Source: Corythucha ciliata (Eukaryota > Arthropoda > Insecta > Hemiptera > Tingidae). From it: a DNA stretch of 64,000 nt. The translations under genes were made by a program, and so were the position numbers. The DNA is taken from contig CM075941.1 of NCBI GenBank assembly GCA_038030265.1, positions 3,658,001 through 3,722,000 of the forward strand, written 5' to 3'. Positions 1 through 64,000 of the stretch are shown in pieces. Position 1 is the stretch's first letter. Each line of letters starts with the position of its first letter. A model generated the notes under the pieces. It searched no databases, was not told the origin of the DNA, and saw nothing but the letters and a program-made list of their open reading frames with translations.

Positions 1-1
1 T

Positions 2-1803
2 CTGAATTGGTTTAACGAACATGCTCCTTTCCCCAAAACCACCGACCTCAAGTCAATAAGTACGGGTGTTGTAGGTGATGAGAGGATCAACTGCCACTTG
101 TCCAAGGAAGTGGGGCTGAAAAGTCTTCAGGACTCCACTGGTGGCAATTTCCAACACATGAAATTGAAAAGAAGTGACAGAGTGCAGCCTCTTGCAATTA
201 TGAACTCAGCAATTCAGATTAAGGACAAGACTGTAGTTATCAGTCCCACTACACTTTTCCAACGGATAACCATTGTCAAGCACACCGATGAAGAGCTGCG
301 AGAATTTTTAAGCTATGAGCTTAGCCCCTGCCCGCTCTCTCTTTTCGATGAGCATGGGATAATGCGTAAAGCAACCAAATCAAGCATGTACAAGGCATTT
401 ACTCCAACTGAGCAGGACCTGACCAATCCAAAATTTGTCATTGATGGAGGATATTTACTTCACAGGGTTAAATGGAAGCTGAACCAGACGTATGCCGAAA
501 TTTGCAGAAGTTATGTGTCATACGTCAAAGCACACTATCCAGCTGCAACTGTTATCTTTGATGGTTACCCTGACGAAGGGTTTCAAGGCACCAAACAAGT
601 CGAAAGACAGAGAAGAGCACAACGAAAGCAGTCTGCTGCGATATCATTTACAGAAATCATGGTGCCCACTGTATCCCAGGAGAGTTTCCTGGCAAACTCA
701 CAGAATAAGAGGCGATTTATCCCCATGCTAATGGACAAATTCAATGAAGCTGAAATTTATTCGAGCCAAGCTGCAGAAGATGCTGATGTCCTCATTGTTA
801 GGACAGCACTTACAATGTCTGAAGCAAAGGAAAATGTAATGGTTGTGGGAGAAGACTTAGACCTTCTGGTATTGTTGATTGGCCTGTGCACCCCTGAAAA
901 GCAAAATGTGCGGTTCTTGAAACCGGGAAAAGGAAAGGTGACTCACACCCTATACAATCCACATGTTGCCATAAACAAAACCGTTTCGCCTCACATACTA
1001 TTTTTGTACGCGATGACTGGATGTGACACTACGTCGGCTTTGTTCAACCAGGGCAAGATGAAGTCCATAAAAATCCTGCAGAAAAATCCTGACTTACAGG
1101 AAGTTGTGCAGGTTTTCAAAGACCCTCAGGCAGACCCTCACGATATTTCAAAAGCCGGAAATATTTTTCTTATGGCTTTGTATAGTCCTCGAAAAGAGAC
1201 CAGCTTGAACGACCTCAGGTACAAGCTGTACATAACGTCGTCTTTCAAAACGTCGTCCAATCTAGCCACACTCCCACCAACTGAATCTGCTGCCCAACAA
1301 CACTACTTGCGAGTATACCTTCAGGTGCAGCAGTGGTTGTGTAAAGGGAGTCAGCAGAAAGATCCAACCAAGTGGGGATGGAGAAAGACAAGGAATGGTC
1401 TGGTCCCAATAACCACAACTGCCAACCCTGCGCCAGAATCCGTGCTAAATAACATCTCGTGCAAATGCAAAAAAGGTTGCCAGAACAGTTGTGGTTGTAG
1501 AAGGATCGGCCTCCACTGCTCACCACTCTGCACATCCTGTGGAGGGATGTGCCAAAATATTGAGTCCCGACGAAGAATTGAGACGAAGTAGAGGATGAAT
1601 TGACTGAAGAAGCTGAAGAAAACCTCATCGAAGGTATGTCTAGTTTTGAAAAGCTGCCATAATCCTCTATGTAGAAACTGTTATTTCCACCAAACTCATT
1701 CTCATTTTACCTACTCTTCTATTTTCCAGGAGACCTCGAATTTGACGAACCTCTCATCACTGATCCCCAACCAGGGCCATCAAAAAGACCCCGTTTACTG
1801 TAA
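2..1803 (+). CDS. PIN/FEN-like protein with C-terminal CXC cysteine module, 5' partial
   Basis: The frame is open from base 2, so the true start lies left of the window; the first in-frame ATG or TTG is not a meaningful start. Counting from the TTG at 98, there are acidic motifs of a PIN/FEN-nuclease-like fold: FVIDGG near residue 116, IFDGY near 155, AAEDAD near 227-230, VVGEDLDLL near 252-255 and TGCDTT near 310. The last ~40 residues are a tesmin/CXC-like cluster (C-x-C-x3-C-x3-C-x-C...GLHC...C..C). The main frame stops at 1589-1591, but an acidic tail continues in another frame to a donor at 1634 (GTATGT). An intron of 1634-1729 ends in CAG, and a last exon at 1730-1803 ends in a basic PSKRPR tail. 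One frame change near 1565-1590 is therefore needed. A degraded homologue sits inside the element at 15430-17592. Nuclease activity is inferred from the acidic pattern only. Confidence 0.7.
1634..1729 (+). other. Small intron of the PIN/CXC gene
   Basis: The donor is GTATGT directly after an acidic stretch. The acceptor follows a pyrimidine-rich run ending TTTTCCAG. Joining the two sides keeps a frame that ends at TAA 1801-1803. Confidence 0.6.
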
Positions 1804-1861
1804 TATCGCATTAAATTAATCCATGTTTGTATTAAGTATAGTAAAATATCGTTGTATATAT

Positions 1862-1867
1862 AATAAA
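1862..1867 (+). terminator. AATAAA polyadenylation signal
   Basis: AATAAA lies about 60 bases after the stop codon of the PIN/CXC gene, the usual place for a cleavage and polyadenylation signal. Confidence 0.5.
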
Positions 1868-2612
1868 AGTCCACATTTGTTTCACTAATACTTGTACTTT
1901 TTTTTACCTGATGATATGATGTCTTTTAATGTGTCTAATTTAATTTTACGTATCATAAATTGTATACATACATTTACAAATATGTATACTGATTTCAACA
2001 ATAATTCTTAACTCACAGAAAATTCATAATAAGTCATGTTGTCAAAAAGTAGATAGTTTCAGAGTAACCTACCAGGAGCCTCAATAAACATAATTTTCCT
2101 TGTTTCGGATTTTCTAAGATTGCAAGAGAACCATGGGGTCTACCGACTTCGTTTTGCGCTTGAATTAAAGTCAATAACATTTACTACAACTTTTCTTACG
2201 ATAACATCTCTCTAGGAGAGGGGGTTCCGCCGAAATTTGGCTCGGTAGATAGTCAAAACCCAAAAATTGCACTTTTTGCGAAAATCGGCCAAATTTTGAA
2301 GTGCTGTATCACGGGATCTATTGGACCTACAGAGCTCCGGTTGCACTCAAACTGTAGCAAATTTATTTGTCTTTAAATAACATAATAACGTTTTTTTACA
2401 AAAAGTTGATAGTTTTTGAGCTATACTCAAAAAATAAAAAACAATTAAAAATTTCTCAGTTTTTAGCATTTTTCTCCATTTTCCGTCACGAAATTTTGTT
2501 GGCAAACCTCAGATTCGGATTCAGCACCTCAAAATACATATAGAACCATAAAAATCATTTCTACCCCAAATCTTGTTTCTATTTCACTGTTTGGAACACC
2601 TAATGACTGGAC

Positions 2613-3315
2613 TATTAGTTCGGACGAGAAGTATTTTCTTGATTCCCAGTCAATTGCGGAATTTGCTTTATGCCACTGTGTACGACGCCATTCCCAATTA
2701 AGGTGAGTGGTTATTGTTGCTGCCAGTCTGTAACTAAGTTGTTTCATCCCTCAGTTTGGGATTCTACTCCTCGACTCATCGGGAATTTCCTTTCTTTATT
2801 CTGTAAATATTTTGCCCCATTTGCCAGTCCTCAAATACAGTCCTTTTTTCTTTCTATCCCAGTGATCCCCTTTCCATAAGGTATTAGCTGTGGATATTGT
2901 ACAGTTTGAGACACCGTGGCATTTTTTTTTTTCTTCTTCTTCTTCTTCTTCTCCCCTTAACTGAGTGCTCGTACTAGTGGCCATAATAATCGAGAAAAAC
3001 GGTTGATACGAGCGACCACGACGCGAAACTCATTTCAGGACCGTTTAAGGGCCAACTGCACTAGCGGCTACTCTGCTGCGTGTCAAGCCGGAACCGCCGG
3101 CCGTATGTCTCGGTTGAGCATGGTTTGGGGGACTCATAAATCACGTATGTCACAGACCATTACCTTGGTCTGTAACGGAACTTGGAGGGACCATGTCCCT
3201 TCCCTTAGACCCGCCACTGGTGTATAACTATAGGTTCTCTACTATTTGATCCGATTATGGAGGGGGGACCATACAATGGCGACTGTCAATACTTGTAGGA
3301 ACTTATCGAGTCTTA
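2613..3315. other. No gene seen; TTC microsatellite
   Basis: A (TTC)n tract lies at about 2930-2953. The open frames here are short and match nothing I recognise. Confidence 0.5.
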
Positions 3316-3453
3316 GGGCCGTATTCAGAAACCCTCCTTTACAAAGCCTTAACTAAAGGAGTTGAAAAATGTGATGGTTCATAAAAATGTGTCATCTGTT
3401 TTGAAGCGCTTAAAGGAGATGTAAAGGTTAAGGTTGGTTTCTGAATACGGGCC
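3316..3453. mobile_element. Short inverted-repeat MITE, Harbinger-like, TSD TTA
   Basis: The ends are GGGCCGTATTCAGAAACC and its near-complement GGTTTCTGAATACGGGCC. TTA precedes (3313-3315) and follows (3454-3456), fitting the 3 bp TWA duplication of PIF/Harbinger elements. The same terminal sequence bounds the 5.9 kb element at 46606-52511. There is no coding capacity in its 138 bp. Confidence 0.75.
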
Positions 3454-3526
3454 TTAATGTAACCTTTGATTGTGACCTCGAGTTAGGTGCTAACGACGAT
3501 AAAGCCCTATACAACATGTTTTAAAG

Positions 3527-4623
3527 GGGGGCTTCCCGATACCGCGCGTGTCGTTAATCGACCTTTTTTTGCCAAATTTCGTCCCAATACCGCGCGTGTT
3601 TATGTTTATACCTCCACTTCCTTCAGTTTGGTTCCCACTACCGCGCGCCCTCAAGAAATCGTAGGTAGGTGCCAAACAAAACTGAGCAGTCATACTTTAG
3701 AATGCTTTCCCGCCTAAAAACTTGCGTTCCTGGTTTCAATCCGACGACGTTCAAAGTAGATTGCGAGATGGCTGTTATTAAATCAATAAACAAAGTGTTT
3801 CCTGACTGCTCCGTATCTCTTTGTTTTTTTCATTTTAATCAGTGTATTTGGAGAAACATACAAAAGAACGGTCTTTGTACTGAGTATAAAACAAGTGAAA
3901 CATTCCGGCGTCACGTGTGGAAATGTTCTTCTCTCGCTCTCATCCCCCCGGACTTGGTTGACCAAGGCTGGTTGTTGATTGCAGCTGAATGCCCTTCGGA
4001 AGAAAGTTTCGTCACATTCAATGATTATTTTGTTGATCAATGGATGGAAAATGACCGGAACTGGAATGTTTTTAATCAGCGTCATCGAACAACGAACATC
4101 GTGGAGTCATGGCATTCGCGCTTGAAGAAGAGACTACCGAAAATCAACCCCAACATCGCTGACCTCATTGATATCCTGAAAAAAGAAACGCTGCTCGTCG
4201 AACACGACCACGTCCTGCGTTCAAAGTTCATGCAGCCAACGAAAAAAAGGAAGACAAAGCGAGTGAACCTGGACCTCGATATCGACCGAATCGTGAAGAA
4301 ATGTGATGCCCAATCGCTGAAGGTGTGTTTAGATGCCCTTAGCGTCAGAGTGAAGTTGAACTGCTCAACCAATTAATGACCTGTTTCCGACTAGTCCCTT
4401 TTATATGACGTACCTACTTATACGAACGATTTAATAAAACGCTGCATATTGGATTACTCATGAATTTATTATTCCTCCGTCTCCTCCTCCCCCCGATGTT
4501 TCGTTCATTCCCCTCATCGCATCACAATCCACGCGGTAGTGGGACTGCTGCATGATACGCACGCGGTAGTGGGAGATTTGACCGCACGCGCGGTAATGGG
4601 ACGCGCGGTATCGGGCATTCCCC
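3527..4623 (+). mobile_element. MULE DNA transposon, internally deleted, perfect 9 bp TSD
   Basis: The element begins GGGGGCTTCCCGATACCGCG and ends with the inverted CGCGGTATCGGGCATTCCCC. It is flanked by identical GTTTTAAAG at 3518-3526 and 4624-4632, the 8-10 bp class of duplication made by Mutator-like elements. Both ends carry repeated CCCAnTACCGCGCG motifs in inverted orientation (three on the left, four on the right), probably transposase binding sites. The perfect duplication suggests a fairly recent insertion. Confidence 0.88.
3669..4376 (+). pseudogene. MULE transposase, C-terminal part
   Basis: 235 codons resemble the second half of a MULE transposase. Visible landmarks are NKTEQSY, the KVDCEMA aspartate near residue 30, the LCFFHFNQCIW segment with its conserved His, and the TTNIVESWH segment typical of the region after the catalytic domain. 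The N-terminal zinc finger and first catalytic Asp are absent. The coding starts abruptly ~140 bp inside the element, so this is an internal-deletion copy needing a transposase supplied elsewhere. Confidence 0.82.
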
Positions 4624-4632
4624 GTTTTAAAG

Positions 4633-5270
4633 GTTCTCTAACGACTACTGAGCGGCTGATATCATTAGGGGCGCACCCGCGATAGTTCTCGCCCATGGGC
4701 CCCTCATTCCCTGCCCTGCATTCAAAGCAGCTTTCTCAGAGCCGCAATGCTTCGCTTTCACGTTGCCCATGAAACCAAATCATCCACGCAGAAAACGTGT
4801 GCGTTAACGCACGCTGCGATTTCGTTGGGTTACGTTTAGTTCTAAAACCATTTTTGCTCGTCAGAGAACCATTTTTGTGGGTTTTCATCATTAAAACCAC
4901 AAAATTTCGTGGGTTAGGGGCTGCGATTCACTTCTAGTTAATTATGACGTTATTTAAACAGGACTGGATTTATGACGGCGCCCTGGATAGAGTCCGTTTG
5001 TACCGCCGTATGGGTCTGGGTTCTGGGAGTCGACAAAGAGTAACTAAGAGGTACCTTTACCCCGTGATGTACATTTATTATTTACAGTCTGACTCACCTT
5101 TCCCCAGGCCGGACGGCCTGCGGTAGCGTGTACACGAGCTGGCGCGAGGGCTAATCGCGAGGCTTCGGCCCCCCCCTGCACGGATGTGCATCCCTGACTC
5201 TAAGCTGTCCCTCGACTCTGTCCCCCCTGGGGTTTTATACTAAACCCCCGAGGACATGTTTGTAAAACCC
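4633..5270. other. No gene recognised
   Basis: Unique-looking sequence with only short, uninformative open frames. Confidence 0.4.
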
Positions 5271-5272
5271 TA

Positions 5273-5537
5273 AAGTACGCGACACGAAATAAGGCGGGTG
5301 TGACTCATCGGCCCTCCCATGCCCTGTTGCCACTCCATGCGTTGTGGCTGGTGATGTAGGGTGGGGTTTTACGAACGCTCACCGGCTCACAGCTCTCCAA
5401 AGTGACAACGATGGGAGCGCAACGTTGCCAGCTATGGGTGTAGCCTTGAGCTTTTCAACGCATCTTTGGGACTATAATGCGCAACGTTGGTTTTTTAGTC
5501 GATGAGTCACACCCGCCTTATTTCGTGTCGCGTACTT
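5273..5537. mobile_element. MITE with ~38 bp perfect inverted repeats, TSD TA
   Basis: AAGTACGCGACACGAAATAA and the following bases through GACTCATCG are repeated in perfect inverted form at 5500-5537. TA flanks both sides, which suggests a Tc1/mariner-type non-autonomous element. No coding sequence. Confidence 0.8.
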
Positions 5538-5539
5538 TA

Positions 5540-6391
5540 AGTGTTGTGGATAACAAGCAGTTTCCTCAAGGATTTGTTGACGCTATCGGGTCATTCTCTC
5601 TCGCTCGTCCCTGAGCTCGCGCCGTGTTCATTCACCGAGCGGTGAACAATTTCCCGGACCGAGCTCCTTTTCTCTATCGCTTAACATAACGCCCTTTCTA
5701 GGGCGTTACACGTTCGATTAGACATTCTAAACGAAAATTCACAGGGAGAAAAACTTGTGTGTGGTGGTGGGGGGGGGGGTGAATTTATACGAGACTGATC
5801 AAACATCGACATTCGCGTGCCCGTGAAAGAGTAATAGGGCGGGATAAAAAATACCCCAAATAGCTTCACTCATGCTGTAGATCCCTCAGTGGTTGTGTAG
5901 TTTAAATGTATACGAAAGAAGACAGAACACTACAAAGTGAAAGCTACAAAGCTGCAAAGTGGAGGGAGGGGGGCTGCCATTACCTACCACAAACAGGAAA
6001 GAAAAAGAATTTAAATTAAAAAAAAAAAAAAAAACAACAATTAAAGAATTTTAGAACGGAAAAGAAAACAATGTAATGCCTATTTTTCCTGAAATTCTAT
6101 TCAAACAAAGCTTTCTTCTGGTCCTTGAAAGGTACCTACCACAACAGACAAATAATTTTGATTAAATTGTTAAATCACATCCTTTGAACTTCTACCGTCC
6201 AATTTATTACGCGGTACTCCTGTTTTTTTTTTATTAAAAAAATAATGGAAATTAGGGGCTACAAAAAACGATCGTAAAAGCTGCACCCTTCCAGCTCCCT
6301 GGCCAACCCTGCCAGCTCTAAAATGACTTTTTTACGTTCCGAAACTTGAGCATACAAATTTTACTGTAAAGCACTTTTCATTACAGCCTAC
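5540..6391. other. No Hsp60 exon found here
   Basis: AT-rich sequence with homopolymers (A18 near 6020). I searched the minus strand for the expected C-terminal Hsp60 exon (GIIDPTKVVR-type motif and GGM tail) and did not see it, so that exon is probably further left, outside the window, or lost. Confidence 0.45.
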
Positions 6392-6480
6392 CTTTGTCAA
6401 TATGGCACCAGAATCCACTCCTGCGTTTTCTGATATCGTCATTAAAGGAGTCTTGAGGGCTTTTAATAGAATTTGAAGCC
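6392..6480 (-). CDS. Hsp60: Hsp60 exon (apical/equatorial return, NAGV motif)
   Basis: Acceptor TTTTTCAG, donor GTAGGC. With the last base of the previous exon it encodes GLQILLKALKTPLMTISENAGV and then ~8 residues, matching the GIEIIKRTLKIPA...NAGV region of group I chaperonins. It ends in phase 0. This is the most 3' Hsp60 exon I can find; the last ~80 residues of the protein are missing from the window. Confidence 0.85.
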
Positions 6481-6888
6481 CTGAAAAACAAGAAACACGG
6501 TACAACAAAAAGAGTTTGGGAGAGAGGGGGGAGGGGAAGGCGTACACTCTGGTGAACGCAATTTAAATCCTTGCCCCCTTCCATCACCATTTTTCATCAA
6601 TCCAAAGGGAAGTGAATTTGCAAAACGGACTGTGATTTCATTTGAACTGGGTCTTTTCTTTATGAGGGGAAATAAGTGCTGGCTCTTTTATGAATTTCAC
6701 GCTTATTGTGAAAACGAAGAGCTTTGTGTTAAACTTTGTTTTGAGTTTTTTTTTTAAAGTTCAAAGTTCTTAAGACTTGAGGCAAAATTACGAAGCTAGA
6801 ATGCGCTCAGTTTTAATGGTTGGTGGATGCAGGGAAGGTGTGTTCTACGACTATTTTTTTTATTTTTTAAATAAGCTAACTTCCTTAC

Positions 6889-7045
6889 CGATCTTTTGAC
6901 TTTCATTTAGTGGTTCGATCTTCTCCAATTTATCGATGCAAGAAATGAGAGCCACTCCACCGCCGGGAACGATTCCCTCTTCCACGGCGGCTTTTGTCGC
7001 GTGTAGAGCATCTTCGACGCGATCTTTCCTCTCGCTCACTTCAAC
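6889..7045 (-). CDS. Hsp60: Hsp60 exon (equatorial domain, GGG motif)
   Basis: Encodes [20 protein letters not shown] and continues with [10 protein letters not shown], the strongly conserved ATP-pocket segment of GroEL/Hsp60. Splice sites are TTAG|G and G|GTAAGG. The exon starts in phase 0 and leaves one base for the next exon at 6480. Confidence 0.93.
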
Positions 7046-7145
7046 CTAATTTGTGAGGGTGGTGTGGGAGGGAGAAGGGTGAAACCAGCCAACCAGCAAA
7101 CGAATAATTGTCAATGGGACGAGCCAGTAAGTGCAATTTTCAAAC

Positions 7146-7301
7146 CTCAGATCCACCACCGACTTGAACAACCGCCACTTTGGACAACAGGCGAGCCAGT
7201 CGTTCTTTCAGTTTGGCCTTTTCAAAATTGTCGGGGGCCTCTTGAATCAAACCTCGAATGAATTTCGCCCTGTCGGCGATCTCATTCTTTGAACCGTTAC
7301 C
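7146..7301 (-). CDS. Hsp60: Hsp60 exon (KLKERLARL segment)
   Basis: 52 codons, phase 0 at both ends. Encodes a RAKFIRGLIQEA stretch, then KLKERLARLLSKVAVVQVGG, matching the conserved NERLAKL...AVLKVGG region. One extra Leu lies in RLLSKV compared with the usual RLSxxV. Confidence 0.93.
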
Positions 7302-7708
7302 CTAAAATTTAAATTGGGTTATCTTTTGTATAGATAAATGTGCTAACATTAGCATTGAGTGTATGTCGTTCAATTGAAACAAGCTTTTTCTTTAAAAAGA
7401 AGGTCTGAATAATAGAAACTACTGAGCAAGAATAGTCAAGCATCGTTCTAGACGTTTTGAGTCATAAACAAATGCCTGCGTGCTGGGTTTCTATCTCACG
7501 TACAGCATCGTTGCTATATTTTATCTAGAAAGGTTAAACGCCTTCAAGTACTTTTAAAGGGAACATCTCTCTCTCTCTTTCTCTCTCTCTTTTTTTATAT
7601 TTTATACGCTAAACTATTAATGAACTTTGCTTGAAAAGTGAAAGAAAAGAAAAAGTAGAAGAAGGAAAAGAAGAAGAAGAAGAAGAAGAGAGGAGTGCGT
7701 TTTATTAC
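7302..7708 (-). other. Hsp60 intron with simple repeats
   Basis: Contains a (TC)n tract near 7566-7590 and a GAA-rich stretch near 7630-7690. Nothing else recognised. Confidence 0.6.
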
Positions 7709-7827
7709 TCTGAGAATCAGTGCGTCATCTTTCGTGACCACAACTTCACCAGCTTGACCAAAATAAGTGTCGTTGATTTTTGATAAATTTCTGACTCCGG
7801 TCGATTCATCGCCGTACACTTTTCCTC
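7709..7827 (-). CDS. Hsp60: Hsp60 exon (GEVVVTKDDA segment)
   Basis: Starts with GA to complete a Gly codon from the exon ending at 36458, then GKVYGDESTGV... and FGQAGEVVVTKDDALILR. The last part matches GKVGEVIVTKDDAMLL of chaperonin 60. Acceptor TTTACAG, donor GTAATA. The phase match with the exon 28.6 kb away supports one continuous gene. Confidence 0.92.
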
Positions 7828-7899
7828 CTGTAAATTTTACGGAATATTTTTATTGTCGAACACTTGACTGTTCATCGAGCATTTTTAGATTTTGCCGCC

Positions 7900-8900
7900 A
7901 ATCGTGAAGCGAGGGACTAATATCGCCGCCCCCCCCCCCACCAAAGATTAAAAACACTTTCACCGGCTGCGTACCGTGTACTGTCCACAGATGGAAAGAA
8001 TGCAGTTCGGAAGGAAGTGCCTAATGTCTTTTCTAAAAACATTTACTTCAACCCCCCGGCCACATTACTTTCGGAAAGACTTTCACAGTTCCACTCTCGC
8101 ACTCACACTTCAGTCACTGGACGAGTAGACGATATGAATGAAGGAAGGGTCTTCTACTTTCCTCTCTTGTTCGCTCGCTCGCTATTAGCTATTTCTCAGT
8201 TCACACAACACACAACCTGCCCTCACACTTAACAGCTTAATTTTTAACAGAATCAGCTGTAACAACAGATTTGAACCAATTAATTAATGGCAAGACTGAC
8301 GATAAGTTTGAAAGAGTAGACTGGATAAATAGATTTTTCTCGTTTATTTACACCCTCGGCTTGCCGACAGTCTGTCAGTCGCTTTTTGGTTTATTATTCA
8401 TCCTGAATAATACACCTATGTTTTCGGTCAGGAAAAAATGTTTGCAACCCACCCTCAAACTTTCTCTGTGTACGTTTTAACATGTCTAAATTCGATTTCT
8501 GCGCAATGTCCGTCCGCCATATGCCGTCCGGGCCATGTCTTGCCCTAGGATTGCTCGAAAAAACTCGTTCTTTCATACATAGACTCCATTTGGGATCTAG
8601 TTGGTCCTAACATCTGATCAGTTTGATCAACTAACTCCCTGGGATTTTATGGGCCAAAAGCGGGTCCAAAATGGGAATTTTCAAAGGGGTTCCTAATATA
8701 AGGAAGATCTCGGCCCAGGACAAAAATCACCAAAAGAAACCATCAATAAATTTTTTTCCTTAAAACTTGGAGGACCCCTCCCTCCGTTCGTGAAAGTTGT
8801 TCGTAGATTTTTCAAGTTCATTTGTCAAAACAAAGAAAAATATTTCCGAGCCACGGAAACTTACAGTTTTGCCCATTGAGAAGTGGCTATTCAAGCAGAA
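7900..8900. other. Intronic sequence, nothing recognised
   Basis: Short open frames only; a run of C at ~7930 and a G-run at ~8925 nearby. No domain seen. Confidence 0.4.
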
Positions 8901-8939
8901 AACAGGGTTGTCAAGGGGGGCAGGGGGGGGGGGAATCTG

Positions 8940-9340
8940 ATAATTTTTCCCACAAAACGGGTATTTCTGCTCAGAAAATGTTGGCAAACTTGAGACACGT
9001 CAAATTCTGGTTTTTATACCTCAAATCACACGGTCAAGCTAAATGTTTGGCTCTAGAAAATGATTATATGGCCCTAGAAACTGATTATTAAGCCCCGAAA
9101 ACTGAGTATTTGGTCCCGGGAAGCAGGAATCAATTATTTGACTTGACCAAAAAAAAAAAAATGATTTCTTGATTATGCACTGCCACAATGCCACAAAATA
9201 TTGATTGGTTAAAACTGTCAATTTTGCTACCAAAACTGGATAATAGCTTGGTTGAAAATATAGTTTCAATCACTGCAGAAAAACGAAATATTCGTCTGAA
9301 TTTACTCTCTAAAATTGATAAATTGGTGGAGCCACATAGA
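8940..9340. repeat. Weak degenerate ~25-30 bp repeat array
   Basis: Successive phrases such as GGCTCTAGAAAATGATTAT, GGCCCTAGAAACTGATTAT and AGCCCCGAAAACTGAGTAT recur with drift. Similar in style to the stronger arrays at 20.7-27.5 and 48.5-51.3 kb. Confidence 0.4.
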
Positions 9341-9485
9341 TCGTGAACCCTCAAACACTCGTTAGCTCACGGCTAAAATGTTCCTGTGCAACAATTTAAA
9401 GAACTATTTAACATTTTGTTTGCTTTATTAACGCACGTCGAAACATTATGTTTGACCCTATCATGGTTTCCGAACAAATAAGAAC

Positions 9486-9612
9486 TAAGGTGCGGATTTT
9501 GGGTAAAATGTTTAGGGGGGCTGAGCTCAAGGTTCCCCCTCCCTCTCACAAATCAAATCAAATTCCGAATTTTGTGGATTATTGCTCGCAGAAGGTTCGA
9601 GGGTTAGATTTT
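9486..9612. mobile_element. Terminal fragment of the GGCGGATTT-ended hAT-type family
   Basis: Reads AAGGTGCGGATTTTGGG, then a GTTTAGGGGGGCTGAGCTCA stretch and a CAAATTCCGAATTTTGTGG-type block. It matches, in inverted orientation, the right end of the element at 48376-51359 over ~120 bases. Only this end is recognised here. Confidence 0.55.
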
Positions 9613-9713
9613 GCTTTTCCAAATTTCATCCCTGAAATTACCTTAAAACACATTCAAATTTTAAAGTGTTTTGGGTTTTTTTCAGGGATGAAATTTGGAA
9701 AAGCAAGATCTAA
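9604..9713. repeat. 110 bp near-perfect hairpin
   Basis: Left arm 9604-9637 contains GCTTTTCCAAATTTCATCCC; the right arm 9681-9713 is its inverse with one mismatch. The loop has a further AAAACAC/GTGTTTT pairing. Foldback or MITE remnant. Confidence 0.65.
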
Positions 9714-10203
9714 CGTCTCTATAGAACTTCCTGAAGATTAAAATTATACTTTGAAATCGAATATTGGTGCGGAAATGGAGCCAAAATTTGTGTGCGAAGT
9801 TTAGGCGAGGGCTGACTGGGAAGGGGTCGAGGAAACCCGCCTGAAACCCCGCCTTAATGTAACAAATACTAGCACACAAAATGAAATGCTCTTTCCAACC
9901 GTCAGCTGCCGGAGCGATTTTTGTTTGTTTGTTATTTTGTTGTTTTTTAGAACTGACGGTCGTGACAAAAAAAAGTTGAATGAAGAGAGGGAATACCATT
10001 GAGGTTGGCAACTTTTTGGTTTGGTGATAGTGAAGTGGTCCAAGGCATGGGAGTGTCAGCCAATCGGCCAAAACTGCACGGTGAAACAACATAAATCTAT
10101 TTAAGTAATATGTATAGTAAGCACCTAGTTGGTAAAAATGGTCTTTGGCAGAGTCATACACGATGACACTTCGTTGCCTTATATTTTCTAAAATACATAT
10201 ATC

Positions 10204-11000
10204 TCATCCAGGGAGTGGTACGGCCAAATCATCGTCGTCAGTAAGTTCGTCTTCACTGACGTCTTCTTCCGAATCTTCTACATCGGCTCCTAAAGATATG
10301 ACTATTCTGTCAGTAGCGTCTTCTTGAACACCATCGTTTACCCAGAATTCTTCCTCTAGGCGTTCGGTGTGATTGATGAACCCTTTCCAGTCTGAAGGTG
10401 TTACAGAGTACTTCAACGCTTCCTTGGTTAGCTCATCCAGACGTTTCATCGACATATCTCCGGATGTGTTTCTGTCTCGAATGTATCTCTTCATTTGAGC
10501 CCATGCCAGTTCGATAGGGTTAAATTCACACATATACGGAGGGAGTCGAACGACCTTGGGCCCCTCACCCTTCAAAATTTCGTCTATAACGAACGTTTCT
10601 TCTGCTGGCATGTTGGCCGCAATGAGATCGAACAAATCGGTTTTTCTCATCGACAAGTCACACTTTATGCGTTAATCATTTCTGGCTTCGTTGCGTATTT
10701 CGTCGGTGGCTTGTCAACTTGTACGCCATGGTACGGCGCATTGTCCATGACTTCAACGCTATTTCTTTTCAAATTGGGAATAACTCTTTCAGTGATCCAC
10801 TTTTCGAAATTAGCCCCGTTCATTTGTCCGTGGTAATCTCCTGAAACAGTTCCTGCTTTGAAAATCAAGCCCACATTCGGAACGAAACCCTCATCGGAGC
10901 CTATGTTCACGACAATCAGCCGATTTGAAGAACTTGGGTTTGATGTAACGCCACACACTCCTTCGGCTTGCCAATATTTCTTAAATGTTAAGTTGGTGTC
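10204..11000 (-). pseudogene. Tc1/mariner-type DDE transposase, C-terminal part
   Basis: In minus order: VDTNLTFKKYWQ, GFVPNVGLIFKAG, SGDYHGQMNGANFEKW, VMDNAPYH (second catalytic Asp), a frame break at ~10660-10675, then MRKTDLFDLI, LPPYMCEFNPIELAWAQMK (third catalytic Glu in NPIE) and an acidic tail to the stop. This is the DDE_3 transposase layout. The N-terminal half is at 13914-14460. The insertion at 11003-13913 splits it, and joining across the insertion gives DETWVDTNL with no loss of frame. Confidence 0.85.
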
Positions 11001-11029
11001 AACACTGGGGGAAAAAAGAGGCACTTTCT

Positions 11030-11780
11030 CGGTTAATTTTAACCGAGAAATCTCGGTAAAATGTTTGCAACCGTCACGAGTCTGTAATGTCAACCGACAA
11101 GCTTGATACGGTTGAATGCACGTCTTGACTCGGTTAACGCATGTTGTCGGTAAAATGTTTGCAACCGTCATGAGTTGGTAAAGTCTACCGACAAGCTTGA
11201 TAACGGTTAAATGAATTCGGTTAGCGCATATTGTCGGTAAAATGTTTGCAACCGAGTCTCACGGTCAAGCCACAAACACGGTTAAACACATGATCCCAGT
11301 CAGTTGAGACATATCTGTTGAATGAACCGTCACTAGACGGTTAACTCTAACCGTTACTTTACGGTAGATTCTTCCGACCCACAACTCCCTTGTCTGTTAC
11401 AGCAACTGTCTAACATCGGTGAAAGCTGACCGTATACTCGGTAATCACAGCTGTGTCAGGTGGTTAGTCCAACAGTGTGTTTACGGTAGTGGCGAACCGA
11501 ATTTTGGATATTATACGGTAGCATCAGCAGAAAAAAAAACGGTAAAATTCTACTGTCATGACGGTTGCATCAACGGTTACTCAACGGTAAAACAGGTATC
11601 TCTACTCGGTTAAGAAACACCGTCTTGAGTCTGGTGTCAACCGTGACATAACGGTATATACTACCGTCGGCATACGGTAGAATATACCGTTTCTACTGTG
11701 GTACAAACGGTAATTTGTCACCGACTTTCTCGATACGTGCTTCCACTTTTCACGGTTAGCCTTACTGATTCTTTACGGCC
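11030..11780. repeat. CGGTTAA/ACCGT subterminal motif field
   Basis: CGGTTA, CGGTAA and their complements recur every ~15-40 bases (for example TCGGTAAAATGTTTGCAACCG three times). A similar field lies at 13690-13900. Such fields near ends are typical transposase binding repeats. Confidence 0.65.
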
Positions 11781-12079
11781 AAATTTGCCGCAAAAAATGG
11801 TTGAGCCGAGCGTCAGAGGTAAACCGCAGATTAAATTTCCATTTCAAATCCTGATTTCTCTCGACGCTCGGTTCAGCCTTTCTTGTGGCCCGTTTGAGAC
11901 CCTAAAAAAAAAAATTTGAGTTACCGTGAAAGTGAGTGTTCTGAAATTCTGTTATTGGTCAAAAAAGATTAAAATTGGAAATGGGATGAACGTAAATTTT
12001 AGTTCACATGCGAAGAAGTCGTGAAAGAAGAAACACGAAATATATTCAAACATAGTATAAAACAATAAGTAGAAAATTC

Positions 12080-12300
12080 ACCACCGTCATTTCAATTCAC
12101 CGTCATTGAATTCTGCTTTACCGTCACTTCGCTCGGTTTTACCGTCATTCAACTCGACTTCACCGTCATTGAATTCTGCTTTACCGTCACTTCGCTCGGT
12201 TTTACCGTCATTCATCTCGGTAACACGACCGCTCAACTCGGCTTTACCGTCATTCAACTCGGTAACATGGTCGCTCAATTCGGTTTCACCGTCATTCAAT
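12080..12300. repeat. 21 bp minisatellite, first block
   Basis: Units close to TTTACCGTCATTCAACTCGG repeat in tandem with substitutions. The 21 bp period keeps frames open on both strands; minus reads as heptads like NDGKTEL, plus as FNSVLPS-like heptads. Confidence 0.8.
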
Positions 12301-12309
12301 CTCGTTCAA

Positions 12310-12990
12310 TGGAAGCTCAGCTTCCACTCTTGCAAAAGAGTTTTAACATCTTCATCCATTTCGGAGTCACAAGTTCTTGTTTCAACACGACTCAAATCAC
12401 TTCACGAAAAAAAAAAAAAAAACTCTTTCACTGACTACAGTGACTGAAACAACTTCAGCAGGCGAGGACTAAATAATGAGAAGTGCGAAGTTACTGGGAG
12501 CAGTGAGGAAGACAGACCTTGCGCGTTTTCTGCAAATGCCGCTAAAAACAAAGAGAAGGAGTGCTTCAACCGATAGAGCACCCTGAATCAACAGAATTTT
12601 GACGGTTAAAGGTTGCCTTACTGAACCGTCTACTTAGTTGTTGCATCTAGTTACGAGTGCGTGAAGTCGGTTAAAAACTGCTTGTCTAAGACTGCCAGAA
12701 CAGGAGAGTTTTATAGGATGATGAAATGGGGGAGGGGACCTCTTGGGTAATGTTATATCTATATGTATCTGAATGCTTTCATTAAATAAAAATAAATACT
12801 AGGCTACCGATGGGAGCATTGAGTTTGATTCGATTTACATTTTGTGTGTGTGTTCTTCATCGAAAAATATCCCGCTTTCTTTGATTGTGACCTGGGACCC
12901 AGGGCAATTTGCGAAAGTTGCAAGATCCGGAAGTTTTAGAAAATGAAAATTTCGTTTCATCGGTTTTATCGTACATTTGATATTAGTGGC
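12310..12990. other. Spacer between the two minisatellite blocks
   Basis: Contains an A-run near 12405 and unique-looking sequence with sparse CGGTTAA motifs (for example near 12600 and 12670). No coding sequence recognised. Confidence 0.4.
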
Positions 12991-12999
12991 CATGGAGCC

Positions 13000-13660
13000 G
13001 GGTTCACCGTCATTCAACTCTGCTTTACAGTTACTAAACTCGGTAACGCCGTCATTAAACTCTGTTACATCGCCATATTCAACTCGATTTCACCATCATT
13101 GAATTCTGCTTTACCGTCACTACGCTCGGTTTTACCGTCATTCATCTCGGTAACATGACCGTTCAACTCGGCTTTACCATCAATCAACTCGGTGACATGG
13201 TCGCTCAACTCGGTTTCTCCATCATTCCAACTTGATTTCACCGTCATTCAACTCGGTTTTACCGTCGTCCAACTCTATTTCACCTTCATTCAGGTCGGTA
13301 ACGCCGTCATTAAACTCTGTTACATCGCCATATTCAACTCGATTTCACCGTCATTGAATTCTGCTTTACCGTCACTTCGCTCGGTTTTACCGTCATTCAA
13401 CTCGGTTTCTCCATCATTCCAACTTGATTTCACCGTCATTCAACGCGGTTTTACCGTCATTCAACTCGGTTTTACCGTCTTCCAACTCTTTTTTACCTTC
13501 ATTCAGGTCGGTAATACGGTCGTTCAACTCGGTTTTACCGTCATTCAGCTCGATTTCACCGTCATTGAATTCTGTTTTACCGTCATTCAACTCGGTTTTA
13601 CCGTTATTAAACTCAGTTACACGGTCATTCACCTCGGTTTTACCGTTATTCACACCGGCT
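13000..13660. repeat. 21 bp minisatellite, second block
   Basis: The same ACCGTCATTCAACTCGGT unit as at 12080-12300, about 30 copies, with a duplicated sub-block (13030-13170 and 13290-13400 are closely similar). Frames stay open for 170 codons on plus (13192-13704) and 79 on minus (13414-13653). Confidence 0.8.
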
Positions 13661-13913
13661 GGGCGACAAGTTTTCAGCTCAACCGACTTTGTTTGTACGG
13701 TTAAGCACCTGAAAGTGTAGAAAAGTCTGTTAAATACACGGTAAAAGAGTCTTTTTGACGGTTGTTTGCACTCTTAACCGAACAAATAACTGTTGGAGCC
13801 GTCTTTAACAGAATGACGTTTTTTTTTCACGGTTAAGTTTAACGGTTGAAACTACTGTTTCAACCGAGAATACTGTTTCAACCGAGTTCCGGAACCGACT
13901 CTTTTTCCCAGTG

Positions 13914-14460
13914 AACCCAAGTCTCGTCTAAATAATAAATCGGTCTTCCTTCTTTGCTCAAAGATCTGATAGTTCGTAAGTATTTATGTCTCCAATTTAC
14001 AATGTCCGGCCTTTCGATCAGTATTTTCCTTTATTGTACAGTTTTTTTTCCATTTGAAGCCCATCTCGCGCAGTATTTTCCTTAACGAGTCAGGCCCAAA
14101 AGGGAAATCGATTTTACTTTTCAGGACAGGCAGTAGTTTGGAAACAGTCGGAACAATTTTTTCTTGGTCATAGAAATACAAAATTGTATTTCTAATTACC
14201 TGGCGATCAAAGGCATCGACAGAATCGGTGAAAAGAGGAGACGAATGGGGACGAATCTTCCCAGGTGTCGTCAGAGTTCCACTATCACTTGATTTCATCT
14301 CCTTTCGGATATTATGAATCGTCCTTACCGATACACCGCAATAGTGAGCAGCCCTTTCAACTGATTTGTTTAAAGGAAAGGCGGTTCCTTTTGACATTTT
14401 CTCATTGTCGCACTCTTCAATAACCTTTGCAATGGATGGTTTTACCCTTTTTTCGAGTGG
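13914..14460 (-). pseudogene. Tc1/mariner-type transposase, N-terminal part
   Basis: Helix-turn-helix region: SVERAAHYCGVSVRTIHNIR, then LREMGFKWKK typical of the second DNA-binding helix set. The frame then shifts near 14000 to HKYLRTIRSL...YYLDETWV, which carries the first catalytic Asp at the insertion junction. Upstream the frame reads back to ~14460 with another probable shift near a polyA/G run. Stops and shifts make it non-functional. Confidence 0.82.
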
Positions 14461-15429
14461 ATGCGGAAGCCATTTCGTGAAGTTGCCAGCGAAAGGAAAA
14501 TAAAATAAAGGGCGTGCTCAATCCGCTTTGGACCGACGGAAAGGTTGAATGATTTTATTTTAATAATTAAAAAAAAAACGAAATAAACTTATTGAAAAAT
14601 AGTTAGGTGTAAAAAAAAAATATTTAATAAAAAGCAGAACAGCAAGAACAAAGAAGCGCAAGAATCAAAGCTGGAAAGCTGAGCAGTTAGCGCCTATCTC
14701 AATCCAAATCCTCTGTGCTCGAACGTTCGCTTCGAAGTCACTGAACACGTTACAACCAGGGCTGCCAGATGCAGCTTTTTCAATTCTGCCACCAGATCGT
14801 GTGAATTCTGCTACTTCTACTCGAATTCTGCTACCATTGGTTATCTTAAGGCTCCTCCTCACAGCCCCGCCACAGCTCAAAAAAGACCTAGTGTTGAGCA
14901 AAAATTACTGTATTCTTATGAACTTAGGTAGTTTTAATCGGGCGCTTCAGTTGGACAATTGCGTCACGTTACAATTATGGAGGCCAAACAAAAGGGAACC
15001 TCTTTTTTAAAGAAAGTTGTTTACTTCCATGTCCCCCCCCCCCATTCTCGTTCAGTTTAGACTCAACTAAAAATCACGGTAATCACGTCAATCTTCGTAC
15101 TGTTAGTAGTTTTGGACTTTCGTTGTTGCTAGAGGGTCTGTTGTTGGGGAAATCGAAAGTGGAATCATTTTTTTCTCGTTCATTGCGTTGGGGACATATT
15201 TCAAACTCATTCTTTTGAAACTTGATTTCCCTGGTAACATCATCTTACTACATGAAAGTACAAAACAGAACGAAGGTCGACTTGAACACCCTAAATTTCC
15301 TTCTTATTTAATTTCAGTGAATAAATAACGAATAATTATGCTAAATTATCAGTTTTGTGCCCATTAACCAAGTGAACTAACACCGAGATCAGCAACAGCA
15401 TAGTAATTGAAATTAGACGGAACTTATTA

Positions 15430-17592
15430 GGCCAGTCAATAAGAACATTAAAAATAGCTAAAATCGCAATTAAATGGCTAGTTCTGATTTTTTAGTATGT
15501 TGTTAGGACCATCACCAGTAGTGTAAATTCAAGTTTTCAGCTTCGAAACACTTGTGCTACTTTTGTGGCACTCGAAAAGCCGCGAAATATTTGCACTTTT
15601 TTCGGGTTTTTCACTTTATCTCCTAAAACATGCATTTTAAGATAAATCATACGAAATACGTTAAAAATTACATAAAATTTGCTACAATTTGAGACCTAAC
15701 GTAGCTCTGTAGGTCATATAGTAACCAAGATACAGCTCCTCGAATTTGGATTTATTTGTCCAAAAAATTGAAATTTGATTTTTAGGTCAACTTTCGACCC
15801 GAATTTAGGCTAATATACTCATCCTACGGGGAAATCCGAGTCGAGAGAAGTTGTAGCAAATCTGATTATGTTCCATTTAAGCACACAACGATGTCTGCAG
15901 ACCAAATAGTTTCATCAAAATCCTTGAAAAAACAAAAAGTGAGGAAACTACATTTTTATAAGAATGAATCTGTTGAGTTTCCACCTAAGTTTGGGTGGGT
16001 CCCAGAGCACACGAGCGATACGTGTAGCATTGCTACGCTTATTTCTGCTCTATAAACTCTATGAAATGCACAGCTCCACGCTCCACTGGTTGCTATTGTT
16101 TTTTCATGGTCTTGGTTACATGATCGTGGTGTCCGGGCGAAACTTTATCGCTCGTGTGCACGGAGCATAAGGCTGAATGAAAATACCACGTGAAATTGAA
16201 AGAATTGTGCAATTTCAGCGCAAAGAAACAGCTCAAAGCCTAGAGCGACATTCGAATCTTCACGATTGAAGGAGTTTGCCGAAAACTGCATGGTACCTTC
16301 GTCACCTCTGCCACTTTTCTGGAAGAAAACATTCTTCACGGCTGAGCCCAAATCATTGAGAAGGACGAGTAGGTCTACATCCTCTCGGTTTTCTCCACAG
16401 ATTCGTGTGAGGAGCTCTTGTCAGTGGCCACCTTGATTATTTCAAAGTCTGCATCCTCGACTACCTCCTTCGTTTCAATCCCCTGGCTATTGAATGCGGA
16501 GCGCAGGAGGGCAATAAGACGACATTATTGTTGCCGTCACTGGCCAGCAACTTCTCTTGTGCCATTTTTATTATGATCGACTCCCCAAACACCACATTCC
16601 CCTCAAGTTGTTTCTTTTCCCTGTCTACGTACGCTTATAGTGAGAATAAGAAACTTACATCGGAAGAACCCTAAGCAGCCGATGATGGACCGGTAGAGCG
16701 GGAGGGAAGGGAACATGTCCCAATCCCGTTGTTATGCGGACGGCCCCTATGAGTCTTCAAGTAGTTTTATGCTCCAAGTTGGGGCCCAATTTTTCGCTCT
16801 CACGGTCACAAATACCTGGCCCTTTGTTTACTATCGCTTCTCCTTGACGTAGGTGCACACCCGAGGTTGCACGGACTTTTTTTTTTTTAGCACATTTTTC
16901 AATTTCTAGCGAGGCCAACACACCCGAGTTTAGTCCACGACAACTAGCCTTTTTTTGCAATTGGCATTTCTACCCCAAGTGGGACTGACGAAGGGGTACC
17001 ACTGACTAAATTTCGAGCTTGATGTAACTTAAGGGCCTTCAAACCATGGTGGGAGCTTAACAGATTCATTTTTAGAAAAATGCAGTTTCCACTCTTTCTG
17101 GTTTTTTATGGATTTTGATTAAGCTATTTGGTCTTCAGACATCGCTCTGTGCTTAAATGGAACATAATTAAACTTTCTACAACTTCTCTCGACTCGGCTT
17201 TTCTAGTAGGATCAGTATTTTAGCCAAAATTCGGGTCGAAAGTTGACCAAAAGTAAAAATTTAAATTTTTTTGACAAATAAATCCAAATTCGTGGAGCTG
17301 TATCTTGGTTACTATATTACCTACAGAGCTACGGTAGGTCTCAAATTGGAGCAAATTGTATGAGGTTTTTAACGTATTTCGTATATTTTACCTTAAAATG
17401 CATATTTTAAGAGATAAAGTGAAAACCCCGAAAAAATGCAAAAATTTCGCGGTTTTTCGAGTGCCACGAAAGTAGCACAAGTCTTTCGAAGCTGAAAACT
17501 TAGATTTACACTAATGGTGATGGTCCTAACAACATACAAAAAAATCAGAACTAGCCGTTTAATTGCGATTTTATTGTTCTTGTTGACTGGCC
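15430..17592 (-). mobile_element. Long-inverted-repeat element, copy B (PIN family)
   Basis: Terminal inverted repeats of ~550 bp (15430-~15985 and ~17046-17592), estimated by eye at ~85-90% identical, begin GGCCAGTCAAYAAGAAC. TA flanks both ends (15428-15429, 17593-17594). The ~1.06 kb centre holds a degraded minus-strand copy of the PIN-like core seen at 2-1803. The repeat interior also matches the sequence downstream of that gene. No DDE-type transposase is visible. Confidence 0.8.
16261..16620 (-). pseudogene. Degraded PIN-like core, homologue of the gene at 2-1803
   Basis: Across three frames the minus strand reads FGESIIIKMAQEKLLAS (16589-16540), LIALLRSAFNSQGIE, VVEDADFEIIKVATDK (EDAD at ~16458-16447) and, after a shift, REDVDLLVLLNDLGS with VKNVFFQKSGRG. 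Aligned blocks in the left-edge gene are FTEIMVPTVSQESFLAN, FIPMLMDKFN, AAEDADVLIVRTA and GEDLDLLVLLIGL with VRFLKPGKGK. Order and spacing agree. The N-terminal part and CXC tail are missing. Confidence 0.7.
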
Positions 17593-17639
17593 TATATCAC
17601 GATGGGAACGAAATGAAAAGTAAACCAAACATTTTTATT

Positions 17640-19062
17640 AACTAGTCACTTTCCGCTTCATAAAGCCGTCTTACAGAGGGAACAGAGGGCTCACGCTCAC
17701 CAGCTGGGAGATTCTTGCAATACAAAGTATCACTTTTCATTTTCCTCTTCATTTGTTGACTAGGCTTGAATTTTGCACAACATCCTGGATTCAATTTTAC
17801 GCATTCGGATGCCAATAACGCCCCTTCCAACGTGCTGGTCTTAATGGAAGACCGGATTTTTTGTTTTTGTCAGCGACACCTTGCTGAAAAGTCACTCGCA
17901 ATCAGCGTTCGAATGCGGTAAACACAATGCATTTAGGCAAAATGCTGACAAAGTGGCATACTTCGCATCACCGTCGGAATTAGTCAATTGTCCAACCTGA
18001 AACAAAATTCGAGGTATTCATAACTATCATGCTCATGCAAAGCATTTCTGATCCTCATTGAGATGTATAATTACATTATGCCAAAAAACGTCGGGTTCAG
18101 TGTGAAGCATTTCTTCTGAGAAATCTTCCAGCGGAAGTGAGCGCCACTCATCGTCCAACTTCTGAATTTCTTCTGAATCATTGGGCTTTGCCCGGGGAAA
18201 AACGTCGCACACCGGTAGAATTGAATTAAAGGACTCCCTCGTGGAACTCGTAGCGAATTTCGGTTCAAGTATTCGAATGATTTTGAAGACTTCGCTACTA
18301 AAATCGAATCTTTTGGTGATTCCTTTCACCAGCGAGATGATAAAGTTTTTCGTTCTTTCCTGGAAATTTTGAATCAAGTCAAGTCTGGATTGTATCACCG
18401 GTTTTTTCAGTTCTTCAGATACAGTTGATTCAGGGAAAGATGAAGCGTCGCGTCGTCTGGATTGATGTTGGATATATTCGTCACTTTAACGTATTCGATT
18501 TTAAGGAAGAGGCCCATGATTTCTTTTACCCCTTTTTCCAATTTGTCGTAGAGTGACGTAATAACCACGTTTGTTGATTGGAAAAGCTTATTGAGCCCTA
18601 CAACTTTCGGCAAAATCCAGTTAAGAAATACGTAGTATAACTTAATGAAAGGGTCGTTAAGCCATGTTTTGGTTTTTAAGCCATTTGGTTGGCAACCACA
18701 GTCCGATCCTCGCTTGATTGAGAAATGAAAAACAACCTCAAAGCTTCCCACTGCTTAAGAATTCGTTGGACTACCGCTAAAAAAGATAGCCATCTAGTAG
18801 CCGACAGCGACAGCATTTTTTGTGTTTCAACATCCATAAAATTCTGAAACTCAGCAAGCTGGGCCGTTCTCTTCGCACTATTGTGGACGTAAGAATGAAC
18901 GTTGCGGGCCGTATCTTCACACGAACGCGGGAGGAATTTGCACGCGTCATTTGCGGCCAAAGCCAAAGAGTGGCAGACACATTTCAGCAGTACGATTCCT
19001 GTGATAAATGAAAAAACTATTAATAAGCTGCTAGTTTTGGTGTTCACATCCAAGGACCGCAT
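17640..19062 (-). pseudogene. hAT transposase, broken
   Basis: In minus order: CVCHSLALAANDACKFLPR, SAKRTAQLAEFQNF, ATRWLSFLAVVQRIL (19062-18676); then DPFIKLYYVFLNWILPKV... (18751-18407); then the ESFNSILPVCDVFP region (18398-18033). A possible intron acceptor lies near 18000 (TTTGTTTCAG), followed by LPHSNADCE, LFSKVSLTKTKN and ALLASECVKLNPGCC (to 17642), the dimerisation region. Several shifts and an in-frame stop separate the parts. Similar to the ZMYM/ZBED-like hAT proteins of arthropods. It belongs to the enclosing hAT element. Confidence 0.82.
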
Positions 19063-19974
19063 TCAAAGACTTTTCTTGATCATCAGGGTTTTGATCTGAT
19101 TTGAGATGAAAGTCACGTACCTGGGCACAAATCCTTCGAGCTACGGAAGCATTGTTTTCACTTTTAGGAAATATATTTTTTTTCTTCTTTAAAATCGAAA
19201 TTTCCACTTGCATTTCACGTTTTATACCTTCCTGAACAATTTCGGTTTCGTGTCTGTCTGTCTGTCCGCAAATCCTTGTAACAAGCATATCTTCCATAGT
19301 TTTTATCCGAATTTGACGACATTTTCAGGGAATATACGTGTTGGCTAGCAGAGGGTCCCCTATCAATTTCATCAAAATCGTACAAGGGGGAGGGGGTGAA
19401 AATAGGGGTTGAATTCTCAAACAAATCAGCGGTGCGTCACGCCGCTTTTTTGTTTTTTAAAATGATTTGAGAAAACAGTAAAATATGTTAACAAAAAAAG
19501 CGAGGAAGCACTGTGCTATAATCATTAGCAGACGTTTTTATTTACAACTCTTTAGTACCAGATCAGGGGTACTTGTATGTATTTCCATCGTTTAATTTGG
19601 TATAACGACCGTTTCTGTCCGAGTGTCGAGATGATATTAAAAAAATAGGCAAATAAATCTGTCAAGAAACACAATTTTTATTGAAGGATTCCCTAGTTCA
19701 GTTTTTCTGACAAAAAATGTGCATGCATGCTGTGAACGTGCGAAGCGAAGGCGAAGCCCCTGCCTCACCAACGGTGCGGTTTCAAGGTAAGAGCGCTTTT
19801 CAGCGTACATATGGAGAACGAGGTTTTTACATAAAAAAAGATAGTACACGTTGGGAACGATGGATGGCAGCCAGAGTTGGGTTTCTTAGTGCGTACTGCC
19901 AAGTACTTCTGGCAGTTCTGGCTTGAAATTCCCAACTTTTTCTCTTTCTGCTACATCTTGGCGTAGCAGACAAC
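19063..19974. other. hAT 5' region, no further domain recognised
   Basis: Contains a TGTCTGTCTGTC run near 19255 and short frames only. The N-terminal zinc finger expected upstream of the transposase was not identified. Confidence 0.4.
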
Positions 19975-20055
19975 TTATCCTGCTACCTGCTACACAGGAG
20001 TAAATTCTGCTACGCGTAGCAGAATTCTGCTACGTCTGGCAGCCCTGGTTACAAC

Positions 20056-20690
20056 ACGAATGAAAAAAATGAAATGAATGAGACGATGAGTCAGAGTCAG
20101 ATGACTGCCACCGCACGCAGGCGTATGACCACACTGAAGGTCACATCCCCCCAAAACCGTCCTGCCCATCAGCATAAACACACAAAAGGGTAGTAGTTTG
20201 AGAGTATAGAGGGAATTTCTTCAACTGCATTCTTTCCATTTGAGGACAGTAAACACCACCACAATAAGCCTGTTTGAGCGCATAAAAAAAACAGAAAGTG
20301 GGACCGAAAAATATCAATACCAGACACCCTTCCTTCAACTCTGTTCGGTCGTGTTGGTTGAAGCCTATTCAATGTTCAATCAACCGTAACGATGGCCGCG
20401 AAGTTCAAACTACGCCCCTTCGACCTTTATGGTGGAATTTACAAAAACCACCAGATTTGCTAATTCAATCACTGCAAGGGGTGGATTTGGTTTGATTACT
20501 GGTCGTTTGGCAACTGACAATTATTTAGCCCCTCCCCCTCAACAGACATGAACATTCAAGCAGAAACCCCTTAACATGATTGGTTCGATCAATAAAACGT
20601 AAGATTACGCCCAGAAAAAACAAATTTGACTGGATAAATGACGGGCTTTTTCATGAATTTGTGGAAAAGCGGATTTCAACGTAATTACGC
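20056..20690. other. No gene recognised
   Basis: Short frames only, no repeats of note. Confidence 0.4.
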
Positions 20691-20739
20691 ATGTCATTGA
20701 GCGACAGGCAGATCAGTCATTCAATTTTACGTCCAAAAA

Positions 20740-21360
20740 AGGCGCATTGCAACATTGGAGCTATTCGGTGATAAAAAAAAATCAGCAAAATTACAAGTTT
20801 CGAGTCTAAATATAAGCGACATAGCACGTTTTTGGCATTTACTTTCGCGAAATGGCAAGTTCCGGGGCACTTTTTAAAATTTTTTTTAGTGTTCTTGAGG
20901 TCCAGTTTAGCAGACCCTGATAACATCCTATAAGCTTGAAGAATTGGCACGAAATAACATCATTTGTAGCTAAAAATCTGCAAAATTGTAAGTTCCGATC
21001 TCAAAAAATTGCAGGTTCTACCCCAAAATTGCAAGTTTTGGGATTTTTTTCTTGAGTAGCAGTGGATTTCGTGCTACCCGGCCAGAAAAGCGCCCAAAGT
21101 CGGTCGAATAGAAAAGAAATTTGCAATATTTTGGAGCTGAATAACCACGAAATTGAAATTTCCCTGGCTGAACATTCCCCAAAACCTCCTATAGTTTCTC
21201 GTCTTTATATTCGCGGAAGTGCACGTTTCGCACGTTTTTATCAGTACAGCGGCGGCCATGACGGGGCACCCGAAGTCTAACGACAGCCGCAAAATTGAAC
21301 ATTTGTGATCAAAATATCCGTGAAATTGGAAGTTTCCGGGCTGAATAATCGTTAAATTTC
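20740..21360. repeat. Degenerate ~30 bp array, CACGAAATTGnAAGTTTCC type
   Basis: Phrases such as GCAAAATTGTAAGTTCC, AAAAATTGCAGGTTCT, CACGAAATTGAAATTTCC and GTGAAATTGGAAGTTTCC recur at roughly 30 bp with drift, sometimes with non-repeat stretches between. Confidence 0.5.
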
Positions 21361-21548
21361 TTAATTTAAGGTGGTTACTTAAGGCGTGTATACACGCACG
21401 CCATTCTGAAGGCTCAAATTGCGAAAGCTGACGCCGTCTGGAGTCAATACGCTGATACCCAAGACAATTAGGCGGCTGAAAGATTGTAAAAAGCGCTAAT
21501 ATTCGTGACTAAACGGCGAAAAAGCTCTCGTTCTTTGTTTTTGAGATT

Positions 21549-21785
21549 AAAATAACCACATCTACGACCGCTGCAAGCAGAATCATCCACGAACTATTTT
21601 CAACTTGCGGAGTGCCCACAACCGTCGTGACAAACAACGGTCCGCAATTTGTAGCTGGTGAATTCAAAGCATTTCTGCGACAGCGGGGCGTATAATTCCA
21701 TAAGACAACGGCCAGGCAGAAAGATGCGTCCAAACTGTCAAAAGTGCTCTAAAGACTGCTGGAGACACTTTCCGCTTCTATCCTC
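21549..21785 (+). pseudogene. Gypsy-type integrase core relic
   Basis: One frame reads TTAASRIIHELFSTCGVPTT, then VVTNNGPQFVAGEFKAFLRQ; after a shift, DNGQAERCVQTVKSALKTAG. These are the D(N) and E regions of a retroviral-type integrase core. The usual VTDNGPQF aspartate is Asn, and the stretch before the NGQAER glutamate is shortened, so it is inactive. Surrounded by arrays. Confidence 0.72.
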
Positions 21786-22105
21786 AAAGGTGCCGTCTGC
21801 AAATGCCGCGAGTGGGCGTATTCTCAGTATTAGCCGGGAATTAAAATTTGTCTCAATTTTAGCCACGAATTAGCACTTTGTCTACACTTTATCCGCGAAT
21901 TAGTGATTTTCCTCAATTTTAATCACGAATTCGCGATTTTTCTCAATTACAGCCACAAAGTGGTGTTTTTCTCAATTTTAGCTGCAAAATAGAAATGTTT
22001 TCCCTTTTTAGCAGCGAATTAGCATTTTTTCTCAATTTTAGCAGGGTTTTACTCAATTTTCGCCACGCTAATTAGCGATTTTTTAAATTTTAGCAATTTT
22101 TCTTA

Positions 22106-22317
22106 GGGTATGTTTATACATACAGGAGCGGTGACCAAAAAGGAGAGCTGCGAGGAGAGCATAGCGCAGAAAATTTTCATTTTGGTTTCCAGTGGTAATG
22201 TTTATGTCGAAGCTGCGTGACCCAAAAGTATAGTTCCAGGCTCACATTATCAGCCTATAGAGAGGGGCTCTCCTCTTAGCTCTTTTCTGTATTCACCGCT
22301 CCTATTCAAACACACCC
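22106..22317. mobile_element. MITE inserted in the 30 bp array
   Basis: Ends GGGTATGTTTATACATACAG and, inverted, GGGTGTGTTTGAATAGGAGC share GGGTRTGTTT and AGGAGCGGTGA. The sequence between breaks the array pattern, which resumes on both sides. Target duplication not clear (TTA versus TTT). Confidence 0.55.
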
Positions 22318-24555
22318 TTTTAGCTGTAAATTGCCGCATTTTCCCAGTTTTAGCCTCAAAATTGCTTTCAGAAGCCACGAATTTGAGCTATCTCGTTATT
22401 TGCCTCGAATCAGCGTTTTTCTCCAGTTTAGCCGTGAATTCGCGGCTTTTTTTTGCACCCGTAGCTAGAGAAATTTTCTCTTTTTCACAATTTCAGCCAC
22501 AAAGGAGGCTTCTGTAAAAGACGAGCATTGGCGTATTCATTATTTTAGCCGCAAAAATCGTATTATTATTTATTTTTTTTCGCGAATATGGGATTTCTGT
22601 CTATTTAACCACCGAATTTGTGTCTTTTCTCAATTTTACCCACAAAGGCTGGCGAGTTTTCAATTTTAGCCGCGAATCGGCGCTTTTTGCACAATTTGTC
22701 CCCATATTTGTGATTATCCTAATTTCTGGCCACAAATTAACGATTTTTCTGAATTTTAGTCAGGAATTGCCGTTTTTCTAAATTTTAGCTAAAATTTGCG
22801 ATTTTTTCCTGTTTTATAATCGAATTATTAATTTTTTCTTGATTATTCCCGAATTAATCAGCGATTTTCAAAAAATATTGGCCTCGAATTACCTTTTGCC
22901 ATTGTTTTAGCCGCTAACTAGCCGGTTTTATTCATTTCAGCAGTAAATTAGCGCAAATTTAGCCGTTAACAACCACTTTTTCTCTTTTTTAACCGCAAAT
23001 CGCAGCGTTTCCTTTCATTTTAGCCGCGCTCATTGCCGTTTATTCTGTAATTTTCAGCTGCGCAAGCAATTTTTTTAGAGCTTCATCTCAGTTTTTGCCT
23101 CGATATTGCTTCCAGAAATCACGAATATGAGTTTTCTCAATCTTACTGTCACGAATCAGCGTTTTTCTCCAATTTAGCCGCAAATTAGCGCTTCTTATAC
23201 ACTACATGCGCAATTTAGAAATTTTCCTGAATTTAAGTCACGTTTTTTCTTCATTTTACCCTTTAACTAAATTTTTTTTTTTTTTTTACTCTAGCCGCAG
23301 ATTGGTAGTGTTTTATCTTTTTTATCACTTTATCTGCGGTTTTTCTCAATTTTATCTGCGGTTTTTCTAAATTTTATCTGCGAATTAATTAGCGAGTTTT
23401 GTATAATATTGGCCGCGAATTAGCTTTTGTCATGTAGTTTTAGCCGCTAATTAGCGGGGTTTTCTCCATTCCTGCTGTAAATTAGCTCAAGTTTAGCCGT
23501 GAACTAACGCTTTTTTTCTTAAATTCAGTGGCGAATTCACTACTTGTATCAATTTTTAGCCAGTAATTAGCGTTGTTCTGTTCAATACTGAACGATGAAT
23601 ATGAAGGGGTGGGGCCCATACTAAACAAACGTGAAAAATTGCCCCGAGGGTGCGGGCTTTTCTAAATTTTGGCAGCGTTTAACGTTCTTCTCAATTCCAG
23701 TCGCGGATAAACGGGGTACCCCCCCCCCCCAATTGGCAGAAATTAGAGTTTTTTTTTTTCAACTTCACCAGCAAAGTAGCGTTATCCCTTGAATTAGCCA
23801 TGTTTCTAAACTTTCCTCGAGATGGCGTTTTTCTCAATTTTAGCCGCAAATTTAGATAGTTTTTCTGCATTGTTTAAGCAGGGACCAAAAAATTAGCTCT
23901 TTACTCAGTTTGAGCTATAAAATTAGCGTTTTTCCAAAGAGATTTCCTCCCCAAAGCCCTAAACTGGCGGGTTTGCCAAATTTTAACCTCAAAGTTACCT
24001 GCGGAAGCCTGTAATTTCCTGACGCAAATTGGAATTTTTCCACATTCTATCCGTGAATTAGCGCTTTTTCTTGATTTTAGCAGAGTGGTAGCGTTTCTGA
24101 CCCGTGGTTCAGCAAATTTTGTCAATTTTAGCCACGACATGGCGTTTTATGTTAGCTGCAGAGTGGCAATTTTTCCATTTTTGCCAGCACTTTTTAATTT
24201 TTAGGCTGAAAATTAACATTTATGCTAATGTTATCAGAAAAATTATCAGATTCTTTTACAATTTAGCACCGCATTAGCAATTTTGTTTCACTTTTAGCTA
24301 CAGATTAGCTCTTTTTCTCAAGTTCTAGCCGAGAATCAGTGTTTTTTAAAAATGATAGCCGTTTGTCTCAATTTTAGTCATATAGCTGCCCTCAGAAGGC
24401 GAGTATTTAAGTTATAAATATGTATTAACAAACTCCACGAATTTGTGGTTTTCCTCAGTTTTAACCGCAAATTAGCGATTTTTCGAGCGTGTGAATTCGA
24501 GAATTTTCCCAATTTTAGCCACGACTTGGCGTTTTCCTCAATTTTTGCTTCAAAT

Positions 24556-24703
24556 TAGCCATTGTTTCTATTTTTAGCAGGGAATAGCCCTTACCCAAGT
24601 TGAGCTGAGAACGCCGGGCTAATTAGTGAATTTCTCAATATTTCTTGCGGTGTTTTACATATTAGTCCCACATTGGCATTTTGTCTTTCAAAGTTCGATA
24701 TAG
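24556..24703. repeat. Higher-order repeat block, copy 1 of 3
   Basis: A segment beginning GCCATTGTTTCTATTTTTAG and containing GAGAACGCCGGGCTAATTAG recurs almost identically at 25300-25447 and 25561-25708. Confidence 0.75.
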
Positions 24704-27499
24704 ATTAACGTTTTTTATTTTTTTATTTTTAGCCTCGTACAAAAGCTATACGCATTTGCGTCTTTTGTCAATTTTAGCCAGGGCTTAGTGATTTTCCAAA
24801 ATTTTAGCCGCGGGTTAGCGCTTTTTCTTAATTTTAGCAGCATAGTAGCGTTTCTATTGCCACGAATCGGCGTTCTCCTCATTTTCAGCTGCAGATTAAC
24901 AATTTTTTTGAAAGCGAATTATGACTTGTTCACAATTTGAACTAAAAACTAGTGTTTTTCTTCATTTTAGCCACGCTAATTAGTGATTTTTTCAATTTTA
25001 GTCGCTTTGTTTTTAAGATTTTAGCCCTGCACAAGCAATTTTTTCTACTTTCTGCTATGGATTAGCGCTGTTTTTCAGTTTGAGCTCAAACCGATCAGAA
25101 GCTATAAGGATTTGCGTTTTCTCAATTTCAGCCGGGAATTTAGCGTTTTTTTTCCCTCAACTTTAGCCTCCGAATTAGTGATTTTTCTCAATGCAGCTAT
25201 TTAAATAGCGGTTTTCTGTATTTTTGCAGCGAATTAGCATATCTTATTTGCCATTTTCAGTGTGGAATTTGCCATTTTGGCCCAATTTTTGCTTCAAATT
25301 AGCCATTGTTTCTATTTTTAGCAGGGAATAGCCCTTACCCAAGTTGAGCTGAGAACGCCGGGCTAATTAGTGAATTTCTCAATATTTCTTGCGGTGTTTT
25401 ACATATTAGTCCCACATTGGCATTTTGTCTTTCAAAGTTCGATATAAATTAACGTTTTTCCTAAACTTTGTCCGCGAATTAGCGATTTTTCGAGCGTGTG
25501 AATTCGAGAATTTTCCCAATTTTAGCCACGACTTTGCGTTTTCCTCAATTTTTGCTTCAAATTAGCCATTGTTTCTATTTTTAGCAGGGAATAGCCCTTA
25601 CCCAAGTTGAGCTGAGAACGCCGGGCTAATTAGTGAATTTCTCAATATTTCTTGCGGTGTTTTACATATTAGTCCCACATTGGCATTTTGTCTTTCAAAG
25701 TTCGATATAAATTAACGTTTTTTATTTTTTTATTTTTAGCCTCGTACAAAAGCTATACGCATTTGCGTCTTTTGTCAATTTTAGCCAGGGCTTAGTGATT
25801 TTCCAAAATTTTAGCCGCGGGTTAGCGCTTTTTCTTGATTTTAGCAGAGTGGTAGCGTTTCTGACCCGTGGTTCAGCAAATTTTGTCAATTTTAGCCAGG
25901 GCTTAGTGATTTTCCAAAATTTTAGCCGCGGGTTAGCGCTTTTTCTTAATTTTAGCAGCATAGTAGCGTTTCTATTGCCACGAATCGGCGTTTTCCTCAT
26001 TTTCAGCTGCAGATTAACAATTTTTTTGAAAGCGAATTATGACTTGTTCACAATTTGAACTAAAAACTAGTGTTTTTCTTCATTTTAGCCACGCTAATTA
26101 GTGATTTTTTCAATTTTAGTCGCCCCAAAAACAACACTGTTGAGTTGATTTCTACATTTCAGACGTGGAACGTCCGCCATACACCGCGAATCGCCGATTT
26201 TTTCTCAATTTTAGCCGCAAATTTAGATAGTTTTTCTGCATTGTTTAAGCAGGGACCAAAAAATTAGCTCTTTACTCAGTTTGAGCTATAAAATTAGCGT
26301 TTTTCCTCATTTTCAGCTGCAGATTAACAATTTTTTTGAAAGCGAATTATGACTTGTTCACAATTTGAACTAAAAACTAGTGTTTTTCTTCATTTTAGCC
26401 ACGCTAATTAGTGATTTTTTCAATTTTAGTCGCTTTGTTTTTAAGATTTTAGCCCTGCACAAGCAATTTTTTCTACTTTCTGCTATGGATTAGCGCTGTT
26501 TTTCAGTTTGAGCCTCAAATCGATCAGAAGCTATGGATTTGCGTCTTGTCAATTTCAGCCGCGAATTAGTTGTTTTCTTCATTTGTGTTCGCGAATTAAC
26601 GTTTTTTATTTTTTTATTTTTAGCCTCGTACAAAAGCTATACGCATTTGCGTCTTTTGTCAATTTTAGCCAGGGCTTAGTGATTTTCCAAAATTTTAGCC
26701 GCGGGTTAGCGCTTTTTCTTAATTTTAGCAGCATAGTAGCGTTTCTATTGCCACGAATCGGCGTTCTCCTCATTTTCAGCTGCAGATTAACAATTTTTTT
26801 GAAAGCGAATTTTGACTTGTTCACAATTTGAACTAAAAACTAGTGTTTTTCTTCATTTTAGCCACGCTAATTAGTGATTTTTTCAATTTTAGTCGCTTTG
26901 TTTTTAAGATTTTAGCCCTGCACAAGCAATTTTTTCTACTTTCTGCTATGGATTAGCGCTGTTTTTCAGTTTGAGCCTCAAATCGATCAGAAGCTATGGA
27001 TTTGCGTCTTGTCAATTTCAGCCGCGAATTAGTTGTTTTCTTCATTTGTGTTCGCGAATTAACGTTTTTCCTAAACTATGTCTGTGAATTAGCTATTTTT
27101 CGCAATTTCAGTTGTGAATTTGCCATTTTTAGCCGAATAAGCGTTATTTTTGTCAGTATTAGCCGCGTTTTTTTTTTACTTGTACAAGTAACAGTGAGAA
27201 TACAGTGAATTCTCAATTTTAGTCGCCCCAAAAACAACACTGTTGAGTTGATTTCTACATTTCAGACGTGAAACGTCCGCCATACACCGCGAATCGCCGA
27301 TTTTTTCTCAATTTCGATCTGGAAGTGGCACCGTGAGACCACGAATCAGCGCTTTTTCGAAGTTAGCGCTTTTTTCTAGGTTTTTACCCCGTCAGTAAAT
27401 TGCCGATTAGTGCGCTTGAGAACCTAACGAAACTGGGAACGGTATTTTCTCTATTTTAGCCGCGAATTTTCCTCAAGAAGGCGGGGGATTTTAGTATTT

Positions 27500-28930
27500 G
27501 AGCCACCAGAAAAGCTCTCTCGGGGGCTCAATCGAATATTCAGCCCACACTGTTTGCTGATATCACTTGTAATGTTACATTCTCGTTGTCGGATATGGAC
27601 TGGAATTCGTAAAAGGGAGCTAAATCACTGTCCAACCTTTTCACATCCGCATTTTTCCGTATTTAAGCTTTTCGGAGGGCCCGAAGCGGTACGTCCCCTT
27701 CTGGTCTCATAACGCTATGTGAGCCTCTGCCTGGGGCATTTTCCTTGAGCGCCCAGCCAAATTCTCGAAAATCGGGACATGAATTAACGACACGGCGATG
27801 TGTGATGATATTATGGCGTGACCAGCCAATATCATGTTATCAACTTAAATTTTATTGGTCAGTCTCATGGCAACTGATGTGCTCCGATCACCTAGCTGGA
27901 ACAGACCTAATGATTGTTCGTTTGTATGAGACTGGTCACACCCCCTCCCAGCTCCTAGTGAAAGGACGGAGGTGTCCCGATTTCATCCCTCTGACACCTG
28001 CCAACCCTAACGCTTTGGCTGTCCCCCAAAAGAGCTGGTAATAAATGCGCTGACATGCATCAAGACCTTTTCAGGTGCAATTAAGCGAGCTGTTAGTTGT
28101 TGCCCTTCAGAAAAGGAATTTATGAAGTAAAAGTGCTGGGACCCCTGGACAATTTCACTCTGGATGAAACGAGATCGAAGTCTCTGTATGAAGCTATGGT
28201 GTGAAGGGGGAAAGGATTGCGGTTCTGGTTCGTGGTTTGGGTCAGCTAACCAATTTTGCAAAAAAAAAAAAAACACACAACAACAAAGAAATGGCACAAT
28301 AGAGGGGGCAAGGTATACAAAAGGGAAACTTTTCATCGTGACCACCATCCTTCCAAAAACTCTTTTGTTTCGAAACAAGTTTTCCTAGATTTATAGACTG
28401 TTTAAACTTTAACTACAAAAAGGGGTGCTGGTGTAGTGTGAGAGGGTGGGCTAGTAAAATGTAAATTTAGGGGAGCTGAACCCTCAATTTTTTCACAAAC
28501 TGTGAAAAAATGCGAGAGTTTTCTTGACGCTTAAGGTTATGATACCTTTACCAGTGCTTCCACCCCCCCTTCACATCACACCATACTGCTTCTTTCATAA
28601 ATCCTGTAGGTCGGGAGTATACAGGCTAATTTTTCTCATTTAAAGAGGCAAAAAAAAAGAGAAGAAAAATGAAGAGAAGAATGCATAATGGGTGGAGGAG
28701 GGGAATCACTGTTGTGACAAAGAGGATTCCGCGTAACTTATATAAGCCGACCCTTCTCGCCGCCTTTTCAACAACTCCTTAGACAAAAATTGCTACAAGC
28801 TTGTCATTCCTGACTTTAGAAACTTTTTTTTCTTGAAGTGGAGAAAAAAATTGCGGGGGAGTTAAATGAATGAGATTAAAAACGGTAGAGTTTTCGTTTT
28901 GTTCGCTTGTAGAAAGATTGGACGGTGGGC
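27500..28930. other. No gene recognised
   Basis: Contains an A-run near 28260 and a G-rich stretch. The 98-codon frame at 27745-28041 shows no domain. An imperfect inverted phrase (TGACCAGCCAATA / TATTGGTCAG) lies near 27825-27860. Confidence 0.4.
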
Positions 28931-28936
28931 GGTGTT

Positions 28937-28995
28937 GTGAGCTTTGAAGAGCCTTCGCTATTTACATTGCTTTTGATTATGGCGGATGTTTTGAA
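28937..28995. repeat. Direct repeat with 31584-31630, possible LTR relic
   Basis: TGTGAGCTT...CTTCGCTATTTACATTGCTT...GGCGGATGTTTTG occurs here just before a gag-like frame, and again just after a gypsy pol end at 31584 (continuing at 35290 beyond the Jockey insertion). The position fits remains of LTR ends, but the full LTR is not defined. Confidence 0.4.
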
Positions 28996-29372
28996 TTGTT
29001 TGATTGTCCTTGGAGTCACCTTCCTTTTCCTCTCATCCGAATTTCGAAATGGCAATATCACGTCCAATCTCGAGCGTAGCTTCCTTCCTAGGAACCGTTC
29101 AGCAGGAGACTCGCTGGTCGTGGAATGTAAATTTAATTATCAACGGCTTGGACTTGTCAACACTCCAACTCTTAATAAATTTATGTCGACCCTCCGATCT
29201 TCACGATCACACCTACAAGGAGTTGTATGAAAATCTCCAAAAAAATTTCATACCTGTCAAGTTGAAAGTGGCTGAAAGAGTTCGTTTCTTCAGTCAAAAA
29301 CAAGGGGATCTATCTATTTGCGAATTTTCTAATTTATTGAAATTCCTCCCCCTTTATGTATCCGACAACTAA
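28980..29372 (+). pseudogene. Gypsy-type gag relic
   Basis: Two overlapping frames. The C-terminal part reads HDHTYKELYENLQKNFIP, then RVRFFSQKQGDLSICEFSNL, resembling the capsid C-terminal region of Ty3/gypsy gag proteins (pattern YxxLxxxLxxxFxP...F..RxQ..gESI..F...L). No zinc knuckle remains; SINE sequence follows immediately. Confidence 0.6.
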
Positions 29373-29389
29373 TTGAATAATTGAGCTTA

Positions 29390-29815
29390 GATGACCCTAT
29401 CTACGGACATTTAAGAGATTACACCCCTCCTCACCGCACCACCCTAGTCACAACTGTGAATTCGAGGGAGTGGGGAGACTGAAAACTAAGAAATTAACCT
29501 TTAAATTAAATACTTACTTTTCTTTACTTGTTTTGAGTTCCGAGAAAAAATTGCTCCCAAGGTGGGATTCGAACCCACGACCTCCTAGTTTCGCGCGAGT
29601 GAACTCCCTGGATGGATCAGATGGGAGAGCACCTGGCGTGAAACTAGGAGGTCGTGGGTTCGAATTCCACCTCGGGAGCAATTTTTTCTCGGAACTCAAG
29701 ACAAGTAAAGAAAAGTAAGTATTTAATTTAAAGATTAATTTCTTAATTTTCAGCCTCCCCACTCTCTCGAATTCACAGTTGTGACTAGGGTGGTGCGCGC
29801 AGTGAGCAAGGGTGG
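29390..29815. repeat. Inverted pair of tRNA-related SINE copies
   Basis: The left copy is inverted and the right copy direct. They share the tRNA-like B-box region GGTCGTGGGTTCGAATCCCA, the GGGAGCAATTTTTTCTCGG junction, an AAGTATTTAA stretch and the CCTCCCCACTC...CGAATTCACAG tail. The two meet at ~29608-29625, giving a long palindrome. The same family occurs at 51818-52165. Translated frames across it give the familiar RWDSNPRPP artefact. Confidence 0.75.
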
Positions 29816-29960
29816 GCAAAATACTTTGAAAATGTATTTTAAATACAAAGCCCAAAATACTTTCAAAAATGTATTTTAAATACTGAAATACAAATACTTT
29901 TTGAATTGTATTTTGAATAAAATACAAATACAATTTAAAATACTTTTCAAAAATTCGATT
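29815..29960. repeat. TATTTTAAATACAAA low-complexity element end
   Basis: Begins CAAGGGTGGGCAAAATACTT and then alternates ATGTATTTTAAATAC-type phrases. The opening resembles a hAT-type terminus, but no matching right end was found. Confidence 0.4.
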
Positions 29961-30289
29961 TCGACGGCAGATAGTGCGAAAAACACGAAAAATAAATAAT
30001 TCAAAAATATCAGGTCCTTCAATAGACTAGTTGAGAAAATGTAGCAGCGCGAAATGGCGCTCCGCCGCGATGCGCAAAGAAAAGTAGGCAAGTTGTCACG
30101 AAGTATTTAGTACCGAACCGGCGAGCACTGGTGGATCGTGAGCTGAAAAGGAGGTGAGGTCACTGTTGGACCTATATCGGGGCCCGGGGTGGAAATGTTC
30201 AAGAGGCCCCAAAAAGTCTCTAACTATACATAAAACCTCTATTGGTAACCTCTAAGGCCTTTTCCTAATTTTAGCCATGGTCTTTTCCA

Positions 30290-31216
30290 TACATTGTAGG
30301 CAAATTACCGCTATTTCCACAGTCTATCCTGCTGGGGGTGGAAATAAGTATCCCGCTAGGGGGACACACCACAGTTTTCCAGGCCGAGGTGGTAGCGATC
30401 GATGCCTGTATTCGGGAGCTACTGAAGCGGAAAGTGACAGGTAGGGCGATCGGTGTCTACTCTGATAGCAGGGCGGTGCTGGGGGCGATCACCAAACCCG
30501 TGGTGGACTCAGCGGCCGTGGCGAGTTGCAGAGTAGGGATACGGGACCTCCAGGGTGAAGGGAACTCCCTAACGTTGGGATGGATCCCGGGTCATAGAGG
30601 ATGGCAGGGAAATGAAAAAGCAGACGAGCTGGCCAAGCGTGGCGCGGACTAGCCGGTAATAGGACCTGAACCATCGGTGGGCATTGCCCGCAGGGTGGTC
30701 TTGAGGGAGATAAGGGCCTGGGCCAGTGACCAAGCTCTGAGGAGATGGCGGACTGAACCCGGGTGCCGGCAAGCAAAACTGGAATCAATGAGGAAGACCA
30801 GGAAGCTTCGGCATGGTTGCTGGGACTAACACGGGTTAAGCTTAGGCGGGTAGTAGGGATGTATACAGGGCATTACGCCCTTAATAGGCATTTGTCAATC
30901 ATGGGGGCAGTAGGGGAGCCCGACTGCGAAAGGTGTGGGGAGGCTGAAGAAACCGCGGAGCACGTCGTATGCGAGTGTGACGGCTACGCGGCGGCCAGAT
31001 ACACCATTTTTGGTGACGATAGGATACCCTTTCCCAGCTTCTCAAAGGAGAATGGGACCCGTCTCCTGAGTTTGCTGGAAAGGATAAATAGGTTTGAGGA
31101 GCCGTACTAGGCTCTCCCGAGTCCGGGCCCCAAGTGGGTATGGTGTATGGGCCGGAAGGCTTTTGGCACCTTCGGAGTCGGGAGACCGTCCGAGCCCTCA
31201 AAAAAAAAAAAAAAAA
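30290..31216 (+). mobile_element. 5'-truncated R1-like non-LTR retrotransposon
   Basis: Holds an RNase H domain and a C-terminal Cys/His region, followed by a 3' tail ending in A17 (31200-31216). 5' truncation and a poly(A) end are typical of LINE insertion. GC-rich coding contrasts with the AT-rich surroundings. Confidence 0.8.
30338..31110 (+). pseudogene. RNase H and C-terminal zinc-binding region of an R1-like pol
   Basis: RNase HI motifs: TTVFQAEVVAIDAC (Glu), GVYSDSRAVLGAI (Asp), then GWIPGHRGWQGNEKADELAK (Asp). A TAG at 30650-30652 interrupts, the frame continues to ~30810, then shifts to LRRVVGMYTGHYALNRHL with CERCGEAEETAEHVVCEC, the C-terminal C..C..H..C element of R1/Jockey-group pols. 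The reverse transcriptase is absent. Confidence 0.8.
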
Positions 31217-31279
31217 CATATTTGGAACGAGCCAAATTAACCGTTTAAAGACTAAAAATGGTCACCATATTATAACGCT

Positions 31280-31550
31280 ACATTACAATAATTTGGAACG
31301 AGCCAAATTAACCATCGCAGTTTGGATTGACCCAAACAAACTAACTTTATCTAGGTTATTATTTATTCATCGCAGAGTTTGGAACTCGCGACAGCAAGTA
31401 CTCATCCGGGATTATCGTCAAAATAACATGAATTGGTCTTCTGCGGTGGTTTTAAAACAGTCGGGTCAAAACACCTGGCTTCTGCAGAGTGACAAAAGCG
31501 TAGTTAAGCGACACTCAGACCAAATACGACTCATTCGCTCGGACGCCTAA
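31280..31550 (+). pseudogene. Gypsy-type integrase C-terminal relic
   Basis: Reads VWNSRQQVLIRDYR, then SSAVVLKQSGQNTWLLQSDK and VVKRHSDQIRL, which follows the usual gypsy pattern (V.VRDYR...W..G.V....G...Y.V...G...KRH.DQ.R). Ends with a stop at 31550. Probably the same decayed element as the gag at 28980. Confidence 0.65.
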
Positions 31551-31918
31551 ATTTCTATCTTCTTCAAAGGGAAGAGAATTCTTGTGAGCTTCGCCTTCGC
31601 TATTTACATTGCTTCTGATTACGGCAGATGTTTTTTTTTTTTTTTTTTTTAAATAATGATAACTTTATTTGTACTGTGTACATTTCAGTTTTGCTAACAA
31701 TATTATTAGTAGAACATGCAATTCTAATTTACATGTAACGTGTGAAGAGGTATGTATCCACTGATACGCCTCTTATTAATAGGAACAAGTGCTGATATAC
31801 TTCACGAAAGAAAGGAGTGAATGATAATAATGTTCAACAATAAATATAAATAATGGGGCAGTTATAACAGTTAGTTTATCACAGGCTTAATGTCACAAAT
31901 CACAGAAGTTTCAGCTGA

Positions 31919-33944
31919 TTATGTCAACTGTTCGTTTTCTTTTGAGTCTTCTTTGGTCTCGAGCTGGTGGTTGGTTTTCCAATAATTGCTGGAGTTCCGT
32001 ATTGTGGTGGGATTGGAGTGAGTCAAAGTATCGACGGCTGTTTCCTTGAGTACCTGGACTACCAGTGGTATATCCATATCAGAGTGAAGAGTGGAATTCC
32101 GAACGTACCATGGTGATTTGGTGATTATCCTGAGGATTCTAGTCTGAAGGGTTTGTATCTTTTTTATTTGACTGTCTGATGCAGATCCCCATATTTGACA
32201 TCCATATTGCCAAATTGGCCTTATGAGAGCTAAATACATCAGACGCTTGGTGGAAAGGGCTAGAGCTGAGCTGGTGAGTAGCGGCATAAGAATGTGCATC
32301 CTCGTTCGAGCTTTCTTAATGACGGAGGTTATATGCTCGTGCCAAGTTAGTCTCTTGTCAAGAATTAGCCCCAGATATCGAACATGGTCTGACTCGGGTA
32401 CGTCAGTTCCGTTCATCACGATATGATGGTGAGTCAATTTTCTTCGGTACGTGAACTTGACAAGAGTGGACTTAGAGGGATTGACCTTTACTCGCCAGTG
32501 GTTTGCCCAGTCTTCGATCAGACGGATGTGCTCTTGCAGTGTTCGGCTTGACTGTTCGCAGGAATCACTCTTGGCTAGGACAGCGACATCGTCGGCAAAC
32601 ATGGCAGTGATGACAGCTGGGTCGCTGGGGAAGTCATGCGCATAAATAAGATACAAAAATGGACCCACCACACTTCCTTGCGGCACTCCAACATTGATAA
32701 TATGGGACTGTGATTTGACTCCTCCATAGGTAACTGCGTAGGATCTCCCTGATAAATAGGACTGAATAATCCGATAGTAGGTGTCTGGAAGATGGGGTTT
32801 TATTTTAAAAAGCAACCCACTATGCGAAACCTTATCAAAGGCCTTCTCGTTGTCGATGTATAGACCCATGCAAACCTGCTTTTCTTCATACGTTTTTAGT
32901 ATGGTATCCACTACTCGATGGAGCTGTTGAGGACATGAGAGGCTGGAACGAAATCCAAACTGTGTGGGAGGCAGTAAGGGTTCGAGAAATTGAAGCATTC
33001 TTGGCGGCAGCAACCTTTCGAACACTTTGGAGAAGAGCGATAGTAAGCTAATGGGTCTATATCCATCAATACTGCGATGATTCTTGCCGGGTTTAGGGAT
33101 CATTATGATCATTGCATGTTTCCAGTTTGATGGAAAATGATGTTAGTCGGATGATGGCATTGTAAATTTGGGTGAGTAGAACAAGTGCTTTTCTGGGGAG
33201 TGCTTTTAGAAGTGGCTGGACTATTTGGTCTTCTCCTGGTGCTTTCTTCGTAGGAGATCGGGAGATGGCGTCTCGAACTTGCGAGGGCTTGAAGAGAGGA
33301 GGAAGAGGTGACAATTGGAGAGGTTCGTTCAAACCATCTTCAACTGACTGGCAAAAGGCTGCATCGCGTTGAGGATGAAGGGAGAATTGGCTGAACAAGC
33401 TGTTCGCAAAAGCTTCTACTTTTTGTTCAGGTGTATTTAACCAGCTGTTATTAATTTTGAGTGGGGGTATATTCTCTCTTCTTTTGGTCAACGCCTTAGT
33501 CTTCCTCCATAAGGACCCGTCCTCGCTACTCAATTGTTGAAGTTCGGAGTGAACATTTCGTTCTCTATGTTCTCTTAGAGCTTTCTTGAGGTCTTCTGTA
33601 GCTCCGTTATATGCTGTTTTGTGAGGCTGGTATTTAGTTCGCTCCCATAAATCTCTACAGCGTTTCTTTACAGAATGTAGCTGGGTGATATGAGATGGCC
33701 ATGACACAGGTTTTGGTGTGGAAGATGAATTTTGTCGCGGCTGGTGAGCGATTGTTGCAGCTTGTTGTACTGAACGGGTTAGGTAGCTTACAGCTTTATC
33801 AAGGTCTGTTGTTGTTTTCAGGGGTATATTTGGATTTATTAGCTCTTCTAGAGTGGACTTGTATTTCTCCCAGTCGAATGGCAGTTTTATCAGTCCTGTA
33901 TATGATTGGCGTCTATCATGATGAGCATTGATATTCATCATCAC
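31919..33944 (-). pseudogene. Jockey-type reverse transcriptase
   Basis: Minus order: NINAHHDRRQSYTG linker, SPTKKAPGEDQIVQPLLK, then a 1 nt frame change at ~33134, then MIIMIPKPGKNHRSIDGYRP, IDNEKAFDKVSHSGLL (motif A), GVPQGSVVGPFLYLIYAHD, MFADDVAVLAKS (motif C, FADD) and VRYLGLILDKRLTW. The C-terminal region runs to the stop at 31919. Jockey clade by motif style and the associated ORF1. Inactive because of the frame break. Confidence 0.88.
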
Positions 33945-34049
33945 CGCGGGTAATGGTCGGAACTCAACTCATGTATTACGGAGGCGTTTGAACATAAATT
34001 GATCATATTTTTGCATATGAATATGTCCAGAACGTCGGGAACTTGCCCT

Positions 34050-34500
34050 TGTGCCGGCTGGTGAGTGGGACTTATGGGATATATAAATTGCAAATTGTGT
34101 TGAAATCATATATCAGATAGAATCCGTCCTCGTGGATTTGTCACATTTGAGCCCCATCTAGGATGCTTTGCGTTGAAATCGCCGCCGAGCAAGAACGAAC
34201 TTCCAAGCTCATGAAAAACCCCCCAGTAATGAACTGGTAGTAATCGGTACACAGGAGCGGAGTAATAAGAGCAAACTTGATAGTAACTCGTGTTTAATTT
34301 GATGCTCACTCGAGCTATCTGAATTTCCTCTTCCTCGATCGGTGGAAGGGGATTGTGACTTATCGGTGTCCGAATGAAAATGGCAGACCCTTCTTTCCTC
34401 CTGCCACTGGGATGGTCTGCTCTATAAATTGAATAACCCGCAATACTAAAATTAATGTGAGGAGCTAATTTAGTTTCAGTAGCCAATAGAATGTCGATTT
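34050..34500 (-). pseudogene. Jockey-type AP endonuclease fragment
   Basis: ATETKLAPHINFSIAGYSIY, RADHPSGRRKEGSAIFIR and LLGGDFNAKHPRWGS are endonuclease/exonuclease/phosphatase motifs (E in the first, DFNAKH in the last). The frame breaks after LSDI at 34106, and the SDH motif region is disrupted before the RT part. Confidence 0.8.
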
Positions 34501-34572
34501 CATGAGTTTTTAAAAAATGGTCTAGCTCATGGTATTTATTGTTGATACCTTGGCAATTCCATGTGACTATTT

Positions 34573-35240
34573 TCAGCGGACTATGTGTAGTTGTTGGATT
34601 AATGGTTTGATAATTGTAGGTAATATTATTTGGGCTAACATTTGTAGAACTGGTTGAATAACTGACAGCAATGTGTCAATTCTAGATATGAGCTCATCTA
34701 ACTTATTGGTTGATTGTGGTGAACGATCAGAAAGCGTTTGGGAAAAGGTTCTGGTATGAGCTTCAACACGCTTCGGAATCAATGGGGGGGAACGTTATGG
34801 CATTGACTTGAGGGTGGGGTGATACGGGATTGACTTGTGGCTGGAATGGTATGGGTTTAATAGCCATATCTGGAATACGATTATTGTTGTTAAATTTTTG
34901 AAGTCTGGTGGCAACAGGACTTCCTCGATAATTAGCCGTATGCGAGCCTTTACAGTTGACACAAACGGGTGGTATGCCATTTGGTTTTGAACACTGTTTG
35001 GTTTCGTGGGGTTCGTCACACTTGACGCATTTGGGAGATTTATGGCAATAGTTTTTAGTGTGCTCATATTCTTGACATTTTAGGCATTGCACAATGTTTT
35101 TGCGGGCTCAATTTTGACCACACTGTAATGAAGGCTGTTTACTTTATAGATTTCTGCGTTCTTTTCTGATGGTTGAAGATCTAGAAAGAACATGGATAGG
35201 GGAAGTTTAGTGGCCGGGTGAATTACAGGGCTCATTCGTA
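34573..35240 (-). pseudogene. Jockey ORF1 (gag-like) with Pre-C2HC and zinc knuckles
   Basis: Upstream part reads LPLSMFFLDLQPSEKN with YKVNSLHYSVVKIEPA, the Pre-C2HC region; after a frame change near 35095, MQCLKCQEYEHTKNYC, CVKCDEPHETKQC and CVNCKGSHTANYRG give three CCHC knuckles. A second frame (34782-34573) carries an amphipathic C-terminal tail. Confidence 0.82.
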
Positions 35241-35301
35241 TTGGTTGGTTTGTCGTTGTTGGCTGTTGTTGTTGTTTGTTGGTCGTATTGGCAGATGTTT
35301 T

Positions 35302-36457
35302 GATTTGTTTTTTGCCTTGTCTTACCTCGGCTTGTTGTAAAAAAATAATAGATTTTCAATGACTAATAATTCTCATTTACAAAAGACGGGGGGGGGGGAT
35401 TATATTCCACTGAATTATCTGCCACGTTCATTGTGTGTTTCCGCTGAAAACAATAGCTCTCAATATTCACGGCTCTAACAAATGTTCTCGTCCACTTGAC
35501 ACACACACCCGCCCATCTACGCGTGGGTTATTCAACCATTCGAAACGAGGTTTTATTCTAAAAGGTTTGTTTTGCTGACTCCCAAAAGGGATATTGGTAG
35601 GCATTTAAGCCGCGAAGTGTATTTAAATTTATGCGTGGGTGGTGGCGGTGGTGGTGGTGGTGGTGTTGGTGGTGGGTAAGTTTTCATTAGTCGCCGCGGC
35701 TTTTCAATTTATTTCGAGAGTTAACGTGTCAATGTCGCGCGGGAGAGAGAAAAAAAAAGGATCACAGCGCTTCGTAAACTTTGAAAACTCGCGTGATTAT
35801 CTCCCACATAATCCATCAATAAAACATCAAGCTTTCAACATCCCACTCACGCAATTGCTTACTTTAAAGTACTTCTAAAATTAACTATAACGATAATACG
35901 TGAAAACGTCGTAGAAATGTGAAGAGCCTTGAACGACGAGTGTCAGATGAGGGGAGGGGGGGGCAGATTAAGATTCCATTTTCATCCCTCCCATTTTGCA
36001 ACACGACGTATTTCCTTAAACCTTTACATCATTGAAGTAGATAATAAGCTCGGAAAATGGCTGGAAAAGGGCGCACGGTATACGCGTACAGCGCACACTT
36101 TATATTCCCGTTCTCGAGGTAGTTTATTGAGGTGGGTGCGCAACGTCCATAAAACAGTGGTGCTGGGAAGTAGAAGGGAAAGGATCATTTAATCTTATTA
36201 TTACAACCAGCATAACGAGCTTTAAATGGCCTAGGTGTGCGGGGGGGGGGAGGGAAGGGCTGAAGCGGATGGGATCGCGCAATAGGTAGAGTCCTAAATT
36301 ATGGAAATCAAAATATGCTAAAAATAAAATGAGGTAAAAAAAAACATCTCAATAACGATGCATCCATGGGAATCAAATATCAACATCCACGAATTAAAAT
36401 AATTAAAGCAGTAATTAAAAGCGATGGGATTAAAATATTAACATTGAATTATGATAC
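35302..36457. other. No gene recognised
   Basis: Contains a (GGT)n-like tract near 35637-35675 and G-runs. This is the 5' side of the giant Hsp60 intron in gene orientation. Confidence 0.45.
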
Positions 36458-36549
36458 CTGTGATGCAAGCCATATCCAACAGGGTCTCTTTCTTGAAATT
36501 TCCTACCCCAGGAGCTTTTATAGGCACTACTTTTAAACCTTGGGAAAGC
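36458..36549 (-). CDS. Hsp60: Hsp60 exon (VKAPG segment)
   Basis: Encodes LSQGLKVVPIKAPGVGNFKK plus ETLLDMACIT, equal to the conserved LKVGLQVVAVKAPGFGDNR region. Acceptor TTTTTTCAG, donor GTATCA. Starts by completing an AAG codon and ends with one base that joins the exon at 7827. Confidence 0.94.
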
Positions 36550-36608
36550 CTGAAAAAAGTTGTATGAGTCGTAAAATGTATTACAGTTACGATTCAAAGA
36601 TTAATTAC

Positions 36609-36780
36609 TTGTGGTTGATTAATAATAACGACAAAACATCGTCGGAGAATTCATCCGCTATGATTAAAAGAGGTTTTTTTTTATTGATGGCAATGTCTAG
36701 CATGGGTATGACGGCCTTCGGCCTGCTAAGTTTTTCTTCGCTGAGAAGTATTAAACAGTTTTTGTAATTTACTTTTCCAT
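36609..36780 (-). CDS. Hsp60: Hsp60 exon (apical domain)
   Basis: Encodes NYKNCLILLSEEKLSRPKAV, then IPMLDIAINKKKPLLIIADE and FSDDVLSLLLINH, matching YVLLSEKKI...[20 protein letters not shown]. Splice signals TCTTAG| and |GTAATT fit. Confidence 0.94.
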
Positions 36781-36846
36781 CTAAGAGAAAGAGAAAAAAC
36801 AAGAAAATAAGACTTTTGGACAGTTCAAGATTTAAAGACACTAAAC

Positions 36847-36967
36847 CTCGTGTATTAACGAAAGCAGGCGATACGAAACCGCTCTCAATTTTAAACCCTC
36901 GAATTACTTCGATTTCATCCTTTAGAGTCTTTCCTTCTTTTACATTAGTATGCCCCTCAGGACCGAC
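36847..36967 (-). CDS. Hsp60: Hsp60 exon (KEGKTLKDEIEV segment)
   Basis: Encodes VGPEGHTNVKEGKTLKDEIE, VIRGFKIESGFVSPAFVNTR; matches [28 protein letters not shown]. Acceptor TATACAG, donor GTTTAG. Ser replaces the usual Asp/Glu-Arg before GF(Y)xSP. Confidence 0.94.
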
Positions 36968-37065
36968 CTGTATAAAACGAAATAAAAAAAAAAAAAATAT
37001 CGTCTCAGACTCTTACCACCAATAAAACATGACCCCCCCTACCACCCACCCACTCCAATCTTTAC

Positions 37066-37214
37066 TTTTTGTATAGCGTCGGCAATCAAACGTCCGATTC
37101 CTTCATCACCATTGGCGGAAATGGTGGCAACTTTCGCCACGTCATCGGAAGAGCTAAGCTTCTTACTGAGGGCACTCAAATGTTCCCTGGCGACGTCAAC
37201 TCCTATCATGATTC
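37066..37214 (-). CDS. Hsp60: Hsp60 exon (ATISANGD segment)
   Basis: Encodes [39 protein letters not shown]. The ATISANGD motif is a hallmark of chaperonin 60. Acceptor after a T/A-rich run (TAAAG|), donor GTAAAG. Confidence 0.95.
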
Positions 37215-37312
37215 CTTTAAAAAAAAAAAAAAACGGGCCGAATAATGAATACAAAAAAAAAAAAAAAATTCAGAAAGAAAAGGTTGTGGGAGGGGCGGTG
37301 CGGGGGGCTTAC

Positions 37313-37388
37313 CTCTTCGCACTTCGGCAGGATTTGCTCCCTTTTGAATTTTATCGAAACCTTCTTTCGCAATGGCCCGAGCCAGTAC
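37313..37388 (-). CDS. Hsp60: Hsp60 exon ([10 protein letters not shown] segment)
   Basis: 76 bp encoding [20 protein letters not shown] and AEVRRG, as in [27 protein letters not shown]. The acceptor (GCGAAG|G) has a poor pyrimidine tract, a weak-looking site. Donor GTAAGC. Confidence 0.93.
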
Positions 37389-37505
37389 CTTCGCTTTCAA
37401 GAATGATATCAATCATTTTTTTTTTTTTTTTCGTCGCCATTTTCATAAGGGCGACAGGTGTGGATTGAAACGGCGCAGGGGGGGGGGGGAGGAAGTTATA
37501 CACAC

Positions 37506-37676
37506 CGTGGCAGTTGTCGTTCCATCGCCGGCTTTTTTGTTCGTATTCACCGAGACCTCGCGTAATACTTTTAGTCCGATATTCTCGTACGGATCCTTTA
37601 ATTCCAAGCTTTTAGCCACGGTCGCTCCATCTTTGGTGATTTTAACTTTTGAACCTTCGAGAATGACGTTTCTACC
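37506..37676 (-). CDS. Hsp60: Hsp60 exon ([10 protein letters not shown] / GDGTTTAT), copy 1
   Basis: 57 codons, phase 0 at both ends. Encodes [20 protein letters not shown], then [20 protein letters not shown] and [11 protein letters not shown], the nucleotide-binding region (GDGTTT). Acceptor TTTTTTTCAG, donor GTGTGT. The preceding N-terminal exon, ending in VTMGPK, was not found in the window. Chaperonin 60 folds imported proteins in the mitochondrial matrix. Confidence 0.95.
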
Positions 37677-38367
37677 CTGAAAAAAAAATGTTAAGAGGTT
37701 GTTGTGCGGGGGGGGGGCGGGGAAAGGGAAGTTGATGGATGAATGTGGTGTGCATGAGTAAATTCGGTTTGAGTGAGAGTTGTGTGTATGTGGGGGGGGG
37801 AAGGTGAACGAGAAAAAACGACCTATTAACCTCATTCGATTTATGAATATTTCAAAACTATAAAATTGCCGAAAATTGGATTTTTAAAAGCGAATTGGTG
37901 ATTTTCCTCAATTTAGCCGCGAAGTAGCCCCCAATTTTGGCCATGAATTGAAGATTTCCTAGATTTTTGCAGCAATTTTCAGCAGCAGTGCGAATTAGCA
38001 ATTTTTCGCTAAAAGTATATCGTTTTCCGTTAATTTCAGCCGTGCTAATTAGTGACTTTTCACGCCGGCCGAAAATGAGCGGTGTTCGAACTATTTGTGC
38101 CCGGCATTAACAGTTTTTTAAAAACTTTTAGCTATGGACTAACGCTAATTCTCAGGTTTAGCCCCTAAGTTGCTTTCAGAAGCTTCGAATTTGAGTTCTT
38201 CAAAATTTAAGCCGCGAGTCAGCGTTATTACTAAATTTTAGTCGTGAATTAGCGATTTTCTCAATTTTATCCGTGAATTAGCCGTTTTTTTTTTTTCGTC
38301 GCCATTTTCATAAGGGCGACAGGTGTGGATTGAAACGGCGCGGGGGGGGGGAGGAAGTTATACACAC

Positions 38368-38538
38368 CGTGGCAGTTGTCGTTCCATCGCCGGCTTTTTT
38401 GTTCGTATTCACCGAGACCTCGCGTAATACTTTTAGTCCGATATTCTCGTACGGATCCTTTAATTCCAAGCTTTTAGCCACGGTCGCTCCATCTTTGGTG
38501 ATTTTAACTTTTGAACCTTCGAGAATGACGTTTCTACC
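38368..38538 (-). CDS. Hsp60: Duplicate of the Hsp60 GDGTTTAT exon, copy 2 (intact)
   Basis: Reads the same 171 bp exon with the same splice signals and no stop. Its flanks copy those of copy 1, except that the stretch between two G-runs (37716-37800) is missing. Could be a spare exon, a recent duplication or an assembly duplication. Confidence 0.8.
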
Positions 38539-39748
38539 CTGAAAAAAAAAATGTTAAGAGGTTGTTGTGCGGGGGGGGGGGGAAGGTGAACGAGAAAAAA
38601 CGACCTATTAACCTCATTCGATTTATGAATATTTCAAAACTATAAAATTGCCGAAAATTGGATTTTTAAAAGCGAATTGGTGATTTTCCTCAATTTAGCC
38701 GCGAAGTAGCCCCCAATTTTGGCCATGAATTGAAGATTTCCTAGATTTTTGCAGCAATTTTCAGCAGCAGTGCGAATTAGCAATTTTTCGCTAAAAGTAT
38801 ATCGTTTTCCGTTAATTTCAGCCGTGCTAATTAGTGACTTTTCACGCCGGCCGAAAATGAGCGGTGTTCGAACTATTTGTGCCCGGCATTAACAGTTTTT
38901 TAAAAACTTTTAGCTATGGACTAACGCTAATTCTCAGGTTTAGCCCCTAAGTTGCTTTCAGAAGCTTCGAATTTGAGTTCTTCAAAATTTAAGCCGCGAG
39001 TCAGCGTTATTACTAAATTTTAGTCGTGAATTAGCGATTTTCTCAATTTTAGCCACGACTTGGCGTTTTCCTCAATTTAGCCGCGAAGTAGCCCCCAATT
39101 TTGGCCATGAATTGAAGATTTCCTAGATTTTTGCAGCAATTTTCAGCAGCAGTGCGAATTAGCAATTTTTCGCTAAAAGTATATCGTTTTCCGTTAATTT
39201 CAGCCGTGCTAATTAGTGACTTTTCACGCCGGCCGAAAATGAGCGGTGTTCGAACTATTTGTGCCCGGCATTAACAGTTTTTTAAAAACTTTTAGCTATG
39301 GACTAACGCTAATTCTCAGGTTTAGCCCCTAAGTTGCTTTCAGAAGCTTCGAATTTGAGTTCTTCAAAATTTAAGCCGCGAGTCAGCGTTATTACTAAAT
39401 TTTAGTCGTGAATTAGCGATTTTCTCAATTTTAGCCACGACTTGGCGTTTTCCTCAATTTAGCCGCGAAGTAGCCCCCAATTTTGGCCATGAATTGAAGA
39501 TTTCCTAGATTTTTGCAGCAATTTTCAGCAGCAGTGCGAATTAGCAATTTTTCGCTAAAAGTATATCGTTTTCCGTTAATTTCAGCCGTGCTAATTAGTG
39601 ACTTTTCACGCCGGCCGAAAATGAGCGGTGTTCGAACTATTTGTGCCCGGCATTAACAGTTTTTTAAAAACTTTTAGCTATGGACTAACGCTAATTCTCA
39701 GGTTTAGCCCCTAAGTTGCTTTCAGAAGCTTCGAATTTGAGTTCACAC

Positions 39749-39918
39749 CGTGGCAGTTGTCGTTCCTCGCCGGCTTTTTTGTTCGTATTCACCGAGACCT
39801 CGCGTAATACTTTTAGTCCGATATTCTCGTACGGATCCTTTAATTCCAAGCTTTTAGCCACGGTCGCTCCATCTTTGGTGATTTTAACTTTTGAACCTTC
39901 GAGAATGACGTTTCTACC
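39749..39918 (-). pseudogene. Hsp60: Duplicate of the Hsp60 GDGTTTAT exon, copy 3 (1 bp deletion)
   Basis: Same exon but with one base lost (CGTTCCTCGCC for CGTTCCATCGCC), so the frame breaks at KAGD/GTTT. Its 5' flank in gene orientation matches copy 1, while its downstream donor side abuts satellite sequence. Confidence 0.85.
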
Positions 39919-41169
39919 CTGAAAAAAAAAAATGTTAAGAGGTTGTTGTGCGGGGGGGGGCGGGGAAAGGGAAGTTGATGGATGAATGTGGTGTGCATGA
40001 GTAAATTCGGTTTGAGTGAGAGTTGTGTGTATGTGGGGGGGGGGGGGCAGCATTGCCACCGCGGAGTCTCTAGGGGGTCAAAACCCTCACGAGAAAAATA
40101 AATAGAATTTACACCCTCACCCAAAGCTCCTGAAAGTAGGCAGGGCATTTAAACAGAGAATTTCGAATGTCACAAACGTATGTGAGGGACCGGGAAAGCG
40201 TTGACTCGAACTCCCAGTGAGTCAGTACGAACATTATGACACCCTTGGGAACGCTAAATCACACCTGCCCCCCCCCCACCCCATACCAGGGGAAACCGGT
40301 GAGAAAGCGGAGTGCCCCATCAGGAAAAAACTGGAAAGCCTTGGTTATGACTGATATCTACTATGTTTAATCCCCTCTTCCCGAGCCGACTTTAGGTGAG
40401 GGGGGGGCTCGGAATAGCACTCAATCATAGCTAAAATTGAAAAATCTAAAATTCACCATTTCCGGGAGGGAGAGGGATCAACTTCACGCTTGAAAACGGT
40501 AAAAAGAGCTAATTCGCGGCTAAAATGAAGAAAAAGCGCTCATTATGAAAATTCACGGTTTCCAACGGTCACCAGTGCCGGCTTCAAGGGGGGGGGGGGC
40601 GAGCCGGGCGACTGCTCTGGGGCACCTGTGTCCTAAAGGGGCGCGTCTAGCAAAATCATGTGGGGGGGGGGGAAGGTGAACGAGAAAAAACGACCTATTA
40701 ACCTCATTCGATTTATGAATATTTCAAAACTATAAAATTGCCGAAAATTGGATTTTTAAAAGCGAATTGGTGATTTTCCTCAATTTAGCCGCGAAGTAGC
40801 CCCCAATTTTGGCCATGAATTGAAGATTTCCTAGATTTTTGCAGCAATTTTCAGCAGCAGTGCGAATTAGCAATTTTTCGCTAAAAGTATATCGTTTTCC
40901 GTTAATTTCAGCCGTGCTAATTAGTGACTTTTCACGCCGGCCGAAAATGAGCGGTGTTCGAACTATTTGTGCCCGGCATTAACAGTTTTTTAAAAACTTT
41001 TAGCTATGGACTAACGCTAATTCTCAGGTTTAGCCCCTAAGTTGCTTTCAGAAGCTTCGAATTTGAGTTCTTCAAAATTTAAGCCGCGAGTCAGCGTTAT
41101 TACTAAATTTTAGTCGTGAATTAGCGATTTTCTCAATTTTATCCGTGAATTAGCCGTTTTTTTTTTTGT

Positions 41170-42000
41170 ATCCGCGAATTGACGTTTTTTCTCAATTTCA
41201 TCCACAAATTATCGAATTTTTCCCAATTTTAGCGATTCTTTTCAGTTGTGTCAGCGAAATAAGATTGTTTAGCAAGTTTAGACGCTAATTAGCGCCTTTT
41301 CCAGACTTTTTGATGTGTACTTGGCCTCAAGAACAAGAGCTTTCAGATTAGTGCTTTTGTGGGCTATAAATCGAATATTCAGCTGTACTCTTTATTGATC
41401 AGCTGCAAGGTTCCATTCCGTTCAGGGGTCGGATGGCTTGAAAATCGTCGAAAAGAGCCAGTATCGCTGTCCAACCGCATGCGTCTGAAACTCATTTTCA
41501 CACAATAAACATAAATCTTAAAAATCCTTATTTTTTCCGTCTTAAATAAAGCTTTCACTGGGCCCCTCTAGTAAATCAGGGGGCCCCCTCACCCCTCTCT
41601 CGGTACGCTACTGATTCACCGGCAGAAAGAGTGAGAAAAAGCGCTGAATGACGGCTAAAACTGAGAAAGATACTTACCTATTTCGCGGCTAAAGTTTCCT
41701 TAAATCTTTCACGGATAAAGTACAGAAAAAGCGCTAATAACAGGCTAGAAGTATATAGAAACGACAATTTTCGGCTTCTGAAGGCAAGTTCGCGGCACAT
41801 ACTGAGAAAAAGCGCTAATTCATAGCTAATAAAATGGGAGGGAATCGCTCAATTCGAAGCTAAAAAAGAAAAAGTGCTAATTCGGATGAAATTAGCGTGT
41901 ATTTAAATTGAAAGTTTCAAATTTCACCACACTTTATCCGAGAGCAGCGAATTGGCGCTTTTTCTAAATTTTAGCCAAACCAGAGAAATTTGCTTTTTTT
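41170..42000. repeat. Array remnants, partly inverted
   Basis: To ~41300 the plus-strand phrase continues. From ~41630 to 41960 the complement appears (GAGAAAAAGCGCTAATT, CGCGGCTAAA). The inverted part suggests a second array-bearing element in opposite orientation. Confidence 0.55.
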
Positions 42001-42099
42001 AGTGCCAAATCCATGGACCAGATTACAACAGTGTGTAGAGACTGAAGGCGTTACACCTTTGGCTGGATGCTTCGTCCCGCCACACGTATCGTGTTTTGC

Positions 42100-42385
42100 G
42101 GGACGTTGCATAGCGTAGCAACATGACAATCAACGGTTATGTGACGTCACATAAGCGTTGCCGTTTGTGTCAGCCGGTTGTGCCGGAAAAAGAGTTATTG
42201 CAATAATAGTTGCGCTAAAATATGAACACATGGTAGGGCATAGATGCAATTAATTGCTTTAAATAAATTAATAAAATACCTTACTCATACTGGTACTGGC
42301 TCAAACTCAAAATTTGAATTTTAAGCTTATCATGACGTCACATAACCGTAAACGTTAACCGTCAGACGGTTATGCAATAACTCCC
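42100..42385. mobile_element. MITE with ~55 bp imperfect inverted repeats and TGACGTCA
   Basis: GGGACGTTGCATA... at the left and, inverted at the right, GGGAGTTATTGCATAACC.... Both arms carry ACGGTTATGTGACGTCA. TGACGTCA is a perfect 8 bp palindrome (CRE-like), but its role here is unknown. Confidence 0.6.
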
Positions 42386-43690
42386 TATTAATATACAAAA
42401 AATATAAAATAACAAGGCTACGAACGACACAACGTTTTCAAGACAACATAGCTTCCATCTGGCGGCGACTAGCCAAAGTACGGAGCGTGTGGAATTAGCG
42501 TGCGTAATTGGCGAGCGGAATGGCATCAATTCCGCACGCTCAGCTGCCTTTGAACGTGCGTAAGATGCGGATTCCAGGCATGGTAATCAGCGTGCGAGAA
42601 ATTTCCCGCGCAGAGCGTAGAGGCTCGACCCGTGTGACAGATGTGTACGTAAATGGTACCACTGGTCAGACAAAAGAAATAATACACTGGCTATGGGTAT
42701 GGGCTAACTGTCCGTTAGCGTCCCTTGGTGTTGTCCGCAGCGTCTTCTTCGCCGAGTTCGGCAAGGATAGGGAAAGGTTCGGACAGGATCGGTCTTACTC
42801 GATGAATTCTGGGGCAGACACAAGTGCCGCTAAGCCCCGTAGTATCTATCAAGCTCCACCGAGGTTGAGGGAATGAATAAAAAGAATAACCGGAGTCTTC
42901 TCTACGGTCTGGCACGGATGACTATCGGCGGTCAGGTCCACAATAGGGTTTCCACTTCAACAAGCTTCCGGAGTCTTCTCAACGGAGTAGAGCTTGGAAG
43001 GTTCCCGTAAGGTTATCCTGCGGGTCCGATTGTATATATTCGTCAGGTGTATGACGACTTTAACAGTGACGGTCTAATCCACAATAGGGTTTCCCTTCAA
43101 CAAGCGTCCGGAGTCTTCTCAATGGAGTAGAGCTTGGAAGGTTCCCGTAAGGTTACCCGCACCACTGGTCGTAAAAAAAAACAAAATGGGGTAAGAGGCC
43201 TCGGTCAGGGTCAGCCTTATACCATCCGGTCAGGATCGAATCACTGAAGGGCCGGAAAGGTTCCCAATAGGCTTTGCCCGTTGATGCCTTGGTAGTGTGT
43301 GACGTCACGAACGGTCAAGAGTCGTCTCAATTGACCGCTGGACGTTTTCCCGTAGGGCGTGATTTTTGGTGGGCGATCCTTCGCTTCGGAAAGACTGCGT
43401 CGTCGCTGTTGTACTTCCGGATCGTCGTGGGTTCTGGAGTTCCCAGTCGTTGAAGCCGCTGGAGGGTCGTACTGTTTCCCAGTCGAGTGGTCCAAGTGCA
43501 GGCTGATGGATCTGGTCCAGGTTGCTGGGGTGTTTCCCGTTTGACTTCTCGACATGAAGTGATTTTTGGAGTGCCGGCGCTCGGGTTATATAGTCGGTGG
43601 GTGGTTTCCGCTCACTCCCACCCGCTCGGGTGGCTCAGTGGGTTGACCGTTGGGTGGTGGGTGGTTCCCTATCCGACTTTTCCTAGCTTT
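42386..43690. other. Upstream of the BEL pol; ~100 bp phrase repeated at 141 bp spacing
   Basis: TCCACAATAGGGTTTCC through GAGCTTGGAAGGTTCCCGTA occurs at 42937 and again at 43078. No gag was recognised in this stretch; the BEL protein sequence begins abruptly near 43715. Confidence 0.5.
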
Positions 43691-43699
43691 TCCTACTCC

Positions 43700-46602
43700 T
43701 CACTACAGCCTGCCACTAAAAATGGACCAGAAATTTCCTTACAAGCTTGTTCGCTACCAAAAATCTGCGCGGATTTACCGACAGCTGCGATATCGTATCC
43801 CATTTTCTCTAGATTTTCCAACTTACAACTGGCCGATCCCGAATTTTATTTGAAGCGTCCCATCGATTTTCTACTCGGTGCTGCTACATTTCCTGACATT
43901 TTAAGCCAAAATACTTCTTTAATCCCCGGGAAACCGGCTGCTCTCGAAACTGTTTTCGGTTGGATAATTCTGGGTTCTACCCCTTCTCCTTCTTGTGACG
44001 AAGAAGCACCTGTAGCTCTGCATATTCAAGGAGACCGACTCCACGCACAAGTAGAACGCTTCTGGAAAATAGAAGAAGTAGAAAATATCGTTCCTTCAGA
44101 AGAACCTGAGCACATAGAAGCGGAGCAACTTTTCGTCAATACTCACAGTCGCGCCCCCTCCGGGGCTTACATCGTACGCCTCCCATTTAAAGACTCCTTC
44201 TGAGCACTTCGGTGATAGCCGCACTACAGTCGTGAAACGGTGGTGCCAAGTCGAACGAAAATTACGGCATGACGAAACTAAACGCTTAGCTTATCATGAC
44301 TTCATGCAGAAATACATCGATCTCGGTCACATGCGACTCTCTGAAAAACCTGGTCTCTACATTATTCCGCATTTTGCTATCGAACGTGCGACTCCCCGAC
44401 CTCACCAATTCGAGTGGTGTTTGACGCCTCCTGTCCCGACGCTTCCGGTCTCTCTCTCAATGATCGATTGTTAGCTGGTCCACCACTAAAAAAAGATATT
44501 GGCGAAATTCTCACTCGTTTTCGCCTCCAACCGGTGTCGCTTTCGACGGATATAAAAATGATGTATAGGCATATATGGACTCATCCTGATGGTTTGACTT
44601 CATCGCCTTTCCAAGCTCAGCGGGTCCTTCAGCAATTGGTCAAAGATCATGGACTTGAATTTCCTCTCGCGTTGGAAGCTCTCTTAAAAACATGTTTCAT
44701 GGACGATGTTTGCGCAGCAGTTCGTTCAGAGAGCGCAGCGGTTCAGCTAAAACAGGAGCTTGATAGCCTCTTACACTTGGGTGGGTTCGAGCTGAGAAAA
44801 AGTGGGCGTCAAACTCTACAACTCTGCTTCAAGATATTCCACCGGAGCATCGCGCTGGCGTTCTTTCTCTTCATTCGGACGAGTCTAGGCCGATTCATAT
44901 TCTCGGGCTTGAATGGAATCCCAAAAAAGATATTTTCACCTACAAAATCTCACTCAATTACAACGCACGTACGAAACAGAGTGTACTCGCTCAAGTGGCT
45001 TCGATTTTCGACCCATTAGGGTGGGTGGCACCAGTGGTTTTCAAGGCGAAGGCCTTTCTGCAAGATTTGTGGGGCCGCCGGGCTCAAATGGGACACCCCT
45101 CTCCCTCAGCAACAGTTGCTACGGTGGGCGGAATTCGCCACGGAACTTAACCAATTAAGTGCATTGGAGATTCCTCGATTCTACGCTCCTCTGGATACAT
45201 TCCGTTTTCATCTAGTAGCGATGTGTGACGCCAGCCGACTGGGATTCGCCGCAGTACTGTATTTACGCTGTGAATTTAACGACTCACGTGAAGCCACAGT
45301 CCACCTTCTGAAAGCAAAAACCCAAAGTGGCTCCTCTAAAACACCAAACGATCCCTAGATTAGAGCTGAACGGCGCGTTGCTCTTGGCCAAATTAATGCA
45401 GTCACAAAATTATTTACTCGACAACTTGTCAATTCAGTCTACTACCTTATTCACAGACTCCCAAGTGGTCTTAGCGTGGTTGCGAACGCCCCCGCATCGT
45501 CTGAAAACGTATGTTGCCAATCGAGTGGTGCAAATTTTAGAGATGACGACTGTAAAGTAATGGCATTATATTCCTACATCGTATAACGCAGCCGATGTAG
45601 CTTCGCGAGGTTTATTACCTTCCCAAATAAAGACAAATAAGCTATGGTGGCACGGTCCTCAATTTTTGCAACAGTCTCCTAACACTTGGGGGAAAATACT
45701 TGACCGCTTTCGAGCCTCCCACAGATATTCCAGAACTAAACGCTCACGCACCGGTTTCACTGGCACTGACTACATTAGAGCAAAACGACTTCGTCTTGAA
45801 AATGATCGATGCTGTCTTCTCTCTCACTAAAATAAAACGTGTCCTGGCCTGGGTTCTCCGCTTCATCAAAAACGTAAAAACTCCAATTCACGAACGGCAA
45901 ACAGGTCGGTTGACGGGGACAGAATTGGAAAGGGCCATGGTAACCTGTATCCGGCACACCCAACGAAACTTCTTCGCAAATGATATGAACACTCTTCAAC
46001 GTAACGGACCACTTTCAACCAGATTTCGAACTCTTTCTCCTTATATCGACACGGACGCGGTGTTGAAAGTTGGTGGCCGTTTAAAAAACGCTGCGATTCC
46101 GGTTATAACGAAACACCCTATCCTCCTACCGGCTAAAGCTCCGTTGTCAGCCAGGATTTGTGACGACGCAAGCCGTAATACAGCGTAAATTTTGGATTCC
46201 ATCACTTCGCTCACTTGTTCGCCAACGTATTCACGGCTGTCTCATTTGCTACAAGCTCCGAGTTCGCCCCCAAAACCCATTAGAGGGAGATCTACCTGCG
46301 GATCGCGTCACTCCCAATCGAGTTTTCTTAAACACGGGTGTTGATTTGGCCGGTCCATTCCCCATAAAAGAGAGTAATCGCCGAAACGCCAGGATTGGGA
46401 AAGGTTACATGTGCATTTTTGTGTGCATGGTCGTTAAGGCCGTACACATTGAGCTCATTGGCGACTTGACTACGGCATCGTATCGAGGTGCACTTGACCG
46501 GTTCATAGCCCGTCGTGGGCTGTGCAGTAAAATCTATTGCGACCAGGGACGTAACTTTGTGGGTTGTTGCCAACTTGGACAACTGAAACGGATGTCATAG
46601 AC
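43700..46602 (+). pseudogene. BEL/Pao LTR retrotransposon pol (protease end, RT, RNase H, integrase)
   Basis: Pieces in order: aspartic protease end with LPKICADLPTA, RPIDFLLGAATFPDIL and VFGWIILGS (43715-44203); RT N-terminal HDFMQKYIDLGHM (44232-); VFDASCPDASGLSLNDRLLA and LSTDIKMMYRHIW, an internal deletion, then CFMDDVCAAV in place of YVDD (44414-44800); RNase H with MCDASRLGFAAVLYL, IPRLELNGALLLAKL and FTDSQVVLAWL (45220-45560); integrase zinc region LRSLVRQRIHGCLICYKLR; core GVDLAGPFPI and YCDQGRNFVG (46340-46560). Many shifts. The third catalytic region is displaced to 52515 by an inserted element. Confidence 0.88.
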
Positions 46603-46799
46603 TACGGGCCGTATTCATAAACGCCACTCAAATGCTACTTAACTTATGCTAAATTAAGTGTAAGTGAAGGGTGTTTTAAGTTAAGAACAGGTTTTCTATT
46701 CAGAAACGTCATTTCGTCTTTACTTACTTAAGTCTAAGTAAAGGGTAAGTTAAGGGTGAGTGTAGACGGAATCGTTCATACGAACGGGTCGAGCACTAG

Positions 46800-48367
46800 A
46801 AGTGTAGAAGTCTTCTCTCTTGTTATTATTTTACTATGCCGCGATGCACTTTCACCTAACGTTTCTCAAAGATCTCAAATCAACGCGAATTCCCTGTTGT
46901 TGCTGTTGAAGAATCAGTTTTTTTTAAAGGTAGAGACATCTGATTTTTAAGCCTCGAAAGTTTTCCGCCGCTAATTCGCGTTGTGGTTTGAGAAACGCCT
47001 AACTCTTTTTTCCTCTCTCTCTTCTGTCTTTACAGTTTTTGAAAGGCACGAAATTTCAATTTTTAGAAACATAATAACATTGTTTCTACTATTCCAGAGT
47101 CCGTGCTTCAAACCCGAATCAACGCATGATAATTCCGTAGCTGAAATATTCGTGAGTTAGTTCGGCGAAACTACGTACCTTGAAAATAGGAGTGCCTAAT
47201 TTACTGACCCAGAGTTATCTCTACTGACTAGATACTTAAAATGTTCAGTTTGCGCTGAAAATTGGCACGTAGCTTCCACATGGCCCAATCCACCTTGCCC
47301 AAAAATTTGAACCCGGCCAGTTGAGGGGAAACTCGGGAAATTCCGGACTATTGACAGAGGGTTTTATATACCAATATGAAAGATTTAGTCCTCTTCACGA
47401 ATTTCGTGAAGAGTTTGAGCAGAAAATTGACACACAATTTACCCTTGGTCAGTACAACTTGTCCTACATTTTGAACCCGGTCGGTTGAGGGAAACTCAGG
47501 AAATTCCGGAAAACCCTACTGATCGGATTGCTGTATTGTATTGACCGACGCGTCAATCGTGTGCCAATTTTCAGCACAATCCCAGCATTTTAAGACATTA
47601 TTGGTCAGTAGAAAAAACCCTCTGGTAAGTTAGTTAACAACAATAATTTGGTGCTGACGGGTGACCGGAGTAATTCCCCCTCCTAAAAAAAAAAGTGATT
47701 TCTCACGTGAAAGAACTGGTCCAGCAATAGTAACCTTGTTCGACCGCAAATTTCATATCACCCCCCCCCCCCCAGGAGTATGGTTGCATAGAATCCACCA
47801 GGCGCGTAGTACAGAGCCTGTGAACGGAACTGGGTCACAGCACTGTACAAGTTTGCACACCGAGACATTTTTCACGGTACAGCCTTGTGAAACAGAAAGA
47901 TGCTTTTCCAACTTGTGTCACGGAGAAATCATAAAAATGTATCCGTGCGTACAGGACTTACTATAACCAACTAATAAATTACTCTCATGTTGGTCCTGGC
48001 TCCTGGGAAGGCATTGGAAGGTTTTTGACACGATAAACCCAAAAAATCAGACGACGCGTTCAACTCCCCCCACCCCTTATCATTGACTTCTGGGCCATGT
48101 TTCCGAGGCCCAAGAATGCCCGCAAACGTGAGTCCGCCGGAGGAACCGATCTCAACAGGTCGCACTGGAGCCGAGAAAATCGAAAACAAAGAAAAATCTT
48201 ATTTTTTGGCCAATTTAAGGGGCGGAAACCGGTTGCATTGTCAATTATGCATTGACCGACGAACTCATAAACGACTTCCGGCTCAAATTGATTATTTCAG
48301 TGATGCCGGCGTTTATTTCCCCGCCAGTGGCTCGATTTCAGGGAACGCCTACGATGGCCACGCAATC
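46800..48367. other. Inside the Harbinger-like element, no gene recognised
   Basis: Unique-looking sequence. A loosely repeated pair of phrases (GAACCCGGnCnGTTGAGGG...AACTC at ~47310 and ~47480) occurs. A C-run lies at 47760. Confidence 0.4.
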
Positions 48368-48519
48368 GAAAGGCCCATTGGCGGATTTAAGGGGGGGCTA
48401 TAGGGACTTAGCCCCCCAGTTGGACGTATTAGCCCCCCCAAGATGTTTATTCTCAAGCCCCTGTTCCACAAACTGTCAAATTGACAGTTTTTAACTCCGA
48501 AAATGACAGTGTCTGTAGG

Positions 48520-49760
48520 GCGACATTGGCATGTTTAGAGGACGAAATTTACAGTTTCCGAGATAAATATGTCCATTAATTAAACCAGTACGAAATTTAT
48601 AGTTTTGAACGACGATATTGATAGTTTCTAGTACTAGTAGTAGTAGGATATTCGTTATGTTGGAGGAAATTGAGATTCCAAGTCAAAAATGTCCGTTCCT
48701 GAGGCAAAATTGACAGTATTGTAAGTCGAAATTGACAGTTTGAAATACGACAATCACAGTATTGAATGTTGAAATTGACAGTATCTAGGGTGAAATTGAC
48801 AGTTTATATGATGAAATTAGGAGTTTGAGGACGACGTTGATAGTTTTGACAACGAAATTTACAATTTCCTGGACAAAATAGACAGTTTCAGAAAGGAATT
48901 GACTGTTTCTCGAACAAATGCAAGTTGATAGTTTCCAGGACGAAATTGAAAGTTTTGAATGATTCTTGAACGAAATTGACAGTTTGTAGACGATCTTGGC
49001 AGTTTTAGGACGACACTGATAGGTTTCGTGACGAAAGCGACTGTTTTGGGGACGAAATTGACTGTTTAAAAGTCTAAATTGTTAGATTTGAACATTTACT
49101 TGATAGTTTATAGGGCGAAATTGACAGTTTTGAACGACGAAATTGATTTTTTCTAGTACTCGACTGTTTTCGGTGAAGGGACTTAGAAATCTTCAGTTTC
49201 CGGAATCCCTTGACACAGTTTCTAGGAAGACATTGGCAGATTCGAGGATTAAATTGACAGTTTGTGGGGCGAAATTGGCAGTTTTAGAATGATATCGGTA
49301 TAGTTTTGACGACGAAATTGACAGTTTTGAATGACGAAATTGACCTTCATAGGACAAAATTGACCGTGTTAGATCGATACTGATAGTTTCAACTAGAAAT
49401 GTACAGTCTCCAGGCCGAAATTGACACTTTTTGAGACAACATTGACAGTTATTTATGACAAAATAGACAGTTTCTCGGGTGAAATTGACAGTTCCCTGGC
49501 CGAAATTGACAGTTTACGGACGGAATCGTTTTGAGAGTTTTAACTGTTTCAGGTGAAGGGGTCCAAAAACCCCATGTTGTGAGCCCGAATGGTCCGCTAC
49601 TGAATCTCGAAATCAAGTTTTGTGATCTTCTGTTATGCAGGAGGAAATTGACAGATTCCAAGTCAAGAATGTCAGTTTCTGGGGTGAAATTGGAGTTTTT
49701 TAAAGAAGAAATTATCAGTTTTAAAGACGAAATTGACAGCTCGACCGAAACTGACAGTTG
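48520..49760. repeat. Degenerate array, ACGAAATTGACAGTTTn type
   Basis: Dozens of phrases like GACGAAATTGACAGTTT spaced ~20-35 bp with strong drift. First of three array types in the enclosing hAT-type element. Confidence 0.8.
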
Positions 49761-49829
49761 CCGAGGGAGGACTTAAGAAAATCCATACGGTCGTCTGAAA
49801 CCAGAATTCACGTCAGTGACTGAGTTTGC

Positions 49830-50690
49830 AATTTTTATTGCCTGACTAGTCGTTTTGGTGATAGTTAGGGTACCAATCGTCAGTTCAGGCATTTTTAAGA
49901 CACGAATGGTCAATTTGGCCATTATTGGAACGCGAGTGGTCGTTTTTAAGACGCAAATCTATCAGTATAGCCATTGTGGGGGAGGGGGGAGGCATGAATT
50001 GTCAATACGACCAGCAGCCCGTTTTAGGGCTAGTCCAGTCTGTTCTACCACTTTCAAGGGGCCAATTGTCGTTGTCCCTGACGCTTTCCAAAGAGCGCGA
50101 ATGACCAGTTTGACCATTTTTAGACCAAAACTTTGAAGATTGAAATTTTTAAGGCGTTTGGTTATTTCAGAGCACGAATCGTCAGTTCAGTCATTTTCAA
50201 TGGCCTGATGGCCTTTTTGGCAATTTTCCCGGTGCGAGTCGTCATTTTAGGCATTTCCAGGGGACGAAACGTCCGTAAAGTCAATTTTAGGGTTTGAATG
50301 GTTAGTTTAGCAATTTATAAGGCATGAATCGCTAGATTCGCAATTTTTCGAATGGTTCCAACGAGCAAAAATTTGTTTTTGGCGCAGTGAAATCCGTGAA
50401 ATTGCTTTTTTAGGTTCAACCAGCAGCAAGTCACATTAGGCATTTTAATGGCATGAATCGTCAGTTAAGCCATTTCCAAGACGCAAATTATTAGTTCTGC
50501 TATTTTTAGGGCACAAATCCTCTGCTGGTGGACAAGTCATCGTGGCTCAGTTTGTCCATTTTTGCGCTATGAATGGTAAGTTCGCCATTTCACTGGCACG
50601 AATTTGCACATTTAGCTATTTTTAGGGCGTGATTTACCAATCAAGCAATTTAATAGCCGGAGAGTCGGTAATCAGTTTCAAATAAAATCT
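49830..50690. repeat. Degenerate ~30 bp array, CACGAATCGTCAGTTnAGCCATTTTTAGG type
   Basis: Clear 30 bp rhythm of GGCACGAATCGTCAGTT and AGCCATTTTTAG phrases, each copy mutated differently. Confidence 0.8.
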
Positions 50691-50869
50691 AAAAGTTTAC
50701 CCAGTCCATGAGGTGCATGTAGCTAACGCGGGTGGGGTGGGGGGTCGGTGTGAATTGGGGGGGGGGCAGTGAATTGATAGCAAGCCATTTTTATTAGAGC
50801 GAAGTACACAATTTCATAAGCCTCTCCCTTGACTAAATCTTGGATCCGCGTCTGGACCCTGCGATATTT

Positions 50870-51240
50870 TGTTTTTAAAAATAGCCAGAGCCGTGAAATT
50901 TCTCTTTAAAATGAGCCAGTACGCTCATTTATCCTCTAAAAAGGTGTGAAATCCCGTTAAATTGGCTTGTCTTAAGGGAGCCAGCCCCATGAAATTGGTT
51001 TCTGACCTACGAAATCCGACAAATTTGGTCTCAAAAAGTGCAAAACCGGCAAATTTTGTTATTGAAGTAGCCAAAACCACGGAATTGGTTTTTGCGGTGT
51101 GTTCAATCCGTGATATTTGGACATCGAAAGTGTCTAATGAGCGGAATTGCATTCATGAAGAGTCAACCCGGTGCAAATTGGCTTTTTAGGGAGTCAATTC
51201 TGTGACATTGGCGTTTTGAGCGAGGAAAACCTTTGAAATT
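50870..51240. repeat. Degenerate array, GCCAAAACCGTGAAATTGGTTTTT type
   Basis: Phrases such as GCCCCATGAAATTGGTTTCTG, CCGACAAATTTGGTCTC and ACCACGGAATTGGTTTTTGC at ~30 bp. Runs into the right end of the hAT-type element. Confidence 0.7.
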
Positions 51241-51817
51241 CGTTCTGAGAGCAAAAATCCACAAAATTAGGAATTTGACTTGATCTGCGAGAGGTGGGGG
51301 GGGGGATCATGAGCTCAGGGCTAAGCCCCTCTAAACATTTTACATTAAATCCGCCCCTGGAAAGGCCTGCAAAGTTTAAGAAAGACCATCGGTGCATGAC
51401 GGTGGATCGCTAGCCAAATGGGTTGGCGTACACGGTACACATTCATTGAGAAGTGGCTTTTGAAAGAAAAGATGTATTCAGAAAATAAAATAATAAAATA
51501 AGTTTTTCTACCGAAGAAACAATCTCGCTGAGGTTTTTCACCGTACCATAACATTGTTGAACCGTAAGGGTCGGCACTACCAATGGTAAAAACGGCAGAC
51601 CATCGAAACCTCGACGTCAATTGCCCATCAGTAAATGAAACGAATGGATCGTCATCTCGGACGCAGATGTCTCTGATACGATAGGAGGAGGAAAAATAAA
51701 TAAAATAGTTCCCCTGAACAATACGTCACTCTGTCCATACCAATGATTTTGTACGTACCTACCTTTTTGGGACGTTTGTAAAAGCAATCCATTCAATTAA
51801 GTCATCAAAATTGTCGG

Positions 51818-52165
51818 AATTAATTGAAATTTAGACGACCCTTGTCTTGGGACTTTTCAAGGGATTACTCCCCCCTCACCGCACCACCCTAGTCACGCCT
51901 GTGAATTCGAGGGGGTGGGGAGGCTGAAAATAAAGAATTAAACTTTATTGAAGTTAAATACTTTCTCTTTTTACTTGTTTTGAGTTCCGAGAAAAAATTG
52001 CTCCCAAGGTGGGATTCGAACCCACGACCTCCTAGTCTCGCGCCAGGCGCTCTCCCACTGAGCTAGCCTGAGAGGAGTAATGTCTTGAAAAGTCCCAAGA
52101 CAAGGGTCGTCTAAATTTCAATTAATTAGTTAATTGCTGGGACATATAAAAAGAATAATAATAAT
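51818..52165. mobile_element. tRNA-related SINE with internal inverted repeat
   Basis: TTAATTGAAATTTAGACGAC through GGGACTTTTCAA at 51820-51860 is repeated inverted at 52085-52126. Between them lies an inverted tRNA-like region and the family tail shared with 29390-29815. An A-rich run (AAAAAGAATAATAAT) and a repeat of the left flank TTGTCGGAATTAAT as ATGTCGGAATCAAT (~52167) suggest a ~14 bp imperfect target duplication. Confidence 0.65.
52000..52074 (-). ncRNA. tRNA-like sequence within the SINE (not a functional tRNA)
   Basis: Minus strand has the A box TAGCTCAGTGGGAGAGC and B box GGTTCGAATCC with a plausible T arm. The 5' acceptor strand pairs only with wobble and a register shift, and the base before the anticodon is not T. 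It lies inside a repeated element, so it is a pol III promoter relic, not a tRNA gene. Confidence 0.7.
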
Positions 52166-52514
52166 GTCGGAATCAATAATTATTTTATCCTCCAAAGCGA
52201 TAACTAACAACTGTTCTCGATACGCTCGATAAGTTTAGTATAAGGGTGGTCGGGAGTACACTTAAAATTTTGAGGTCATTTTCTTCTTTTCAAGTCTGAG
52301 ATAAGGCTGGTTTCATTTAAGTGAGGTCTATGAATACACATTTCGCCCTAAGCGTTACTTAAGTAGGCCTCAAGTTCTACTCAACTTAAATCTTAAGGGG
52401 AGATAAAATATCACCTGGCTGAGCCCTAAGTGAAGTCTCTGAATGCAAAATCTTCATTTAAGTATAAGTTAAGGCTAAGTTCGGTTTGAGTGACGTTTAT
52501 GAATACGGCCCTAA

Positions 52515-52940
52515 CTCTCAACGAAAGGAATTGAGTACAGATTCAACCCTCCCGAATCGCCTTGGATGGGAGGACTGTGGGAAGCCGCTGTGAAGTCAGA
52601 CAAACATCATGTGATTCGCTATTTAACCAACCGCACGTTAACATACGAAGAAACTTCTACGCGGTGGTCAACTGAATATCTCCATACCTTAATCCAGCGT
52701 CAAAAATGGCAGGAGCGCACCAGACCGTTAAAGGTAGGAGAGCCGGTCTTCATACTTGGAGTGGACACCAAACCACTGGATTGGCCTCTCGGCAGGATTG
52801 TCGAATTATTTCCCGGTAAAGACAGAATAGTGCGTTCCGGTCGCGTAAAAACCAATCATGGTACGTACCATCGTCCTACAGCAAAGCTCATTCCGCTTCC
52901 TCCAACTCAAGACATGAATTCTAGCACATTTTCCAATTAA
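52515..52940 (+). pseudogene. BEL/Pao integrase end and C-terminal domain
   Basis: Continues the interrupted integrase: RFNPPESPWMGGLWEAAVKS carries the third catalytic Glu. After an internal deletion it reads RWSTEYLHTLIQRQKWQ and VGEPVFILG...WPLGRIVELFPGKDRIVR, the usual BEL C-terminal region. Ends with TAA at ~52940. Confidence 0.85.
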
Positions 52941-53074
52941 TACTTCTTCTTTCTTATATTTCGGCGCTCGCGAAATCGTTCGCATTATTTATATTATATA
53001 ATAATTTATTCTTACAATCACTTATTATCGTTGTTGTTATTTATAGTTTAATCTAGGCAAAATTAGTTAATTTT

Positions 53075-53084
53075 GGGAAGGCGG
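53075..53084 (+). other. Polypurine tract of the BEL element; 3' LTR starts at 53085
   Basis: GGGAAGGCGG followed by TGTTTACGAC is the usual plus-strand priming site followed by a TG-start LTR. The LTR end and a matching 5' LTR were not found. Confidence 0.5.
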
Positions 53085-53576
53085 TGTTTACGACTGTTCA
53101 ACGATATCAACGTAGCTACAGGTACGTGGACGATCTGTTCATTGCAATAAGCTCGAATTCTCTTTTCTAAACGTCCTCACGTCGCAATAACATAATCCCC
53201 AAACAGTTCCTGTTAATACTTGGCTCGGTATAGTTGTAGTTGCGCAACATCGACAAGAAGCGGTTCATCCCTGAGTACGAAAAGTAGAGAGTACCCACAC
53301 ACACCACTCGGAGTTCGGTGGGTAACGCATATAATGTGCCCACTAAAAGATGCCGTGCACAAAGGCCTGTTCACACACATCAGTGCTAGCCTGAAACTAT
53401 CCGCCTTGTCAAGGAAAAAATGACCGCCGCTTTCCCCTCAGGGTGTTCTTTAGCACTGCGCCTGATGGGAAACGAGTTTTGCGCTCAAGAAACGTGTTTC
53501 CTGTGGGCTCGCAACGAACACAAATTCGATGATTTGAAGAAAAAGCGTCACAAGTGGATCAGCACCGCGCACAAAC

Positions 53577-53815
53577 AAACACTGTTTGCGAACAATGCGC
53601 GGCGCGCGTGAGTGTTTCCACTGCACGCGCATCATGTTCTCAAACGTTTGCAAACACTGTTCGCGAACAATGCACGCTCAGTGGAAACAAGTATTTACAC
53701 GATTTAAGTGTTTGCGAACAATGCGCGGCGCGAATGATTGTTTCCACTGCAAGCGCATCATGTTGGCAAACGTTTGCAAACCCTGTTCGCGAACAATGCG
53801 CGTTCAGTGGACACT
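53577..53815. repeat. Two-copy tandem repeat, 126 bp period, GTTCGCGAAC palindromes
   Basis: GTTTGCGAACAATGCGCGGC occurs at 53584 and 53710 with matching downstream sequence (CGCATCATGTT.nCAAACGTTTGCAAAC). GTTCGCGAAC and AAACGTTTGC dyads recur. Confidence 0.75.
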
Positions 53816-54300
53816 CGGCTTTATAATGTGGTTATTGTCACCACGAGGAAAATGAGTATGCTGATCGAATCTTTCTGATTGGTTAATGCTGTGCACACGC
53901 AAGGGAACAATATTAACCAAATATTGATCGACAATGGAAGTATTATTTCAACATTGATCGGCAGGTGTTTAGCCGCTTTGGGAGTATTTTAGTTGAGCTT
54001 TAAAGGTGATCGCGTCTGCGGGGGGATTCCCTATCATCACTGTTGTGACTTCGCGCCAACACTTTGTGTATATATATGTAGATAGTTTTTACAGTTTTAA
54101 GAAAGTTTGCATTTAAGCATTTAGTATAAATTATAAATTACTTTATTTTTCAATATTGTCTTTAGTTTCCTCCATAATAAGAATAGCTAGATAATTTAAG
54201 CTAGCGCCCAATGCAACCATGTGTTCCCCCTTCCAATCCTACCCTATATTGTGGCGAGGTAAAAAGGCGCGGACGCTGATAACATCGCTTCTCCTCCATG
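53816..54300. other. No gene recognised; probable 5' leader of the second BEL
   Basis: AT-rich to ~54180, then GC-richer sequence leading into the gag region. LTR limits not defined. Confidence 0.4.
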
Positions 54301-54301
54301 C

Positions 54302-54566
54302 GTTGGCTAGTGAGTTTAGATGCATCACGTTTCCCTGTTTTTTGTTTGAAGTTATAGTAAGTCTGAGCGTTGGCTCGTCATTCTAGATAAGACCCCGAAA
54401 TTGTCGTTACGTCGTACTTCGAAAAATAGTCAGTAGACCGCTGCCGCCCTCTCGGAGGAGAACCTAGACGTCGCGTGGAGAACTCTACTCAAGGCATACG
54501 ACAACAAGAGGCTTATTGCCACTAAATATTGGAGGTCAATCACTGGTCACCCCCCCGTGGGAAAGT
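54302..54566. repeat. BEL leader/gag start, copy 1 of a direct repeat
   Basis: About 265 bp nearly identical to 57614-57883 (two substitutions and a different C-run length seen). The second half encodes gag (NLDVAWRTLLKAYDNKRLIA), so it is not an LTR. Confidence 0.85.
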
Positions 54567-54870
54567 CTTGAACGCTCTCGCAACTTGTCTCGAACGTAGT
54601 GACTAACGTGGACGCCCTAAAAGCGCTCGAATACCCGGTGGAGGGATGGAACCTGCCTTTAGTCGACACAATACTTTCCAAAGTCGACCCCACCACCCGG
54701 GAAATGTTCGAAAACTCCCTAGGCCTAAACGATCCGACGTACGAAGATCTCTTTTTCTTCCTTGAAAAGCGAGCAAGGAGTATCGAAGCATCCGTGGTGT
54801 ATGTTCCAAAATGCAGTCCCAAGGTTGTGCCCACCAGGGCTTCGGCGACAACAAGGAGCGTCTTTTTGGC
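54440..54870 (+). pseudogene. BEL/Pao gag N-terminal region
   Basis: ENLDVAWRTLLKAYDNKRLI, then after a stop and shift near 54566, DALKALEYPVEGWNLPLVD and LEKRARSIEAS. This is the DUF1759-type gag of BEL elements. Confidence 0.8.
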
Positions 54871-54913
54871 GTCTTCAAATACAGTCTGCCCCGTATGCTG
54901 AAGGGATCATGAG

Positions 54914-55857
54914 GTGACTTCGTGTAATCGCCTCCTAGCCATGCGTCCTCGAGAGCGGTTCAATACTGCGAAAAAGGTTCGATTGTGTGTAGCCTGTCTT
55001 TCCAGGGACCACAAATCATCCGAGTGCAAAGAGCCAAAAATGTGTCGCTCGTGCAATGGCCGCCACCACACCATGCTTCATTTCGTGGAAGCGTCGCAAT
55101 GCCGCACTGAGGTCACTCCGGAAGCCCACCCGAAGGAGACAACTGACGCTGGAGCTGTCCTTCAGGTCACCCGGATCTCGGTGGGGGGTCACCCCCCTCC
55201 CACACTTGTGCTTCTGTCAACGGCGCTAGTCTGCGTAAAGAACATAAATGGTCTTCCGGTGCTTGTTCGTGCCATCCTGGGCTCAGGTAGTCAATGTACC
55301 AACGTAACCACTGACCTCGTCAGAAAGTTGGGTTTGAGAACCACCCCTTCAAAAATTCCGATCCGAGGCATCACTAACGCCCTTTGTCATGTCAATTACG
55401 AGGTCGATGTTTCTTTGTCGCCAGCTGGAAGAGAACGACCGTCCTACGTCATGACCGCTCTTTGCGTCGATCAAATCACAGGGAATGTCCCTTCGACTTC
55501 TTTTGCGGCTCCCAACTGGGATCACATTTTAAACCTTGATTTGGCCGACCCAACGTTTTCAAACGCCCAATCCGTGGATATTCTCCTCGGAGCCGACATC
55601 TATTCAAGATTATTGAAATCGGGATTGCGTAAAGGAGCGGTTAATACTCCGATAGCTATTGAAACCACGCTCGGATGGGTTTTGATGGGGCCAGCTCAAC
55701 CCATAGTCGCTCATCGAAACTCGAAATCGTCTGTGAATTCCGCGTCAGAGGTCTCTACGCTATTTGTGACGTTAGACGAAATGGTGCACACGTTTTGGGA
55801 GATCGAAAAGGTCCCGGAAAATACGTTAATTTCTGCAGAGGACGAGTACTGTCCACC
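54914..55857 (+). pseudogene. BEL/Pao gag zinc knuckles and aspartic protease
   Basis: Knuckle region VRLCVACLSRDHKSSECKEP with CRSCNGRHHTMLH (residues ~17-55 of the frame). A retropepsin-like DUF1758 domain follows: VRAILGSGSQCTNVTTDLVR, where the catalytic DSG triad reads GSG, and IDILLGADIYSRLL-type sequence ending in ETTLGWVLMGP. The frame joins R1 sequence near 55857, so the RT is missing. The Asp to Gly change would abolish protease activity. Confidence 0.85.
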
Positions 55858-56560
55858 TCCTCACTACCGTAGCGGAGCCGCACCTCCCTCGACTCGAAGT
55901 ACGAGGCGATCACCCTAAAGATGTCGTTTGGGACACCAGCATCTCGCAGCGCCATCAAGACCCCGGGCCACGACACTGAGTCGAAGGCCCCCTGCACATC
56001 CAGCAGGACCGCCACCTTGTACTTCCCGTAGGGGGCATCGACGAGGGTCTGCACCGCGTCCAGTGCCGCGTCCGTCGAGCCCCCTCTTACCCCCCCAAAC
56101 TGGCGCGGATGGAGCGCCTCCTTGATGAAGGGCTCCAACCGGCCAAGGAGGAGCCGCTCCAGGACCTTGCTCTCGCAGGGCAGGAGGCTAATCGGCCTAT
56201 AGCTACCGGGAGACGCCGGGTCGCGGTCGGGTGACTTCAGAAGAAGTATCACCACAGCGACCCGCCATCTCACCGGGAAGTACCCCGCCACAAGACATCG
56301 ATTGTAGAGCCCCAAAAAGGACTCCACCGCCGAGTCCGGGAGATGCTTAAGCATCTCAGGGCACACCCCGGTGAACCCCGTTGCCCTGCCCGACGCCAAC
56401 CCACCAAGGGCGTCCCGAAGCTCCTCCTCCGTGAAGAGCTCACTGCCTGCCGTTTGTGGGACCACCGCCGCTTCCGCTCTTGATTCGCGATCCGCAGCAG
56501 AGTCCTCCCCGGGTTCGTCCCGCGGGAGATACGTCGGATGAAGTTCCTCAGCGTATCCTC
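55857..56560 (-). pseudogene. R1-type reverse transcriptase, N-terminal half
   Basis: ELFTEEELRDALGGLASGRA, GVCPEMLKHLPDSAVE, SYRPISLLPCESKVLERLLL, HPRQFGGVRGGSTDAALDAV, AVLLDVQGAFDSVSWPGVL (motif A). The frame ends near REVRLRYG at the junction with BEL. Confidence 0.87.
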
Positions 56561-57562
56561 CACAGTCCCCCCACCACGCGACGCTTCCAGAAACGGGAGG
56601 ACGCTCGGAAACCTGATCTTCCCCACGGCGACTCTGTAGGGAATGCCCCAAGGGTTCGCCGAGAGACCATCCTCAACGAACGTCCTCCACGCGGCCCGCC
56701 TGGACCGCCGAAGAGCCTTTTTTAGGTCCCCCCTCGCGAGCGCATAACGCCCGCCTGCAGCCTCGCGACCCGGGCCTCGAGTCCTTTGATAGGCCCGGCG
56801 CAGCCTACGAGCCCGCGAGGAAAGACCCGCAACCTCGGCATTCCACCACGGAACTATCCCGCCACGTGATTGGTGAACACGTGGGACTGTATCGTCAGCG
56901 GAGCCCATGACGATGGCCTCCATCGCCTCCACGGCCTCGTCCACGAGCTCCAATCCCGACGCCCCCGGAGGAGGGCCCGCGAGGTCGGCCTCGAAGAGGA
57001 GGCGATCCGCCTGGCACCTGTACGCGCCCCATCGGGCACGCCTGAAGTCAAACCGGCCCGATCCCGAACCTCCCACGCCACGGCCACTGACACCTGTGAC
57101 GATGCCAAATGACACGAGGCAGTGGTCGGCCGAGGTGTCCATGCCTAACTCCCACGAACACAACCGAGGGAGTGGTTGACCACCCAGAAGGGTTAAGTCA
57201 ATGTACGACTCCCCCGACGGCCCGCGGAAGGTGGGTCCGCACTCGGACCGGTTCGCGAGCACAAGTCCCCACCCAGACATGAGATCGCGCACCTGCGCGC
57301 CCCTCCGGCTTCCCCTCCTCGAGCCCCACGCGACGTCCCACGCATTAAAATCCCCCCCTATGACCACTGGGATGCCCCTCAGGCATTCCAGGGCGTTCTC
57401 CAGAGCAGCGAAAAACTCCGCCCCATCCACCAGGGAGGGGGGCCAGTAGCAGGATATTAGTCCAAGCTGCTGACCCCCCACCGTAACAATCACCGCTGCC
57501 ACCCAGCGGGTCGGCCGGGAGACGACCGCGCACACGGTAAGTCGCCCATCTAGGACGACCAC
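56530..57562 (-). pseudogene. R1-type endonuclease domain
   Basis: Minus order: GGQQLGLISCYWPPSLVD, IPVVIGGDFNAWDVAWGSRR (catalytic D, N), LVLANRSECGPTFRG, YIDLTLLGG, MDTSADHCLVSFGI (SDH-like). It continues into the R-rich linker to ~56530, where the frame changes. Confidence 0.85.
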
Positions 57563-57613
57563 CGAGGCTAACGGCCCGAGCCCCTCTCGAAACCCCCCCC
57601 CCCCCCGAAACGG

Positions 57614-57883
57614 TTGGCTAGTGAGTTTAGATGCACCACGTTTCCCTGTTTTTTGTTTGAAGTTATAGTAAGTCTGAGCGTTGGCTCGTCATTCTAGATA
57701 AGACCCCGAAATTGTCGTTACGTCGTACTTCGAAAAATAGTCAGTAGACCGCTGCCGCCCTCTCGGAGGAGAACCTAGACGTCGCGTGGAGAACTCTACT
57801 CAAGGCATACGACAACAAGAGACTTATTGCCACTAAATATTGGAGGTCAATCACTGGTCACCCCCCCCCCCGTGGGAAAGTTA
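57614..57883. repeat. BEL leader/gag start, copy 2 of a direct repeat
   Basis: Second copy of 54302-54566, right after the R1 C-run. The gag frame ends at a longer C-run, then unrelated sequence. Fits a partial duplication or merged haplotypes. Confidence 0.85.
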
Positions 57884-57885
57884 AC

Positions 57886-58240
57886 CAATGAATAGTCTAA
57901 CGTAACCACCCTTAATGCCCCTCATGGATAATTACCTCGAACAAAATCAAAGAATTCAGGCATGAATTGGTGAAGAGGGAAATTTTCATGACATTTCTGT
58001 CTAGAAATAAGTCACTGATCAAATCTTCGAAAATGTCATGACAGATATGTTTACTTGTTGCATCTTACGTGTTGTCATGGAAACGACGTGTTGAAATGCT
58101 CCAAAATTTAATGATTAAGAGAGGGGACAATTAAAATACTTCAAAGATGTGCGGAAGATTCCTTACTGAGGAACTCCATTGGCTTCAGAATGAGGATCAC
58201 AAAAAAAAAAAAATTATTTCTTTGAACCAAGGTGACTAAT
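57886..58240. other. No gene recognised
   Basis: Short sequence between the BEL copy and a palindromic MITE. Confidence 0.4.
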
Positions 58241-58241
58241 A

Positions 58242-58379
58242 GCGTTTTCTATTTGCATAAAATTCCGCTCTGAAGCCGAGCATTTCCACCCGTCTTCCCT
58301 GAATTATATCATATGGTATCGGAGAAGACGGGTGGAAATGCTCGGCTCCAGAGCGGAATTTTAAGTAAATAGAAAACGC
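58242..58379. mobile_element. Palindromic MITE (foldback), ~55 bp arms
   Basis: GCGTTTTCTATTTGCATAAA... through ACCCGTCTTC is mirrored by GAAGACGGGTGG... through GAAAACGC with few mismatches and a ~25 bp loop. The arms contain GAGCATTTCCACCCG and its inverse. Confidence 0.8.
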
Positions 58380-58469
58380 CATAAATTTTCTATAGGTGCC
58401 GCAGATCACAGTCCTTCACCAACGTCACGAGCAGTCCCAACCGCCATTTCGCTGGACCCAGTACATTAT

Positions 58470-58969
58470 NNNNNNNNNNNNNNNNNNNNNNNNNNNNNNN
58501 NNNNNNNNNNNNNNNNNNNNNNNNNNNNNNNNNNNNNNNNNNNNNNNNNNNNNNNNNNNNNNNNNNNNNNNNNNNNNNNNNNNNNNNNNNNNNNNNNNNN
58601 NNNNNNNNNNNNNNNNNNNNNNNNNNNNNNNNNNNNNNNNNNNNNNNNNNNNNNNNNNNNNNNNNNNNNNNNNNNNNNNNNNNNNNNNNNNNNNNNNNNN
58701 NNNNNNNNNNNNNNNNNNNNNNNNNNNNNNNNNNNNNNNNNNNNNNNNNNNNNNNNNNNNNNNNNNNNNNNNNNNNNNNNNNNNNNNNNNNNNNNNNNNN
58801 NNNNNNNNNNNNNNNNNNNNNNNNNNNNNNNNNNNNNNNNNNNNNNNNNNNNNNNNNNNNNNNNNNNNNNNNNNNNNNNNNNNNNNNNNNNNNNNNNNNN
58901 NNNNNNNNNNNNNNNNNNNNNNNNNNNNNNNNNNNNNNNNNNNNNNNNNNNNNNNNNNNNNNNNNNNNN
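58470..58969. other. Assembly gap, 500 N
   Basis: Exactly 500 unknown bases; the length is probably a placeholder. Reading frames across it are meaningless. Confidence 0.99.
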
Positions 58970-60480
58970 CTTTGGTTGATGGTGTGATGGGCGGCGAGTT
59001 GCAGCGTTCTTGTGTGTTCGCCCGTTCGGTGTATTTGTACAAAGACTGGAGCACTCTAAAAACAGAAAAAAAATTAACGGCCAGAGGCGTTTCACAACCA
59101 GATCTATTACTATTACAATAATTAAATTAAATGTAAATAGTAAGTGCTTAAGCCAACACTAACCTACGAAACCAACCCAATTCCTGACCATAAGGACTGT
59201 ACCTATAATTAAGTCTATCCTATGCAGTAAGCGTTATACTGACACACACACATACGTCCTCCTAAGATGGTTGCCTAAGAGCCTTTAGTCCTGATTCGTT
59301 CGGATTTCTACCCCTGCAAGGGCTTACGACTGAACTTCGTCACTCCGTGTATAGAGCGGTATCGGAAGGCGGGGGAAAAGTTCCTTCCCGACGAAAAAAT
59401 TATGCCACGAATCTATTAAAAATACGCGCTTCCGCCTGGACTGGCGGGGAAAGTGACACTCTCGTTTTCCTATTATTTTCTTCTCCTTATCCACCATTAT
59501 GTGCTTGGCTAGCCTTTTCGCGGCCTTTATACGTTTTACGATAGTTATCGTTTTGTCGGACCTATTCCAATCTTCATGGAGGGGCTCTTAGACGACCATG
59601 ATGGATCTCCTTTTGTAATTTATGGTAAAAATGTTTAGCCTAGTACAAAAGGAATCTGACGCTCTTTCATACAGCTAGTGCATTAACCTAGTGAATTACT
59701 TAATGAAGAAGCTACACGAGGCACATTTAAATTTCTTAGAACCTACTCAGTGGAAATAAACACGACTATCTTTCCTTTTCTCTATTTTCCTTTTTTCTAA
59801 TTTCCTTTTTCTCTTCCCGAGGTCGCCGTCATTGACGGGTTCGAGGGACTCGCATTTTTTCCCCTCTCTCTTTCTCTCTCTCTCTCTCTTTTATTTCCCT
59901 CTTCATCAGCTGTGAGCTGGTACACAATAGAACATTAAATGGGACTCCTCCATGTCACTCATTCTCTTTTCTTTTCCTCAAAACATTATTTAATTTTTAA
60001 TTTTTTTTTTCTTATGCCTCGTCAGGCCGCGACGGCCTGGTATTCATGAAAATTGTATCCGTCTTGCTATACGCGAACCCTAGACTCCCCGGGGTTGTCA
60101 CAAACTTTACCTATGTCTTATTTTACTACTTTTATACGACCAAATCTTTTAAACTCATTTATTTACATACTAAATTCCTGTCCTAACTTAACTTACATCA
60201 TGTCTATACTTGGAAGTTTTTACGTTAATCCCTTAATCTAAGGTTTTGGGGGTCCAATTCGAGTTGATTTTGGTTTTGCAATTTTTTTTTTTTTCTTACT
60301 ACTGCAGGGCAGGGCTTCCAGCTGGGTTGCTCATAAACAGGAGGGAGTAGAAATGCTAACAGGGGGATGACAGGAGGGGGAGGGGGCAGAAATACGATAG
60401 CTGCCTGCTGTTTTTTTTTTTTTTTTTTCCTTTCCTTCTTAATAAGTATTTATTTTTTCTCAGGGACAACGGGGTATTGA
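58970..60480. other. No gene recognised; TC and T tracts
   Basis: (TC)n near 59867-59890, poly(T) near 60000, 60285 and 60412. No domains seen. Confidence 0.45.
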
Positions 60481-61640
60481 AATTATTCTGAATTCATAGT
60501 TTTAGTTGAATCTGCTTCCTGAACTTCCTTTCGTACCTGATCTATTCCTGTAGGAACTGATGAATTTGCGATTTGCAATTTTTCCGTGCTCTCCGATCGT
60601 GGGAACGCTACTGTTAGTTTATCCGCGTCAGTAAATTTGAGACGAGTATTGGATAAAAATTTATTATTGCGATGACGATTAGTGAGGAGATAAAGCGCTA
60701 ATCTTCGATAGCAGTTATAACTGCTACTGCTATTTCCCAATAATGAAACGATGCGAATGAAACGATTTCCGTTTAATAGCAGTAGTAGTAGCAACAACAC
60801 TGCTACAATTTTTTACAACGGATATTACTTTTAATAGGCTGCATACTTTATGACAATGATCTGCGTCATTTTATAAAATAAAAATTACTCAATTACAGAT
60901 TTTTAGGATGAGAACAATCTAATGGACCTCAGAGGCCATAAAATGCACGTGGTAAGTAATAGAAACATGATTAACAAATTTGGATTCATCACTTCCTGTG
61001 TTTTGGATAGGGAGCGCGTAAAGACAAGACCTCATACAAAAGGCATTGGTAAAGAACAGTAGCAATAGCAATAACGTTCTAGGTTCTACCTCCGCAACGC
61101 TGTGAAATAACTTGAATAGCTCTTCAGTGGAATAGCAGTAGCAGTTATAACGTCCTCTCCACCGTAAAATAATGTCCCATCGCCCTCAATAAGTTATTTC
61201 CCCACCAGTCCACCTCACTGCTATCCCTCCCATCATCTCCACTGAGTAGAACACATTCAGCGCAACTCTTGTGTGGTTGGAGAGACCCTTTTTTTTATCA
61301 GTTTCGGGGGAATTTAACAGTGAGAGGGGACATAGCAGTTAAGTAGCAATAGCGTTTTAACAGAATTTCTAATAGCAGTTATAACTGCTACATGAAAATA
61401 ACTGCTACGAAATAGCAGTTAAGCTATTTTTGGCTCATCACTAATGACGATAGCGATACCTATAATTGGGTTTATAACAAAAAAAATAATTTTCGTTTCA
61501 TTGTTGAGTATTTTAAAACTTATTTCCGCCGGTGCGTTCTACATTTATCTGCTAACAAACAGGCAGGACCTGAGTTTATGTCCAGTTTTCTTACAAGCAA
61601 AACATACAATTTTATTGGAGAAATTTTGAAATTGAGATTT
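60480..61640. repeat. Region with recurrent AGCAGTTATAACTGCT palindromes
   Basis: The 16 bp perfect palindrome occurs near 60707 and 61373, with half-sites (AGCAGTTATAACG, AACTGCTACGAAATAGCAGTT) at ~61138 and ~61400. Other AGCAATAGC phrases surround them. No gene recognised. Confidence 0.55.
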
Positions 61641-61672
61641 TATGGTGTCTTTTATTTCGTTCCCCCTTCCCC

Positions 61673-62638
61673 TTAGTTTAAATTAGGACAGTTTCGTTTG
61701 AAGCGCCCGGGCTTTCTGCACCAGAGACAGATAACCCGCCCGTCGGCGGTTCTTTGGGGGCTGGACTTCGGCTCCTGTTTGATTGGCCGGCGATAGTGGT
61801 CTTCGGGTTCATTAGTGCGGCCGTTTGAGAATGGAGCCGGGGCAAACCCTATACTCTCGAAATTGTAAGAATTTGACCCACCTGGATTATTGAGGCCGAA
61901 GGAAGCAAGTTGACTCCGGAGTTGCTCCACTTCCCTTCGAGGCTCACCCACGGCGTTGGCTCCGTCGTCCCTCTGCCGATCAAGGAGGAAAAAGGCGGCC
62001 TCCGCTTGCTGTAGGTTTGCTCTCAGTGCGGCGAGCGATTCGTTCTTCAGCATTGCCACTCGCTCCAGGAATCTCGGCTGCAGGCCCCTCAGGATGAGAC
62101 GAATAGTTTCACCCTCGGAAACCCCGTCCCCGGCCCGGTGACAGAGGGCAAGAACTTCGTTGAAAAAAGCACTGGCGGGCTCGTTGGGCCCTTGGCGCCG
62201 GGCCATGAGCTTATAGTACCATTCTTCACTCAGGGTTCCGGCCGTGAAAGCTTGTTTTAAACCTTCTGCTGCCCCCTCGTACGAAGTCCACTCGGTTTCA
62301 GTTCGGTCAAACCAATCCGACGCGAGGCCCTCCAAGTAGCACGGGAGTTGGATGAGTTTCACGTCCGCGGTCCATCCATTTGCTCTCGCGGCTCGGTCGA
62401 AAGCCCTGATGAACTTTTGTGGGTCCTGTTCAGGCGTTCCCCGGAAAACTGGTGGTTTCACGGCCGCCGCCATATCTGCCGTTTTTGGTTTCCGAATCGA
62501 TTCCTCGTCACTCGACAAATCCAAACTTGACACACTTCCTTCGCCGTTGGACCCTGCCCCGCTCCGCGTCTTCACCATTGACCGAAAACCGCGACCCGAG
62601 TCCACCATCACTTTCTTGTCCCCTTTTTTTTCCCCCAC
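61673..62638 (-). CDS. Ty3/gypsy-type gag
   Basis: 321 codons, uninterrupted. Capsid-like region ~60-230: PPVFRGTPEQDPQKFIRAFD, YLEGLASDWFDR and a FFNEVLALCHRAG segment. An acidic/proline linker follows, then one C-terminal knuckle CLWCRKPGRFKRNC in which the usual His of CCHC is Arg. No pol follows downstream, so the element is truncated or gag-only. A primer site and LTR end lie upstream. Confidence 0.82.
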   Translation of the reverse strand: MGEKKGDKKVMVDSGRGFRSMVKTRSGAGSNGEGSVSSLDLSSDEESIRKPKTADMAAAVKPPVFRGTPEQDPQKFIRAFDRAARANGWTADVKLIQLPCYLEGLASDWFDRTETEWTSYEGAAEGLKQAFTAGTLSEEWYYKLMARRQGPNEPASAFFNEVLALCHRAGDGVSEGETIRLILRGLQPRFLERVAMLKNESLAALRANLQQAEAAFFLLDRQRDDGANAVGEPRREVEQLRSQLASFGLNNPGGSNSYNFESIGFAPAPFSNGRTNEPEDHYRRPIKQEPKSSPQRTADGRVICLWCRKPGRFKRNCPNLN

Positions 62639-62671
62639 TTTCCCATTCCCATCCTCACGGACTTTGCCTTA

Positions 62672-62691
62672 CCCGGCGCCTCCACCAGTTG
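62672..62691 (-). other. LTR end and tRNA primer-binding site of the gypsy element
   Basis: On the minus strand ...GCGTAACA is followed by ACTGGTGGAGGCGCCGGG. TGGTGGAGGxGCCGGG is nearly complementary to the 3' end of tRNA-Ala (one mismatch by my reading). The 5' LTR would extend right of 62690, with an AATAAAAGG signal near 62772; its start is not defined. Confidence 0.5.
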
Positions 62692-62965
62692 TTACGCCCC
62701 CACCGGCGTAGCCAGGACGGGAATAGGGGATCGGTAAAGAATTACTGTTGTCCCAAGACGAACACAGATCCTTTTATTACTTTAAATACACCGAACGACA
62801 TAACACTTCGCAAAACCACCAAAAACAGTCCTCCCTCCTTCTTGTCTTTTCACTTTTATTTCCGCCGCTTCCCTCGCCCACCCCCCGGGTCGTCCTCCCT
62901 GCTCATGGCTAATTCCTTTTTATTCTCATCCTTTTCGTCGGGGGCGGTCTGGCTCGCCGCCTTGA

Positions 62966-63208
62966 GTTGTTGAAGGTAGGGGGGGGGGTGTCTCCTTTCC
63001 TTACAATATTACTCCAAAATAAGTTGAAGAGAGTCTCTCTCTGTATATCCGAGAACGAACCGCAATATCGTTTTTTTGATCCTGAACAAACTTTGGACGT
63101 ACAAGGAGGTCCCATAGTTCGAGCTTCTCTTTTCTCCCCTCGTTTGGGTTTACCATCACGTTCCCGTTGCCATCCTATGTACTCTTTTCCAAGTAGCTCC
63201 TGCCACAT
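62966..63208 (-). CDS. Cys-rich exon of an arthropod repeat-type protein, partial
   Basis: Reads MWQELLGKEYIGWQRERDGK and then GPPCTSKVCSGSKKRYCGSF, SDIQRETLFNLFW. The GPPC.S..C...K...C..F...R..LF..FW pattern recurs in arthropod transposon-related proteins of unknown role. A donor-like GTAAGG follows FWSNI near 63002, so coding probably stops there. No further exon found. Confidence 0.45.
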
Positions 63209-63237
63209 CGTCAGTTCTCACTTCACCAATAAAACGA

Positions 63238-63450
63238 ATGTCGGATACAGAGTTGCCATCGACAACGAAGAGGATGCGCCTTCAAAGCTTGACCGAAGAA
63301 GAAAGTGACCAGATCACGACGTCGTCATCAGTGTATACTGTGACTTCAGCGTCTCAGGATGACTCAAATAGCAACGAGCTGTATGAGGCTTACGTCGGTA
63401 TGGAGATGTTGAAGGAAGCTCTAGCCTCCGCATCACAACTTTTTATTTAG
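63238..63450 (+). CDS. Possible N-terminal exon of the transposase at 63516
   Basis: 70 codons, Ser/Thr/Glu-rich (TEEESDQITTSSSVYTVTSA), ending in a short helix-like stretch ELYEAYVGMEMLKEALA. It starts 30 bp from the divergent Cys-rich exon. No domain recognised. Confidence 0.3.
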   Translation: MSDTELPSTTKRMRLQSLTEEESDQITTSSSVYTVTSASQDDSNSNELYEAYVGMEMLKEALASASQLFI

Positions 63451-63515
63451 AGAATCGGCCGAAGCTGTACTTGGGTATACCACCCCAATGTATGTTCATA
63501 ATAACTTTTCTGCAG

Positions 63516-64000
63516 GAAAGTACTTCTTGCAGGACACGAGACATCATGCTCGTGCTTAAAAAAATTAAGTGTAATTTACCATTCTGGATGCTGGGAGACG
63601 ATTTTGGTATCTCAGAAAGTAGTGCATCCCGTCTATTTGGGGCAACCTGCCCAAAAATTGCTGCATATTTATCTCAATTAGTTTATTGGCCTGATTCAAG
63701 AAACGTTAGGATACAGCTCCCTATTCCTTTCAGGAAGAAGTACAGAAATGTTGTTTCCATTATCGATTGCCTAGAAATTCAAATAGAAAGACCTAGTAAT
63801 GCTTTGCACCAAGCAATGACTTGGTCTAATTACTATCAATGTAATACTGTTAAATATTTAATTTCATGCTCCCCTAGTGGATTTATAAACTTTGTATCGG
63901 ACGGTTTCGGTGGAAGAGTATCGGATTCGGAACTGACGGTAGAAAGCCTTCCCCACTGGAAAGACATTCTAGCTGATCGTGGATTCAAAAATCTAGATTT
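63516..64000 (+). CDS. ISL2EU/IS4EU-type DDE transposase, runs off right edge
   Basis: Opens after an acceptor (TTTTCTGCAG) and stays open to the end of the window. Motifs: FWMLGDDFGISESSASRLF (HTH-like), LVYWPDSRNVRIQLP, VVSIIDCLEIQIERPS (first catalytic Asp region), TWSNYYQCNTVKYLI, FVSDGFGGRVSDSELT (second Asp region) and ILADRGF. This is the DDE_Tnp_4 layout found with THAP/ISL2EU elements. No stop or frameshift in 161 codons, so it may be intact. Confidence 0.82.

Follow-up and report, generated by a model that had tools for sequence, protein, structure and literature searches.

AcademX transposons carry a nuclease of the XPG type. According to one account, AcademX elements make target duplications of 3 or 4 bp and AcademH elements, placed in the same superfamily, Academ, make duplications of 9 or 10 bp, a difference that seems to go with the helicase and the nuclease encoded by these elements (PMC10045372, citing Kojima 2020). 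Other papers list Academ among the superfamilies with a DDD/E transposase (PMC9587614), report its amplification in bivalves (PMC10294476), cite a RecQ helicase in Academ and also the TnsA/TnsB pair of Tn7 (PMC3627910), or mention the superfamily (PMC10799480, PMC9004415, PMC8290104); no mention of Academ occurs in PMC12730594. A literature search combining Academ, XPG and transposase found no papers, and one combining tesmin/CXC with transposon and transposase gave nothing relevant among the matches listed.

Here we describe an element at the left edge of a 64,000-bp stretch of the 401-Mb Corythucha ciliata genome (C5:3658001-3722000, hereafter the window). It is a recently active transposon in which one large protein combines a predicted cut-and-paste transposase and a predicted DNA-trimming nuclease. 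We put at roughly 85% the probability that the left-edge sequence represents the right-hand portion of an AcademX-like transposon of the Academ type in which the DDE and nuclease domains both belong to the transposition machinery, the nuclease being no passenger.

The left-edge element and its genomic copies

The right-hand part of the element occupies window positions 1-2614 (+ strand), as indicated by a pair of inverted repeats, the reading of its ends, a TTA/TTA duplication and near-identical copies elsewhere. The first-pass annotation had likened the sequence following the left-edge gene to the inverted repeats of another element in the window and had suggested looking left of base 1 for its partner, and we found that partner in L009, the locus fetched with 5 kb of upstream sequence, in which window base 1 is position 5001. 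The left repeat (L009 513-1019) pairs in two pieces with L009 7028-7584 at 97% identity, and the right terminal inverted repeat (window 2028-2614, +) ends in ...TGACTGGACTA. Junction reading gave the exact ends as TAGTCCAGTCATTA...TAATGACTGGACTA, so that the whole element measures 7,122 bp (C5:3653493-3660614, or L009 493-7614), with 4,508 bp lying outside the window on its left side. The right 3-bp target duplication, TTA, is at 2615-2617 (+), and its left copy is at L009 490-492.

The association between this protein and this type of terminus, which had been drawn from two copies, holds genome-wide. A six-frame search with the open reading frame returned at least 88 matches (82 of 962 candidates scored), from 99% identity, self excluded, down to 39%, and a search of the genomic DNA using the right repeat returned at least 41, of which 36 were strong and 5 were weak, from 644 candidates of which 40 were scored. 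The strong repeat matches resolve into 17 left-right pairs, one end being split over two rows, and one unpaired end; by coordinate comparison a protein hit lies inside every pair except C1:54236136-54243970 (16/17). Loci L011-L015 match the window element at about 98-99% identity over long pieces, and the whole 1,486-aa frame is open in one of the seven loci L009-L015 (L013). It is not open in the window copy, where interruptions lie upstream, in L009, and close to the 3′ end. More distant families likewise include copies with one long open frame, L019 at 1,521 aa and L020, L021 and L022 at 1,547 aa each. These nearly identical copies and long open frames point to recent activity.

Two further observations concern the structure of individual copies. 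In L010 the 5′ coding block at 2107-3400 is tandemly repeated, recurring from 3411, and the ends of the copy are 10.5 kb apart. The repeats of the L020-L022 family, which are about 900 bp long, contain similar segments some 170 bp apart (L020 1541-1966) that may be subterminal binding sites.

Target duplications and a second family

We compared the flanks of 24 complete copies, 17 from the window family and 7 from others. In 18 of them the three bases preceding TAG equal the three that follow CTA, with TTA, TAA, ACT, GAT, AAA and AGT among the duplicated sequences, and a 4-bp repeat fits another three (L018, L022 and L071/072). The remaining three contain no exact repeat of 3 or 4 bp, with one mismatch in three bases in L012 and L019 and two in L075/076, and no exact flank repeat longer than 4 bp was found in any of the 24. 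When the left flank of one copy was set against the right flank of another, agreement fell to 9/552 at 3 bp and 1/552 at 4 bp. Two of the copies counted share their flanks (L057/058 and L067/068) and probably go back to a single insertion that was duplicated. All families whose ends were read, and the second window element described below, share the end motif TAG(G/T)(C/A)CAGT(C/A)A. Since the 3-bp, sometimes 4-bp, identity of the flanks lies outside TAG and CTA, the terminal TA belongs to the element as its final two bases. We therefore rejected a TA target duplication of the Tc1/mariner kind, and with it the earlier reading of the TA flank as a duplication: the full-length copies that the first-pass annotation had proposed to look for do exist, with the complete frame open in L013, but their duplications are not TA.

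The second element in the window (15428-17594, strand unassigned) is non-autonomous and belongs to a second Academ-type family. Its ends read TAGGCCAGTC...GACTGGCCTA and it is flanked by TAT on the left (15425-15427, +) and on the right (17595-17597); the inverted repeats of about 550 bp that had been noted for it stand, at 87-92% complementarity, with the exact ends shifting from 15430 and 17592 to the positions given here. The degraded nuclease core earlier seen at its centre is also borne out: of ten query proteins, P0138 alone detected a nuclease-coding remnant at 16521-16262 (16262-16521, - strand; tblastn E 1.3e-4). DNA comparison gives a firmer link, as window 16224-16591 aligns in reverse orientation, at 92% over 369 bp, with nuclease-coding sequence of L079 (C3:48270400-48274600), a longer copy. 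A tblastn search of the second element turned up no intact transposon gene. The repeats of L079 are 88-92% identical to those of the second element, its protein segment is 44% identical to L013 residues 837-1470, and its own element has TTA on both sides. These repeat and coding matches indicate that the second element is related to the second Academ-type family and has lost internal sequence. That family is abundant, its repeat having at least 40 matches in the genome at 91-100% identity (40 scored of 1,189 first-look candidates).

Among 20 located copies of this 2.2-kb family, the far end was sought in 14. One of these, L026, is an independent extra copy with a clean 3-bp duplication; L024 and L025 have the same flanks as the window copy, which suggests that this insertion probably lies within a larger repeat; L028 and L035 have partial ends alone and no matching duplication; and nine lack the far end in the piece fetched. 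The two window elements had been presented as two copies with one type of terminus. The terminus is indeed common to both, in the form TAG(G/T)CCAGTCA, but apart from this motif they share only short repeat patches, the best being 76 bp at 78%, and we rejected the idea that they are copies of one family.

Other features of the window include a fragment of a MULE-type transposase at 3669-4376 (+), about 1 kb to the right of the Academ element, with a Pfam match above cut-off (PF10551, E 1.1e-6). A perfect 40-bp inverted repeat (5271-5310 and 5500-5539, with 189 bp between the arms) is possibly a short hairpin element. Degenerate 21-bp tandem repeats with a unit like CGGTTTTACCGTCATTCAACT form two blocks within 12049-13694, and a 382-bp tandem repeat spans 38684-39744 in 2.8 copies with 100% matches.

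A protein with DDE-type and nuclease domains

The PIN/FEN-like gene with a cysteine tail that was first noticed at the left edge corresponds to a 529-aa open reading frame (2-1591, +), open to the left, that forms the 3′ half of the transposase/nuclease gene. It contains the FEN-like motifs IDGG, IFDGY, EDADVLIV, GEDLDLLVLL and TGCDTTS, with the key residues conserved, and its FEN1/EXO1/XPG-like nuclease domain (374-1366, +; model residues 125-455) carries the acidic residues D148, D187, D260, D262, D285, D287 and D342. In a chosen set of 26 full-length relatives, six of the acidic residues are identical throughout; in a second set, of 53 members, five of the seven are. The predicted nuclease model has the fold and metal-binding acidic residues of the FEN/XPG superfamily; a PDB sequence search with the 529-aa frame gave Exonuclease 1 as its best match at E 0.19. 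Fold and acidic active-site pattern are like those of FEN1, EXO1 and XPG, at about 12% identity, whereas the nuclease of the element is transposon-borne, fused to a DDE transposase, and has DxD at the site where FEN1 has ExE. Downstream lies a CXC-like tail with nine cysteines (1460-1552, +; residues 487-517), for which the homologue P0090 gives a weak preSET_CXC match below cut-off. From reading the sequence and its translation, we predict an intron (GTATGT...CAG) at 1634-1729 (+) and a last exon at 1730-1803 (+) that would end in a basic ...PSKRPRLL tail.

The first-pass annotation saw no conventional DDE transposase. A DDE-type domain is in fact present in the N-terminal half of the same protein, which in the window copy is encoded some 80-1,500 bp to the left of the window. 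For the N-terminal model, DDE transposases come first in the VIA-align ranking, Foldseek alone gives the model no score as a transposase, and invariant D, D and E residues occupy its RNase-H-like positions, with D616 and E861 as candidate residues of the DDE site; on the strength of these residues and the VIA-align ranking we rejected the absence of a DDE domain. The predicted fold is RNase-H-like with a helical insertion and matches those of the P element and RAG1. The conserved residues of both kinds occur in one polypeptide, and the two domains are fused in frame in the chosen full-length relatives. In its modeled order the protein of about 1,486 aa would comprise Cys/His motifs, which are conserved and probably zinc-binding, a winged helix, the DDE domain with its helical insertion, the nuclease, the CXC-like tail and probably the basic tail.

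Pfam matches of the transposon proteins, including P0194, P0144 and P0140, fell below cut-off wherever a cut-off was shown, and no model above cut-off was found for the transposase half. The most recurrent near-match in that half was DUF6589, seen in 5/26 members with a best E of 0.0038; the best DUF6589 match seen overall was that of P0194 (E 5.1e-5, 22.6 bits, below the cut-off of 27), and a literature search for DUF6589 found no papers. At E ≤ 1 the 26 members together matched 23 Pfam families, none of them a helicase. Over 76% of the transposase, P0194 shows 43% identity; its record gives as source Austropuccinia psidii MF-1, a rust fungus, a label that may reflect horizontal transfer or contamination. 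Frankliniella fusca relatives (P0070, P0199, P0202 and P0204) bear names like KIF4 kinesin, glucans biosynthesis protein D and tRNA ligases, which are probably annotation errors.

Placement and the role of the nuclease

In having a helical insertion within a predicted RNase-H-like DDE fold, the element resembles the P element, hAT Hermes and Transib-RAG1. The target duplications of these three are 8, 8 and 5 bp, respectively, and to our knowledge none of them has a nuclease domain of this kind. The closer likeness is to AcademX, which by its description has a DDE-type transposase, a nuclease and 3-4 bp duplications, and against the part of that description available we found no difference in any of these three respects. 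AcademH, in contrast, is described in the same account with a helicase and 9-10 bp duplications, whereas the element gives 3-4 bp duplications and no helicase match in 26 members. From its nuclease, its duplication length, its DDE-type transposase and the lack of a helicase match we classify the element as AcademX-like with high, though not complete, confidence, a placement made by the description of AcademX. The earlier suggestion of an undescribed kind of transposon is thus probably wrong, as the combination fits the account of AcademX (PMC10045372); the element is probably a new member of the Academ group, and individual families here may be uncatalogued.

This placement by description, together with a near-match to DUF6589, itself a family of unknown function, leaves some room for a separate DDE superfamily in which a DDE transposase and a FEN-like nuclease were combined independently. 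We consider such a superfamily improbable, as both the duplication length and the nuclease fit the AcademX description, and the homologues include a 243-member Mytilus protein cluster, in keeping with the reported amplification of Academ in bivalves (PMC10294476). A rather more serious alternative, though still an unlikely one, is that the element captured the nuclease as a passenger or accessory that is dispensable for cutting and joining and serves, for example, interplay with host repair or an increase in copy number through gap repair involving the long repeats. The Academ lineage reported to have a helicase in the place of the nuclease (PMC10045372) implies that the nuclease is not universal, and elements with a nuclease-gene remnant alone, such as window 15428-17594, have moved, though perhaps in trans. 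The identity of the acidic residues across both relative sets speaks against a passenger, however, as does the in-frame fusion to the DDE domain in full-length proteins. Least of all do we favor the converse, a mobilising role for the nuclease itself, which the first-pass annotation had allowed, with the N-terminal half serving just as a scaffold for binding DNA: the lack of a Foldseek transposase score would suit this very improbable arrangement, but the VIA-align ranking and the invariant D, D and E residues do not, and duplications of 3-4 bp fit DDE strand transfer.

We thus prefer an AcademX-like transposon with both domains at work in transposition. That the two domains are fused in frame, and that both residue sets are conserved, speaks against a passenger nuclease. 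The N-terminal Cys/His motifs, winged helix and CXC-like tail would recognise and bind the transposon ends, the DDE domain would cut and join the 3′ ends in a cut-and-paste reaction with a 3-bp stagger, and the nuclease would cleave or trim the other, non-transferred strand, acting on 5′ flaps, donor overhangs or hairpins. Tentatively, one polypeptide might thereby combine two nucleases, a P/hAT/RAG-like DDE domain transferring the 3′ ends and a FEN/EXO1-like nuclease making or trimming the 5′-strand cut, as a eukaryotic counterpart of TnsA/TnsB of Tn7.

Relatives of this protein appear in public records as Tesmin/TSO1-like CXC or asteroid protein, names that hide their transposon nature. The predicted match to the P element and RAG1 fold would give a testable placement to a transposase that has no Pfam model above cut-off, and several of the families, having copies that are intact or almost identical, lend themselves well to tests of the role of the nuclease in transposition.
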